Source: Anodontia alba
Lineage: Eukaryota > Mollusca > Bivalvia > Lucinida > Lucinidae
DNA: 64,000 nt
Direction: 5' to 3'
Assembly (NCBI GenBank): GCA_964016985.1
Contig: OZ024828.1
Coordinates: forward strand, 6,600,610-6,664,609
In this document: one piece after another, positions 1 through 64,000 of the stretch
Layout: each line of letters starts with the position of its first letter
Position numbering within the stretch: position 1 is the stretch's first letter
Position numbers and translations under genes: made by a program
The notes under the pieces: generated by a model
What the model was told of the DNA's origin: nothing
What the model saw: the letters and a program-made list of their open reading frames with translations, nothing else
Databases searched by the model: none

Positions 1-261
1 CCACTTGCGGCAAGATTTTTCTTGGTAAACTGCCAGATGACCTTATTTATGTCATGGCAAGGTTCCCATTTATCCGTGCATCCATCCGTCTTTGCACCTG
101 TTGTTTGTACCTCATTACACCATTTATTCCTGATGCAGGAGAGACTTTAATATAAATAGTGCTAAATAGTTTATTACAGTGTCACACATCAAAATAAAAC
201 ATTACATACATATATATAAAACAACAGCATTTGACATCCAGCCAGATATGGCTTATGAGAC

Positions 262-543
262 ACTTACACGAAAACACGCCTATTCAAATATATTGAAAAT
301 TTCGCCACCAAAAAAAATGAAAATTTTCAGATAAAAAATCTGATGTTTTTTCATATTTCTGCTCAAACATAGATTGTGGGTACTCGTTAGAACCGCCTCG
401 CCGAGGCGGTTCTAACGAGTACCCACAATCGATGTTTTTGAGCAGAAATAAGAAAAATAATGTATACCCCTGTAAACCCCAGTTTTACTATATAAAAGTG
501 GGGTTTAAAGGGGTCAAAATTATATAGGCGTGTTTTCGTGATG
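262..543. mobile_element. Family A palindromic MITE, copy 1
   Basis: Both ends carry the family A terminal inverted repeat (consensus CATYACGAAAACACGCCTAT, seen at the right as the reverse complement ending CGTGATG). The centre is a near-perfect palindrome whose arms read GATTGTGGGTACTCGTTAGA. It is flanked by asymmetric arms: a TTTTCAGATAAAAAAT side and a CCCCAGTTTTACTATATAAA side. There is no coding capacity, so it is non-autonomous. About 13 copies lie in this window. Confidence 0.85.
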
Positions 544-659
544 TACATAATCACACATAAAATAAAATAACTCAATTATGGATTTGAAATAATCGAGACT
601 GTTATAATCACCTAATGTAAACGGACGGAGTACAATATGTTAAAATACGTACAGAAGTA

Positions 660-977
660 CAGTTGACTCTCGCTATCTCGACATCGCTTATTTCGAATAA
701 CCGCTTATCTCGAAGTGAAAATCTGGTCCCTGCATGCCTAAACATGAAAATCTAACAACAGGTAAAAATATTGTGGAAAAGAGGAGAAATTGCTTCTAAG
801 GAGCAATTTCTCCTCTTTTCCACAATATTTTCAATATATCTCTAACTTCAAGAATCTAATTACATATATATTTGTTAAATTTGGTTAATCGAATTATTTT
901 TTCCTTAATTCTGCAAATCTGATATGTCGAAGTATTTCAGAGAGGCCCTTGGAATTTGAGATAACGAGAGTCGACTG
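660..977. mobile_element. Family B pogo/Tigger-like MITE, copy 1
   Basis: The element starts CAGTTGACTCTCGCTATCTC and ends with the inverted match GAGAGTCGACTG. It is flanked by TA on both sides (658-659 and 978-979). TA duplication with CAGT-type ends is typical of the Tc1/mariner-pogo superfamily. The interior has a hairpin of GGAGAAATTGCT arms. There is no transposase, so it must move in trans. Confidence 0.8.
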
Positions 978-1389
978 TATAGTTAAACGTCACTTAAGCA
1001 ACATCAAAAGTGTCAACTTTTTGGTTTCCTTTTTTTTTTTTTTTTTTTAATTCAAACATATCGCTATATTCTTTGTCATTAAAGGTACATTTTACGTTTC
1101 ATCAAGAGTAAAAAGAGTAAAAAGAGCCATGGGGACGAGACAGCTGCATCAAGCACTGGCCTGAGTTCGATGCAAGTTTCGTTTAACTATAATTTAGCAT
1201 TATATGTGTTGTCACCGTTAATGTTGTATACTGGATAAAGTTGAAAATAATAATAAAAAAAACAACATTACAAATAATTTGTAATTTTCGGTGCATTCTG
1301 TAGTAAAAATATTACCAAAGTACGAATTTTAAACTCTTAAAAGATTATGCTGACAACAAAATTAATAAAACTAAAAGTCAATACATGTA
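978..1389. other. Unassigned AT-rich spacer
   Basis: I see no gene. There is a T run near 1030-1049 and a duplicated AAGAGTAAAAAGAG around 1105-1125. Otherwise the sequence is simple and AT-rich between two family B MITEs. Confidence 0.5.
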
Positions 1390-1702
1390 CAGTCGACTCT
1401 CGTTATTTCGAATTCCAAGGGACTCTCTGAAACACATTGAGATATCCCTACCTCGACATATCAGATTTGCAGAATTGAGGAAATAATAATTCGAATAACC
1501 AAATTTAACAAATATATATGTAATTAGATTCTTGAAGTTAGAGATATATCGAAAATATTGTGGGAAAGAGGAGCAATTTCTCCTCTTTTCCACAATAATT
1601 TTACCTGTTGTTAGATTTTCATGTTTAGGCAGGGACCAGATTTTCACTTCGAGGTAAGCGGTTATTCGAGATAAGCGGGATCGAGATAGGGAGGATCAAC
1701 TG
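1390..1702. mobile_element. Family B pogo/Tigger-like MITE, copy 2
   Basis: It begins CAGTCGACTCTCGTTATTTC after TA (1388-1389) and ends TCAACTG before TA (1703-1704). It is in the reverse internal orientation to copy 1, only about 0.4 kb away, and shares the GGAGCAATTTCTCC hairpin segment. The right end has decayed (GGATCAACTG instead of GAGTCGACTG). Confidence 0.8.
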
Positions 1703-2439
1703 TAGTTCATAGATAGTTTAGAAAAGAATTTGGGGTAATGAGAAATTGCATGTTATTAGCGGTTTCTCATTTTCATGCAATGTTTTAAATAGAACTCTGT
1801 CGCAATAACATAAAACTTTGCTATTGTTTGGTAAGAGATTAAGTGTTTATTGAGGTTTATTCAGCAGGCAACAAGCGATTTTCCGATTTGTGAAAATTGT
1901 TTTCTATGCTGTGTAATGAAACATAATGATATTCACATTATTATCGATGGTTTCCACTTTTTGGTTGGAATCATGGAAGCTGCATGAGAGGTTATTTATT
2001 CTATGCATTTTTCACGTGGAAACAGTCTTTTACCTGCAAAGAAAGTTATTGTACTGGTGGTGAAAACCGGAAAAAAAATAAATAAATAAACAAGACACTG
2101 TACTTGCCAGTAGAGCGATTCATGCCCTCGTGGGCCTCTTGTTCATTTATCCTTTTATTCATTCAGAGTAACGCACCTTATATTTTGGACCATTGGAAAT
2201 ATTTGTTGAGAACTTAGAGTAGGGTTTATGTGACACTGATTGTATTTTTTCAGGGTAAAGTATACTGTCAGGGGTAGATTCAGATGGGGGTTTGAATGGG
2301 TTCAGTTAGGGCGACCCAACCACCCTTTGACTCAAAATTTCATCGTCATGGGAAATCTTGGATAAATTTGACATTTGAGAAACTGTATTTACCTGAATAT
2401 TCGCGACCTTTACTCTTCAACTTATACTTCTATTTAACA
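1703..2439. other. Unassigned spacer with a Helentron/pearl end fragment
   Basis: No gene is seen. Positions 2112-2146 (GAGCGATTCATGCCCTCGTG then GGCCTCTTGTTC) match the 3' end of the pearl-like elements found complete at 11966-14270 and 43544-46203, so this looks like a truncated terminus. The rest is unrecognised. Confidence 0.5.
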
Positions 2440-2715
2440 CATTACGAAAACAAGCCAATTCAAATATATTAAATATTTTACCACCAAAAAATGAAAATTT
2501 TCAGATAAAAATTCGGATATTTTTCATATTTCTGCTCAAAACATAGATTGTGGGTACTCGTTAGAACCGCCTCGCGAGGCGGTTCTAACGAGTTCCCACA
2601 ATCTATGTTTTTAGCAGAAATATTAAAGATAATGTATTCCCCTGTAAACCCCAGTTTTACTATATAAAAGTGGGGTTTAAGGGGGTCAACAATATATAGG
2701 CATGTTTTCGTGATG
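2440..2715. mobile_element. Family A palindromic MITE, copy 2
   Basis: It starts CATTACGAAAACAAGCC and ends GGCATGTTTTCGTGATG. The central palindrome is present with a short 4-base loop. Three bases (2716-2718) separate it from the target duplication of the MULE transposon to its right, so the two insertions are adjacent, not nested. Confidence 0.85.
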
Positions 2716-2735
2716 AAGTCCATTTTACGGTAATC

Positions 2736-2820
2736 GGAAAGAAAGTATCAGGAAAAAAAGTATCGGAAAAAAAGTATCACTTTTGAGTAGGAAAAAAAGT
2801 ATCCGGAAAAAAAGTATCAG
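2736..2820. repeat. Left inverted end of the MULE: five GGAAAAAAAGTATC units
   Basis: Five units of GGAAAGAAAGTATC or GGAAAAAAAGTATC, some with an extra C or A and one preceded by CTTTTGAGTA. This array is the inverted counterpart of 5674-5759. In DNA transposons, repeated end motifs are usually transposase binding sites; that role is inferred here. Confidence 0.8.
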
Positions 2821-2944
2821 TTTTAACCAGATTCGCCTCTGATGTTACAATGAGATGATGATTAGGATCCTTTTGTATGTTTACTAGTACTTTTCAGTTT
2901 AATAATAAATTTTGCAACCTATCTCTGTAATCCTTACCTTATAA

Positions 2945-3665
2945 AAGGGCTTGAGATGTCATTTCATCTCAATGTTTCGTAAAAGACTCACAAGTTAGAA
3001 GCAACTATCCAAAATGACCTATATAGTGTAGACAGGGATGTAAAAAGAGAAATTCCTCATTTGAGCTAAGTGTGCAAGTCGGATCTCCATGCTCATGAAC
3101 CCTATTTGGGTTTCATTGGGTGGCAGGGCTTGGGATGTCATTTCATATCAATGTTGGGTAAAAGTCCCACAAGCTGGAAGCAACTCTCCAAAAGAACCTA
3201 TATCGTGTAGACAGGGATGTTAGACCTCCAATTAAACAAGCTAAAGTCCATGCTCATGAACCCTATTTGGGTTTCATTGGGCGGCAGGGCTTGAGATGAT
3301 ATTTCATCTCAATGTCGGGTAACAGTCCCACAAATTAGTAGCAACGTCTCCGAAATGACCTATATAGTGTAGACAGGGATGTTAAACCTCCAATTAACGT
3401 AATGATGTAATAAAGACATGTGTGAACAATGTGTTTTTAATTGCAATATATCAATACAACATTATCATAGATTTGATGCTGAAGTCTACTTTTCTGGTTT
3501 AGTAAAAAGAGAAATTCCTCATTTTGAGCTATCTCTCTTTTCACCATTCACCACAATACCTTACTAACCTAAGCATTTTGTGCCTCCATGCAAATGAAAG
3601 TGACCGCACAAAGTATTTGTCCAAAATGACCTAAATAGTGTTGAGAGGGCCTTTAAACCTCATAA
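2945..3665. repeat. Internal tandem repeat of the MULE (about 160-180 bp units)
   Basis: Three tandem copies start near 2947, 3127 and 3287 with GGGCTTGAGATGTCATTTCA-like sequence. Each continues through CAATGT, GGGTAA, CCTATATAGTGTAGACAGGG. Copies 2 and 3 are joined by CCATGCTCATGAACCCTATT. A fourth, decayed fragment (CAAAATGACCTAAATAGTGT) is at about 3619-3660. No reading frame is conserved. Confidence 0.75.
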
Positions 3666-3666
3666 T

Positions 3667-3900
3667 TGGAAAACACGCCTATATTAGTTTGACCCCCTTG
3701 AACCCCACTTTTATATAGTAAAACTGGGGTTTACAGGGGTAGACTTTATGTTTTTTTTTATTTCTGCTCTAAAATATAGATTGTGGGTACTCGTTAGAAA
3801 CGCCTCAATGAGGTGGTTCTAATAAGTATCCTCAATCTATATTTTCGTTTTTTCGACGATCAAGTTTACAATGTATTTGTATAGTCATGTTTTCGTAATG
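3667..3900. mobile_element. Family A MITE, copy 3 (nested in the MULE)
   Basis: The left end is eroded (GGAAAACACGCC) and the right end reads GTCATGTTTTCGTAATG. The central palindrome is imperfect (AGAAACGCCTCAATGAGGTG). It lies downstream of the transposase stop inside the MULE, so it inserted there or was carried along with it. Confidence 0.75.
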
Positions 3901-3952
3901 TGTTCAAAGTGTTCAAATGAGCACTAGATTTTTATTGTATTCTTGCACTTAT

Positions 3953-5203
3953 TCACTCATTGATTTCATAGTGTTTGTTAATGCGTATGTTGTGTCCCAC
4001 TCCTTCAAGGAATTCTGGAAGAGTTTTATTGCCGCTATTGTACTGCTCACAAAGAGTTCTTAGACGATGCTGCAAGCGTTCAAGTCCTTTTTTAACACGC
4101 CTTTTGGGAGGATTTCCAACAGCATCCTGTTGGATCACTGTCCTGACGGTAGCATTTTCTTTTTGGAACCACTGGATTAGTTTCCAAACTGATGGATGGT
4201 AGTGTCCAACAAGATTAAGAAATTTATTATTCCATCCTTCACACACATTATTTGTCCTTGGACTGTCGTTCAGTGTAGCCTCATGGACACTCCAGACTAC
4301 AGGTGGGTAGAGTGGTTGAACATGTCGCACACGAATAATATTGTTGTCACCTGGAAGTAACCTGAATGTACCACTAACATATGTTTTGTCGAAGTATGCC
4401 ACAAGGTCTGTAGCTTCAGCCGGAGCAATTGTCTTTAAATACTCTATTCCTTGTTGAACATCAGCATGTGGCAGAAAAGCTAATCCATCAAGCATGCCAC
4501 AAAACTGTCTGAAATCTTCATTGGACTTATAATGTTGAGCTAGTCCAAGGCTTTGAATCTTTCTCCAGGTACTTTGTGTTAAATGGTAGAAGCACCCCTT
4601 GCTGTTAACATCGCGACCAAACACACCTGCTACAGCACGCAGTACAGCTTCCTCAAAGTCTGTGATAATTGTCTGAACGTTCATGACTAATCCAATGGCT
4701 TCACATTTATCAACTATTGCCTGTAACAACTCATCATAGGCAGCGCGAGTTTTGTGTTGTAAGAGCGCATAAACACATGTCACAGACGTTTCTCCGGAAG
4801 GGACTCGAAGAACATAAAGTTGGGAGAATAGTTTAGGTGCCATGGCAAAGTTTCCGTCCATGAAAACAGTATCAGCTGCAGATAGTCGGCGTAGGTCAGC
4901 CTCTGTAGCAAAGGCTATAACTCGGGAATTGCTGTCAGGACCATTGTCATACAGAAGGAAGGGTTCTTGGTTGACACCGGCAGTTGTTGTCCATTCGTCT
5001 GGAATGACAAATTCTGACAGATTCTGTGGAACAGGAGGTGTACGACGCTGGTAACGTAAACTACGTTTCACGTTTTCCTCAGTTGGTAAGAATGATAGAA
5101 CCTCAGGCGGCATTTGGGAAACTGTTTGGGCAAAGATCTGGGATGGTTTGTCTAAGGAAGAAGCAGCTTGTATTAACAATTTACATATGTTAATTTCTAC
5201 CAA
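3953..5203 (-). CDS. MULE-type DDE transposase (main exon)
   Basis: A 416-codon open frame encodes a Mutator-like transposase core. Candidate catalytic residues are Asp116 (in FMDGNF), Asp182 (in IITDFEEAV) and Glu322 (in NNVCEGWNN), with a CxxH pair at Cys204 and His207 between the second Asp and the Glu, as in MULE/FLYWCH-associated transposases. The C-terminal part has a basic patch (PPKRRVKKGLERLQHR). The first 17 residues are doubtful. At 5152 on the minus strand there is a pyrimidine tract ending TTCCTTAG, a strong splice acceptor, so the true exon probably begins at 5151 and the frame upstream is intronic. An N-terminal zinc-finger exon, expected in the family, is not visible between 5203 and 5764. 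No internal stop or frameshift is seen. The protein would act in the nucleus on the ends at 2729 and 5764. Confidence 0.85.
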   Translation of the reverse strand: MVEINICKLLIQAASSLDKPSQIFAQTVSQMPPEVLSFLPTEENVKRSLRYQRRTPPVPQNLSEFVIPDEWTTTAGVNQEPFLLYDNGPDSNSRVIAFATEADLRRLSAADTVFMDGNFAMAPKLFSQLYVLRVPSGETSVTCVYALLQHKTRAAYDELLQAIVDKCEAIGLVMNVQTIITDFEEAVLRAVAGVFGRDVNSKGCFYHLTQSTWRKIQSLGLAQHYKSNEDFRQFCGMLDGLAFLPHADVQQGIEYLKTIAPAEATDLVAYFDKTYVSGTFRLLPGDNNIIRVRHVQPLYPPVVWSVHEATLNDSPRTNNVCEGWNNKFLNLVGHYHPSVWKLIQWFQKENATVRTVIQQDAVGNPPKRRVKKGLERLQHRLRTLCEQYNSGNKTLPEFLEGVGHNIRINKHYEINE

Positions 5204-5673
5204 TGGGATTATACTTTATCCAAAATTTACAAATTGTGATTTTTGTGATAAACATGCAAATTATCAATCAAAAATAAAAATCAGAAATTAAATCATTTTA
5301 ACAAAATATGAATGTTTGCACTTACTTGATCAAAGGGTACTTTAAAGACCATTTAAGATTATGTCTGCATATAATTGTTTTGTTTAGCAATGATAATTTC
5401 AAACAAACTCATTAAAGTCAATAATAAATTAACAAAACAATCAACAAACAGTAAACAATTTAATTACCATTGACCTTTACCATCAATCAGGATTAACATG
5501 ATTATGATTGGTACCAAAGTTTGGTACTGAATTATCAAAGTGCAATTAAAAACCTTACCATCAGTCAGGATTAACACTGAATTTTGGTACTGAATGATCA
5601 AAATGCAATTAAAGATTAATTAGGATGACATTACATAGCCTTTTATCTATCCTTTGTACATGAAACTGAGACT

Positions 5674-5759
5674 TATTTTTTTTCCTGATACTTTTTTTCC
5701 GGATTCTTTTTTTCCGATACTTTTTTTCCGGATACTTTTTTTCCTGATACTTTCTTTCC
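5674..5759. repeat. Right inverted end of the MULE
   Basis: Five units read as GATACTTTTTTTCC on the plus strand, with one GATTC variant and a degenerate sixth unit toward the interior. It is the inverted partner of 2736-2820 and ends five bases before the target duplication at 5765. Confidence 0.8.
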
Positions 5760-5774
5760 TACATTCCATTTTAC

Positions 5775-6360
5775 TACTTATGAATGTGTGTCATATTGCT
5801 GGACGAGTGGCAAACAGTCTGTCTTTTCGAATACGTAGAGTAAGTACGGTAATTTGATTAAATCCAACCCCTCAGATATCATCCTGGATCTGCCCCTGCA
5901 CTGTAATTCTATTTGAGATACTTGAAATTTTGGTTTAGAGTAATGTATGTAATTTATTGCATGTACTTTGTTTTTACGACATTATTATGATTAGAACAGC
6001 AACAAGAGTAACTAACGTCACGGTGGGATATCACATGGCAATTTTGGAATACTTTCTTGATTGTTTGCTATACAAGTGTATTTATGTTCGATTTTACTAA
6101 TTGTTTGCTTGTTCTAGTCAACTCTGATGCCCATATGAGGCCAGGAGTAATAATAAATCTTGAAAAATCTTGAAATCTTGGTGAAGGTTAAGCTATATTT
6201 GTGGCGTAATTTCGGATAAGAAGATTTGGTCGTAAGCAAAATCTATGTTTTGTTTTCTTTCAAGACTGAACGGATTTACATGTATTAATGTGCAGCAGAC
6301 ATCTCGCATAAAATCAAATAGTTTTGTAATTGCTATTGCTATCCAGATGTTTTTTTGCAG
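5775..6360. other. Unassigned spacer
   Basis: No gene, hairpin or known repeat end recognised. A piece at 5798-5822 (GCTGGACGAGTGGCAAACAG) resembles the border of the GATCAG palindrome family L. Confidence 0.4.
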
Positions 6361-6412
6361 GGGGGGGGGGGGGGGGGGGCGGGAGGTTGGGGGGGGGGTC
6401 GAGGGGAGGGGT
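6361..6412. repeat. Long G homopolymer tract
   Basis: A run of about 19 G is followed by a second G-rich stretch ending near 6412. It lies 230 bp before the assembly gap. It has G-quadruplex potential and is a likely sequencing or assembly problem. Confidence 0.8.
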
Positions 6413-6641
6413 TAACGTTACCTGTATTGCCCATCTAATCACTACCTAACAAATTAACCACTATCGCTGATAACGATAAATTCTGTATTCAAACATATTA
6501 GCCTTGTACACTCTGATACTTATAAATGGCGAATGAATAAACCAAATAAAAATAACTCAAAATTTTGAAGAAATAATATTTTAATCGTAATGAACGAGTA
6601 TGAATACTCAGTTAAAACGCCAAATCTTCTGCGTTGGTTAA

Positions 6642-6856
6642 NNNNNNNNNNNNNNNNNNNNNNNNNNNNNNNNNNNNNNNNNNNNNNNNNNNNNNNNNNN
6701 NNNNNNNNNNNNNNNNNNNNNNNNNNNNNNNNNNNNNNNNNNNNNNNNNNNNNNNNNNNNNNNNNNNNNNNNNNNNNNNNNNNNNNNNNNNNNNNNNNNN
6801 NNNNNNNNNNNNNNNNNNNNNNNNNNNNNNNNNNNNNNNNNCGTGTTTTCGTAATG
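6642..6856. other. Assembly gap (200 N) replacing most of a family A MITE
   Basis: N runs from 6642 to 6841. The first real bases after it (6842-6856, CGTGTTTTCGTAATG) are exactly a family A right end. The 9-base GTTGGTTAA occurs immediately before the gap (6633-6641) and immediately after the MITE end (6857-6865). The gap therefore probably covers one palindromic element, which would also explain why it was not assembled. Confidence 0.75.
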
Positions 6857-7084
6857 GTTGGTTAAAAAGTGTAACCCGAGCCGCGGTCCTACAAAACCAG
6901 AAAAAGACCTTTTCCACCGAAAATTTTTCATTTCAGCGTAAATCCCAATCAGTTCTAGAGGTCTTTCGAATTTCAGAAAACCATCACCATTTGCACTCTC
7001 AGTACTTTGATTTAGAACTGAGTTGGCTGCTTCTGTGCTTACCTTATCAAGGCAACAGTCAGAATTTGCTCAAACCTGTTCTCA

Positions 7085-7172
7085 GCTAGCATTCTGCTTA
7101 AAACTATATCGGCCCTAAATCGCCCGACAGGATAATGGTCCGATATAGATTTAAGCAGAATGCTAATTGGGT
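7085..7172. mobile_element. Family C-related palindromic MITE (diverged)
   Basis: The arms read CAGCTAGCATTCTGCTTAAA and, inverted, TTTAAGCAGAATGCTAATTG around CTATATCGG and CCGATATAG. It shares the CAGCTAGCATTCT ends of family C but has a different core. Confidence 0.65.
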
Positions 7173-7410
7173 ACTCTCCTATTGTACGCCAAAATAATTA
7201 AATATTCTGTGGATCCTGTCATACAAACTGTATGATTCTCCACCGTGAACGCGTTTAGTCGTTCTTTATACGCCACTGAAATTGTGTTCAGAGTAACGTA
7301 AGTTACCTACCTTGTGTTGCATATAATACCATATCTATACAAAGCATTGGAACGGACAGACCTCAGCAAACGGTGTAGACCCAGATCAGATGCTGCAGAA
7401 CGCGGCATTT

Positions 7411-7690
7411 CATCACGAAAACATGCCTTTATAATTTTGACCCCCTTAAACCCCACTTTTATATGGTAAAACTGGGGTTTACAGGGGTATACATTATTTT
7501 TCTTATTTGTGCTCAAAAACATAGATTGTGGGTACTCGTTAGAACCGCCTCGACGAGGCGGTTCTAACGAGTACCCACAATCTATGTTTTGAGCAGAAAT
7601 ATGAAAATTATCATAATTTTTTATCTGTAAATTTTCATCTTTTTGGTGGTAAACTTTTCAGTATATTTGAATAGGCATGTTTTCGTAATG
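7411..7690. mobile_element. Family A palindromic MITE, copy 5
   Basis: It begins CATCACGAAAACATGCC and ends GGCATGTTTTCGTAATG with a perfect central palindrome around CCTCGACGAGG. Its left side touches a family L fragment (CAGATCAGATGCTGCAGAAC). Confidence 0.85.
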
Positions 7691-8062
7691 TGATCAGGGT
7701 TGGCACTGTTTGCCACTCATTCAGCAGTTTAAGGGTTGCAAAAGCCTTCAAATTAAAGGAAATAACCCCAGTTTTCCCATGTGTCCTGGAAAGATAATGC
7801 ACTCTGTCGGCAATGGCTCAGTTTTGCTGAAGCTGAAGCACCCGCCCTGTTTTTTATTCCAAGATCGAATGGCTGATCTAGTCATATGGCATAGAGCCAC
7901 GTGACTTGGCTTACGAGTGAATTGCGGAATAGTACGGAAGCTGTATGTAAACGGCTATGGAGTAGCATCTTTAAAGGGGCTTTATACATTTATTAGATGT
8001 CTCATCATTTTATATGAGAAAGACAACTCGATAACTTCCTGTTTGTTTAACAGTACACCCAC
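7691..8062. other. Unassigned spacer
   Basis: No convincing gene or repeat boundary seen. The short open frames here have no recognisable domain. Confidence 0.4.
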
Positions 8063-8155
8063 TCCTGCTGAAAGGGGTCTACTCTAAAAGAAAAGAATTT
8101 GCTCCCAGTGGGAGCAAACTCTTTCTTTTTAGAGTAGGTCCCTTTTCTGAAGGAA
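8063..8155. mobile_element. Short palindrome (hairpin) of unknown family
   Basis: Arms of about 42 bp: TGAAAGGGGTCTACTCTAAA and GAATTTGCTCCC on the left, then GGGAGCAAACTCTTTC and TTTAGAGTAGGTCCC on the right, with a 4-base loop. It is a single copy here, probably another small foldback element. Confidence 0.6.
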
Positions 8156-8770
8156 GCAAAACAATTTTGCCGGAGTTACCCTCCGCTGAAAGTATATCTA
8201 TTACCCTAAATATAACTTATAAAGATGGGAATAGGTTTTGCAGTTGCATGATTCATTAATTATATTGTTGGCTTTGGCTGTAGGCTTAGTGTTGATGTAG
8301 TGGTCTGACTTGGAGCAGATTATTCTTTTACCTTTATCAGGTTATCGTCCCGAAATGACTGCGGTACTATTCATAAGAGTTAAAACGTCCGAATATTTAA
8401 GGTAAATACAGTATACTTGACCAGAGTGACCTATATCTTCATTCTTTATGTGGCAATGAAAAGATTTGTTTAGAGTAACGTATAAAGTGTCATTTTATGT
8501 GACGTCCATTCTGACTGAAACACTGAAATCATCAGAAAATGTCACCTTCAGGCTATGGGAGTTTTTTTTATGGGAAAGTCACGTGAGGTATAATAATCAG
8601 AAATATCGGGATTATTATTCCTCGGATTTTATCATTCATTTCTAATAATTTAATATTTATAGCTATACGATAACATTTAATGTCGTCATAACGCATTTCT
8701 TAAATACTGGTACACTTTGACTCCTTACTGCTTGTCTTCCTATTGGTGTGTCTAAACTGCTGGATGAGTG
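8156..8770. other. Unassigned spacer
   Basis: Nothing recognised. A few imperfect short inverted repeats are present and there is no coding signal. Confidence 0.4.
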
Positions 8771-8840
8771 TCAAACAGTGTAGACCCTGATCAGACGCCG
8801 CTTTCGCGGCGTCTGATCTGGGTCTAGACTGTTTGCTCAG
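8771..8840. mobile_element. Family L palindrome (AACAGTGTAGACCCTGATCA)
   Basis: The left arm CAAACAGTGTAGACCCTGAT plus CAGACGCCGC is mirrored by GCGGCGTCTGATCTGGGTCT plus AGACTGTTTG with a 4-base loop. The same motif recurs at 26418, 37185, 41612, 42965 and 46840. Confidence 0.7.
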
Positions 8841-9649
8841 GCCTACCAGTCCCAATACATAGGGTAATTCAGTTAGTGCAATATACATGTAGTTCATTAA
8901 TCAAATTAAGCTGGGGTTTTGATTCAGACTGGTGGTGCACATGGACTAGTCAACAGTCATAATAACGTCGTCACAGTCGACGTCCTCGCACTTTCACTAT
9001 CAATTTCACGGTGCGTGCCTAATGATTTGGGACCCATGAAAACCGAAAGTTCGACAAGTGCGAAGAAGAATAAACATATGCCAGCCTGCCCATCCGCGCA
9101 ATCCGCTCAGAGGTTTTGCTGTTCGCCAAAAAAAAAGTAGAAAGAGCCCTCGTAGAATGCCTGGCGTACACCAAGGTTCTGATTACATATGGTGGATTGA
9201 AAAGCGAGGGCTGGTCGAAAATTTGTTCACGCGTATGGGAAATGTTAGTTTTCATGCGAATGGTCCCAATTAACCAAATTAAATAATTGACTGTGTCATG
9301 CAACGAAATCACAGTAATTAATTACACTAATGTGACTGTCTGACATAGACAAACGGAATGTTCCCCAGCTTTTGTTTATCGAAGTAAAAACCATACTAGA
9401 CTTTTGTTTTATGTTGATTCATACTCGACATAAAATAAATCTTCTATGTCTATGAACAAATTAAATCCGATTCGGGCTGCAATTCCGGGCCATGCCATTT
9501 ACTACATAATAATAATGACCCTTGAAATAGAAATAGAAACTATGTCATGTGCGTGCAGCGCACACCCAGATCAGCATGGTCAATGGTGTTTGCTAATAGA
9601 ATCTTAAAGTCCATACAGTCTATAAGCGACCAGTGCAGGGGTAGTGCTG
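8841..9649. other. Unassigned spacer
   Basis: No gene identified. Overlapping short frames on both strands around 9019-9312 have no recognisable product. The segment 9560-9600 is weakly similar to other family L borders. Confidence 0.4.
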
Positions 9650-9761
9650 AAATGTCTACTCCCAAAATGTCCATTCCAGAAAGATCTACTGTGCCAAAGT
9701 GTCTGTTCCCAATATGTCTACTGTGCCAAAATGTCTACTCCCATAATGTCTATTTTAAACT
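9650..9761. repeat. Family K repeat, left arm (AATGTCTACTCCCAAAATGT)
   Basis: Short tandem phrases of the kind AAATGTCTACTCCC, ATTCCAGAAAGATCTACTGT and GCCAAAATGTC. Their reverse complements make up the tandem array at 11285-11580, so the two form the outer arms of an inverted repeat around the GAATTC foldback. Confidence 0.7.
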
Positions 9762-9920
9762 TTGGTAATTTTTTTATAACTATTATTTATAAAAGGGAAT
9801 TTACAAAAAAAAAACAAAAAAACAAAACTAAATATGTTAATTTTGGATTGTATACTTCAGATGAGCTTGGGCACAATGGCCACTGGTAACTACTCACTAT
9901 ACAATAGCAACTAGTAACTA

Positions 9921-10027
9921 CCCAGCTAGCATTCTACGTAAATCTACATGGGGCCGTCATCGGCCCGTCAGCTACCCTGACGGGCCGATGACGGCCCGAT
10001 ATAGATATACGTAGAATGCTGACTGGG
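9921..10027. mobile_element. Family C palindromic MITE, copy 1
   Basis: A 107-bp near-perfect palindrome: CCCAGCTAGCATTCTACGTA and the GCCGTCATCGGCCCGTCAG arm, loop CTACC, then the mirror ending GCTGACTGGG. It has no coding capacity. It lies between the outer and inner arms of the 9.65-11.58 kb inverted repeat. Confidence 0.8.
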
Positions 10028-10275
10028 TACTCACAATACAATAGCCATTGGCAAGTAGCATATAAGTCTAATAAGCTCTTGCCATTGGTAACTGATGGCT
10101 GAGCTGCGACTTTAATCCTGATTAGGATAACAGTAATCAGAGATGCTTAAGTTAAGATTTTTGTCACCTTGTAACAGTGAAAAGGATTTTGATACGTCAC
10201 AATATTTACTATTTTATATTTCAGTCATGGAATATTTTAAAACTCAGAAAAGAGAAAAAGGATTGATGCAAAATG

Positions 10276-11062
10276 TACGAAAGACCGGTAGTGACATTTC
10301 AACTACATTAATTCAAGGTTTCAACTTCACGAATTCACGATTTCAGCTTCACGAATTCACGATTTCAACTTCACGAATTCACGATTTCAACTTCACGAAT
10401 TCAACTTCACGAATTCAGCTTCACGAATTCACGAATTCAACTTCACGAATTCAACTTCACGAATTCACGAATTCAACTTCATGAATTCACGAATTCAATT
10501 TCACGAATTCCACTTCACGAATTCAACTTCACGAATTCACGAATTCAACTTCATGAATTCACGAATTCAACTTCACGAATTCCACTTCACGAATTCAACT
10601 TCAAGAATTCACGAATTCAGCTTCAAGAATTCACGAATTCAACTTCACGAATTCAACTGTTGAATTCCTGAAGTTGAATTCGTGAAGTTGAATTCGTGAA
10701 TTCGTGAAGTTGAATTCGTGAATTCGTGAAGTTGAATTCGTGAAGTGGAATTCGTGAAGTTGAATTCGTGAATTCATGAAGTTGAATTCGTGAATTCGTG
10801 AAGTTGAATTCGTGAATTCGTGAAGTTGAATTCGTGAAGTGGAATTCGTGAAGTTGAATTCGTGAATTCGTGAAGTTGAATTCGTGAATTCGTGAAGTTG
10901 AATTCGTGAATTCGTGAAGTTGAATTCGTGAAGTGGAATTCGTGAAGTTGAAATCGTGAATTCGTGAAGTTGAATTCGTGAATTCGTGAAGCTGAAGTTG
11001 TGAATTCGTGAAGTTGAAACCTTGAATTAATGTAGTTGAAATGACACTACCGGTCTTTCGTA
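10276..11062. mobile_element. Foldback element made of GAATTC minisatellite modules
   Basis: Two arms of about 381 and 403 bp meet at 10657-10659 (TTCAACTGTTGAA centre). The outer ends are unique and inverted: ACGAAAGACCGGTAGTG, then TTTCAACTACATTAATTCAA, at the left, and the exact mirror at the right. Inward from these, both arms consist of 9- and 14-bp modules such as ACTTCACGAATTCA and CGAATTCA, with variants (CATGAATTC, CCACTTCACG). This is the architecture of foldback (FB) transposons: terminal inverted repeats that are themselves tandem arrays. Open frames across it, with repeated TNSTSRIHEF-like peptide, are by-products of the repeat. Confidence 0.8.
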
Positions 11063-11284
11063 AAAATGGCTATAAATACACTGTTAATAGAAAAACAAGT
11101 GCAAAAATATTTTGAGATGTCCTTACAGAAAATGAGGGTGACACAGCAAAACTAACCTTTTATACAAATAATTATGTACTATGTAAATAATATACTGTCA
11201 ACTTACAGAGTTTTGTTTAAAAAAAAATCTTGGATGGATCCTTTAAGCAAACAGTGTAGATCCTGATCAGTTGCTGCATTATGT

Positions 11285-11580
11285 GATGTATAGACATTTT
11301 GGGAGTAAACATTTTTGGCATAGTAGACATTTTGGGAATAGACATTTTGTCACAGCAGACCTTTCTGGAATATACATTTTGGGAATAGACATTTTGTCAC
11401 AGTAGACCTTTCTGGAATATACATTTTGGGAATAGACATTTTGTCACAGTAGACCTTTCTGGAATATACATGTTGGGAATAGACATTTTGTCACAGTAGA
11501 CCTTTCTGGAATATATATTTTGGGAATAGACATTACGGGAGTAGACATTTCGGCAGTGGACGTTTTAGCACCTACCCATG
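11285..11580. repeat. Family K tandem repeat, right arm (about 58-bp units)
   Basis: Units of GGGAATAGACATTTTGTCAC, then AGTAGACCTTTCTGGAATAT, then ACATTTT, repeat about four times between 11330 and 11525, with looser copies at both ends. Orientation is inverted relative to 9650-9761. Confidence 0.75.
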
Positions 11581-11965
11581 TAGACCTTGGTCAGACTGTG
11601 CGGATGCGCAGGCTGATCCGTGTCTATGCTGGTCGCACATGTCACACGACCGACTTTTATATGGAGCTGCTTAATCATATATGTCTTAAAGATGCATTTA
11701 AGATGTGTTTTTACCACGCATTCGCTGTTCAGACTACATGTACATTGTTGTGCGGAATGCTCTGCGCCGTCATCCTCTTACCTGCAGGCGGATCCGTGCT
11801 TCTGTCGGCTATTGCTGCTGTTCGTTTTTCCCAATGACGGTTATTCTCTGGAACAGGTTACCAACTGATCTCGTCCTTGATTCAGATCTTGACTCTTTCA
11901 AATCAGGAGTCAGCAAGATCAACCATACACCCCCTTAAGGCATATACTGTTTTCTTTTTTTTTTT
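11581..11965. other. Unassigned spacer
   Basis: Several overlapping short open frames, none with a recognisable domain. It contains TGCGCAGGCTGATCCGTGTC, a phrase shared with the GATCAG-type repeats at 15.2 kb and 42.5 kb. Confidence 0.4.
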
Positions 11966-14270
11966 AGCTCACCTGAGCTCTGCTCAGGATGAGCTATTGA
12001 GATCACTTTTCGTTCGTCGTCCGTCCGTCCGTGCGTCCGTCCGTCCGTCCGTTAACATTTTCAAACGACTTCTCCTCTGAAACCGCTGAGCCAATTTTGC
12101 TCAAATTTCATATGAAGCCTCCTTAAGGTGGGGGAACGAAAAATTGCTAAAATGGTCGCGGTCCGTTGACCAAGATGGCCGCCACGCCCATATATGGTAA
12201 AAACCTTAAAAAATCTTCTTCTCCAGGACCAAGAATGCCTTGGGGCTGAACCTTTGCAGGAATCATCGGGGACGGGAGGTCTACCAAAATTGCTAATAGA
12301 ATTGTCGTACGTTGACGTTTGACCTTTTTACGGCAAGGTCAAGTTTGCTTCCCTATGCATTTGTATGGGAAAAACCTTTAAAAATCTTCTTCTCCAAAAC
12401 CGAGCATGCCTTATGGCTGAATCTTTGCATAAATCTTTGGGAACAGGAGAGCTACCAAAATTGCTAAAATAATGGTCGTACATTGACATTTGACCTTTTT
12501 ACGGTAAGGTCAATTTTGCTTCCCTATGCATTTGTATGGGAAAAATGTTCAGAATTTCAAACAACTTCTCCTCTGGAGCCTCTGGGCCAATTTTGCTAAA
12601 ATTTCATATGGCGCCTCCTTAGGGTGGGGGAACGAAATTGCTAAAATGGTCGCGGTCCGTTGACCAAGATGGCCGCCACGCCCATATATGGTAAAAACCT
12701 TTAAAAATCTTCTCCTTCAGAACCGAGAATGCCTTTGGGCTGAACCTTTGCAGGAATCATCGGGGACGGGAGGTCTACCAACATTGCTAAAAGAATTGTC
12801 GTACGTTGAGTTGACGTTTGACCTTTTTACGGCAAGGTCAAGTTTGCTTCCCTGTGCATTTGTATGGGAAAAACCTTTAAAAATTTTCTTCTCCAAAACC
12901 GAGCATGCCTTATGGCTGAATCTTTGCATATATCTTCGGGAACAAGAGGACTACCAAAATTGCTAAAATAATGGTCGAACATTGACATTTGATTTTTTTA
13001 CGTAAGGTCAATTTTGCTTCCTTATGGATTTGTATGGGAAAAATGTTCAGAATTTCAAACAACTTCTCCTCTGGAGCCTCTGGGCCAATTGTGTTCAAAT
13101 TTCATATGGAGCCTCCTTAGGTAGGGGGAACAAAAGATTGCTAAAATGGTCACGGTTCGTTGACCAAGATGGGCGCCATGCCCATATATGGTAAAAAACT
13201 TTATAAATCTTCTTCTCTAGAACCGAGGATGCTTTGGGGCTGAATATTTGCATAAATCATCGGGAACAGGGGATCTACCAAAGTTGCTAAAATAATAGTC
13301 ATACATTGACATTTGACCTTTTTACGGCAAAGTCAAGTTGCTTCCTTATGCATTTGCATGGGAAAAAACATTTAAAAATCTTATTCTCCAAAACCGAGGA
13401 TGGCTTATGGCTGAATCTTTGCATATATCATCTGGAACGGGCGGTCTATCAAAGTTGCTCAAATAATTGTCATACATTGACATTTAACCTTTTTACGGCG
13501 AGGTCAAGTTTGCTTCTGTATGCATTTGTATGGGCCCCATACATTTGTACGGAAAAAATGTTGACAATTTCAAATGGCTTTTCCTCTGAAGCCTCCGGGC
13601 CAGTGTTGCTCAAATTTCATGCGGAGCCTCCGTGGGCAGGAGAATGAAAGATTGCTAAAATGGGTATGGTCCATTGATCAAAATGGCTGCCATGCCCATA
13701 TATGGTAAAAACCTTTAAAAATCTTCTTCTCCATAACCAAATAAGCCCTGGGTCCTAATCTTTGCACAAATTACGGGGGATAGGAGATCTACCAAAATTG
13801 CTCAAATGATGGTTCTTTGTTGACATTTGACCTTTTTGCCTCCAAGGTCAAATTTGCTTCCCTATTTGTGTGGGCTATATACATGAAAGTATCGAAGTGA
13901 CTTGTAGATCAACAGTAGTTAAAATTGTTCTGATTGGAAATCTAAGATGGCCATCATCTGGTTTATATTTATAATATGTCCCTGCCACTGTGCTGTTTAC
14001 ATGTATAAAATCACGATTCTTTAGAAACCACTTAGCCAATTTCCACCAAATTTCACATTGATCCTTCTGTTGAAATGTGATTGATAGTTTATTCAAATGA
14101 TCATGCTCCATTGACTGTCAGGCCCATATATTCTTCAAAACTAAGAACTGCTCAAATGATGATATTTTCATTAGTTGCGATGATAGGACTGGAAAAATGT
14201 TGCATAACATCTGCATGTCTGCAGTGGCTTTGTCACTCAGGTGAGCGAATCGTGGCCCGTGGGCCTCTTG
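11966..14270 (+). mobile_element. Pearl-like Helentron-derived non-autonomous element, copy 1
   Basis: It starts AGCTCACCTGAGCTCTGCTC after a T run, carries a (GTCC)n-type microsatellite at 12019-12053, and ends CAGGTGAGCGAATCGTGGCC then GGGCCTCTTG followed by a T run. The body is a higher-order tandem repeat. A 500-bp unit containing GTTGACCAAGATGGCCGCCA recurs near 12150, 12650, 13150 and 13660. Within each, TAAAAATCTTCTTCTCC sub-units repeat about every 170 bp. This layout (5' arm, tetranucleotide microsatellite, tandem core, 3' arm) is that of bivalve pearl elements, now linked to Helentrons. There is no intact coding sequence. Confidence 0.75.
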
Positions 14271-14860
14271 TTTTTTTGTTTTTTTTTATCTTGCTTTTAA
14301 ACTCTTCTTCCTCACGCTAACTCTATCATCTATGCTCACCTTAATTTTACACTTTTTTATGCTGCACTATGTCACTTTTTCTTCTCTTACTAACACACCA
14401 TGCGCAGCACATTCAAATAATACTTGAATTATGAGAAGATAGATAGATAGTCTGCGCATTTGGCAAAAGGTACTGATCAATATTACTACTGCGCCTGGTA
14501 AATAGGCCTCCTGGGATTTCTATTATAAATTTATAATCAAAATGCTAGGGGTCTTTACTCATACGTGAACAGATCAGCCTATAAACAGTATGTCAACCAG
14601 GACAGTAAAGAATCCGTACTGGTGAAGCTCTCATCAGAGTGCGTCAATGGCTGGCTGATACAAAGGGTGGAGAGGGTGGGTGGGGTGAGGGGAACATTAT
14701 CAGTTTGTCGTCTTATGAATTAGCCCAGGGAGTTTTAAAGGCTAATGGCAGTAGAGTCCTAGTGGCTTGTTCGTAAAGTCAGACGTGCCCTTAAAATACG
14801 CGACCAGTGTTGATCAGATCATACAGCGCAGCAGCACAACCACAGTCAGTCTGATGCAGA
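14271..14860. other. Unassigned spacer
   Basis: A T-rich start, a short GATA tract (14439-14452) and otherwise unrecognised sequence. A CTGATGAG stretch on the minus strand near 14635 was examined as a hammerhead ribozyme and not accepted. Confidence 0.4.
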
Positions 14861-14968
14861 CCCCAGTAAGCATTTTTTATAAATCTATAGCGGGCCGTTA
14901 TTGGCCCGTCAGGGTAGCTGACGGGCCGATAACGGTCCGCTATAGATTTATAAAGAATGCTCGCTGGG
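14861..14968. mobile_element. Family C palindromic MITE, copy 2
   Basis: CCCCAGTAAGCATTTTTTAT arm, GGGCCGTTATTGGCCCGTCA core, GGTAG loop, mirrored arm ending AATGCTCGCTGGG. It directly abuts the family P element on its right. Confidence 0.75.
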
Positions 14969-15171
14969 ACGTTCATAGCTACAGATAAGAGGGGGTATCC
15001 ACATAATATTTTTCTTATTTCTCTACAAAAACATATGTTGTAGGAACTCATTAGAAGCGCCTCGCCGAGGCGCTTCTAATGAGTACCCACAACATATGTT
15101 TTCGTGAAGAAATAAGAAAGATATCAGCATTTTTCGGATGATAAAAGCGCCTTATCTGTTGCTATGGACGT
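14969..15171. mobile_element. Family P palindromic MITE (CATATGTTGT...GCGCCTCGC core)
   Basis: Ends ACGTTCATAGCTACAGATAA and, inverted, TTATCTGTTGCTATGGACGT. The centre is a strong palindrome with arms ACATATGTTGT and CTCATTAGAAGCGCCTCG. It shares the cadence of family A's core (TACTCGTTAGAACCGCCTCG), which suggests the two families are related. Confidence 0.7.
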
Positions 15172-15789
15172 AAGTGAGTCTGTTTTGAATACTTGAGTAC
15201 ATTCTGACATGTGCGCCGAACGAAGACTCAAATCAACCTGCGCATCTGCGCAGTCTGTTCAGAGCCTTCATTATCCGCATGAAGAAACTTTGCATCCTTG
15301 GCTATCCAAAATGTGCTAAGTGAAGATTCTGATCAGACTGCGCGAATGCGCAGGCTGATCTGAATCTTCGCTCGGCGTACATGTCCGAAGGTACGTTTTC
15401 TGATGTTACGACCTATTTATCTGAATCGGGTACTCTTTGTTTTCATTATAACATAGCCGTAACATGAGAAATATATCTTTGGACATGTGCCTCCAGAGAA
15501 GACCCGGATTTGCCTGTGCATCCACGCAGCCTGATCAAAGTCTTTTATGTCAACATAAAGATTTCTTGGACCCTTGGCTGTCCACAATTAGCCTGCACAT
15601 CCAGGCAGTCTGATCAGTTTTCGCTGTCTGCCTTTGGCTGTCCCTGGAGAGCTGAGCGAAAACTGATCAGCCTGACCGAAGGCTGATCTGAGTCTTCGCT
15701 GGACAAACATGTCCAAAAGTATATTTTCTAAAGTAATGCTCATATGTACAGGGTAGACATTTTTACGAACCTTTAAAATGCTAATCACT
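15172..15789. repeat. GATCAG / TGCGCAGGCTGATC palindromic repeats
   Basis: Two imperfect inverted-repeat modules lie at about 15205-15400 and 15485-15720. Both are built on CTGATCAGACTGCGC and GCGCAGGCTGATCTGA with (G)ACATGTCC borders. A related copy is at 42480-42660. No gene seen. Confidence 0.6.
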
Positions 15790-15905
15790 GCTGCAGAGAT
15801 GACACTTTTTATTGTTAATTTTCAAGGAAAATAAAGCTTGACATTTCGTGTGAGCATTTCACATGAAATGCCAAGTCTTATTTGCTCTGAAAAATAATTA
15901 AAAAA
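15790..15905. mobile_element. Hairpin family D variant
   Basis: CTGCAGAGATGACAC...ATAAAGCTTGACATTTCGTG on the left, mirrored by CATGAAATGCCAAGTCTTAT and a CTCCTGCTAC right border. It is a diverged subfamily of D. Confidence 0.5.
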
Positions 15906-15947
15906 AAATCATAGTCTCCTGCTACAATTTTTGTATAGCACTTTAAT

Positions 15948-16173
15948 CTTTATAACTCTCTGGGCTAATTCTGCAGAAGATAAACTGGTGTTTTTTTGTT
16001 TGTTTTTTTTTTTCTTATTTTTTCCAGAAAACAGGTTTTGACAATTCATGCAAACTGTCTCAGTTGGAAATTGTCTTCATCCTTTGGAGACAATTTGCAT
16101 GAAATATCAAAATCTGTTGTCTGGAAAAAAATAAGACAAATATTTCAATATGTCGTCTGCTAAAAATTTAACC
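15948..16173. mobile_element. Hairpin family D, copy with SINE in its right end
   Basis: The left border is CTCTCTGGGCTAATTCTGCA. The arms carry CCAGAAAACAGGTTTTGACA and the reverse complement around a GAGACAATTTGCATGAAATA core. The right border TGTCGTCTGCTAAAAATTTA runs into ACCCAGAGTGCTATG, where the SINE at 16186 has inserted. Confidence 0.7.
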
Positions 16174-16185
16174 CAGAGTGCTATG

Positions 16186-16495
16186 GCCGGCTTCGGTGGC
16201 TCATTTGGATGCGCTGTCCGACTAGAGACCAGGTGGTCGCGGGTTCAACCCTCGCCGAGGTCGTCAACATTCTTTCGTGGAGATTGATCATGAAATATTT
16301 TCTACGGTCATTCTCTCCCTTCCGCAGATTCAAGAAGGGCAGTTGTCAGTTTCTGGCGGAAGAATGTTCACAATACTGGTTAACCGCTTAGGGGACTAAG
16401 CCTGCCCAGTAAACGTGTGGTTATGTAAACTGACCGCGCTCGACATGACCCCACTGGGTTGACTGGGCCGTAAAACCACAACACAAACAAAGAAA
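16186..16495 (+). mobile_element. tRNA-derived SINE with target-site duplication
   Basis: The 5' part is tRNA-like, with a pol III A box (TGGCTCATTTGG) and B box (GGGTTCAACCC). It is followed by a non-tRNA body (ATTCTTTCGTGGAGATTGAT; GACATGACCCCACTGGGTTG) and an ACAAACAAAGAAA tail. The 12-bp CAGAGTGCTATG flanks it at 16174-16185 and 16496-16507. A second copy, inverted, is at 38022-38321. It has no coding capacity; mobilisation would need a LINE partner. Confidence 0.88.
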
Positions 16496-16727
16496 CAGAG
16501 TGCTATGCCTTAAGAGTTAAATTCTATATTTGTTATAAGCCTTAAGAGTTAAATTCCATATTTGTTATGGATAAATAATTTTATTAACTTCTTTCCTTCC
16601 TGCTTACAATATTTTAGTTTAACCCCTATTATACTTTTGTACAGTGACTTGTAGTTACAATATCATTTTAAGCCAATAAGCAATAAAATTTTAAAATTGC
16701 AAATATATATTACATGTCTCTTTTTCT

Positions 16728-16930
16728 GGATGAAAAAATCCGCAGAAGACATTTTGATTTTTTTTTTTTTCTTATTTTTTCCAGAAAACAGGATTTGACA
16801 TTTCATGCAAATTTTCCCCAGTGGGGACAATTTGCATGAAATGCCAAAACCTGCTGTTTCTGCGAAAAACAAGAGACAAAAAATATATCAATATGTTGTC
16901 TGCTGAATATTTTACCCAGTCCTTGGTGTT
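16728..16930. mobile_element. Hairpin family D
   Basis: CGCAGAAGACATTTTGATTT left border, CCAGAAAACAGGATTTGACA arm, GACAATTTGCATGAAATGCC mirror, TTGTCTGCTGAATATTTTAC right border. Confidence 0.7.
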
Positions 16931-16939
16931 AACTGTAAC

Positions 16940-17150
16940 AAATTAACGCTTAGCATGTTAAGTAAAAAATTCAGCCTATGACACATTGAAATATTTTTCT
17001 TATGTTTCCCAGATTATATGGTTTGACATTTCAAGCAAAGGTAAACAGCAAATCCTGTTGTTGTTTTTTTTTTTTTAATTTTTTTTTTTCTAAAAATGTA
17101 AAAAAAAAAAGTATCGTCAGTTTATTGTCTGCTGAATTTGTTATGTTCGA
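16940..17150. mobile_element. Hairpin family D, degraded copy
   Basis: ATGACACATTGAAATATTTT and TTTGACATTTCAAGCAAAGG on the left. The right arm is replaced by A and T runs, ending TTATTGTCTGCTGAATTTG. Confidence 0.5.
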
Positions 17151-17343
17151 ACAGCATGTACAGCATGCATCTAGCCTGATCAGGGTTTCATCGGTCTACT
17201 TGTAACTACGTAATAAAAAGTCCTGATCAGACTGGGTTGATGTGCAACCCTCATCACACATTGTGGATTGTGTAAAGTGAACCAGTCTAAAGAAATCTGA
17301 ATTCAAAGTAACTGAAAAAGGTGGCAATTGGCTGAATGCCCTT

Positions 17344-17575
17344 GTCATAATGAGTAAATTAAGATGGCACACCCACTTCTAATTTTCAGCCAGTCAGATT
17401 ACTTGTTCCAGAACGTTGATACAAATTCACATTCACGTACTTATGAAAAAAACACAAAGCAAACCCAGATCATTTGGCTTCTTCACATTTGGCTTCTGAA
17501 GAAGCCAAGTCCTCTGGATTTACACTGCTTGTTAAGGCAAGGAATATCCGCGGTCAGCAGAACCAGGGTTGATTA
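17344..17575 (+). mobile_element. Family E palindrome-bearing repeat
   Basis: ATAATGAGTAAATTAAGATG, CACCCACTTCTAATTTTCAG and CAGTCAGATTACTTGTTCC are followed by an inverted pair built on TTTGGCTTC and GAAGCCAAG, ending GGTCAGCAGAACCAGGGTT. The same order is found at 33575, 38370 and 40075. Confidence 0.6.
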
Positions 17576-17934
17576 ATAAATCGGCAGTTGCTTGACCCAT
17601 AAGGGGCTTAGCAAAATTACAGCAGACGCCATTCTTTTTTTTTTTTTCAGGGAAAATAAGACTTGGCATTTTATGTGAATTATCTCTTAGACAGAGGGGT
17701 AATGAATTTGGAGGGGATATTACCTGTGGATCAGATAAATAAACCAATACTAAATTCTCCTACTGGGCCTCTACCTGTCTATCTTTTATTGACAGTATAC
17801 CAGGTTTTGTAGTGCCCAAACTTCTATCAGTAATGAGACTAATGACCAAGACATCTTGTTTCTATGTCTTTAAAGAACTTCATCATGTTCATAATTTATT
17901 GGTTTCTCTCTTCCACAAGTTCATCGCTCTGCGT

Positions 17935-18115
17935 GCTGGTAAAAAAAAAATTAAGCAGACAACATTTTGACATATTTTTCCTGAAAATAGGCTTTGACTT
18001 TCTATGCAAATTGTCTCCTCTAATTTGCATGAAATGTCAATGTCTATTGTCTGGGAAAAATAAGAAAATATCATCGAATTGTCATCTGCTGAAATTGCCC
18101 AAAGAGTCTTAAAGA
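17935..18115. mobile_element. Hairpin family D
   Basis: Left arm ATAGGCTTTGACTTTCTATG and right arm CATGAAATGTCAATGTCTAT around CAAATTGTCTCC. Right border TTGTCATCTGCTGAAATTGC. Confidence 0.65.
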
Positions 18116-18129
18116 TCAAATGTCAAATG

Positions 18130-18190
18130 TCCTTTTCGGGCCCATGTTACCTGGCCCGCTGCGACTTGATAACTGATCGTGTTTAGATAT
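18130..18190 (+). repeat. Dispersed 55-60 bp repeat, inverted copy at 34485-34545
   Basis: CCTTTTCGGGCCCATGTTAC and CTGGCCCGCTGCGACTTGAT match the reverse complement of 34485-34540 with two mismatches noted. Function unknown. Confidence 0.6.
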
Positions 18191-18284
18191 AAGTGAAATG
18201 TAAACAATATGCGTAAACATAACGTGCAAAAAGTATAAAGCTTATCTTCAAAACGTATAAAGCTTATCTTTACTTAGACTGGCT

Positions 18285-18392
18285 CCAGTCGTTTTTGTTT
18301 TATATCTATTTTTCTCTTTCTCTACATTATTTTTTATCATGATCCTCTTTAATCCAACTTCGAGTTACCTGTGGCTGAACAAAAACGACTGG
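18285..18392. repeat. Short inverted repeat, 15-bp arms
   Basis: CCAGTCGTTTTTGTT (18285-18299) and its exact reverse complement (18378-18392) bound a 78-bp AT-rich loop. This could be a small TIR element. Confidence 0.5.
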
Positions 18393-18911
18393 TAACAATT
18401 GTGGAAGGCTCTGAAATATGATCCACCTTCCATAAATATAGATAAAATTGGCAAGCAATTAGGATGCTATAAAATAGCCATTTAGTAAACACAAATCCTT
18501 ATCTCTAACAGTTCCTTGAAATCAATTTGTTTTGGTTGCTTCTAACCCTTTGGCTGTGTATCTCAGCTGTGTATTTAGTACTGCCCCAGAACCAGGAGTT
18601 TGTTGAGAGAGATAGGCTGTGAATTCATTATTTAAGTTTTAATGCCTATTTGCTTTCTTAATGTTTGTTCAAGTTTTGGTGCCTGATGTGTTTATTGGTA
18701 CATTTGAATAATTAAATTATGTGGTGTTGAGAAATGTATGAATTGTGTTGTTGTTGTTGTTTTTTTTTTTTGTTGTTGTTGTTTTTTTTTTTTTTTTCAG
18801 TCTGATTTTTTTTTATGTATTTATGTGTGTTATTCAAATTACCTAGTGTTGAGAACTGTATAGCTTGTCACTAGACTGTATGTAGGAGCCAGAATTCAAA
18901 ACTCAAACTAA
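18393..18911. other. Unassigned spacer with T and GTT runs
   Basis: No gene recognised. Simple GTT/T runs lie near 18745-18800. Confidence 0.4.
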
Positions 18912-18912
18912 A

Positions 18913-19029
18913 GCCCTGTTTATATGCATTATGTTTACCCCTAGGGGTATATTTACCCCTAGGGGTAAATATTTGCCTCACCTTGTTAAATACCCCTATG
19001 GGTAAACAGTTGCATTTATATGTGTTTTA
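18913..19029. mobile_element. Family G element (TTTACCCCTAGGGGTAAA hairpins), copy 1
   Basis: Ends GCCCTGTTTATATGCATTAT and (inverted) GCATTTATATG enclose TTTACCCCTAGGGGTAAA-type self-complementary units, each centred on a CCTAGG site. A longer copy is at 33129-33346. Confidence 0.6.
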
Positions 19030-19089
19030 GGAAGAATGGGCAAATATTTTTCTTTTTATTTAAAAGCCTATCCATCTATAAAATAGCAG

Positions 19090-19320
19090 CACTGTTTCTT
19101 TAACCTTAACCACTCTCTGAGAATGTTTAGCAGATGACAAATTGATAATATTTTTCTTAGTTTCCCACAGATCTGGATTTGACATTTCATGCAAACTGTC
19201 TCCATTGCAGACAATCTGCATAAGATATCAAATCCTGTATCCTGTGAAAATAACAAAAAAAAAAAAAAAAAAATCATAATGTCGTCTGCTGAAAATTTTA
19301 CCCAGGTGCTTTGGAGTTAA
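19090..19320. mobile_element. Hairpin family D
   Basis: GCAGATGACAAATTGATAAT border, GATTTGACATTTCATGCAAA arm, mirrored by TGCATAAGATATCAAATCCT, and TGTCGTCTGCTGAAAATTTT right border. Confidence 0.7.
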
Positions 19321-20574
19321 TCTGCATTAATGAATTATATGAGAACAGTTTGCTACAATACGAAGGGAAAGAAAAAGTTTTGGTGAAAAAAGTATTATTT
19401 GGTGGTCAGTAATATAATAATCCCTACTTTACTCCGTAAACAAAGCAATTATGCCACCATAGTGCACATGTATTGATTGTTGGGTGAGGCAAAGGTGTCC
19501 TGTTACTTTTGTCACCCCCCCCCGCCCCCCCCCCCCCCCCCCTCCCATCATCTTCTCTAATACTTCTTCTATCTCTTTTCTCCCTTTCTCAGGACACAAA
19601 ATGACCCACAAGGGTTGATGTGTCGTTAAACCCCAACCAATGTACATGTTGTGCACATGTACATAGATATGTTCATCAGCCTGCAGGCTGACCCCATAAT
19701 CATTTGAGGCGCTCCAAATAGAAACTGACCTTATGACGTATGTGAACAGGGTACACCCAGGTCAGCTTGTGTATCTGCAGGGTCAATGCAAACAAATGTA
19801 GACCCTGATTATGCCCCAGATGTGCAGGCCCCTCTGCGTGTATGCAGGTCACATATGTAATAAAGTTAGTTTCTATTTCGAGTAACATATTTACATTTTC
19901 CACTCATCAGCTATCAGTCCGGCTCACAAGGGTCTGAGAGTGTGCAATATTTTCACAATGACCTTTCCAGAGCTATCTTGGTATCAATCATTACTAGCAT
20001 AACCCAGATTCCCATAATGGTCCCTTTATCAGTTTATGTTTCAGAACTCCTTCCAGTCTTGCAGTAAAATAAACAAACTTTCATTCAGATTGAGAAGTGC
20101 TGTTTATACTTGCTTTGTCCTGAATTTACAGAGTACATTATTCATTTCATTTTCAACTCTCATACATGTAGTTCTTCTTATTTGCTTGTTGATGCTTTTA
20201 AGTTGAAAAAAAAAAAAAATAAATAAAAACAACAAAAAAAAAAAAAACAAAAAAAAAAAACAACTTTTATTTAACTTTTTGTTATTGTAATATGTTTCAC
20301 TGTGACTAGAACTGTTCTGAAAGCACAGGATAGCAGTCTATGATGCAAGACACACAGAAGCAATGATAAGTTATTTTCTTATTGTTTTATTACTTTATTT
20401 CAGCAGACAGAAATGCAACACTTATCATGATATGAAAGACTCGCTAACACTGCAGGGTTCGAAATTAACAGTAGCAAGTAGCAAATTTGCTACCTGAAAA
20501 TTCAGTTTGCTACCTGGTCAAACTGTTGGTAGCAAAAAGGTGCTACCTGGTATAGTGCCCCGATACTATCAACT
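19321..20574. other. Unassigned spacer with homopolymers
   Basis: No gene. C-rich tract at 19516-19543, A-rich tract at 20206-20262, and CTGATTATGCC-type phrases near 19740-19850. At 20460-20545 there is GTAGCAAATTTGCTACCTGA with the related phrases TTTGCTACCTGG and GTAGCAAAAAGGTGCTACCT, a small hairpin-forming patch. Confidence 0.4.
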
Positions 20575-20942
20575 TTGTGTTGTGAATGTCTTCAGTGCAA
20601 ATTAGACGTGACATTTCATATGAATCATCTGCCAAGCAGACAATTCAGCAATGTTTCTCCAATAATTATTACACATAGAAAATAGGTCATGGTAATCAGA
20701 ATCTCCAACAAGTGGCCTTTAGATATGAAAGTTACAAAACTTTTCAAAAATTCATAATAAAATAGCCACATGTATAAGATCCTCTGACCCCACCCCCCCC
20801 CACCCCCCCGCACGCTTACACATATGTCTAACGATACAATTTCTCCATTCCAACTAGATCAATCAAAGCGCCAAAGGCACTGAAATGACAGATTCTATCA
20901 GATATTCATAAAAAAAAAAATCTTAATTTGTATAAAACCTTT

Positions 20943-21012
20943 ACAAGAAGAACGCCTAACGGCATTATGGACGGGTGTATCAGAAAGGTTAACCAAAAGG
21001 TAAATCGGCAAA
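20943..21012. repeat. Dispersed repeat AACGCCTAACGGCATTATGG
   Basis: AACGCCTAACGGCATTATGG, ACGGGT and AGGTTAACCAAAAGGTAAA recur at 50644-50720 and partly at 50860-50885. Short AACCAAAAGGTAAAC units recur inside the copies. Confidence 0.5.
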
Positions 21013-21090
21013 TTGATTCCTCTTTTGAGACAATTTGCATGAAATGTCAAATTATGTTTTACGGTAAAATATCTGCTAATTTTTGACACG
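21010..21090. mobile_element. Hairpin family D, right half only
   Basis: GAGACAATTTGCATGAAATG and TCAAATTATGTTTTACGG match the right arm of family D. The left arm is missing. Confidence 0.5.
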
Positions 21091-21384
21091 CGGGCCATGA
21101 GGCAGCGCCTGTTCTATTAATAGCTAACAACAAATTGCGCAGATCAACCTTACAACCTATCTAACGCACTCAGATAATATCGAAGAAAACACATTGCAGC
21201 ATGATTATGAGCACAGCCGTTTTTTCCTTTTAATATCAAACATAAAAAAATCTTCAGAATCTATATTAAACAGTGATTAGACAGTGTTTATATTGCTGGT
21301 AACAGTAGCTTACGGTCTAGTTTCTCGCGCCACGTCTTTAGTCCAGCGCAGGCTAATTGTTACACAAGTATGTTGATATGTTAA

Positions 21385-21560
21385 CCCTTAAATTGCATAC
21401 TACGACTGTTGCAGAATACTGATGTCAATTTCATTTTTTCTCTTATTTAATCAGAGAATTTTATGCGATTCATCCGCTGGCAAATAGTTCATATGAAATG
21501 CTTAGTCTGGTTTTCTCTGCAAAATAATGGAGAATTCTGAATATCGTCTGCTTTAAAATT
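21385..21560. mobile_element. Hairpin family D variant
   Basis: Arms around TTTATGCGATTCATCCGCTG and AAATAGTTCATATGAAATGC, with a TATCGTCTGCTTTAAAATTT right border. Diverged. Confidence 0.5.
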
Positions 21561-21764
21561 TGCACGGCGCTATAAAGATATTACTAGCATCGGACTACAT
21601 TTTGAGCGGACACATATTTCAGTGGTAGTGAAAGCCGAATGCAACTTGAAAACGCGTATGTCAGCAAGGAATGACAGGTTGAATCTGTCATTAAAAAGGG
21701 CCCTAACTGGGCATGTAATGCTATGATACTTTTGCACTGCCTTTAATGCAAGAATATATAGAGG

Positions 21765-22240
21765 AATTTTCTTTTTTCATTAAATGAATTGAAAACACAA
21801 TTTTCACGAGTGGCAGCAGTTTTCAAAACATGTGATGAAATATGAATGAACTGAAAACATCAGAATTTTCATGAGTGCGTAGCACAAGTTGAAATTCTTC
21901 TGTTTTCAATACGAGATGAAATATCTTTGGTATTCGCCTACAAAAATGTATTTTTCTTTATTTCTTATGTTTTTAAGTAGAAATTACGCACGTCAGAACA
22001 TGCTTCAAAATTATCTCACGTCCTCGGTTCGAACTAGTATCTGTGGGTATCTGGAGCATTACTTTTGAAAAGTGTTCTACATATTAAACCATTCCAAAAC
22101 CATTTTATCCTAAATTTTTTTTCACTGTTTACTACAGTGAAAATATAAATCATCAATCAGATGTGAATTGATACAGTATCTTTTAACTTGTGACTGATAT
22201 CAGTTTTATTTAATTGATATTCAGTGTGATTTCACTTCTT
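21765..22240. mobile_element. Family F long-TIR element, strongly diverged copy
   Basis: CAGAATTTTCATGAGTGCGT and ACGAGATGAAATATCTTTGG match family F arms, and CACTGTTTACTACAGTGAAA then ATCAGATGTGAATTGATACA match its inner border. This copy is degraded compared with 24771-26272. Confidence 0.45.
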
Positions 22241-22256
22241 CTAGGTATAAAATAAA

Positions 22257-22767
22257 ATGATGAACTCATTACTAATGTTTGACAACGACACCATCACTAT
22301 CAATAAGGACTGCTTTGTAGGCTGCATGAAAGATTTGTATTGTCAAAAGAAGTTTGACCCAGACACTTTAAGCTTTGATCAGGTCAGAGCCTTAACAATT
22401 GGCAAGAAGAGTTCAGTTTCCATTACTGGGCAGACTACAAAAGACCCAAAAAGATGGCTTCCACCAGAATCTGCTATTCGCCGGTTGGCTGACATTGTTC
22501 AGCTGCAGATTGATTATCTGCTGATTGCAGATTTTCATGAGAAAGAGCTTCCAGACCTCAGTTCCAGACTTCCTTGGCAAAGGCTGTCTGGTGAAAAAAG
22601 ATGGCCACATTGAATATGACTTCGGGCCAGATGCTCATTTTTCATCCATAGAGACTTTACCGGTGGTCTCCGAGATGGTAGAATCAAAGAAGAGAGGAAA
22701 TGAGGATACTCCTCAGGCTGGTGCCAGAAGGAAACGACCCTTAACATCAACACCTGCGAAGAAATAA
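22257..22767 (+). pseudogene. Unrecognised coding remnant or exon, frame broken once
   Basis: A 118-codon frame starts ATGATG at 22257 and stops at 22611-22613. A second frame (to 22767) continues with a lysine/arginine-rich tail (SKKRGNEDTPQAGARRKRPL) that looks like a nuclear localisation signal. Codon use and composition look more like a gene than the surrounding AT-rich DNA. A strong splice acceptor (TTCACTTCTTCTAG) ends at 22243, 13 bases before the ATG, so this could be a terminal exon. The two frames can be explained by one 13-bp insertion: TTCCAGAC occurs twice, at 22549-22556 and 22562-22569. Without one repeat and the CTCAG between them the frames would be continuous (about 166 codons). 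I do not recognise the family. It has no transmembrane segment or signal peptide. A tRNA-SINE follows directly. Confidence 0.45.
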
Positions 22768-22768
22768 C

Positions 22769-22769
<1 letters not shown>

Positions 22770-22802
<33 letters not shown>

Positions 22803-23042
22803 CAACTTTATTTATAGAGGGTAACACATTTAGTTAACTAGTACTAATCTTCCATGTGATCCTCTTTTTTCCTGGATAGAAACCAGTTCTAAGCAATGTG
22901 GATAAAGTTTCTTGCTCAAGGAACTAACACTTGATGTTAGTAGGGATCGAACCCGGTACTTCTCGATCTCGAGTCCGACGCTTTACCACTGCACCACAGC
23001 GCTCCACTTACCACTGCACCACAGCGCTCCACAAAACATTTA
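22770..23042 (-). mobile_element. tRNA-derived SINE of a second type (minus strand)
   Basis: On the minus strand a tRNA-like head (TGGTGCAGTGGTAAAGCGTC; B box GGGTTCGATCCC) is followed by TTCCTTGAGCAAGAAACTTT, TATCCACATTGC and a long AT-rich body ending in a (TTA)n tail (22770-22800 on the plus strand). The head is partly duplicated: TTACCACTGCACCACAGCGC occurs twice at 22982-23032. The conserved CTTGAGCAAGAAACTTTATC segment is like the central domains of animal tRNA SINEs. Confidence 0.75.
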
Positions 23043-23589
23043 ACTGTTAAAGGCAGGCTAAAATGGAGAGAAACTAGCTCAAAGTTATCATTTGTGCCCC
23101 AACGACCCACAAGGTTAAGAAGAGAATGAAGTGAAGTAAAGTGGAGCAACTAGTATCTGGCTAGGAGAGAGAGACAGACATTCAGAGTACATACATCAGT
23201 TTTAATGCTCAAATCTTGAAGATAATGTACATCGATACAGTAAAACAAATGATGTTTTTTGTTGAGAATTTGACTTGTGATTGGGCAAAACAGAATTTGA
23301 TCATTTGGATTTCCGAAATTTGGGTAAAAAACTACTTATTCAAAGTCATATGATGATTCTAGAAATGGTCATCAACAGACATCGTACTTAACATGTAACT
23401 GGCAATGCAGGCCAGTGCACGGATGCATTTTTGTAAGGGTGGAGATTGGTGTTGATTTAGGATCCACTTAGTTGGGCAAGTTATTTCAAAATCATGGAGT
23501 TTTTTCACCAGAACTGAGTTTACACCCCTAAAGTTAGCCTCAAAATCCATTTTTTGTTGTTGTTTTGTTTTTGTTTTTTGATTATTTTT
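23043..23589. other. Unassigned spacer
   Basis: No recognised gene or repeat boundary. Confidence 0.4.
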
Positions 23590-23665
23590 ACTTTTTTTGT
23601 GGGGGAGGGAGGGAGCGAAGGGGGAAAGGGAGGGGGCGAAGGGGGAAAGGGGTGGAGGGTGTTTT
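23590..23665 (+). repeat. G-rich tract, G-quadruplex-prone
   Basis: GGGGGAGGGAGGGAGCGAAG, GGGGGAAAGGGAGGGGG and a repeated GCGAAGGGGGAAAGGG give many G3-5 runs with 1-4 base spacers over about 70 bp. A second-order direct repeat, GCGAAGGGGGAAAGG, is visible. Confidence 0.7.
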
Positions 23666-23867
23666 GTTTAAGCATTTTTGAAATTACCTAAAAGATGCAC
23701 CCAATTAAAGATTGTGCACAGGCTTTTACGCTTTTACACAAGCTCATTTAAGCACAGTCAATACCCAAGGACCCTTTTGCATGGCGCCTCTCAAAAGCGA
23801 ATTGAAAATAATTTTATCATGCAAGGTATTTACATTAATTAGTGTTCAGTATGTGCTGGCCTTTCTA

Positions 23868-24110
23868 TAGCCTAGCTACTAGGCCAATATATAAGTATGT
23901 TTGTCACTTTTTGTTTACTTATAATTATTTTTTTTTTTTCATTTACATTCTACTTTTTGATTCAATGTTTAGCTAGTCTATGGGTGAACTTTTCTTCTGT
24001 GGTTGTCTCTGAAATATTAGAAATCCAGACCATATTATCTGTAGACTAGCCACAGAGCTCAATAAGCCAAAAAAATATATATGTATATTTCTAAGCCTTG
24101 GGCAAGGCTA
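23868..24110 (+). mobile_element. Family H MITE, copy 1 (9-bp duplication)
   Basis: A 243-bp element with short inverted ends TAGCCTAG and CAAGGCTA. The flanks GCCTTTCTA (23859-23867) and GCGTTTCTA (24111-24119) differ at one base, an old 9-bp target duplication. The partner copy is inverted at 40579-40813. A 9-bp duplication fits MULE-type mobilisation. Confidence 0.75.
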
Positions 24111-24770
24111 GCGTTTCTATTGAGTGTTTAATAGAATTTGAGAGGTCATGTGGTTTTGCAGGTCTTGCAGTATTACATGCAATAGTCTGTTGCAAATATT
24201 ATTGTGCATAGATTCGTATATATTTGCAATCCATACTTTAAAAAACTGCCCAGATATATACATGTCACATAAATTTCAGTAATCTAGTTGCATTTAACAC
24301 TGAAGACTACAAACCCACCAAACTGAACCTTTTATTTTTGACTTTAAAGAGTAACAAGGGGAATTGACCATTTTATGCCTAGCATCCCAAAAAGGGGCAT
24401 AGGCAAACAGTGCAGGCCCAAATCATATGCAGCAAAATGTGACGTGTAATCACTGTTTGCATGAAAAAAAAAAAAAAAAAAAATCTGCAGTTAATGATAA
24501 AATGACATTTTCCTTATTATCTCAGAAACAAATAATGAAATTTTTGCAGAGTAAATGGCATTTGTATTTTTATCTTGTACATAACTAATTCCATTTACAT
24601 TTTAGGATAAAAAAAAAAGATTTTTTTTTAAAAAAGCACGCTTTGGTCAGTTTTTGCCCATTTATTTTTAATGGCAGTATATGTATTTATGTAATAGCCA
24701 CAGAATGGTTATTCTTTACCTCTGCACATGGCAATTTCAATGATTATTTGCCTTATGAATAATTGCATAC
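24111..24770. other. Unassigned spacer
   Basis: A family L fragment (GCAAACAGTGCAGGCCCAAA) lies near 24402, and there are A and T runs near 24460-24480 and 24610-24640. No gene. Confidence 0.4.
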
Positions 24771-26272
24771 ATAGAGGATATTTACTCTTTTGCTGTGAAT
24801 ACCATAAATATTGTCATCGAGTGTAATGAAAAACATCAGTATTTTCACGAGTGCGAAGCACGAGTGAAAATTTGAATGTTTTCATTACACGAGATGAAAA
24901 TTTTATGGTATTCACTGAAAAAGAGTAAATTTTCTTTTTATTTTATTTTTTACACGCCACTGCACGTTTCTGACGTCATATCTAACGTCACCAAACAAAA
25001 CATGAACGTCATGGCGTCGACGTTCAGTGCTTAACATGCGAAACGCTGGAGAGACAAAATCAAAAAGTTTCGGCAAATCAAAATAATATTGATACCAAAA
25101 TGTTCCTTACATTCTAACTAAGAAAATGCATACCAACACTTGATACTTTAGTTAAGAAACAAAGAAGGTAGAGGTGTTCAAAAATCTGAAGTGGAGTTAA
25201 GATCCACATCTGAAACAATGAAGAAAACCGAAGTCGCCCAAAGCGAGGAGTGAAAATATAAATCGTATCAGTCACTATAGTGAAATGATACGAAATCATT
25301 TCACTAGTGATTGATACCAGTTTTATTTTCACCTGATATACATTGATTTCACCGCTAACAATAAAATAAAAGCTTTTGTGTAAGTGTAACTGTGCAAATG
25401 TTTTAAGCAGCATATTTTTTCCACACTGCAGTGAATAGGATTAACATATGTATATACATGTAACTAAATACAATGGAACCTCTACTAAGCAGCCACCCAG
25501 GGGAATGGTCAATTTTGGCTGCTTAATGGAGGTGGCTGCTGAGCAGAGGTACTCACTCATGGGCAGTTTTGAGACAGCTGGAGGACTGATATAGCCCAAA
25601 TGGTGGGCTGTTAGTGAAATACACAATATGATTATGATACTCATTCAGCATAGTGGTATCTATCTATATATATATTTATTTTATTGTCAACGGTGAAATC
25701 AGTGTATATCTGGTGAAAATAAAAGTGGTATCAATCACTAGTGAATTGATATCTTATCATTTCACTATAGTGACTGATGCGATTTATATTTTCACTCCTC
25801 GCTTTGGACGACTTCGCTTTTCTTCACTGTTTCAGAAGTCGATGTTACTTCCACTTCAGATTTTTGAACAGCTCTAACTTCTTTGTTTCTGAACTAAACT
25901 ATCAAGTGTTGGTATGCTTTTTCTGAGTTAGAATGTAAGGAACATTTTGGTATCAAAATTATTCTGATTCGCCGAAACTTTTTTTGTTTTTGTCTCTCCA
26001 GCGGTTCACATGTTAAGCACTGGGCGTCGACGCCATGACGTTCTTTTTATGTTTGGTGACGTTATTTATGTCAGAAACGCGCATTGACGTGTAAACAATA
26101 AATAAAAAGAAAATTTACTCTTTTTCAGTGAACACAAAAAACATTTTCATCTCGTGTAATGAAAACATTTACATTTTCACTCGTGCTCCGCACTCGTGAA
26201 AATACTGATGTTTTCATTACACTCGATGAAAATATTTTTGGTATTCACAGCAAAAGAGTAAATATCCTCTAT
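24771..26272. mobile_element. Family F foldback element with terminal inverted repeats of about 0.6 kb
   Basis: The left arm (24771-25380) and right arm (25660-26272) are reverse complements with scattered mismatches. Outer ends are ATAGAGGATATTTACTC. Inner hallmarks are TCACGAGTGCGAAGCACGAG, GACGTCAT near 24975, GGAGAGACAAAATCAAAAAG, and a palindromic CACTATAGTGAAATGATACG stretch. The 280-bp centre contains an unrelated pogo-like fragment (AATGGAACCTCTACTAAGCA mirrored by TGCTGAGCAGAGGT). There is no transposase. A single-arm copy is at 50985-51592. Confidence 0.75.
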
Positions 26273-27596
26273 TTATTTATTACCTGTAACATGCCAAATT
26301 GTCCAAAATAACAATTATATATTGTTTATTCTGATCAATTTTTAGAATAAAAATCACTGTTTGCTCAAGAAGTATTCAGAAGTATACCATAATAACACTA
26401 AGTATTGGGATAGATAGCCCTTTGCAAACTGTGTAGACCCAGATCAGACGCCGCAGTACCCAACGTCAGATCGGACGCCGCAGAACGCAGTGTCTGATCA
26501 GGATCTCCGCTGTTTGCCATATTTCATCATTTCTTCGAATTATGAGCGACCCACACCAAACTCTTCGGCGACTTCAATTTTCATCCACCTTACAGATTGG
26601 ATCAACTCAAAATAATTGAAATAATCCTGAAAGGGCCGTAAATTGCAAATAAATAAATTTTTATGGTGTTTTGTATTCAACCTGAAATCAGGCATTTGAT
26701 CCTTTTCTCTTGCATCGGTTCAAACACTAGAAACATTTTCTTTTTTTTTCATAAAAATGTTTCTGTATTTCTGTACATGTTGAATATAGCAGTTTGCCAA
26801 GTGCATAAAGACAAAACAAAAGGTAAAATATATGTAATGATATAAGAATATATGGAATAAATTCTATGAATTTCTTTACATGTTTTTTTTTTTTTTTTTT
26901 TTTCCTGTCTTCCTCACACAGTGGCAATTACAGCCTCTAGTCAACAAATGCTTCGCTGCAGATCTGATAATGATTCTTTAAGGTAGTATATGCTAACAGT
27001 TGTAGAGCAGAAAACTCATTAAAGTATTCCAAAGATATCATGAGAAAGTGAAGCTATTAATGTACAGTTATAATAACACCCCTGAATGATGAGGAGGTCA
27101 AATGATTCTGGAGCTTTCTGAACCTTGTGAGCCGGACTGCTATGTGCTTCAGATGTGAAACAAGCATTAATCAACAAAACTAAATGGTAATAATCAAGAA
27201 AAGAGATAACAATAATACATAAAAAAGTAATTATTTGACATGGCTTTTTATAATAGAGGCCAGACTGTATAAAAATGTTGAATGTTAATTGGCATAGGAC
27301 TAACATGGAACTCAGTTCTGGTGACAAGCTCATAGATCTGCACAGTCTGGTCGGGGTGTTTCCTACTTACAGATGGGATTCTACATATAAAGATGGTCAT
27401 TGGTAATGACTTTCCATTATCATTGCAATCCAGTGCTAGTGGCTGTACTCAAGTGAATGTCACATACTGATCTGTTGAAATGCAGTGTGTGAGTACCTAC
27501 GACCATAATCAGACTGCAGAGGTTGTTGAAAAGATATACAGTCTGATCTGGTGCCATTTTTATATCTGACATTTCTGTAGCCTGCTAATTTTTGTT
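26273..27596. other. Spacer with a family L palindrome, otherwise unassigned
   Basis: Positions 26418-26522 hold a family L palindrome in which the GTAGACCCAGATCAGACGCC arm is followed by a second ATCGGACGCCGCAGAACGC phrase. The rest has A/T runs (26883-26903) and no recognisable gene. Minus-strand frames near 27019-27333 have no domain. Confidence 0.45.
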
Positions 27597-27625
27597 CAGT
27601 CATTAACCTTTACCACTCTCTGGGC
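27597..27625. mobile_element. Hairpin family D, left fragment split by the gypsy element
   Basis: CATTAACCTTTACCACTCTC followed by TGGGC is the normal left border of family D. The element resumes at 32558 (TAAATTAACAGATGCCAAAT). The gypsy element lies between. Confidence 0.75.
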
Positions 27626-27811
27626 TGTAATGTTTGTGGGCTATGAGACACTCAGAACAATGTATGATTATACAACTTTAATATGTGATTACTAAACAGC
27701 TACACTACATAACAGACACAACTCTAAGACTGACCCAGTATCAAAGCAACAGAAAAACTATACTTCCAATTATAAGGTATTATAGACTTGCTGAAAGTAC
27801 ATTTCTTTACA
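27626..27811 (-). repeat. 3' LTR of the gypsy element
   Basis: 186 bp, nearly identical to 32367-32552; the only difference seen is C versus T in GACTGACCCAGTATC. It is preceded on the minus strand by the polypurine tract. Confidence 0.92.
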
Positions 27812-28392
27812 TCTCCCTCTTTAAAGTTTTTATTTTATCAATTTACTTATTTATTATTTTTAAATTAAGAGTAAAATTTTCTATCCGCTTTACTGCAAGT
27901 CTATGGAAGTTTTTGTCTCACAATGTTTTTCTTGTTTGTTTCAAGCTAATTTCTGTTTATCTAAGATAACAAAATTTTATCAGGAACATATGTCTGGGCT
28001 ATTTTCAAAAAACAATTAACAATGAAAATGGTCCTTCTTTATCATTAAGAGGAAATTAATGGTCAGATTGCTTACACTTGTTCAAGACAAAAAACAATAA
28101 AACATATAATTACCAGGGTGTGCTGACTTTTCTTACAAATGAAAGTTGCAAATAATTGGATATAATCAGGAAACAGCATTTTTCCCTATTCTCTGATATA
28201 TCAGTAATAAAGGTATCTTATGGCTCAAAAGCAAAATGCAATATTGCTCCAAAGCAAAAATGTACCTTATGTCACTTTAAAAAGTTTTCCTGATAATTCT
28301 TTGTTTTACCGTAATATATGTAAAGATTACGTATCTTTACCACTTTTAATTACATATGGGGATTATTGTGCCCCATTAATCCAAACTTAGAA

Positions 28393-30891
28393 TCACTTCA
28401 TCACATAATCATCAAAACGCATTGGCATTTTCACTTGTCTGCCACTTGAAGTGTATTTCTTTGAATCACTCTGCGAAATATTTGATGAGGGTTGTTCAAC
28501 AAAGTTTGAACTGTTCTTTGATGAAATGTTCTCCTGACAGTCGTAGAAGATTTCAGGCTCTTCACTGCGGTTTTCCGATGTTTTTAACAGATGTCTCCTG
28601 TTTCTTCTAAGTTTCTGTCCTTTTTCAGTTTGTATTACATAAGATCTAGGTGTGTCGGCTCTCTGTTCGACTGTTCCTGGTTCCCATTTATTTTCATTTC
28701 TCACACGAATCTGATCACCTGGATTAAGTTGGGGTAGGGATTTTGCTCCACGATCATAATAATACTTTTGAATATGCTGCCTTTCATTCAGCGCATTCTG
28801 CACATTTGCTCCATCATGGTACTGAGGTTTAAGAAGTGAATCATTCACAGGTAATTGTGTTCGAGTCCTTCTTCCCATTAACAGTTGTGAAGGAGACAAA
28901 TTTATGCCTTCTATGGGAGTATTTCTGTATTCCAGTATTGCTAAATACGGATCAGAGTTTGATTTCTTTGCCTTTTTCAGTACGTTTTTACAAATTTGAA
29001 CATATTTTTCAATAAATCCCATACTTTGTGAATACCTTGGTGAGGATGTAACATGTTCAAATCCATAATTTTCAGCAAATTCTTTAAATTGTTCACTTGC
29101 AAAAGCAGGTCCATTGTCACTTTTCAGGATTTTCGGTATTCCCCATCTTGAGAAATTTTCTTTCAAGACATTTATTACGCTTTTGCTTGAACTACTGGCT
29201 ATTTTCTTTACCTCAAAGAATTTAGAGTAATAACATGCCAGTACTATGTAAGTGTCTTTGTCAAGTTCAAATAAGTCTGTTGCACATATTTCCCATGGCT
29301 TACTTGGTATTTCATGAGGAATCATGGGTTCCTTAGCCTGTGCACTTTTAAATTCATTACATATTGCACATTGGCTTACTATGTCTTTTATCTGTGCAGC
29401 CATTCCTTGCCAATAGAACACATCTTTGGCTCTGCTTATGCATTTATTAATTCCAAGGTGGCTTTTCTGGTGAATCTGTTCAATTACATTTTTCTGCATG
29501 GATTTAGGAATAATTACTTTTTCACCTTTCAACATCAGTCCTTCAAAATACGAAATCTCATCTCTGAAATTCCAATAATGAGTGATGCGCGGATTTATTT
29601 CCTTTTTGTTTTCAGGCCATCCCCTTAGAACTGTGTCTTTCAGAATATTTAATTCCATGTCTTTAAGCGTTTCCTCTTTCAATTCTGAAAGTTTTCTCTG
29701 CGAGCAAGGAAGATTTTCTATAGAGAAAATACTATAGTCGGAATCACAGATAGGACTTTCATCCTGCGAAACACATGCTCTACTCAAAGTGTCTGCTATC
29801 CATAACTCACGACCGCTTTTATAATGTACTCGTAAGTCATATTTCTGCACTTTCAACATCATTCTTTGTATTCTAGGTGGCATTTGAGCTAAAGGCTTTT
29901 TGAATATGCTCTCTAAAGGTCTATGATCAGTTTCAACATGTATAGGACCCTTGGCATATATGTATTCATGAAACTTTGTTGCTCCAAATACTATTGCTGC
30001 CATCTCTTTCTCTATCTGAGCATAGTTCTGTTCAGATTTGTTCAATGCCCGGGATGCATATGCCACTGGATGTCCATTCTGAAGAATACATGCACCTAGT
30101 GCATCCTTTGAACTATCTACAGATAACAATACATCTTCATTTTCATCATAAAACTGTAATACAGGTGCTGTTGTGATAGCCTTTTTTAGTTCATTGAAGC
30201 TTTTCTTTTGGGAGTCTTCCCAATGCCATTCAACATTTTTCTCCAAAAGCTGTCTCAGAGGCTGATTTATACCTGATAAGTTTGAAATAAACTTTCCAAG
30301 GTAATTAACTGTACCCATGAACCTTTGTAGCTCTTTTTTATTCCTTGGTTCTGGTATTTCCATTATTGCTCTTACTTTTTCAGAACTTGGCTTCAACCCT
30401 TCAGTACCAAATGTATGTCCAACATAAGCTACTTCTGACAGCCCTATTTTACATTTGCTTTTGTTCAGTTTCATATTGGCTTGTTTTATTCTGTCTAAAA
30501 CAGCACAAAGACGCTCATTATGCTCTTTTTTATCTTTTCCCCAGATCAATATGTCGTCGGCAATAACTTCACAACCTTCAATATTTTCCAGTATTTGTGA
30601 AACTGCTCTTTGGAAGACTTCACTCGAGCTTTTTATTCCGAACGGCAATCTAAGATATTTATATCTTCCAAATGGGGAATTAAATGTAGTGTACGTCTGA
30701 GAATCTCTAGTGATTTTTATTTGCCAATATCCATTTGATGCATCTAAAACACTGTATATTTTAGCATTTTTCACCTTTGCTGCGACTTCTTCAACAGTTT
30801 TCATTGGAAAGTGTTCTCTTAGGATACTCTTATTTAGCTCCCTTGGGTCTAAACATAGTCGTACATCTTTATTTGTTTTTTTCCACCACAA
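28393..30891 (-). CDS. pol: Gypsy Pol: reverse transcriptase, RNase H, integrase
   Basis: 832 codons, no internal stop. The RT has the first catalytic Asp in VLDASNGYWQ (about residue 50) and the IADD box (110-113). RNase H has Asp259 (SVDSS), an Glu near 294-296 and Asp322 (ETDHRP), followed by the WIADTLSRA motif. Integrase has an HHCC zinc-binding set (His474, His478, Cys508, Cys511) and a DDE core at Asp539, Asp592 and Glu628, the last two separated by 35 residues as expected. The tail is basic and polar, with no chromodomain recognised. The N-terminal fingers of RT are encoded in the preceding frame, so the annotated Met is not a real start. The two frames overlap by 23 bases and this frame is +1 relative to gag. 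All catalytic residues look intact. Together these enzymes would copy the element RNA and insert the cDNA. Confidence 0.93.
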   Translation of the reverse strand: MWWKKTNKDVRLCLDPRELNKSILREHFPMKTVEEVAAKVKNAKIYSVLDASNGYWQIKITRDSQTYTTFNSPFGRYKYLRLPFGIKSSSEVFQRAVSQILENIEGCEVIADDILIWGKDKKEHNERLCAVLDRIKQANMKLNKSKCKIGLSEVAYVGHTFGTEGLKPSSEKVRAIMEIPEPRNKKELQRFMGTVNYLGKFISNLSGINQPLRQLLEKNVEWHWEDSQKKSFNELKKAITTAPVLQFYDENEDVLLSVDSSKDALGACILQNGHPVAYASRALNKSEQNYAQIEKEMAAIVFGATKFHEYIYAKGPIHVETDHRPLESIFKKPLAQMPPRIQRMMLKVQKYDLRVHYKSGRELWIADTLSRACVSQDESPICDSDYSIFSIENLPCSQRKLSELKEETLKDMELNILKDTVLRGWPENKKEINPRITHYWNFRDEISYFEGLMLKGEKVIIPKSMQKNVIEQIHQKSHLGINKCISRAKDVFYWQGMAAQIKDIVSQCAICNEFKSAQAKEPMIPHEIPSKPWEICATDLFELDKDTYIVLACYYSKFFEVKKIASSSSKSVINVLKENFSRWGIPKILKSDNGPAFASEQFKEFAENYGFEHVTSSPRYSQSMGFIEKYVQICKNVLKKAKKSNSDPYLAILEYRNTPIEGINLSPSQLLMGRRTRTQLPVNDSLLKPQYHDGANVQNALNERQHIQKYYYDRGAKSLPQLNPGDQIRVRNENKWEPGTVEQRADTPRSYVIQTEKGQKLRRNRRHLLKTSENRSEEPEIFYDCQENISSKNSSNFVEQPSSNISQSDSKKYTSSGRQVKMPMRFDDYVMK

Positions 30892-32296
30892 CTAATGAGT
30901 TCACCCATTCAGTAGGTTCCGTTACTTTTTGAATGACCCTCATTTTTTCTAGTCGATCAAGCTCATTTTTCACCTTATTTCTCAATGCATACGGGATCTT
31001 CCTTGGTGGGTTTATTACCGTTTTTGCATCTTTTTCCAAACGAATTCTATATTCAGTTGGTAAGCATCCAAGGCCTTCAAAAACGTCTCTGTAATTTTCA
31101 AGAATTTCTTCACTTGATGTATTTTCACAGTTTAGACTAAATAGTCTGGAAATTAAGTTTAACTCCAAACATGCTTTTAATCCAAATAAGGGTGTTGATT
31201 TGTCCTTCACTATCTCAAATTCTATAGGCACATACTTGTTTTTCGTTGATACAAGCAATGTAACTTTCCCCACAGTGTTCAATCTGTGACCCGAATATGA
31301 TACAAGTCTTGACTTTGATGGTTTCAGTGGCCTGTCACTAATCTGATTGTAAATATGCAATGGCAATACATTGCACTGTGCACCAGTATCAAGTTTCATA
31401 CTGACAGTTTTTTTACATATTTTAACATTTACTTTCCAGTCACCAGCATTCTGATCAGTTTCCACAGAATCTAAGAAAATGTCTGTGTCACTGTCATTTT
31501 CTTGAAGCTCATGCATCTTTTTACTTCTACATTGTCTCATAAAGTGATTCTTCTTTTTACAGTTCATGCAGATTTTACCAAAAGCTGGGCACTTACGTGG
31601 CTCATGCTTATATCCACATTTTCCACATTTCTGTTTTTGTTGGGAAGCAGCTGGTCTATTTTCAGTGTTTTTCATCAGTTTATTTTTGTCAGATTTCTTT
31701 CTAACAAAGTCAATGTTACTTCCTGAGGCTCCTGCCGAGGCTGTTTGTAACACTTTTAATTGTTGTGATGATGCTTCTGCAGCTCTGCATATGTCAACAG
31801 CTTTCTGCAAGGTTAGATCTGTTTCCCGAAGTAATCTGCTTCTTACAGTATCCATAATTACACCACATACAATTCTGTCTTTGATGAGAGAATCTGATAA
31901 GTCTCCAAATTCACATGATTTGGACAAAATTCTTAATTCTGTCACGTATGAGTCAATAGATTCTCCTTCTTTCTGGTTTCTTGTATTGAACTGGTGCCTC
32001 TCATATGTCACATTACACTTCGGAGTGCAGTATTTTTCAAACTTTGACAACACTTTGCTCATTTTCTTATCATCCCCTTCATTATCACCTTCTTCATCCC
32101 ATCGAAATGTATTGAAAATTTCAATAGCATCAGGTCCAATGACATGAAGTAGAGTAGCACATTTTATATTCTCGGTAGAATTGCTAATTCCTGCCGCTGT
32201 AATATAAATCTCAAATTGTTGTTTAAATTTCCTGAAATTGTCCTTCAAGTTTCCAGTTAACAACAATTTTTCTGGAGGATGCAAATTTTTTGCCAT
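30869..32296 (-). CDS. gag-pro: Gypsy Gag-protease plus start of RT
   Basis: 475 codons starting MAKNLHPPEK, 71 bases inside the 5' LTR. The capsid-like part is followed by two zinc knuckles, C-x2-C-x3-H-x4-C (Cys214 onward) and C-x2-C-x4-H-x4-C (Cys233 onward), that would bind RNA. An aspartic protease follows, with the active site LDTGA at Asp293. The last 75 residues are the start of RT and end in VVVEKNK. The frame then stops because of a seven-A run (plus-strand T run 30876-30882); the downstream RT is in the +1 frame. Because the break is inside RT and not at the gag/pol border, a one-base insertion or an assembly error is more likely than programmed shifting. Steamer itself has one continuous frame. 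Confidence 0.92.
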   Translation of the reverse strand: MAKNLHPPEKLLLTGNLKDNFRKFKQQFEIYITAAGISNSTENIKCATLLHVIGPDAIEIFNTFRWDEEGDNEGDDKKMSKVLSKFEKYCTPKCNVTYERHQFNTRNQKEGESIDSYVTELRILSKSCEFGDLSDSLIKDRIVCGVIMDTVRSRLLRETDLTLQKAVDICRAAEASSQQLKVLQTASAGASGSNIDFVRKKSDKNKLMKNTENRPAASQQKQKCGKCGYKHEPRKCPAFGKICMNCKKKNHFMRQCRSKKMHELQENDSDTDIFLDSVETDQNAGDWKVNVKICKKTVSMKLDTGAQCNVLPLHIYNQISDRPLKPSKSRLVSYSGHRLNTVGKVTLLVSTKNKYVPIEFEIVKDKSTPLFGLKACLELNLISRLFSLNCENTSSEEILENYRDVFEGLGCLPTEYRIRLEKDAKTVINPPRKIPYALRNKVKNELDRLEKMRVIQKVTEPTEWVNSLVVVEKNK

Positions 32297-32366
32297 TTTT
32301 TACGGTAATCAGTTAATCAGAATGTTAATTAATAATATTAATTAATCCAGTTGACTTCTGACACCA
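32297..32366 (-). promoter_or_regulatory. Primer-binding site and leader of the gypsy element
   Basis: On the minus strand TGGTGTCAGAAGT begins at 32365, one base inside the LTR end. Complementarity to the tRNA-Leu 3' terminus covers 13 bases. The leader to the gag ATG is about 70 bp. Confidence 0.8.
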
Positions 32367-32552
32367 TGTAATGTTTGTGGGCTATGAGACACTCAGAACA
32401 ATGTATGATTATACAACTTTAATATGTGATTACTAAACAGCTACACTACATAACAGACACAACTCTAAGACTGACTCAGTATCAAAGCAACAGAAAAACT
32501 ATACTTCCAATTATAAGGTATTATAGACTTGCTGAAAGTACATTTCTTTACA
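32367..32552 (-). repeat. 5' LTR of the gypsy element
   Basis: 186 bp, TG to CA, followed on the plus strand by the target duplication TGGGC at 32553-32557. It should hold the promoter; no obvious TATA box was assigned. Confidence 0.92.
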
Positions 32553-32557
32553 TGGGC

Positions 32558-32795
32558 TAAATTAACAGATGCCAAATTGGTAGTATTTCATTGGGTTTTT
32601 TTTTTTTGTTGTTGTTGTTGTTGTTTTGTTTGTTTGTTTGTGTGTTTTTTTTTTTTTTTTTGTTTTTGTTTTTTTTTTGTTTTTCAGAAAATAAGGGATG
32701 ACACCATTTTCATGAAATATCAAAGCCTATTTTCTGGTAATAATAAGAAAATATTTCAAGTTGTTGTCTGCTAAAATATTACCCTCCATGATAAG
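32558..32795. mobile_element. Hairpin family D, right fragment split by the gypsy element
   Basis: TAAATTAACAGATGCCAAAT is followed by long T/GTT runs, AGGGATGACACCATTTTCAT and TTGTTGTCTGCTAAAATATT. It continues 27597-27625. Confidence 0.7.
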
Positions 32796-33128
32796 CGTTA
32801 AGAAATGGGAATTAGTTTTAGTCATCAAATTGGTTAAAAATACCTACTGCGGAAACTTTCCTGATGTTATTATTTAATTATAGATCAGTACAAGAGTGTG
32901 CTACTTGATCAGCACCATAGTATTAAAATATCATCATATTTGCTTTGAATCAGTTTCCTAACTGCTAGCATAATAGTATTCTTGTCAAGTAACTCACTTC
33001 TGACTACAACTTGCAAATATAAATTGATACAAGTACATTTGCAGACTTCAAGTAAATAAACAAATAAAATTTATGCAAAATAAACATGGTATACATGTAT
33101 TTTGAGGCATTCCAAACATGTAAATTAT
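32796..33128. other. Unassigned AT-rich spacer
   Basis: Nothing recognised. Confidence 0.4.
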
Positions 33129-33346
33129 GCCTTGTGTTTACATGACGAAATTTACCCTTAGGAGTAAAATACCCCTAGGGGCAAATATATTTTGCCCCTA
33201 CCCTTTAGCAGGGGTATTTTACCCACGTGGGTAAATTTTACCCCTAGGGGCAAATGCGTTTACATAACAAGTTTACCCCTAGGGATAAATTTGCCCCTAG
33301 GGGTAAATTTGCACCTTGGGGCAAACTTATGCATATAAACGGGGCA
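33129..33346. mobile_element. Family G element, copy 2
   Basis: Ends GCCTTGTGTTTACATGACG and (inverted) GCATATAAACGGGGC. The interior has about six self-complementary TTTACCCCTAGGGGYAAA-type units. It is tandem-expanded relative to 18913-19029. Confidence 0.6.
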
Positions 33347-33574
33347 TAAAATAGATATAAAAATAAAGCTAATACCCACTGTACAAAGCAGACAGTTTGC
33401 ACTAGAAGTCCAAAAGACAAGCGTTATTTAGTACACAAAGGTGTGAAATCAGAGCAGTATACTTTAATATGTTGAAAAACTTTTCCAAATTAAAATGAGA
33501 GTAGAGATATTGTTTGCAGAAACTGTCAGCGCAGAAAAGACTCACTTTTTTTCTGACAATCTGTATTAACCTTT

Positions 33575-33760
33575 GTCATACTGAATAAATTAAGATGTCA
33601 CGCCCACTTCTAATTTTTAGCCAGTCAGATTGTTTGATCCGATTTGTTGCTAGAAATTCTCATTTTTAATGGCAAACAGTGCAGATCCAGATCCAGATCA
33701 GTTGGCTTCTTCAGAAACCAATTGATCAGGATCTACACTGTTTGCAAAGGTAGGGTATAT
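33575..33760 (+). mobile_element. Family E repeat
   Basis: ATACTGAATAAATTAAGATG, CGCCCACTTCTAATTTTTAG, then an inverted pair CAGTGCAGATCCAGATC and GATCAGGATCTACACTG. Related to 17344, 38370 and 40075. Confidence 0.6.
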
Positions 33761-34484
33761 CCCCCACTCCCCCACCAACACACACACACACACTCCCCTA
33801 AATCCAGGATACTGACCCTCTTGATGCTTACGTATTAGCTAACAGTATTTTTAATTATTGCCTGATAGTGCTTCATTACCCATAAAATTAACTGTTACCA
33901 TTTTTTCTGGACAATTCAGCAGACACAAACAGGCAATATTTTTCTTATTTTTCTGACTTCCAAGCACCCGAAATCAGAAATTTGATGCAGACCATTAACT
34001 TTTCAGCAATGACAGTCTAAGTTTACCTAACAAATTTTATTACCCTCAGCTGTTTGGTGAGAACCATTAAGTATTGCAATGAGAGAAAGTTTAAAAGGTC
34101 AGCAGGATGAATTCTGCCTAGATCAGTTTCACTTGTTACCAGACCCTTTCTTTCTAGCCAAGGGACTGAAGTAAACAAAAATTCTACAAGCTATACAAGT
34201 GTTGTGTCCCCTCAAAAAAAAAAAAAAAAAGAAGAAAAAGAAAGAAAAGAAAAATAAAGAAAGGGTCTGGGGCCAGACTAATCTTTACTATCAACACCAC
34301 TGTGCCCATATACGCAATGTATACAATGCACATAAACCTTACACTGAAAGGAATAGACACCAAACTGAGTGTTTTTCACCAATACGTAAGGCAAATGGGC
34401 CCAACTTACGTAAAATCACATGAACAAAACGTTCCACATAAACTGTCGCATGCCCTGACTTAGGAACGATGATTCCCTCTAAAC
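33761..34484. other. Unassigned spacer
   Basis: A short (AC)n tract at 33779-33792 and an A-rich run at 34214-34260. TTTTCTTATTTTTCTGACTT near 33930 is a scrap of family D. No gene. Confidence 0.4.
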
Positions 34485-34545
34485 ACGATCAGTTATCAAG
34501 TCGCAGCGGGCCAGATAACATGGACCCGAAAAGGGCATAATCTTT
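34485..34545 (-). repeat. Inverted partner of the repeat at 18130-18190
   Basis: AACACGATCAGTTATCAAGT and CGCAGCGGGCCAGATAACAT are reverse complements of the first copy. Confidence 0.6.
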
Positions 34546-34753
34546 TATTCGTAAATTTTACATTTTTATGTCATTTTTTAAAATAGAAAACATCTGAAGA
34601 AGGCGAAAGCCGAAAGGCCTCAAGTAAACAAATCATTTGCACTGTTAACGATTAACTCTCAACATATAATTTAACGCCTATCATTTCGGCATCCTTTCTG
34701 GATCAAGTGCTACCAAAAAGATTTTTTATTAGATGTTATGCTCCTTTTCCAAA

Positions 34754-36306
<1,553 letters not shown>

Positions 36307-36640
36307 ATCTTTAATGGTTATTGCTACTATATAATAGCTTCATTTCCATATCTTACAGCTTAACTTGGAGTCAGTTTGCATAAAACGTCAATGCCTGTTT
36401 TCCGGGTAGAAATAAGAAAATTATCATCAAATTGTCATCTGCTAAATTTGCCCAGAGAGTGTTAAAGGTTATTGCTACTGTAAAACAACTTCATTTCCAT
36501 ATCTTACAGTTTAACTCCGGAGTTAATTTGCATGAAACCTCAATGCATATTTTTCTGCTGAAGTTGCCAAGAGAGCGTTAAAGGCTTTAGCTACCAAAAA
36601 ATAACTTAATTTCCATATTTTACAGCTTAACTTGTGTTTG
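36307..36640. repeat. Tandem copies of a family D half plus leader
   Basis: GTTATTGCTACTRTAWAA then CTTCATTTCCATATCTTACA and CAGTTTGCATAAAACGTCAA occur near 36307 and again at 36468, with a shorter third copy near 36580. Each ends in a GCCMAGAGAGYGTTAAAGG border. Confidence 0.6.
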
Positions 36641-36767
36641 TGAAATATTATGTATTCATAGCCTTATTATAGTTAAGGCCTTCTGTGCCTTATTTAATGA
36701 CAGTGTGAAACTGACTGATACAATCTGATCAATATGTAATGGGTAATTGTCTGTTCCACCATATCCC

Positions 36768-36873
36768 CAGTCAGCATTCTACGTAAATCTATATCGGGCC
36801 GTCATCGGGCCGTCAGGGTAGCTGACGGCCCGATGACGGCCCGATGTAGATTTACGTAGAATGCTAGCTGGGT
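36768..36873. mobile_element. Family C palindromic MITE, copy 3
   Basis: CCCCAGTCAGCATTCTACGT, GGGCCGTCATCGGGCCGTCA, GGTAG loop, mirror ending AATGCTAGCTGGG. Confidence 0.8.
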
Positions 36874-36892
36874 CCTTGCATAAAAAACTTAC

Positions 36893-37161
36893 CATCACGA
36901 AAACATGCCTATATTATTTTGACCCCCTTAAACCCCACTTTTATACTGTAAACAGGGGTATACAGTATTTTTCTTATTTCTGCTCAAAAACATAGATTGT
37001 GGGTTCTCGTTAGAACCGCCACGTCGAGGCGTTCTAACGAGTACCCACAATATATGTTTTGAGCAGAAATATGAAAATATATAAAAAAAATTTTATCTGA
37101 AAATTTTCATTTTCTGGTGGTAAAATTTTTAGTATACTTGAATAGGCATGTTTTCGTAATG
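36893..37161. mobile_element. Family A palindromic MITE, copy 6
   Basis: CATCACGAAAACATGCC start and GGCATGTTTTCGTAATG end. The central palindrome is slightly imperfect (CCGCCACGTCGAGGCG). Confidence 0.85.
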
Positions 37162-37184
37162 CCATATTTTCCCTTAGTATTTAG

Positions 37185-37275
37185 ACAGACAGCTGAGTAA
37201 ACAGTTTTAGACCCAGAATCTTATGCCGCAAAATGTGCCATTAGATCAGGGTCTGTACCGTTTGCCCTCATCTAG
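37185..37275. mobile_element. Family L palindrome, decayed
   Basis: AAACAGTTTTAGACCCAGAA, CCGCAAAATGTG loop region, AGATCAGGGTCTGTACCGTT mirror. Confidence 0.5.
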
Positions 37276-37311
37276 CAGTTTTTAGACACACCAGGGAGTA
37301 AAATGGAATGG

Positions 37312-37583
37312 CATTACGAAAATACGTTTATTGAAATATATCGAGAATTTTACCATCAAAAAATGAAAACTTTCAGATGAAAAATTCTGATAGCTTTCAT
37401 ATTTCCGTTCAAAACATAGATTGTGGGTACTCGTTAGAACCGCCTCGGTTCTAACGCGTACTTACAATCAATGTTTTAAAGCAAAAATAAGAAAACTAAT
37501 GTATACTCCTGTAAACCCCAGTTTTTCTATATAAAAGTGGGGTTTAAGGGGGATCAAAATTATATAGGTATGTTTTCATGATG
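37312..37583. mobile_element. Family A palindromic MITE, copy 7
   Basis: CATTACGAAAATACG start and GGTATGTTTTCATGATG end. The central palindrome has lost one half of its core (AACCGCCTCGGTTCTAACG). Confidence 0.8.
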
Positions 37584-37649
37584 TTAATTTTTTTGGATAA
37601 GTTAATACATGTACAACTATATAAAATATATACATGCACTTTTTATTCA

Positions 37650-37772
37650 TAGCTCTAAATAAATTATTTTTTAACCACAAAATAGACACTTTCATCATTT
37701 TTCCACAAAATATTTATTTTGCGGAGAAATGATGAAAATGTCTATTTTGTGGTTAAAAACAATTTATTTAGA
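37650..37772. mobile_element. Hairpin of unknown family
   Basis: Left arm AACCACAAAATAGACACTTT, CATCATTT, then mirror AAATGATGAAAATGTCTATT, TTGTGGTT. Outer extensions CTAAATAAATT and AATTTATTTAG add to the stem. Total about 120 bp. Confidence 0.6.
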
Positions 37773-37794
37773 ACTGCACTGTTTGTCATTTAGT

Positions 37795-37880
37795 ATGTTA
37801 ATTTGTATCAACAGCCTAGATCAAGTAATCTGACTGGCTAAAATTAGAAGTGGGCATGGCATCTTAATTTATTCAGCATG
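37795..37880 (-). mobile_element. Family E repeat, partial and inverted
   Basis: CTGGCTAAAATTAGAAGTGG and GCATGGCATCTTAATTTATT are the reverse complement of the family E leader. Confidence 0.55.
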
Positions 37881-37881
37881 A

Positions 37882-37972
37882 CAACATGTTGTTGGTACTC
37901 ATTAGAATTACCTCTGTGAGGCACCTCTAATGAGTACCCATAACATAATTTTGTGGAGAAATAAGAAATAAA
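37882..37972. mobile_element. Family P core palindrome, partial
   Basis: ACATGTTGTTGGTACTCATT, AGAATTACCTCTGTGAGGCA, CTCTAATGAGTACCCATAAC. The outer ends are absent. Confidence 0.55.
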
Positions 37973-38021
37973 ATTTATCTTGTTACACTCATAGCAGTTT
38001 CGCCATACAATATGGGAAATT

Positions 38022-38321
38022 GTTTGTGTTGATGCTTAGCAGCCCAGTCAGCCCAATTGGGTCATGTCGAGCACAGTCAGTTTACCTAACCACCCTTTTA
38101 CAGGGCATGCTTGGCTCTCTAACGGTTAACCAGTATTGTACACATTCTTTCGCCAGAAACTGACAACTGCCCTTCTTGAATCAGCGGAAGGGAGAGAATG
38201 ACCGTAGAAAATACTTCATGATCAATCTCCACAAAGGAATGTTGCCAACCCGGCGGGGATCGAATCCGCAACCTCCTGATCTCCAGTTGGACGCTCATCC
38301 AACAGAGACACCGAGACCGGC
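38022..38321 (-). mobile_element. tRNA-derived SINE (same type as 16186-16495)
   Basis: Reading on the minus strand: tRNA-like head with a degenerate A box and B box GGATTCGATCCC, body CATTCCTTTGTGGAGATTGA, and a GGTCATGTCGAGC-type (inverted) 3' part. The flanks AATATGGGAAATT (38009-38021) and TATATTGGAAATT (38322-38334) are an aged target duplication with a few mismatches. Confidence 0.82.
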
Positions 38322-38369
38322 TATATTGGAAATTAGGAAGATTGTGGCTACAGTGCACATGAACCATTG

Positions 38370-38575
38370 TCATGCTAAACAAATTAAGATGCCATGCCCA
38401 CTTTTAATTTTTAACCAATCATATTACTTGATCCAGGATGTTGATACAAATTCACATACTTAATGACAAACAGTGCAGATCCAGATCAGCTGGCTTCTTC
38501 AGAAGCTAGCTGATCTGGATCTACACTGTTTGCAAAGGCAGGGCATATCTGGGTTCAGCAGGACCAGGGTTAAGA
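38370..38575 (+). mobile_element. Family E repeat
   Basis: GCTAAACAAATTAAGATGCC, ATGCCCACTTTTAATTTTTA, then CAGTGCAGATCCAGATCAGC, GCTTCTTCAGAAGC and the mirror GATCTGGATCTACACTGTTT. Ends CAGCAGGACCAGGGTT. Confidence 0.65.
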
Positions 38576-38845
38576 CAAATTTACGCAGAAGAAAAGGTTA
38601 CTAGAAGTAAAAGAAAATGATAAGCTAGTCTGAAAACGACAAAATACTGAAACTTTAACTGACAGAATCTATGGATATTGTAGAGCCTGTTGAAAAGTAG
38701 GAAAGGTCCTGATCAGACTGTGTGTAGGTGCAGGCTGATCTGGGATTTTACTGTTGGCTAAAACTTAAGTTTATTTGTACTTTTGATATGCCTAGCAGTG
38801 AAGTACAGGGATTTCTCACTTAACACTAAACATACCGGGTTAAAA

Positions 38846-39130
38846 AAAATCAGCAAACAACATTTTGAAACAGTTTTCTTATTTTTCCCCAAAACTGACG
38901 TCGACATTTCATGCAAATTGTCTTCTTGAAATAGTTTTAACCCTTAGCACTCTGGGTAAATTTTTAAGCAGATGACATATTGAAATATTTTTTTCTTATT
39001 TTTCCCAGAAAACGGGATTTGAAATTTCGTGCAAACTGTCTCCAATGGAGACAAATCTTGTTTTCTTGGGAAAAAATAGGAAAAAATATCACCAATTTGC
39101 CGTCTGCTGTATTAGCTAAGAGAGTGTTAA
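38846..39130. mobile_element. Hairpin family D, full copy preceded by a second left half
   Basis: A left half at 38855-38925 (CAGCAAACAACATTTTGAAA; GACATTTCATGCAAATTGTC) is followed by a full copy from 38940: TTAACCCTTAGCACTCTGGG to TTGCCGTCTGCTGTATTAGC. Confidence 0.65.
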
Positions 39131-39238
39131 TTAAAGATTAAAGTATTACTATGCTGTATGAGTTCTGTGTTTCCATTGTCATATCATTCCAGTCCCTGAT
39201 GATACAGAAGGTACAGAAAAGTTTGAAGTGTGTGTGTG

Positions 39239-39517
39239 CATCACGAAAACACGCCTATATAATTTTGACCCCCTTAAACCCCACTTTTATATAGTAAAAC
39301 TGGGGTTTACAGGAGTATACATTATTTTTCTTATTTCTGCTCAAAAACATAGATTGTGGGTACTCGTTAGAACCGCCTCGCCGAGGCGGTTCTAACGAGT
39401 ACCCACAATCTATGTTTTGAACAGAAATATGAAAAATATCTGAATTTTTTATAACAAAAAATCCCTTTTTTGGTTGTAATATTTTCAATATATTTGAATA
39501 GGCGTGTTCCCGTAATG
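39239..39517. mobile_element. Family A palindromic MITE, copy 8
   Basis: CATCACGAAAACACGCC start and GGCGTGTTCCCGTAATG end, perfect central palindrome. Confidence 0.85.
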
Positions 39518-39683
39518 GTCTAGTCTGTATGTTGTCTGCATTATACATTGGCTGTAAGCTGTTAGAGCTAACGATCGGTTTGTTTGATTTGGAGTTTTAC
39601 GGTCCCATCAACACTAGTTATTTTATTTTATTTATTTATACAATATTTGAGGTCATGTCGAGCTACTCAGTTTATTCAGCCTA

Positions 39684-39963
39684 ACATAACGAAAACATCC
39701 TATATAATTTTGACCCCTTAAAGCCCACTTTTATGTAGAAAAACTGGGGTTTACAGGGGTATACATTATTTTTCTTATTTTTGCTCTAAAACATAGATTG
39801 TGGGTACTCGTTAGAACCGCCTCGCTGAGGCGATTCTAACGAGTACCCACAATCTATGTTTTGAGCAGAAATTTGAAAAATATGAGAGTTTTTTATCTGA
39901 ATTTTTTTTCAGTTTTTGGAGGTGAAATTTTCTATGTATTCGAATAGGCGTGTTTTAGTAATG
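39684..39963. mobile_element. Family A palindromic MITE, copy 9
   Basis: CATAACGAAAACATCC start and GGCGTGTTTTAGTAATG end. The core palindrome has a single mismatch (GCGATTC). Confidence 0.83.
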
Positions 39964-40074
39964 AACTGGTTAGATAAGTACGTTTGTGTATAACTAAAAA
40001 CAATAACAGAAATTCAAACCAACAAACAAGCAAATGCCTGTAACATTCCTGTAGAGCACATGAAAACTGCCCTA

Positions 40075-40265
40075 AATAAATTAAGATGCCATGCCCACTT
40101 CTAATTGTCAGCCAATCAGATTGCTTGATCAAGGTTATTGATAAAAATTCACGTGCTGAATGAAAAACAGTGCAGATCCAGATCAGTTGGTTTCTGAAAA
40201 AGCCAACTAATCTGTATCTACAGTTTGCAAAGGCGGTGCGGGGCATATCCGGGTTCAGCAGGACT
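40075..40265 (+). mobile_element. Family E repeat
   Basis: AAATAAATTAAGATGCCATG, CCCACTTCTAATTGTCAGCC, CAGTGCAGATCCAGATCAGT, then AACTAATCTGTATCTACAGT and GGGTTCAGCAGGAC. Confidence 0.6.
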
Positions 40266-40289
40266 CATAGTTCGCCTGTCATTACTGAT

Positions 40290-40566
40290 CATTATGAAAA
40301 CACGCCTATTCAAATATATAGAAAATTTCACCTCCAAAAAACTGAAAATTTTCAGATAAAAAACTCATATTTTTCATATTTCTGCTCAAAACATAGATTG
40401 TGGGTACTCGTTAGAACCGCCTCGGCGAGGCGGTTCTAACGAGTACCCACAATCTATGTTTTGAGCAGTTATAATAAAAATAATGTATACCCCTGTAAAC
40501 CCCAGTTTTTCTATATAAAAGTGGGGTTAAAGGGGGTCAAAATTATATAGGCGTGTTTTCGTGATG
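40290..40566. mobile_element. Family A palindromic MITE, copy 10
   Basis: CATTATGAAAACACGCC start and GGCGTGTTTTCGTGATG end, inverted internal orientation relative to the copy at 39684. Family H sits three bases beyond its right flank. Confidence 0.85.
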
Positions 40567-40578
40567 CAATGACCAATC

Positions 40579-40813
40579 TAGCCTTGCCCAAGGCTTAGAA
40601 ATATACATATATATATATTGGCTTATTGAGCTCTGTGGCTAGTCTATAGATAATATGGTCTGGATTTCTATATTTCAGAGACAACCACAGAAGAAAAGTT
40701 CACCCATAGACTAGCTAAACATTGAATCAAAAAGTAGAATATAAATGAAAAAAAAAAAGTAAAAAAAAAAAAAGTGACAAACATACTTATATATTGGCCT
40801 AGTAGCTAGGCTA
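40579..40813 (-). mobile_element. Family H MITE, copy 2 (perfect 9-bp duplication)
   Basis: Inverted copy of 23868-24110. TGACCAATC is present exactly at 40570-40578 and 40814-40822, a clean 9-bp target duplication. Ends TAGCCTTG and TAGGCTA. The interior has long A runs. Confidence 0.85.
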
Positions 40814-40827
40814 TGACCAATCCTAAT

Positions 40828-41400
40828 TAACTGTATGATGTGTTATTATTTGTGTGTTCTAAGATGGCTGATGAGATCAATCTTAGCTCTAAACTGCCTA
40901 TTGCAGATAGAACAAGAGAGGTCTGAGGAAGAAAGCTCTGTTGGTGATGCCTTAGCTCTGGCTTTCCGCTGTGCACGTTTCTGCTCGGCTTCGCTGATTC
41001 TTTTTGCTTCGTATTCACCAGCTCCCCTTCTTATGAGGCCTCGTCACTTTGTTCGATCCTGTGCAATCTGTTCCCACGACTCTGTTGGTATGTTGAACCT
41101 TTAAGGGATGCTTTGAGGGTGTCCTTGTATCGCTTCTTCTGACCACCATGGGAGCGTTTTCAAACTTGTAGTTCTCCATAGAGGATTTTCTTTTGCAAAC
41201 GTTCATCAGGCATTCTGATAACATGGCCTGTCCATCTTAACTGTGCCAATTTCAGAAGAGTATGTACACTGCATCCCTGCCCGTTTCAGGACTTCTGTGT
41301 CTGGAATCCTGTCTTGCCACTTGATCTTTAGAAGTTTTCTAAGACAGCTTGTATGGAAGTGGTTCAGTCTTTTGGCATGCCGTCAGCAGGACTAGGTTTA
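40828..41400 (-). pseudogene. 5'-truncated LINE (non-LTR retrotransposon) C-terminal remnant
   Basis: On the minus strand several frames in turn encode the end of a LINE polyprotein: a WTGHVIRMPDER-type segment (near 41220), a GGQKKRYKDTLKASL-type segment, and a final C2H2-like zinc finger ending near 40840 (CSICN, ISHLRTHK). This tail is common in bivalve endonuclease/RT LINE proteins. At least two frameshifts and an in-frame stop are present, so it cannot make the whole product. The RT and endonuclease domains are missing, which is the usual 5' truncation. No poly(A) or target duplication was confirmed. Confidence 0.72.
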
Positions 41401-41611
41401 AGCAGAAACCGTGGTTTGTTTATTATTGTTTTAAACGTTACAACTTTCTTCACTTCTATTATTATTTTATAAAGCATGCAGTTTATGCTACTGTCTAAAA
41501 TGAGTAGGGATTAGTGCAAGTATTTTGGCCCATTGTAGACTGAATAGACTCTCCCACACTATATATTGGAGGAGTCCAATTTCAATTTTAGGTAAGTCCG
41601 ACTATGAGAGA

Positions 41612-41706
41612 GAAAAATGGCTAAACTATTTGCAAATAGTGGAGACCCTGATCAGACGTCGCGTTCTGCGGCGTCTGATCTGCACTGTTTGCAAATTACC
41701 CTTTCA
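41612..41706. mobile_element. Family L palindrome
   Basis: TTTGCAAATAGTGGAGACCC, TGATCAGACGTCGC, TTCTG loop, GCGGCGTCTGATCTGCACTG, TTTGCAAA. Confidence 0.7.
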
Positions 41707-41816
41707 CGGGTCTCCCGACTACAATGGGTTAATAAACACAATATTTTAATTCGTATTTTGTTGTATTTTTGGCATTTTTATAACTCTAATTTTGTTTTTT
41801 AAACCCTTAAAGAGCT

Positions 41817-42000
41817 AAGCAAAATTGCAGTATAGGACATTCTATTTTTTTTTTTTTTAAATTATTTCTCGGAGAAAATGAGACGAGAATTTTTTGTGAA
41901 TTATCTGCTGAGCTGATGTTTCACATGAAATGCTAAGCCTTATTCTCTATGAAAAATAAAAAAATAAAAATGTCGTCTGCTGCAGTTGTGATTAGTGCTA
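41817..42000. mobile_element. Hairpin family D variant
   Basis: TTGCAGTATAGGACATTCTA border, GAATTATCTGCTGAGCTGAT core, GAAATGCTAAGCCTTATTCT mirror, TGTCGTCTGCTGCAGTTGTG end. Confidence 0.6.
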
Positions 42001-42231
42001 TATGATTTTATATTTTGATTGTTATTGAACCTTGTTATGTAAAACTTTAAAAATGTTTGTTGTAAATAAATATGACCAAGAAATCTACCTTACTTCAGTC
42101 TTTTATTTCCAAAAGAATTACTCTCACTTATCTCAAGTTACATGTACGACAGAAATCACAAAGTGTATAATATCATGAGGCAGTCGGCAAAACTGTCTTC
42201 ACTTGTGAGTTTCCAAAATCATAAATTATCA

Positions 42232-42467
42232 CATCACGAAAACAAGCCTATATAATTTTGACCCCCCTTAAACCCCACTTTATATAGTAAAACTGGGCTA
42301 CAGGAGTATACATTATTTTTCTTATTTCTGCTCAGCCGAGGCGGTTCTAACGAGTACCCACAGTCTATGTTTTGAGCAGAAATATGAAAAAAAATATAAT
42401 AATTTTTATCAGAAAGTTTTCATTTTTGTGGTGGTAAAATTTTCATAATAGGCTTGTTTTCGTAATG
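42232..42467. mobile_element. Family A MITE, copy 11 (left half of palindrome deleted)
   Basis: CATCACGAAAACAAGCC start and GGCTTGTTTTCGTAATG end. The core keeps only one arm (GCCGAGGCGGTTCTAACGAG). Confidence 0.8.
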
Positions 42468-42479
42468 GCAACATGAGAA

Positions 42480-42660
42480 AACAAATCAGCCAGTGCATGT
42501 GCGCAGTCTGACCAGTCTTTGTTGTCTACATGAAGAAACTTTACATCCTTGGCTATCTAATATGTGCCCAGTGATGATTCTGATCAGACTGAGCAAATGC
42601 GCAGGCTGATCTGAATCCATTGGGCGCACGTACACAGGTACATTTTCTGATATTGGGATT
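42480..42660. repeat. GATCAG / GCGCAGGCTGATC repeat
   Basis: CATGTGCGCAGTCTGACCAG, ATGAAGAAACTTTACATCCT, GATTCTGATCAGACTGAGCA, GCGCAGGCTGATCTGAATCC: same order as the module at about 15205-15400. Confidence 0.6.
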
Positions 42661-42714
42661 CAAATACTTAAAATATTGGGACACCTTAACTCCGTACTAT
42701 ACTTGTCTTAACGC

Positions 42715-42910
42715 TTAGCACTCTGGGTAAAATTTTCAGCAGACGACATTTTGAAATATCTTTCTTATTTTCCTCAGAAAACAGGATATGACATTTCATG
42801 CAAATTGTCTCCTAAGGAGACAATTTGCATGAAATGTCAAATCCTGTTTTCTGAGAAAAATAAGAAAAATATCATCAATTTGTCATCTGCTGAAAATGCC
42901 CAGAGAGTGG
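42715..42910. mobile_element. Hairpin family D, best-preserved copy
   Basis: A near-perfect palindrome: CAGAAAACAGGATATGACAT, TTCATGCAAATTGTCTCC, then GGAGACAATTTGCATGAAAT, GTCAAATCCTGTTTTCTG. Borders AGCACTCTGGGTAAAATTTT and TGTCATCTGCTGAAAATGCC. Confidence 0.8.
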
Positions 42911-42964
42911 TAAAGGTTAAGGTTTGAACAATTCCATTTCACTATCTTTTGATGTGTCCAAACC

Positions 42965-43055
42965 ACAGCTGAATGTGTGGCAAACAATGTTAACTCTGAT
43001 CAGATGTCACATTCCGTGACATTTGCTCTATATCTATACTGTTGGCTCAGGTTTG
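42965..43055. mobile_element. Family L palindrome, decayed
   Basis: GTGGCAAACAATGTTAACTC, TGATCAGATGTCACATTC, then ATATCTATACTGTTGGCTCA. Confidence 0.5.
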
Positions 43056-43066
43056 TCTGTCACAAC

Positions 43067-43172
43067 CCAGTAAGCAATCTACATAAATTCTATAGCGGGC
43101 CGTTATCGGCCCGTCAGGGCAGCTGACGGGCCGATATCGGCCCGCTATAGATTTATAAAGAATGTTAGCGGG
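43067..43172. mobile_element. Family C palindromic MITE, copy 4
   Basis: CCCAGTAAGCAATCTACATA, GGGCCGTTATCGGCCCGTCA, loop, mirror ending AATGTTAGCGGG. Confidence 0.75.
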
Positions 43173-43537
43173 AAATAAGTCGGGTAAGAACGGTATGTGC
43201 AAGCACATTTAGTGATGTGGAATGTGTTTGGAGTTATTGGGTGGTGGGTGAGTGTAAGGAAGAGAGAATGTGACAGCACAGCAGTCTAAGAGTTACTCTA
43301 CAAAACTGACACAATTTGCCAAGTGAATGCTGAAGATGAATGTCTCATCTAGATAGAATGGCCTTGATGAAATGTATACTAACTGATTATATTTTCATAA
43401 GCTGATGTAAACAACAGCTAATCTCTTGTATGGCCTTCATAATGCCTGATATGTCAATAAACAAGAAAAAATATTTTGTTTTTGTCATCTGCTAGATTTG
43501 CCAAGAGAATGCTAAAAGAAGTGAATGCTTAGTATGT

Positions 43538-43543
<6 letters not shown>
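43173..43543. other. Unassigned spacer with a family D scrap
   Basis: TTTGTCATCTGCTAGATTTG at about 43481-43501 is a family D right border. No gene. Confidence 0.45.
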
Positions 43544-43568
<25 letters not shown>

Positions 43569-46203
43569 GTGAGGTATTGTGATCACTCACCGTCCGTCGT
43601 CGTCGTCGTCGTCGTCCGTCTGTCCGTCCGTCCGTCCGTCCGTTCACAATCTTTAAACAACATCTCCTCCTAAACCACTGATTGGATTTTGACCAAATTT
43701 CACAGGAATGATCCTTGATTGATCCTCTTTCAAAGTGGTTCAAATGGTTCCGGTCCATTGCATATCTAGGTCACAGGAGCTAAAAATAGATTTTTTAACT
43801 AAAAACTAAAAAAAATCTTCTCGTCAGAAACCACTGGACCGATTTCAATAAAATTTTGCAGAAATGTTCCTTTGGTGATCCTCTACCAAGATTGTTCAAG
43901 CCATTTGGATTCGTCAAAAAACATGGCCGCCAGGGGGCGGGGCTTATTTTCCCTATATATCTATATAGAAAACTTTAAAAATCTTCTTGTCAGAAACCAC
44001 TGGACCAATTTCAATATAATTTTGCAGAAATGTTCCTTTGGTGATCCTGTTGCAAGATTGTTCAAGCCATTTGGATTCGTCAAAAGACATGGCCGCCAGG
44101 GGGCGGGGCTTATTTTCCCTATATATCTATATAGAAAACTTTAAAAATCTTCTTGTCCGAAACCACTGAACCGATTTCCATATAATTTTGCAAAAATGTT
44201 CCTTTGGTGATCCTGTTTCAAGATTGTTCAAGCCATTTGGATTCGTCAAAAAACATGGACGCCAGGGGGCGGAGCTTATTTTCCCTATATAATCTATATA
44301 GAAAACTTTAAAAATCTTCTTGTCCGAAACCACTGGACCGATTTCCATATGATTTTGCAGAAATGTTCCTTTGGTTATCCTGTTGCAAGATTGTTCAAGC
44401 CATTTGGATTTGTCAAAAAAACATGGCCGCCAGGGGGGGGGGGGGGGGGGGGGCGGGGCTTATTTTCCTTATATATCTATATACAAAACTTTAAAAATCT
44501 TCTTGTCATAAAGCACTGGACGGATTTCAATATAATTTTACAGTAATGTTTCTTCGATGATCCTCTACCAAGATTGTTCAAGCCGCCATGATTCGTTAAA
44601 AAACATGGCCGCTAGGGGGCGGGGTTTATTTTTCATATATATCTGTATAGAAAACTTTAAAAATCTTCATGTCATAAACGACTGGACCGATTTCAATATA
44701 ACTTGGCAGAAATGTTTCCTTAGTGACCCTCTATCAAGATTGTTCAAGCCGTCATGATTTGTCAAAAATCATGGCCTCTAGAGGGTGCGGGGCTTATTTT
44801 CCATATATATCTATCTTGTCGTCAGAAACCACAGGACTGATTTCAATATAACTTCACAGAAATGTTTCCTTGGTGACCCTTTACCAAGATTGTTCAAACC
44901 GTTATGATTTGTCAAAAAACATGGCCACTAGGGGGCGGGGCTTATTTTCCTATATATCTATATAGAAAATTTTAATAGTCTTTTCAGAAACCACTTGACC
45001 GATTTCAATGTAACATTGCAGGAATGTTTCTTATGTAACCCTCTATCAAGATTGTTCAAGCCGTCATGATTCGTCAAAAAACATGGCCGCCAGGAGTCGG
45101 GGCTTATTTTCCTTATATATCTATAGAAAACTTTAAAACTCTTCTTGTCAGAAACTACTGAACTGATTTCATTATAACTTTGCAGAAATGTTTCCTTGGT
45201 GACCCTCTACTAAGATTGTTCAAGTAATCATGATTCGTCAAAAAACATGGCTGCCGGGGGCAGGGCTTATTTTCCCTATACATCTATATATAAAACTTTA
45301 AAAATCTTCTTTTCAGAAACCAATGGACCGATTTCAATACAACTTGGCAGGAATGTTTCTTTGGTGACCCTCTACAAAGATTGTTCAAGCCGTCATGATT
45401 CATCAAAAAACATAGCCGCTAGGGGGCGGGGCTTATTTTCCCTATATATCTATATAGAAAACTTTAAAAATCTTCTCGTAAGAAACAGTTGGACCGAGTT
45501 CAATGTAACTTGGCAGGAATGTTGCTTTGGTGACCTTCTACCAAGATTGTTCAAGCCTTCATGATATGTCAAAAACCATGGCCCCCAGTGGGGCGGGGCT
45601 TATTTTTCGTCTATATCTGCATAGAAAATTTTAAAATTCTTATTGTCACATACCCCATGACCGATTTCAATATTACTTGGCTGGAATGTTGCTTTGGTGA
45701 ACCTCTATCAAGATTGTACAAGCAGTCATGATTCGTCAAAAAACATGGCTGCCATGGGGTGGGGCTTATTTTCCCTATATATCTAAATAGGAAACTTTAA
45801 AAATCTTCTTGTCAGAAACCACTGAACAGATTTCAATATAACTTGGCAGGAATGTTCCTTTGGTGACCCTCTACCAAGTTTGTTCAAGCTTTCATGATTC
45901 GTCAAAAAACATGGCCGTTAGGGCATAGGGCTTTATAGCTATATAAAACTTTTTAAACCACTGGACCAATTTCAATATAACTTGGCAGAAATGTTCCTTT
46001 GGTGACCTTCCTTTAAGATTCAGTTCAAGTCGTCAAGATTTGTAAAAAAACATGGCCGGGGGTGTGGTGGAGGGGGTGGGGGTGGTTAGTGCTATAAAGT
46101 TTATACAAAAATCCTAGAGCAGTGAACTTGGCTGAAACTTCAACAGTAAATATGCAAATCTGTTTGGTCAGGTGAGCGATATAGGACCATCATGGTCCTC
46201 TTG
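43544..46203 (+). mobile_element. Pearl-like Helentron-derived element, copy 2
   Basis: AGCTCACCTGAGCCGAAGGC start, (GTC)n/(GTCC)n microsatellite at about 43593-43643, end CAGGTGAGCGATATAGGACC then GGTCCTCTTG and a T run. The body is about 14 tandem units of 160-170 bp, each with CACTGGACCGATTTCAATAT, AAGATTGTTCAAGCC and AAAACATGGCCGCCAGGGGG. The units diverge toward the right end. One G run of about 20 (44429-44453) marks an expanded GCCAGGGGG. Non-coding: short open frames simply follow the unit. Confidence 0.78.
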
Positions 46204-46209
46204 TTTTTT

Positions 46210-46585
46210 TTTTTAATCTGAGCAAAAAACATTTTGAATTATTTTTCTTATTTTTTGCATGAAAACAGGATTTAATATTTCATGCAATTTGTTTCTTTTG
46301 GAGACAGTTGCATGAAATGTCAAACACTATTTTCTGCATAAACAAGAAAAATAGGAGGAATTAAGGAGGAGTATTGGTGATAATTTTGGGATATTTTTTT
46401 TTCGTGTTTCTTCCTAAAATATATTGTTGGTACTCATTTGAAGCACCTCGCCGAGGTACCCACAACATATGTTTTTTGTGGAGAACTGGAGAAAATTATC
46501 CCAAAATTATCATCAAAAACTTCTCCTTAACAACTCATCTAATATCATTTTTGTCATACTGATTTGCCCAGAGAGTGCTACCGGC
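46210..46585. mobile_element. Hairpin family D interrupted by a family P-like palindrome
   Basis: The family D left half (AAACATTTTGAATTATTTTT; CATGAAAACAGG) and its mirror are followed by an inserted palindrome at 46368-46530: TTAAGGAGGAGTATTGGTGA, ATAATTTTGGGATA and the inverse TATCCCAAAATTATCATCA, ending CTCCTTAA. Its centre ACCTCGCCGAGGT resembles family P. The D right border (TTTTGTCATACTGATTTGCC) follows. Confidence 0.6.
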
Positions 46586-46839
46586 GAGACTTATAATCTG
46601 GAAATGATTGGAAATGTCAACATAAAAGATTTTTTTTTTAATCCAATAAAGGAAGCAGAACCTTGTGGTGGTTTGCACTTCAATTTTCATTGGTTTAACG
46701 CAGTCATGTAATCAAGGGCCTCTTAGTATTTCAGAGATAAATACAGTATTTGCCCTAAGTATTCGGACACCTCAACTCCTTACCATACTTATTCTAAAAT
46801 TTGAACAATAACAATTTACTACCTGATGCTGTGTCTAAA

Positions 46840-46935
46840 AATTGCTGGATGAGTGGCAAACAGTGTAGCCTTGATGAGACACTGCGTTCTGTGACGTCTT
46901 ACCTGGGTCTACACTGTTTGCTCAGGCCTGTCTGT
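46840..46935. mobile_element. Family L palindrome
   Basis: GGCAAACAGTGTAGCCTTGA, TGAGACACTGCGTTCTGTGA, CTTACCTGGGTCTACACTGT, TTGCTCAGGCC. Confidence 0.65.
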
Positions 46936-47162
46936 CCAAACACATATGGTAAATACGGTCTGATGTTATTTGTTCAAAAATAAAACGCCAGATGAAAAGG
47001 TTATCAGTATATGTGAATTGAGAAAACGCACATTTTATCGCATGAAAGTGCAATGAAGTCCCATATGAGCCTGCATGAACATGACCTTTGTAGCCTGCTT
47101 CCAGAGTCAATGGCTACTGTATCTATATATAATACATTGACAAACCGAGAAGGCTTTGATCC

Positions 47163-47268
47163 AAGTCAGCATTCTACGTAAATCTATATCGGGCCGTCAT
47201 CGGCCCGTCAGGGTAGCTGACGGGCCGATGACGGCCCGATGTAGATTTACGTAGAATGCTAGCTGGGA
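47163..47268. mobile_element. Family C palindromic MITE, copy 5
   Basis: CAAGTCAGCATTCTACGTAA, GGGCCGTCATCGGCCCGTCA, GGTAG loop, mirror ending AATGCTAGCTGGG. GATC lies just outside both ends, a possible short target duplication. Confidence 0.8.
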
Positions 47269-47279
47269 TCTGACTGTGG

Positions 47280-47559
47280 CATTATGAAATCACGCCTATT
47301 TCAAATATATAGAAAATTTCACCTCCAAAAACTGAAAATTTTCAGATAAAGAAAACCCTGATATTTTTCTTATTTCTGCTCAAAACATAGATTGTGGATG
47401 CCCGTTAGAACCGCCTCGGCGAGGCGGTTCTAACGAGTACCCACAATCTGTTTTTGAGCAGAAATAAGAAAAATAATGTATACCCCTGTAAACCCCAGTT
47501 TTACTATATAAAAGTGGGGTTTAAGGGGGTCAAAATTATATAGGGATGTTTTCGTGATG
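47280..47559. mobile_element. Family A palindromic MITE, copy 12
   Basis: CATTATGAAATCACGCC start and GGGATGTTTTCGTGATG end, central palindrome with two mismatches (GATGCCCGTTAGAACC). Confidence 0.83.
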
Positions 47560-47957
47560 GTAAGAGAGGTGAATCTAGGCTTTTGCCATTTCAGGTACAG
47601 ATCCGGGGGATTTCTGACGGAGTTCAATTTAACCATATTACCGTACTTACTCTACGTATTCAGAATGCGGCATCTAATTGGGGTCTACACTGTTTGCCAC
47701 TCACCCGACAATTTTACACACATTCACAGGTAGTAAAATCTCGTTAAAGAGGTATAAGGAAAAGTATCCCAAATTATTCCAAAATTTCCCATGAAAATGA
47801 AATTTTGAGAGACAAAATGGGGTGCAGGTGAACCCCGAACCCCTTGCATAAGGTACTTTACTCACATTTTGTATCATTGTATATGAATCATCTTACTGAG
47901 ACGATTCAAAAGACATCATTGCCTAGAATGTCCGCGAGAGCGTATAGCAATAGTCTA
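47560..47957. other. Unassigned spacer
   Basis: A family L scrap (GGGGTCTACACTGTTTGCCA) near 47680. No gene. Confidence 0.4.
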
Positions 47958-48056
47958 TAATGATTCATAAGAACTCTGTCTCTATAATGATTCATAAGAA
48001 CTCTATCCCTATAATGATTCATAAGAACTCTATCTCTATAATGATTCATATGGACC
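47958..48056. repeat. Minisatellite, about 29-bp units
   Basis: TAATGATTCATAAGAACTCT plus GTCTCTA or ATCCCTA repeats about four times, with single-base changes. Confidence 0.8.
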
Positions 48057-48094
48057 AGGTATCACGGATGATCCGTAAGACGTAATTCAAATTA

Positions 48095-48463
48095 CAGTCG
48101 ACTCTCGTTATCTCGACCTCGCTTATCTCGAATAACCGCTTATCTCGAAGTGAAAATCAGGTCCCTGTTTAAACATGAAAATATAACAACAGGTAACAAA
48201 ATATTGTGGAAAAGAGGAGAAATTGCTCCTAAGGAGCAATTTCTCCTCTTTTTCACAATATTTTTAATAAATCTAATTTCAGGACTCAAATTACATATTC
48301 ATTTGTGAAATCTGGTTGTTCGATTTATTTTTCCTCAGTTCTGCAAATCTGATATGTCGAGATACGGATATCTCGAAGTATTTCAGAGAGTCCCTAGGAC
48401 TTCGAGATAACGAGAGTCGACTGTCAGAGAGTCCCTAAGACTTCGAGATAACAAGAGTCGACA
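48095..48463. mobile_element. Family B pogo/Tigger-like MITE, copy 3 (duplicated right end)
   Basis: Starts CAGTCGACTCTCGTTATCTC after TA. The usual right end (GATAACGAGAGTCGACTG) at about 48405-48423 is followed at once by a second copy of the last 40 bp, ending AGAGTCGACAGTA. The GGAGAAATTGCTCC hairpin is present. Confidence 0.75.
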
Positions 48464-48860
48464 GTATATTGCTGGGTGGATTCAAAACATATCACTGAGA
48501 AGATTCAAAAGGTATCACTGAGATGAATCTATAGGTATCAATGAGATGATTCAAATATATTGCAGAGATGTTTCAAAGGTATTTGTTTAGATGATTTAAA
48601 AGATAATTCAAAATATATCACCAATAAGACTCAAAAGATATCACTGAGATCATTCAAATTATATCTCTGAAAGATTCACAAGACAGTGCTGATAAAATTC
48701 AAATTATATTGCTAAGATAATTCAGATGAAATTATCGATATGGTTCAAATGTATCACTGAGATGATTCAAAATATATTTGTAAGATAATTCAAAATACAT
48801 CACTGAGATGAATCAAAAGCTGTCATTGCTTAGAATTGAAAATATCACTTAGATGACTCA
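48464..48860. repeat. Degenerate 22-24 bp tandem repeat
   Basis: A loose phrase of the type ATCACTGAGATGATTCAAAA recurs about 17 times with many substitutions. The better units read GAGATGATTCAAA followed by ATAT. No coding frame persists. Confidence 0.65.
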
Positions 48861-49284
48861 AAGGTGGGATTAGAAAGGTAGTCCACATTATGACTAATGT
48901 TTTTGTGGAGAAATAAGAAAGAATAGCAATATTTCTTCCTGAAGTAAACAAATAATCTGTCCCCTTGAACTGAACAAACAAAAATGTAATTATCTGATTT
49001 CATTATCACTCAAGCTGTCTGTTGTAGATAGAACATTTCAAATATATCAAGCTCGCTAATTCTCCTGTGTCCAAAACATAATGAGCCCCCTCCAGATATA
49101 TAAAAAAAAAAAAAAAAACAACAACTTTATGACATATGCATCCAGCTTAGACTCAGATCAGCCAGTGCATCCTCACAGTCTAGACCGGCTGATAACATAA
49201 ATTAATTGTCTCATATGACGTATGACTGATTTCGGTATGGAGGGCTCTTATTACACAACTGATTAGATAAATGTTTTAATGCTT
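48861..49284. other. Unassigned spacer
   Basis: An A run at 49102-49119, a GATCAGCCAGTGCATCCTCA phrase and a TTTTTGTGGAGAAATAAGAA scrap of family P. No gene. Confidence 0.4.
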
Positions 49285-49426
49285 AGCATACTGGGTAAAA
49301 TTACAGCAGACGACATTTTAAAGTATTTCTTCTTAATTATTTTTTCTGAGAAAACAGGATTTGACAATTCATGCAAATTGTCTCCTCAGAAGACAATTTG
49401 CATGAAATATCAAAACCTGTTTTCTG

Positions 49427-49457
<31 letters not shown>

Positions 49458-49485
49458 TCGTCTGCTTTATCTCAGGGTGCTAAAG
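49285..49485. mobile_element. Hairpin family D
   Basis: AGCATACTGGGTAAAATTAC border, AGGATTTGACAATTCATGCA, GAAGACAATTTGCATGAAAT mirror, an A run, ATGTCGTCTGCTTTATCTCA. Confidence 0.7.
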
Positions 49486-49499
49486 GTGTATTATTTATT

Positions 49500-49786
49500 T
49501 ATTTTTTTCTTATTTCTTCTCCAAAATATATGTTGAGGGTATTCCATAGTATGGCTTTAAACAAGGAACTTGTAATGTGTACCCATAGCACATCAGGTAG
49601 CTCCAGGTAAGAGGGGATCGGGATTCTAAAGTCTAGCCGAAGCACTTTTGTGAGGTACTTCTAATGAGTACGACATCATAGATTTTCGTGGAGAAGTAAG
49701 AAAAATATTTTCCCGATAGCCTCTTTTACCTAGAGCTACCTGATGTGCAATGGGTACTCATTACAAGTTTCTTGCTTAAAGCCAAA
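49500..49786. mobile_element. Family P-related palindrome with long outer arms
   Basis: Outer arms GGCTTTAAACAAGGAACTTG, GCACATCAGGTAGCTCCAGG, TAAGAGGGGATCGGG are mirrored by CCCGATAGCCTCTTTTACCT, CCTGATGTGC and CAAGTTTCTTGCTTAAAGCC. The centre has the decayed core GAAGCACTTTTGTGAGGTAC. Confidence 0.65.
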
Positions 49787-50064
49787 CAATCACGAAAACA
49801 TACCTATAAAATTGACCCCCTTAAACTCCACGTTTATATAGTAAAACTGGGGTTACGAGGGGTATACATTATTTTTCTTATTTCTGCTCAAAAACATAGA
49901 TTGTGGGTACTCGTTAGAACTGCCTCGTCGAGGCGGTTCTAACGAGTACACACAATCTATGTTTTGAGCAGAAATATGAAAAATATCAGAGTTTTTTATT
50001 TCAAAATTTTCAGTTTTTGGAGGTGAAATTTTCTTTATATTTGAATAGGCGTGTTTTTGTAATG
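49787..50064. mobile_element. Family A palindromic MITE, copy 13
   Basis: Start CAATCACGAAAACATACC and end GGCGTGTTTTTGTAATG. Its core has one or two mismatches. It abuts the family P palindrome to its left. Confidence 0.83.
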
Positions 50065-50489
50065 TTAAGAAATACCCTCAACGGCTAGACTTAGAATTCG
50101 TCTATGGCTTACTGACTTTAACACGTGAGTCTGCACATCCACTGACTGCATAGAGTTAGAGATAAGTCAGAGCTAGTTCACTAATCGTTAGAGTTAGGTA
50201 ATGGTTAGTTTAGGGTTAGGGTAGTTGACAGATCATATGCATGTACCTATAACTGGAATCTTAACACACAATATTAGGGTAAGATTAAGTGCGGACAGAT
50301 TCTAAAGGTATCTTTTCTTATTTCTCCATGCTTCTAATGATTACCAACAATACATGCTTTTTGTGGAGAAATAAGCAAAATATCAACTGTTTGGTTTGAA
50401 AAAATGATGAGTTCAGGTTTAACGAAGCACCAACCATGAGGGTCATTTGCGTCTAGGTTAAAAAGCGCCTTATCTGGAGCTATGGCATC
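50065..50489. other. Spacer with a partial family P element
   Basis: 50290-50385 holds the decayed P core (TTCTTATTTCTCCATGCTTC; TTTTTGTGGAGAAATAAGCA) and 50463-50487 its border AAAGCGCCTTATCTGGAGCT. GTTTAGGGTTAGGG near 50205 is two chance telomere-like units. Confidence 0.45.
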
Positions 50490-50596
50490 ACAGCGGGCAC
50501 ATGACGTTAATACAACGTCGGCTCAACGTCGATGCAACGTCATGACGTTGCACCGACGTTGAGGCGACGTTGTATTAACGTCATGTGCCCGCTGGG
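50490..50596. mobile_element. Family J palindromic MITE, copy 1
   Basis: A 107-bp palindrome: CACAGCGGGCACATGACGTT, AATACAACGTCG arm, CAACGTCATGACGTTG centre, mirror AACGTCATGTGCCCGCTGGG. Short AACGTC words recur along both arms. A second member is at 63194-63301. Confidence 0.75.
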
Positions 50597-50984
50597 ATAT
50601 GTCTCTCACAGAAATATGAAAAAAACAAAAACAAAACAAAAAAAAAAAAAAATCAAGAAAAACGCCTAACGGCATTATGGATGGGTTTTTCAAAAAGGTA
50701 AACCAAAAGGTAAACCTCTGACATCAGGGGAGATAAGTACATAACAAAAAAAAAGTGAGTTATCTCTCTTGCACTTGAAACGCCTACTGGTTCTTCTCAA
50801 AATCCCTATGAAATATGAAAGCAATCCACTGACGAATAAAGGTAACATATAACTTTGAAAAAAGGTTAACCAAAAGGTAAACCTGGGACGACGCCAGACG
50901 CCAGACGCCCGCCTCCCCGCACATCGCTATTTTAAAAGACGAATTGTTTGAAAATCCCGCCCAATAATCATAAAATATAGACTG
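50597..50984. repeat. Dispersed repeat with AACCAAAAGGTAAAC units
   Basis: AACGCCTAACGGCATTATGG (50660 region) matches 20943-21012. AGGTAAACCAAAAGGTAAAC recurs at 50695 and 50865, and GACGCCAGACGCCAGACGCC at about 50888 is a 7-bp triplet. Confidence 0.5.
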
Positions 50985-51592
50985 AGGATATTTATTCGTT
51001 TGCTGTGAATACCATAAATATTGTCATCGAGTGAAATGAAATGAACATCAGTATTTTCACGAGTGCGAAGCACGAGTGAAAATTTGAATATTTTCATTAC
51101 ACGAGATGAAAATGTTTATGGTATTCACTGAAAAAGAGTAAATTTTCTTTTTATTTTATTGTTTATATGTCAATGCGCGTTTCTGACGTCATAAGTAACG
51201 TCACAAAACAAAACATGAACGTCATGACGTCGACGCTCAGTGCTAAACATGCGAACCGCTGGAGAGACAAAAAACAAAAAGTTTCGGTGAATCAAAATAA
51301 TTTTGATACCAAAATGTCCATTACATTCTAATTAAGAAAATGCATACCAACACTTGATAGTTTAGTTCAGAAATAAAGAAGTTAGAGGTGTTCAAAAATC
51401 TGAAGTGGAGGTAACATTCACTTCTGAAACCGTGAAGAAAACCGAAGTCGTCCAAAGCGAAGAGTGAAAATATAAATCATATCAGTCACTAGTGAAATGA
51501 TACGATATCAATTCACTAGTGATTGCTACCACTTTTATTTTCATCAGATATACACTGATTTCACCGCTGACAATAAAATAAATTCCTTTATC
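50985..51592 (+). mobile_element. Family F element, single arm
   Basis: It matches the left arm of 24771-26272 from GAGGATATTTATTCG to the CCGCTGACAATAAAATAAA inner border, in the same orientation, with the same CACGAGTGCGAAGCACGAGT, GACGTCATAAG and ACTAGTGAAATGATACGATA landmarks. The second arm is absent. Confidence 0.75.
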
Positions 51593-51836
51593 TGGAGCCA
51601 TGAAAATTATTTTTCCATTATCAGTTAGTGTCTGTTGTATCCACAATGACATTTGTGAAACTGGTAGAAAACTAAGAAAAGGGCCCCTACTGCACATACT
51701 GGCACTGAAGGTCCTGCTAACCCCTAGTCCAGTTCCGTGCGCAGCTCGATAGTCTATTTTTAATAGTCGCCTGGCGAACGAGGCTAGCTAACCCCGCGCA
51801 CTCATGCCGTGTGATCAGAATCTTTACTGCCCTTTT

Positions 51837-52112
51837 CATTACGAAAACAGGCCTATTTAAATATATTGAAAATTTTACCACCAAAAAAATAAAAATTTTC
51901 AGATAAAAAATTCAGATATTTTTCATATTTCTGATCAAAACATAGATTGTGGGTACTCGTTAGAACTGCCTCGTCGAGGCGGTTCTAACGAGTACCCACA
52001 ATCTATGTTTTTAAGCAGAAATAAGAAAATTATATACCCCTGTAAACCCCAGTTTTACTATATAAAAGTGGGGTATTAGGGGTCAGAATTATATAGGCGA
52101 GTTCTCGTGATG
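51837..52112. mobile_element. Family A palindromic MITE, copy 14
   Basis: CATTACGAAAACAGGCC start and GGCGAGTTCTCGTGATG end, core with one mismatch. Confidence 0.83.
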
Positions 52113-52135
52113 ACAGACTCAATGAACACTATATA

Positions 52136-52467
52136 CAGTCGAACCTCTCGAACTCGCTTATTTCGAATTACCGCTTATCTCGAAGTGTGAAGCTGGTCCC
52201 TGTTTTAACATGAAACTGTGACAACAGGTAGCAAAATAATGTGGAAAAGAGTAGAAATTGCTCCTCACCTCAGGAGCAATTTCTCCTCTTTTCCACAATA
52301 TTTTAGTCTATCTCTATTTTCAGGAGTCAAATTGCATATTCATTTGTGAAATGTGGTTGTTTGATTTATCTTTTTTACTCAATTCTGCAAATCTGATATG
52401 TCGAGATACGGATATCTCGAAGTATTTCAGAGAGTCCCTTGGACTTCGAGATAACCAGAGTCGACTG
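52136..52467. mobile_element. Family B pogo/Tigger-like MITE, copy 4
   Basis: TA (52134-52135), CAGTCGAACCTCTCGAACTC start, AACCAGAGTCGACTG end, TA (52468-52469). GGAGCAATTTCTCCTCTTTT hairpin arm present. Confidence 0.8.
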
Positions 52468-52599
52468 TATATCGATCAAAAGAGACGAACAGACTGGTGG
52501 ATGCCCAGCAGGTCTGTCCTTTACATTACTGGTTGCAAATTGCATACAGCCCCTTTGCTCAAATTGCCCATCAATCATTTCAATCCTATCCGGATTATT

Positions 52600-52795
52600 A
52601 ATGTTTAGCATGCTGAGTAAAATTTTCAGCAGGCGACATATTGAATTGTTTTCTTGTTTTTCTCAGAGAAAATGATTTGACATATCATACAAATTGTCTT
52701 GCATGAAATGTTAAATCCTGTTTTCTGGGAAAATAAGTATATTGGCATCAGTTTGTCCTCTGCTGAATTAGCCCAGGTAGTGGTAAAAGTTAATA
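52600..52795. mobile_element. Hairpin family D
   Basis: AGCATGCTGAGTAAAATTTT border, GATTTGACATATCATACAAA arm, CATGAAATGTTAAATCCTGT mirror, TTGTCCTCTGCTGAATTAGC. Confidence 0.65.
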
Positions 52796-53023
52796 CACCT
52801 GCTAAGCCCAATCCTTTTTATTTTAAATTCATTGATATAATGTATCATCATAAATGAATTACCAATCACGATTTGTTTTTCAATCTGGGTTAGAACTCAT
52901 TAACCCTTTAACGCTTAGCACTCTGAGTAAAATGAAGTTTTTATTAGTAAAACATATTTTAACTAGTATTACTTAACTTATAGATAATGTACTATTTTAT
53001 TCTGTATTTCAAAAAAAAAAAAA

Positions 53024-53400
53024 AGGTAAGAGAAAAGTCCAGAGAGTGCCACAATCACAAACCACAGCCCTTCTCAGACACCAAGAGGAAGAGGAAACCG
53101 ACAAATCTAAACAAGCACAAATCGAACAAACGTACGAAAAAAACTAAGATTAGATCTCTCTTCCCCAAGCGAGGTAAATCGCAAGGCTAAAAGGACTGAA
53201 AAACACAAGAACGTACAAGATGACAAAAAAATCGCCTCGTAGACAAAAATCAGTGCACAAAGCAACAAAGAGTAAGACTAACACCGGGACCACCGCTTTA
53301 GAACGGTCAGTAGAGTAAACCACCGGGGGGTTAAAGCACTTTTACAGCTAGCCAACACCCTGGGTCCCGATGCTACTCTTAATACAGAAATACCTTTTTG
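53024..53400 (+). repeat. X-Y dispersed repeat, X part (left of the TRIM)
   Basis: Starts GGTAAGAGAAAAGTCC after an A run and ends ACTCTTAATACAGAAATAC. It matches 57245-57655 (same orientation) and 55500-55895 (inverted). The Y part resumes at 54294 after the TRIM insertion. Confidence 0.75.
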
Positions 53401-53442
53401 AGATTCGCGGATGTAACAGGTGAAAAAATTCTAATCACCAAT

Positions 53443-53516
53443 GCCACGACCGGGGATCGAACCCGGGCCGCCTGTGTGACAGGCGAACACTCTACCGCGT
53501 CACTATAAAAGCCGGC
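53443..53516 (-). other. tRNA-Asp-like module in TRIM LTR 1
   Basis: 74 bp. On the minus strand the T arm is a perfect 5-bp stem around TTCGATC, and the anticodon-loop region reads CTGTCAC, as in tRNA-Asp(GTC), but the anticodon stem is mispaired and CGCCTG/CAGGCG-type pairing competes. Not a functional tRNA. This LTR lacks the second module. Confidence 0.6.
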
Positions 53517-53719
53517 TTGTACTGCATGGCAGTACAAGTGTATCATATACCTACCACTACTACATATTCCCCCTCCATTTTAAGATTCGTCCGCGAATCT
53601 CAATTTGAGCAACCACTCAATACTACGCCACCAAGCCTCTTGGGCCACCAAGCCCATCAAATGGGGTTATTTACGTTGGGCGCCAGATGTAACAGGTGAA
53701 AAAAAATCTAATCACCAAT

Positions 53720-53773
53720 GCCGCGTCCGGGGATCGAACCCGGGCCGTCTGCCTGTCAGGCCAACACTCTAAC
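53720..53773 (-). other. Truncated tRNA-like module in TRIM LTR 2
   Basis: Keeps the T arm (CCCGGGTTCGATCCCCGG) and a GGCCTGACAGGC hairpin, but lacks the D arm and acceptor 5' side. Confidence 0.55.
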
Positions 53774-53810
53774 ACTCTGTTACTACAGGTGAAAAATTCT
53801 AATCACCTAT

Positions 53811-53884
53811 GCCGCGTCCGGGGATCGAACCCGGGCCGCCTGCGTGACAGGCGAACACTCTACCGCGTCGCTATAAAAGCCGGC
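53811..53884 (-). other. tRNA-Asp-like module in TRIM LTR 2
   Basis: 74 bp: GCCGGCT acceptor side, an A-box-like TAGCGACGCGG, CCTGTCACGC, B box GGTTCGATCCC. Acceptor pairing is 5 of 7. Just upstream, CTTGTACTGC and GCAGTACAAG form a perfect 10-bp hairpin. Confidence 0.6.
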
Positions 53885-54087
53885 TTGTACTGCATGGCAG
53901 TACAAGTGTATCATATACCTGTCACTACTACATATTCCCCCTCCATTTTAAGATTCGTCCGCGAATCTCAATTTGAGCAACCACTCAATACTACGCCACC
54001 AAGCCTCTTGGGCCACCAAGCCCATCAAATGGGGTTATTTACGTTGGGCGCCAGATGTAACAGGTGAAAAAAATCTAATCACCAATG

Positions 54088-54141
54088 CCGCGTCCGGGGA
54101 TCGAACCCGGGCCGTCTGCCTGTCAGGCCAGCACTCTAACA
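54088..54141 (-). other. Truncated tRNA-like module in TRIM LTR 3
   Basis: Same structure as 53720-53773, one base different in the GGCCTGACAGG flank. Confidence 0.55.
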
Positions 54142-54171
54142 CTCTACAGGTGAAAAATTCTAATCACCCAT

Positions 54172-54245
54172 GCCGCGTCCGGGGATCGAACCCGGGCCGC
54201 CTGCGTGACAGGCGAACACTCTACCGCGTCGCTATAAAAGCCGGC
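54172..54245 (-). other. tRNA-Asp-like module in TRIM LTR 3
   Basis: Identical in layout to 53811-53884. The adjoining hairpin here is CTTGTACTGC with GCGGTACAAG, where an A-to-G change leaves a wobble pair, so the stem is kept. Confidence 0.6.
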
Positions 54246-54293
54246 TTGTACCGCAAGGCAGTACAAGTGCATCATATACCTGTCACTACTACA

Positions 54294-54540
54294 TACATAA
54301 AAATTGGTTTCGCATAAAGGCTCCCAACTCAGTCAATGCATCAAAGCGAAAACAAAGTAAATGAAAACCAATAGTTGAACCACGGCGGGCCAAGCCAAAG
54401 ACATCGTCAAGCCCCAACCCACTCGTTAAAGTTTTACGAAGAGGCCGTCATTGAGTCTTGAGGCCCGAACCGCCGTCGTACAATTAAAGAGTAAAGCTTA
54501 ACCATCAACAATGATTGGGTAGTTAAAGTCATTAAGATTT
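54294..54540 (+). repeat. X-Y dispersed repeat, Y part (right of the TRIM)
   Basis: ATAAAAATTGGTTTCGCATA to CATCAACAATGATTGGGT, matching 57655-57945. On the minus strand the far end still spells the NPIIVDG stop of the frame at 57914-58303. Confidence 0.75.
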
Positions 54541-54941
54541 GAAGAAGCTCTGGCGAATCTTACTAGACCATGAACGGCGTGAAGTGAGCATATGCTCACT
54601 TATGCCCCCGGCCATGGCCATCAGTGATCATCAACTAGCCAGAACAACAAAGGGAAATTACTATAAGGGACCTGGCCCCACAGCCCCTATTTTTTCCCCA
54701 CAATACAACTAGTCATACTTGTCATGTGTACAAAATTTCAAGATTCTAGGTACAGTAGTTCTTGAGAAATCTTTGACACAAAATAAATGTTAACTCACAG
54801 GCACACAGAAAAGACAAAAACTATATACCCCCTTAGCATACTTCGTATGCCGGGGGTATAATAAGTTGAGATATGTATACTACATATGAGGTATGCCAGG
54901 TAAGGGAAATTGACTATATCAAAATCAAAATCGTCCCGTTT
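54541..54941. other. Unassigned spacer with two hairpins
   Basis: GTGAGCATATGCTCAC near 54586-54602, and ATACCCCC, AGCATAC, GTATGC, GGGGGTAT at 54827-54859, a strong hairpin like those at Helitron-type 3' ends, but I cannot assign an element. No gene. Confidence 0.45.
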
Positions 54942-55055
54942 ATCAAACCTTCCAAAGAAAAGGCAACAGCATTAAGTCTTAATCCAGAAGGTCTCTTAGG
55001 CAGTTACCTGTGTGACGTCACTCTTCCTGCCATTCCGATCACGTGTCAGTTTCTT
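54942..55055. repeat. DIRS-like inverted terminal repeat, left
   Basis: An imperfect inverted match with 62806-62893; the best block is GTCACTCTTCCTGCCATTCC plus GATCACGTG. The left copy has about 22 extra bases (AGAAGGTCTCTTAGGCAGTT region). Confidence 0.55.
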
Positions 55056-55259
55056 CGTAGTATAAAACAATATAACTGAGCTACGCGGGGAGAGGGGAGG
55101 AATTCTCTTATCTATAGGTTAAGTATTACTAGTTAAAATATGCTTTACTTATAAAAAAACAACAACTTCATTTTAACTGAATAAATAAAAAAAAATACAT
55201 TAACCTGTAGATAATGTGCTATAATTTGCAGATTAGAAGGAGCTCCCCTAATTCTAACA

Positions 55260-55427
<168 letters not shown>

Positions 55428-55454
55428 TACCTCTGGACATATGTACAGATGTAC

Positions 55455-55895
55455 ATTAGACAGATGTGCATTGACTGAGTTGGGAGCCTTTATGCGAACC
55501 GAATTTTTATGTATTTCTGTATTAAGAGTAGCATCGGAACCCAGGGTGAAGTTAGCTAGCTGTTAAAGTGCTTTAAACCCCCCCGGTGGTTTGCTCTACC
55601 GACCGTTCTAAGGCGGTGGTCCCGGTGTTAGTCTTACTCTTTGTTGCTTTGTGGTTTATTCTACGAGGCGATTTGTTGTTTGTCTTTCCGTGTGTTATTT
55701 TGTTCTTGTGTTTTTCAGTCCTTTTAGTATTGCGATTACCTCGCTTGGGGAAGAGAGAGCTAATCTTAGTGCTTTTCGTACGTTTGTTCGGTTTGTGCTT
55801 GTTAAGATTTGTCGGTTTCCTCCTCCTCTTGGGGTCTGGGAAGGGCCGCGTTTTGTGATTGTGGCACTCCCTGGACTTTTCTCTTACCTTTTTTG
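55455..55895 (-). repeat. X repeat, inverted copy
   Basis: TGAGTTGGGAGCCTTTATGC to CTTTTCTCTTACCTTTT, the reverse complement of 57241-57682 and of 53024-53400 plus the start of Y. On the minus strand it directly follows the recombinase C-terminus, and the junction AAAAAAGGTAAGAG looks like a splice donor. Confidence 0.75.
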
Positions 55896-56033
55896 AGGGC
55901 TGCCAATCTTCTTTAAGCATCAAAGGCTTGGTTTTCCTGCCCCCCCCCCCCCCCCGACCCCCACCCCCGCCCACCACTTTTTGGGCAACAACTATTGGAC
56001 CTAAAGTATGTAGATTTTCCATTTGTTGAGACA

Positions 56034-57240
56034 TGTCTCTCGAGTAGAATTTTGCAAAAGTAGAGGATTGATTCCAGACTGCTGCTTTGAGTATTTCATT
56101 GAGCGGAACCTTATCAAAGAATGCCAGGGAAGAAGATAGCGCCCTAACTTCATGAGCTTTAATTTTTAGGAAAGAGATGTCTCTTCGGGTGAGTTTCCTA
56201 TAGGCAATAGTATAAGCTACCCATCTCGAGACAGAAGCCTTAGAGATGATTGCCTTTAATTGGTAGAAACAATCTAGTTCTATTCTGACGATAAGAACTA
56301 GTCATTTTAAGGTAAAATTTTAATGCTCTAATCGGGCATAAACGTCTATCCAAATGTTCCCTTGTACACGTTCGAGCTAAACTAGGGATAACTATAGGAT
56401 CTGGACAAATGGATGGAGGCTGATTCTTTGCCAAAACCCTAGTTTGTACTATCAATGATACTGAACCATCTGATTGATTGAACCTTAAATGATTTGCAAC
56501 CATTGCCAAAGCATGAATTTCGCTACATCTTTTAGCTGTAGGAAGAGCTAATAGAAAGGCAGTTTTAATCGTAACGTGAAGTTTAGATGCATAGGTTCAT
56601 ATGGGGCTTTCTGTAGACAAACTAAGACCCAAGTTAAATCCCATTTTTGGGTAAGAGATCTTTGTACAGGTCGTTGCAATTCAAAAGAACTTATTAATTT
56701 TGACAAGACCGTCAGATCCGCATCTATTACCAGTCTTAAATTTAAGTGTATTTGAGATCATGGATCTATAGCAATTGGTGGTATTTATTTGACATTTTTA
56801 TTCCGATAAAAAGGTAAATAAGGAAGTCGGCTATAACTGTTAGAGTGGCCGAGACCGAATTATCCTTCTTTCTATGACACTAAAGGGAGTATACGACCTC
56901 ATTCGCATCATATACTTTCTGAGTAGATGCTTGTCTTGATTTTGAGACAAAATCTGCAACGTTTTGCGAATTTTTTTTTATCTTAAATTGATTGCTTGAT
57001 AACTCCCAAGCATGAAGTACGAGAAATGGGAGACTTTGATGTTGGAATTTACTTTTGCTTGTATTAGTAATTTTGGAAGGAGCGGAAGACGAATTAGAGA
57101 TAAGTTGTAGCACCTCTGGGAACCAGGGACGTTGAGGCCAAATAGGAGCAATAAGAACTATTCTGCACCGAGATTGACGTATCCTGGCTAGAATAGAAGG
57201 TATCAGAATTGTTGGAGGAAATGCATATGGATGTAGAAAT
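56034..57240 (-). pseudogene. Tyrosine recombinase (YR) region of the DIRS-like element
   Basis: From 57240 downward an open stretch reads YAFPPTILIPSILARIRQ and VLIAPIWPQRPWFPEVLQLI, the conserved DIRS segment between RNase H and YR, then LHAWELS and the N-terminal SAM-like start (VADFVSKSRQASTQKVYD). A stop follows near 56880, with further frame breaks to about 56580. The catalytic part is recognisable: box I Arg in AKRCSEIHAL (about 56510-56540), box II His-x-x-Arg in AHEVRAL (about 56140-56157), a Trp in KAAVW, and the nucleophile Tyr in KFYSRDMS (about 56034-56053). One frameshift near 56250 separates box I from box II. All key residues survive although the frame does not. The enzyme would have inserted circular cDNA by site-specific recombination. 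Confidence 0.82.
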
Positions 57241-57945
57241 AAAAGGTAAGAGAAAAGTCCAGGGAGTGCCACACTCACAAAACGCAGCCCTTCCCAGACC
57301 CCAAGAGGAAGAGAAAACCGACAAATCCAAACAAGCACAAATCGAACAAACGTTTGAAAAGCACTAAGATTAGCTCTCTCTTCCCCAAGCGAGGTAATCG
57401 CAATACTAAAAGGACTGAAAAACACAAGAACAAAATGACACACGGAAAGACATACAACAAATCGCCTCGTAGAATAAACCACAAAGCAAGAAAGAGTAAG
57501 ACTAACACCGGGACCACCGCCTTAGAACGGCCAGTAGAGTAAACCACCGTGGGGGGCGGGGGGGGGGGGATGGGGGTGGCGTTGAAGCACTTTTACAGCT
57601 AGCTAACTTCACCACGGGTCCCGATGCTACTCTTAATACAGAAACACATAAAAATTCGGTTCGCATAAAGGCTCCCAACTAAGTCAATGCATCAAAGCGA
57701 AAACATAAAAATCAAATTAATCACTATAATAAACAAAGACGAGTACTCATGGCTAATTCTACTGTATGCCAGAGTAAATGAAAACCAATAGTTGAACCAC
57801 GGCGGGCCAAGCCAAAGACATCGTCAAGCCCCAACCCACTCGTTAAAGTTTTACGAAGAGGCCGTCATTGAGTCTGAGGCCCGAACCGCCGTCGTGCAAT
57901 TAAAGAGTAAAGCTTAGCCATCAACAATGATTGGGTTAACAACTA
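57241..57945 (+). repeat. X-Y dispersed repeat, complete copy inside the DIRS-like element
   Basis: From AAAAGGTAAGAGAAAAGTCC to CATCAACAATGATTGGGTT, including a G-rich tract at 57548-57575. It interrupts the DIRS frame between ALLMNW (about 58240) and YAFPP (about 57225). Its other side extends into the frame at 57914-58230. Confidence 0.7.
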
Positions 57946-58303
57946 GGCATGCAGTCTGCCGCATAATATCCAGGCTATAGCCAATTATTTTATAACGGTT
58001 AATAAGTTTTCTGAATTGCTCCGAAAAGTTAGATTTACCTACAATTTTTCTAAATCTGTACACTAAGTCACCGTAAAATTCTGGTTCCGATATACCTTGT
58101 TGCAGAAGTGTTTTCAGACTGACGCTATATTTTTCTAATAAGGCACTGTGTCTGCGATAAAATTTCGAAAACGCCTTACTAAGTTTTAAAATAACGATAG
58201 CCCTGCCTAAGAAGTTTGGCAGTAAGGGCTTTATTATGGTCCAGTTCATTAATAATGCGTCTAACGCTAAGGCCTGATTGTCCAGAACTGGAGATACATA
58301 CAA
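57914..58303 (-). pseudogene. Hybrid frame: DIRS segment fused to an unrecognised repeat-borne protein end
   Basis: 129 codons. Residues 1-22 (YVSPVLDNQALALDALLMNW) are the conserved DIRS stretch that should lead to YAFPP. After that the protein changes to an unrelated sequence with LLQQGISEPEFYGDLVYRF, RKIVGKSNFSEQFRKLINRY and MRQTACLVVNPIIVDG, ending at a stop. That second part recurs with the X-Y repeat at 54.5 kb, so it belongs to the inserted repeat. I have seen this type of C-terminus in dispersed bivalve sequence but cannot name its function. An in-frame stop near 58320 separates the frame from RNase H. Confidence 0.6.
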
Positions 58304-58321
58304 TGGGAGTTTATGACTGAA

Positions 58322-58783
58322 TCAAGTTGCAAACAAACCCACATTGGGAAAATTGAGCATTTGAAAAATGGAATTCGCCACTGATTGATCCAAACTCCAT
58401 TCTGTTTTGAGAGGTCTGTCCAATCTCGAAAAGCATTCTGCTAATATATTGAATTTACCTGGAATATGACGAATTCTGAGAACAATATCGTGTTTCAGGC
58501 ACCAATGGAGAATTTCCCATACCTCTACGCATAGGTTGGGGGAATATGTTCCTCCTTGTTTGTTGATATAGGAGACCACTGCTATATTGTCGGTAGAGAT
58601 CATGACACAAGAGTGGTGTATGAATTGTATGGTTTTCTTCAGTGCAAAACGAATGGCCATTATTTCCAGAATATTGATTTGGAGCAGGGACTGGTCTTCC
58701 GTCCAGCGACCATGAAAGGATAGTCCCATCGGTTCGAGATGAGCTCCCCATCCATAATGACTGGCATCCGTAAAAGGGATATA
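58322..58783 (-). pseudogene. RNase H domain of the DIRS-like element
   Basis: Read from 58783: PFTDASHYGWGAHLEPMGLS, then NILEIMAIRFAL, STDNIAVVSYINKQGG, HIPGKFNILAECFSRLDRP and NVGLFAT. The first catalytic Asp (TDAS), the Glu (ILEIMA) and the second Asp (STDN) are all present. The family B MITE at 58784 cuts it off from the RT just before PFTDAS. The domain itself is open for about 150 codons and stops with TGA near 58320. Confidence 0.85.
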
Positions 58784-59117
58784 CAGTCGAACCTCGTTAT
58801 CTCGAACTCGCTTATTTCGAATAACCGCTTATCTCGAAGTGAAAATCTGGTCCCTGTTTTAACATGAAACTATGACAACAGGTAACAAAATAATGTGGAA
58901 AAGAGGAGAAATTGCTCCTAAGGAGCAATTTCTCCTCTTTTCCACATTATTTTATATATATATTTCTAACTTAGGAGTCAAATTACATATTCATTTGTTA
59001 AATGTGGTTGTTCAATTTATTGTCTTCCTCACTCTCTCAACTCTGATACGTCGAAGTACGGATATCTCGAAGTGTTTCAGTGAGTCCCTTGGAATTCGAG
59101 ATAACGAGAGTCGACTG
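58784..59117. mobile_element. Family B pogo/Tigger-like MITE, copy 5 (inside the DIRS pol)
   Basis: TA (58782-58783), CAGTCGAACCTCGTTATCTC start, AACGAGAGTCGACTG end, TA (59118-59119). GGAGAAATTGCTCCTAAGGA hairpin core. It separates RT from RNase H. Confidence 0.85.
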
Positions 59118-59119
59118 TA

Positions 59120-60425
59120 TCTGGATCTGGAGCGAATCACCATTTCAAATGAAATCGAATCATACTGTTGATGGGCACTTGATGATATAGGGGTAGAATA
59201 TGAGGTCTCCAGACAGAAAAAAAGATACATTTGAAGCGGTCTTAAATGAAGTCTGCCTTGGAGAACGAAGTCTGCTACTGCACTGAGTTTGCCCAAAAGA
59301 GAAAGGAAAGTTCGTGCCGAAACTTGAGCTGAGTTAGAAGTAGTCTGACAGTCAGAAGTAGGGATTCGATGCGATCTGCTGGTACCTTGACTATGTTGCT
59401 TTTGTGTGAGAAATTCCATTCATATGAAGGTGAATTGCTGAGTTGGTATCAAATCTGACTTCTTTAGACTTTGAATGAATTCTAGACTTTGAACTGTTTG
59501 AAGGCAATATATTGTGTGAATATGGGTCTGGTGCTAATTAGATCTCTTATAAGCCAATCGTCTAGGTACGGAAATAGTGAGATGGCACGTAGACGCAAAT
59601 GTGCCGCTATTAAGTCCATCGGTTTGGTGAAAATCCACGGACAGGGATATTCCGAAAGGTAAGGCCGTGAATTGGAAGACCTGATTTTCAAACATGAAAC
59701 GAAGGTACTCCCTGGATCGACGATGAATCGGAACATGTAGATAAGCATCTGTCAGATCTATGGAGACAGCCCAGTCGTTGACTAGTATCGATTGTCGTAC
59801 TGACTTGACTGTTTTCATCTTGAATGGTTGTTTCTTTATGTACTGATTCAATAGAGAAAGATCTATTACAGGACGTAACTTTCCGTTCTTTTTCGGGACA
59901 AGAAATAGTCGGAAATAAAAACCGGGAGTTCCCGGATTTTGTACCCTTTCAACTTCCTGTTTCTGGAGAAGTTCCGTTATCTCTTCTCGTAATAATGGGG
60001 AGGTAAATTGACTCAGACTTATCGGAACTGTTGAAAGAGGGGGAGTTGAATTGATTGGTATCCTTGAAACCGTCTCGTGCAATAGAGAGGGCCCATTTGT
60101 TTTGTGTTAATTCTCCCCATTGTTCCACAAAGTGGGCCAATCTTCCTCCCACTGGAATATCTGAGCGTGGTAAGATAGGCAGTGGAAAAGGGTGACTTTC
60201 AGAACTTTGTGGAAGACGGGGCATGTTTAGAGGAGGGGAACTGCTTTGTGTTACTACTCCTCTTAGAAAAGTCCTTCCTTGTACTGGACGTAAAGGACTG
60301 AGATTGAGTTTTAGACCTGTACGGTTGGTTCTGTTTAGGTCTATAAAATTTGGTCGGCTGTCTAGGTTTCTTAAATGATCCTGTAGCCGAATAAGATGAT
60401 TTTTGTTGTTGTTGGATATTAACAT
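59120..60425 (-). pseudogene. Reverse transcriptase region of the DIRS-like element
   Basis: Three successive frames. Pre-RT (59949-60425): PVGGRLAHFVEQWGELTQNK, typical of DIRS proteins. RT fingers and palm (59534-60082): VPKKNGKLRPVIDLSLLNQY, first catalytic Asp in VSIDLTDAYLHVPI, FTALPFGISLS. After a shift near 59640: PWIFTKPMDLIAAHLR and the YLDD box (FPYLDDWLI, about 59565). After another shift: ARTFLSLLGKLSAVADFVL and GRLHLRPLQMYL (thumb/connection, about 59220-59340). The residues for activity are visible but no frame runs through. This would have copied the element RNA. Confidence 0.85.
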
Positions 60426-60469
60426 TAGTAGAGGAAGAAGCTAAAACCTCTGCTGTTGCACTTCGTAAT

Positions 60470-61320
60470 TATTAGACTGCTACTTCCTTAATTTTATTGT
60501 CAAACAACTGTCTTGAATTGATTGGAGCATTTCTCAGTTCATGACTGGAATTGTCCAACAATAGTTTCGATGTGGATATAGCTGCCTCACGTCTGGCCTG
60601 AAACAATTTTGTGGCCAATATAGCTGACATGCTGTAACATGTTTAATTGATTTGGCCATTGCTTCCAAGAGTCTGGACAAGGCATTGACTGACATGGACT
60701 TATGTTTGAGACAGAAATAAGCTGCTGAAGGGAATAAATCAGAGTGTGAATTAATCGCCTCTAATTTACGTGCTCTCTTCTACCAGTATTCTAAATTTCT
60801 AACTGGAACGGAATATCTTCCTTTACTGGACTCATCTAGTAGCGAAACGTCAGATTCTACTTGAGGAACATTTTCCGTTGGAAAATACTGATTTTGGCTT
60901 TTGTAATATTTCATAGGAGCCAAAGATGCAACTAAATTTTGAGGACATAACCAGTCTTTACCCATTTTTTTCCGAATTTAATCTATCTTGGGTAAACTTG
61001 GCAGTATTATCCATAAGTTTTGACTGAGGAAGAACTAGTAATGGAGTTGCACGTGACTCCATTAATTGTTAAATTCCTGATTATGGTTAAGCAGGATTAT
61101 GTTCTTCCGAGAGTTTCGGACACAACTCCTGTGGTAATAAGACTTCATTAATTGCCTTGTCAAAGGGCCAGGCTTCTGTTTCGGATTCAGAGCTTGAATC
61201 CTTTAACATTTGTTGCACCATATTATCGGAATGTATGTTTGGTGTCGTAGACTGTAGTATGTCTACAACCTGAGGAGACTGTCTTCGTCTTTTGAATCTA
61301 CCATAATCTTTCACGGATTA
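60470..61320 (-). pseudogene. Gag-like region of the DIRS-like element, C-terminal part
   Basis: Broken frames, among them 60780-60965 (LCPQNLVASLAPMKYYKSQN) and 61087-61314 (ending LLPQELCPKLSEEHNPA, acidic and Ser-rich). Assigned by position and by the usual DIRS gag style; no diagnostic motif. Confidence 0.5.
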
Positions 61321-61321
61321 T

Positions 61322-61705
61322 AGTGAAGAGGAAGAAGAAGATGTAGAACGTCTTCTTTTCCTCTTATGTGATTGCCTGGACCTCTTTGATTTCTTACTTC
61401 TCTTGTGAGAAGACAAAGAGGAATTAGACGAGGAAGAAGATGAAGAAGATCTATATATCTTCTCCTCTTCTTAGCCTTATGTTTTGGCTTAGACAGATCT
61501 TTCCTACTCTGTCTAGTCAGAGATGTTTGCCTATGAGGGGATTCTGGACCTCTTTGATTTCTTACTTTTCTTGTGAGAAGACAAAGAGGAATTAGAAGAG
61601 GAAGAAGATGAAGAAGATCTATATCTTCTCCTCTTCTTAGACTTATGTTTTGGCTTAGGCTTATCTTTCCTACTCTGTCTAAGAGATGTTTGCCTATCAG
61701 TGGAT
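61322..61705 (-). repeat. Tandem duplication encoding basic RS-like sequence
   Basis: A block containing CCTCTTTGATTTCTTACTTC, GTGAGAAGACAAAGAGGAAT and GAAGAAGATGAAGAAGATCT occurs twice (about 61380-61470 and 61550-61640), each followed by TCTTCTCCTCTTCTTAG. In minus-strand frame it encodes Lys/Arg/Ser-rich sequence. Confidence 0.6.
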
Positions 61706-61863
61706 TCCAAGTGTTAGTAGGCGGATCGATGACTATTTAGATCCGACATGGCACTAAAGCCTGTCTCCAATGGCAGCAATACCTTTGAGAGCTTCTTGTG
61801 TTCTGAGGCTCATTCAATAATGAATGCTCAGAACTCTTATGTCTATGACTGGACACACGGTAT

Positions 61864-62415
61864 TCAGTGCCAAGCATTTGTTGCCTGCTGACTGGGGACC
61901 GGTAAATTGACTGGTGCTTGGTGCCCGGTGACTGGTTGCCTGGTGACTGGTGCCTGTATGACTGGTGCCCAGTGACTGGTGACTGGTGTCCGGTGCCTGG
62001 TAATCACTGCTTGATGACCAGTGCCCAGATGACTGGTAACTGGTGACCGGTGACTGGTGCCTGATATCAGATGACCGGTGACTGGTTGCCCAGTGCCTGG
62101 TTGACTGAGGATAGATTGCCCGGTGCCTGGTAGCCAGGTGCCTGGTTGACTGTGATAGGTTGCCCAGTGCCTGTTTGACCGGAGCCTGGTAGTCTGGTGC
62201 CTGATTGACCAGTGCTTGGTGAAGCTGACTGGTGCCTGATGACCGGTATCAGGTGGGCTTATACTTTGGGTGCCTCTAGCACCCATATAATTGCCACCCA
62301 GATGGGTCTTACCCCCGGCAGTAAGGCTCTGTGGGGTGGTGCTCCCATCAAGAAAAGAGTTGTTGTCAGATGCGTCTGAATGGACAATTTTCTTTTTCTT
62401 TGCCAGTTTCTTCAT
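61864..62415 (-). CDS. Gag-like N-terminal ORF with GHQAPVT-type repeats (DIRS-like element)
   Basis: 183 codons starting MKKLAKKKKIVHSDASDNNS, so a very basic start, then a Gly/Thr region, then about 130 residues of irregular repeats of the type TGHQAPVTSH, rich in His, Gln, Thr and Pro. The DNA repeat is TGACTGGTGCC with variants (61880-62270). It is the first open frame after the right inverted terminal repeat, where DIRS elements have gag. No zinc knuckle is present. The repeat part may simply be an in-frame expanded minisatellite. Product role is inferred from position. Confidence 0.5.
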   Translation of the reverse strand: MKKLAKKKKIVHSDASDNNSFLDGSTTPQSLTAGGKTHLGGNYMGARGTQSISPPDTGHQAPVSFTKHWSIRHQTTRLRSNRHWATYHSQPGTWLPGTGQSILSQPGTGQPVTGHLISGTSHRSPVTSHLGTGHQAVITRHRTPVTSHWAPVIQAPVTRQPVTGHQAPVNLPVPSQQATNAWH

Positions 62416-62805
62416 GGTAGGTCGTCTCGCAGAATAAAGTCTTCTTTTGTCTGCAAGATCCCAAATCTTCTGAGATCAGAGATTGCAAATTGAACAAGAA
62501 GACAACCTAAAACAAGAAGAACAAGATAAACATTTTGGATGATTATCCCACCACGCTTTAATATGCCCACAAAGGCCGCGATCGCTCGGCATGAAAAATC
62601 GCGAAAACGTATGACATAGAAATACGATCAATTATAACAAGAAATCGAAAACCGATTTAAAGACAGAAATAAGATGTTTAGTGGAAGGAATGATAAAGGA
62701 ACACAAGAATGACAAGAATTAAGAAAATAAACCCGAGAAAAGAAAGAAAATATAGATTTTTTCACCCGGAAAAAATCTTTGTTTACTTTCTTTGTTCCAT
62801 AGAAA

Positions 62806-62893
62806 AGAAAATGACACGCACGTGATCGGAATGGCGGGAAGAGTGACGGATTAAGACTCTTAAGACTATCGTTTTTTTTCTGTGGAAGGTTTG
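62806..62893. repeat. DIRS-like inverted terminal repeat, right
   Basis: CACGTGATCGGAATGGCGGG, GGATTAAGACT and GGAAGGTTTGA are the reverse complement of blocks at 54942-55055. A hairpin family D variant lies just outside. Confidence 0.55.
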
Positions 62894-62904
62894 AACTACA
62901 GAAT

Positions 62905-63003
62905 AGAATTTATTTTTCAGAGAAATTAAAGCATGACATTTCATGTGAATTGTCTGCTCGGCAGACAATTCACATAAAATGTCAAGCTTCAATTCCTCTG
63001 AAA
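62905..63003. mobile_element. Hairpin family D variant, core only
   Basis: TTTCAGAGAAATTAAAGCAT, GACATTTCATGTGAATTGTC, TGCTCGGCAGACAATTCACA, TAAAATGTCAAGCTTCAATT: an almost perfect palindrome. It abuts the pearl element. Confidence 0.65.
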
Positions 63004-64000
63004 CAAGAGGGCCAAGATGGTCCTGTATCGCTCACCTGAATACCAGACATATTTTGAGTCATTTGGCCTTTCAGTTCAGGAGAAGCAGTTCAAAGTACAT
63101 TCTCAAGATGACGGATGTTGTGGCCATCTTGGATTTCAGATCGATTTTAGCTATTTTTTATTTACAAGTTACCTCGATATTTCTTACCAAGTTCCCAGCA
63201 GACAAACAACATCAAAATGACGTCGTATCAACGTTGATACGACGTGACCACGTCGCATCGACGTTATTACGACGTCAATTTTACGTTGTGTGTCCACTGG
63301 GTTTCCAGTCAATTGGCCTTTTGGTTCATGAGAGGAAGTTCAAAATAGATTTGCAAGATGGCAAGACTGAAACGATTTTAGCTATTTTTATTTATAAGTC
63401 ATCCCGATACTTCCTACGAAGTTTTCGTGTTAATTGCCCTTTCTGTTCTGGACAAGAAGCTCAAAATACGTTTTCAAGATGACCACTATGGCCGGCATCT
63501 TGGACTTCAGATCGGAAAAAATTTAGCCATTTTTTATCTACGTCGCTGCGATGCTGCTTGCCAAGTTTTGAGTCAGTTGGCATTTGGTTCAGAAGAAGAA
63601 GTCCAAAACAAAATTTCAAGACGTTGGTCATGGCAGCCATCTTGGATTTCCGATCTTAACTATTTTAGCTATAATCGATCTACAAGTCATCTCGATATCT
63701 TGTATAAAGTTACGAGTCAATTGGCCATTCCGTTCAGAAGAAGTTCAAAATAGTTTTTCAAAATGGTGGTCTTGGCGGCCATTTTGGATTTCCGATCGGA
63801 ATGATTTTAACGATTGTTGATCTACAAGTCATCCCTATACTTACATGTACTACCAAATTTCGAGTCAGCTGGCCTTGCGGTTTAGTGGTAGAAGTTCAAA
63901 ATAGAGCTTTTAAGATGGCGGCCATCTTGAATTACTGATCCAAACGATTTTCGCTATTTTAATCTTCAAGTCGCTCAGATACTTCCTACCAAGTTTCGAG
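63004..64000 (-). mobile_element. Pearl-like Helentron-derived element, copy 3 (runs off the window)
   Basis: Begins CAAGAGGGCCAAGATGGTCC and GTATCGCTCACCTGAATACC, the reverse complement of the family 3' end. The body is about six tandem units of 130-170 bp with CAGTTGGCCWTT, AGAAGTTCAAAATA, TTCAAGATGGC, GGCCATCTTGGATTTC, TTTTAGCTATTTT and ACCAAGTTTCGAG. The 5' end and microsatellite lie outside the window. Confidence 0.75.
63194..63301. mobile_element. Family J palindromic MITE, copy 2 (nested in the pearl element)
   Basis: CCCAGCAGACAAACAACATC, GACGTCGTATCAACGTTGAT core, mirror ACGTTGTGTGTCCACTGGG. It breaks a pearl unit at ACCAAGTT, which resumes after the element, leaving only a 2-3 base duplication. 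Confidence 0.7.

Follow-up and report, generated by a model that had tools for sequence, protein, structure and literature searches.

A Helenus-type TRIM with three LTRs and tRNA-like modules within them in the lucinid bivalve Anodontia alba

TRIMs whose LTRs contain tRNA-derived sequence have been described under the name Helenus (Kojima 2024, PMC10886601). The animal families were reported there to make 4-bp target duplications, and the bivalve ones, 51 families from five orders of Pteriomorphia, prime with tRNA-Lys among others; the similarity of their primer-binding site (PBS) points to Gypsy, and transcription by pol III was called unvalidated in the same paper. A literature search for Helenus and TRIMp3 found no description beyond this publication, a 2026 meeting report aside, and the words Heterodonta, Venerida and Mercenaria are absent from its main text (Table S1 apart).

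Four other systems share some of these features. The plant TRIM Cassandra (PMC7215508) likewise has a small-RNA promoter in its LTR and typically forms arrays of about three LTRs, but the promoter belongs to 5S rRNA, where the element described here has a tRNA-like module. In the nemertean TRIM Ajax (PMC10886601), small-RNA-derived sequence is found in an animal LTR as well, although it is 5S-derived and the target duplications are 5 bp long. The bivalve biv-TRIM (Satovic 2019, PMC6934838) forms tandems of the type TDRx_I(x-1) and has a polypurine tract (PPT), GGGGAGA, that resembles the PPT of a second family found in this work; as characterized in that source, it differs in its repeats of 202–218 bp, its internal domain of 77–80 bp, a TGATCCCAAAGGAC segment and the lack of a clear PBS. 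The present element, with its 153-bp LTR and a 123-bp spacer in which, by reading, TGATCCCAAAGGAC is absent, does not belong to biv-TRIM. PbTRIM of an ant (PMC3532108) is a further animal TRIM with a PBS, a PPT and 4-bp duplications, but its PBS is of the tRNA-Leu type, and no tRNA module in the LTR is mentioned in the sections of that paper covered here. Three-LTR tandems are a known habit of TRIMs.

The element under study lies in a window of 64,000 nt (C8:6600610-6664609, the whole stretch of DNA that was analysed). It is a TRIM, with direct terminal repeats, a short non-coding internal domain, a PBS, a PPT and dispersed duplications, and it is a new family of the Helenus type, i.e., of a class already known, to which it was matched by its features. 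The original prediction, which knew of no described bivalve case, had regarded a tRNA-based animal counterpart of Cassandra as a parallel invention; such elements were, in fact, already published as Helenus, bivalves included (PMC10886601). The likeness extends to the tRNA-like LTR sequence with box A and box B kept, the PBS, the PPT and the 4-bp duplications, and also to the tRNA-Lys primer of some bivalve families, the Gypsy-type PBS and the tandem arrays known from a zebrafish family (PMC10886601). The host, in contrast, is a member of the Lucinidae (Imparidentia), whereas the mollusc Helenus families named in the part of PMC10886601 that was covered come from Pteriomorphia, so that, as far as this source reports, tRNA-bearing TRIMs are extended to another branch of the bivalves. 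Further differences from Helenus as presented there are the occurrence of tRNA-Asp-like and tRNA-Gln-like modules in a similar LTR frame, and a composite with a piece of pol.

Anatomy of the window element and its target site

The element is on the minus strand and reads, in its own sense, LTR 1 (the 5′ LTR, 238 bp, 54056–54293), spacer 1 (123 bp, 53933–54055), LTR 2 (the middle one, 245 bp, 53688–53932), spacer 2 (123 bp, 53565–53687) and LTR 3 (the 3′ LTR, 153 bp, 53412–53564); the predicted set of three TG...CA repeats and two spacers was exact to the base. All three LTRs start with TGTAGTAGTG and end with CACCTGTTACA. The two spacers, which make up the internal domain and whose sequence is dispersed in the genome, are identical, whereas LTR 1 and LTR 2 differ. 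A PBS at one end and a PPT at the other, also predicted, are present in both spacers. Between the LTR end and the PBS, TGGCGCCCAACGT, stands TC, so that the site begins 2 nt past LTR 1 in spacer 1 (54041–54053) and 2 nt past LTR 2 in spacer 2 (53673–53685); we take it to be of the tRNA-Lys(CTT) type. Directly before each next LTR stands GGAGGGGGAATA, and the 10-nt PPT (GGAGGGGGAA at 53935–53944 in spacer 1; 53567–53576 in spacer 2) ends 2 nt short of it in both cases. A Pfam search found no match for a 123-aa frame that runs across the window repeats.

Each window LTR contains a 75-bp tRNA-Asp-like module, located with ARAGORN at lowered thresholds and with Rfam in LTR 1 (54171–54245) and LTR 2 (53810–53884), and with Rfam in LTR 3 (53442–53516), all on the minus strand. 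A second module, truncated at its 5′ end, follows in LTR 1 (54086–54145) and LTR 2 (53719–53783), while LTR 3 with its single module has the form that is usual in the genome, with an A-box-like motif at LTR position 60, a B-box-like motif at 102 and a run of six T (T6) at 137. Upstream of the module is the U3 hairpin (54245–54267 in LTR 1, 53884–53906 in LTR 2 and 53516–53538 in LTR 3). This conserved 10-bp hairpin, noted from the window alone, is real and is kept in other copies: of the 88 LTRs, 72 have the search anchor, and in these, 702 of 720 pair cells are standard.

The module as a working tRNA is unlikely, in agreement with the earlier view, because ARAGORN in its default run reported no tRNA in the window element and the Rfam scores are under the cut-offs, namely 18.6–19.1 bits for the tRNA model (gathering threshold 29) and 19.7–20.4 bits for mascRNA-menRNA, a tRNA-like family (gathering threshold 42.5). 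With lowered thresholds, ARAGORN gave Asp(GTC) among other, conflicting reads. At E values of up to 1, Rfam gave six matches, none of them to a 5S rRNA family. For genome annotation, the element suggests that pieces of LTRs may turn up in tRNA predictions for genomes like this one. Elsewhere in the window, a tRNA-Ser(AGA) at 16188–16265 was reported by ARAGORN with other settings and not in the default run.

The element was inserted into a repeat, two sister copies of which lie in the window, both without the element. Sequence comparison placed one of them at 57574–57705 on the plus strand, with the empty site near 57644, and the other, inverted, at 55467–55600 on the minus strand. Measured against these sister copies, the target duplication is 3 bp, TAC (left copy 53391–53393, right copy 54294–54296), or, counting the next base, 4 bp with one mismatch. 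Beyond the U5 end of LTR 3 there are 18 extra bp (53394–53411, minus strand), which must have come with the insertion, as they are absent from the empty sites; 14 of the 18 equal the spacer segment TTGAGATTCGCGGA in the opposite sense.

Copies across the genome and their target duplications

The assembly searched comprises 1.86 Gb in 317 contigs. One of them, C317 (18,475 bp), bears mitochondrial genes, and its nad5 is nearest, when named full-length proteins are compared, to those of Loripes lacteus and Pillucina pisidium (53% for either), two Lucinidae (order Lucinida, Imparidentia), so that the host is placed among the bivalves near this family. Six unnamed proteins ranked higher, as did a partial entry labelled Homarus americanus, similar over 59% of the query and probably mislabelled or a contaminant; for COX1, the best match, also unnamed, was at 76%. 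With the whole element as query, 57 matches came from the 40 candidates scored among 1974 of a first look, and with the spacer alone, 41 matches came from the 40 scored among 427, neither figure being a copy number; in both searches the relatives were spread over many chromosomes. Structures were then read in the window and in 39 regions from the whole-element search, with ten more from the spacer search. In the window and the 39 regions, copies usually take the form LTR(153)-spacer(123)-LTR(153), 429 bp in all, with one module per LTR, and the length of 153 bp is found in 60 of 88 LTRs. Pairwise identity has a mean of 0.934 among the 88 LTRs and of 0.951 for the 44 neighbouring pairs. A pattern search found the B-box-like motif in 79 and the A-region motif in 84 of the 88.

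Two modules per full LTR, as originally proposed, is correct for LTR 1 and LTR 2 of the window but not elsewhere, one module being usual in the genome. The junction between the doubled modules was found by genome search at the window locus only, in these two LTRs; two further matches cover 35–36 of the 63 junction bases, in the ordinary copy L060 and in the composite L061, and the 3′ LTR of L011 has a doubled module with another junction. A subfamily with two-module LTRs was rejected on these grounds. Three LTRs are present in L012, L014 and L019, each time within a single 4-bp duplication, and five at L009. In this five-LTR array, the U3 hairpin is almost exactly missing from one LTR (at 2705–2734). 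A tRNA-headed, SINE-like insertion lies inverted within the 5′ LTR of L011 (about 1560–1860), and its head (CCTCGGTGGCTCAGTTGG) also abuts L034.

Exact 4-bp duplications flank 19 of the 35 chains whose two ends are intact; shuffling of the right flanks, repeated 2000 times, gave a mean of 1.05 and a maximum of 7. Sixteen chains were without one in this first count. By eye, L013 (TTAT) and L017 (GTAA) have a 4-bp duplication if their LTRs are read from the true start, 6 nt further in, and the rearranged loci L011, L015, L020, L035 and L044, taken as whole units, have one exact 4-bp duplication in five of five cases (L035 and L044 stand for two of the missing chains each, and L011, L015 and L020 lie outside the 35). 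Chains that still have no exact duplication are those of the window (3 bp), L009 (two), L034, L038 and L042. L029, L036 and L047, which have no exact 4-bp duplication, and L032, which is matched over 7 bases, are located in TG repeats; L029, L032 and L047 have a right flank in common and may be one insertion copied along with a larger repeat. Among 12 further loci, four pass the scripted duplication test and L061 passes by eye. In L067, three of the four bases agree; the other loci are truncated, rearranged or without a match. LTR-spacer-LTR copies with 4-bp duplications are present at many loci, and the original call of a TRIM is right.

Abnormal copies and a candidate Gypsy helper

In L020, L044 and L061, a second TRIM family was observed, chimeric with the first (family A). 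It has much the same LTR frame with another tRNA-like module, which we take, with the anticodon read by eye, to be tRNA-Gln(TTG)-like. Its LTR starts with TGTCACCGGG (L044, L061), and at the boundary between polypurine tract and LTR start, GGAGGGGGAGAA is followed directly by TGTCACCGGG.

Some of the rearranged copies are inverted composites. In L015, L035 and L044, either outer side is a U5 end, and a single exact 4-bp duplication flanks the whole (TATG, GTTA and TACC, respectively). Two whole elements meet U3 to U3 in L035; in L044, the start of U3 of a family-A element abuts the PBS of a piece from the second family; and in L015, two R regions are joined at the palindrome AAGCCGGCTT, with U3 absent. 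The same join as in L015 is seen in L048. L067, found through the spacer search, likewise ends in U5 at either side, with the imperfect duplication given above. Because both outer ends are U5 and each of the three loci has one exact 4-bp duplication, the joins in L015, L035 and L044 most likely predate integration.

The positions of the joins may say where the RNA begins. Of the 83 module starts inspected in the loci available at that stage, 74 are preceded by the normal ACAA. Two joins in L015 and one each in L020 and L048, four in all, are located between AA and GCCGGC or in the middle of this palindrome, i.e., from LTR position 47 on, and in L061, which was added later, the join is at about 45–47, by eye. 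Joins at other places are those of L035 and L044 (LTR start), L067 (about 62 to 136, by eye), L064 (spacer position 35 into the module), and L011 and the window (within their doubled modules). As minus-strand DNA that ends at the 5′ end of the RNA would give joins at position 47, we infer from these few cases that the RNA may start at or near LTR position 47, which is 13 nt ahead of the A-box-like motif. Joins at this position could also be favoured by the palindrome as such, and few loci are involved.

Two loci bear on the primer. In L038, 15 nt (CCACGTTGGGCGCCA), presumably of the tRNA-Lys 3′-end type, lie just upstream of the 5′ LTR and reach two nt beyond the element's own PBS; this tail on the U3 side would fit a retained primer tRNA. 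L048 has a 13-nt copy of the PBS outside its left U5 end, and the next two bases would fit tRNA-Lys as well; they may be host flank, because ACTTACC is found on both sides of this insertion.

For the tandem and double-module forms, there is a slightly better than even chance that they arose by recombination between genomic copies after insertion and not during reverse transcription. This is one explanation published for TRIM tandems (PMC6934838), and it would accommodate spacers that are identical while LTR 1 and LTR 2 differ, as well as the separate, different module duplication that L011 has in its 3′ LTR only. On the other hand, L012, L014 and L019 are each enclosed by one 4-bp duplication, though either origin allows this, and the inverted composites with their single duplications point to a step before integration in those cases.

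The composite L061, flanked by TGTA on both sides, contains a piece of coding sequence. From the left it reads inverted U5-R of family A, second-family R-U5, TT, TGGCGCCCAATGTGGGGC, the inverted coding piece and inverted second-family PBS-U5-R-U3. The coding piece, of 121 residues, is presumably C-terminal Gypsy pol, to which we liken it by the motif GDRVLVR..G..GKHKL..RWE; Pfam gave no family for it, the one PDB match (E 0.15) is not useful, and there was no match among the 360 proteins compared. In the genome, the piece had 150 matches from the 150 scored among 548 candidates. Many of the matches listed belong to open frames that reach at least 1,400 codons, and four, besides L061 itself, are 88–90% identical.

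One of these four, at C7:34.91 Mb, has boundaries like those of the TRIM: upstream, it reads CACCTGCTTCA-TA-TGGCGCCCAACA where the TRIM has CACCTGTTACA-TC-TGGCGCCCAACGT, and downstream, GCAGGGGAGAA is followed by TGTCAGTGG where the TRIM has GGAGGGGGAATA followed by TGTAGTAGTG. TGGCGCCCAACA lies 2 nt past the presumed LTR end of this Gypsy and matches the PBS of the TRIM over 11 nt; its boundaries are presumed, the fetched stretches being non-overlapping. A PBS was absent from the first stretches and was found further upstream, and for two of the three stretches, the first and the second, there was no significant alignment with any part of the TRIM. Judged from a single composite and a single element, the family of this Gypsy would be the best candidate helper. 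The pol fragment in an integrated composite adds to the PBS likeness by which animal Helenus had been linked to Gypsy (PMC10886601).

The window itself contains a Gypsy-type element on the minus strand (27626–32553), with 187-bp LTRs that are 99.5% alike and best database matches, to unnamed proteins, that are 80–100% identical. It was rejected as the helper, with a PBS (TGGTGTCAGAAG) directly after the LTR and a GCCCA duplication, by eye.

Transcription and the copying cycle

Transcription of the TRIM by pol III is likely, though unproven, judging from the motifs in its LTR. Exactly six T follow the module in 69 of 88 LTRs, and neither AATAAA nor ATTAAA occurs in any of the 88. The T6 run is present in the 5′ LTR too, so that pol III would need to read through it. 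Conservation of the motifs alone proves little for pol III, because the copies are young and similar throughout. The alternative is a TRIM transcribed by pol II, with the tRNA-like module being a captured piece of a SINE that has ceased to drive transcription. In favour of this alternative are a TATATGA motif at LTR position 16, which lies 31 bp ahead of the start inferred at 47, the weak tRNA scores of the module and the T6 run of the 5′ LTR. Against it speak the absence of both hexamers from all 88 LTRs, the preservation of A- and B-box-like motifs in most copies (young and alike throughout as these are), and the second family (L020, L044, L061), in which a similar LTR frame has a tRNA-Gln-like module. 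Transcription by pol II is considered unlikely.

Two other readings have next to no probability. That the locus is a local satellite or tandem array without transposition, as the tandem order and the identical spacers in the window could suggest, is refuted by the dispersal over many chromosomes, the 4-bp duplications and the empty sites; the spacer is found well beyond this one tandem locus, and the original preference for a TRIM over a satellite holds. That it is a SINE moved by a LINE and not an LTR element, as the tRNA-like stretch and the short length could suggest, is just as firmly refuted by direct terminal repeats, a PBS 2 nt after the LTR, a PPT and fixed 4-bp duplications at the LTR ends.

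The whole is best explained, with high confidence, as a three-LTR copy of a non-coding Helenus-type TRIM whose LTR has captured a tRNA-like module and which would be copied in the following cycle. The RNA would start near LTR position 47, run through the spacer and end in the 3′ LTR, probably at its T6 run. The machinery of an autonomous Gypsy-type element would package this RNA in trans, and tRNA-Lys would prime the minus strand at the PBS, both steps being suggested by few cases. The PPT would then prime the plus strand, and integrase would insert the resulting DNA, with 4-bp duplications at the target. Recombination or template switching, as in other TRIMs, would account for the middle LTR and for the doubled modules.

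A more specific reading, which we hold tentatively and at somewhat less than even odds, is that the genome keeps errors of reverse transcription (the two-U5 composites, the joins at 47, the primer end and the composite with helper pol) of a TRIM promoted by pol III. If true, the start site, primer and helper of such a TRIM could be read from genomic sequence, which is not shown for animals in PMC10886601, as far as that source was covered. The resulting predictions of start site, primer and helper could settle whether elements of this kind are transcribed by pol III. The integrated abnormal cDNAs are the stronger sub-finding; they hint at the mode of copying and at the machinery that mobilises the TRIM.

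Other mobile elements and repeats were observed in the window. A broken reverse transcriptase lies on the minus strand at 58325–60082, with the Pfam domains RVT_1 (59537–60082) and RVT_3 (58325–58729), and is DIRS-like by eye only. A frame with a MULE transposase domain is located at 3956–5203 on the minus strand, and there are two tandem arrays, one with a 166-bp period at 43811–45917 and one with a 499-bp period at 12059–13865.
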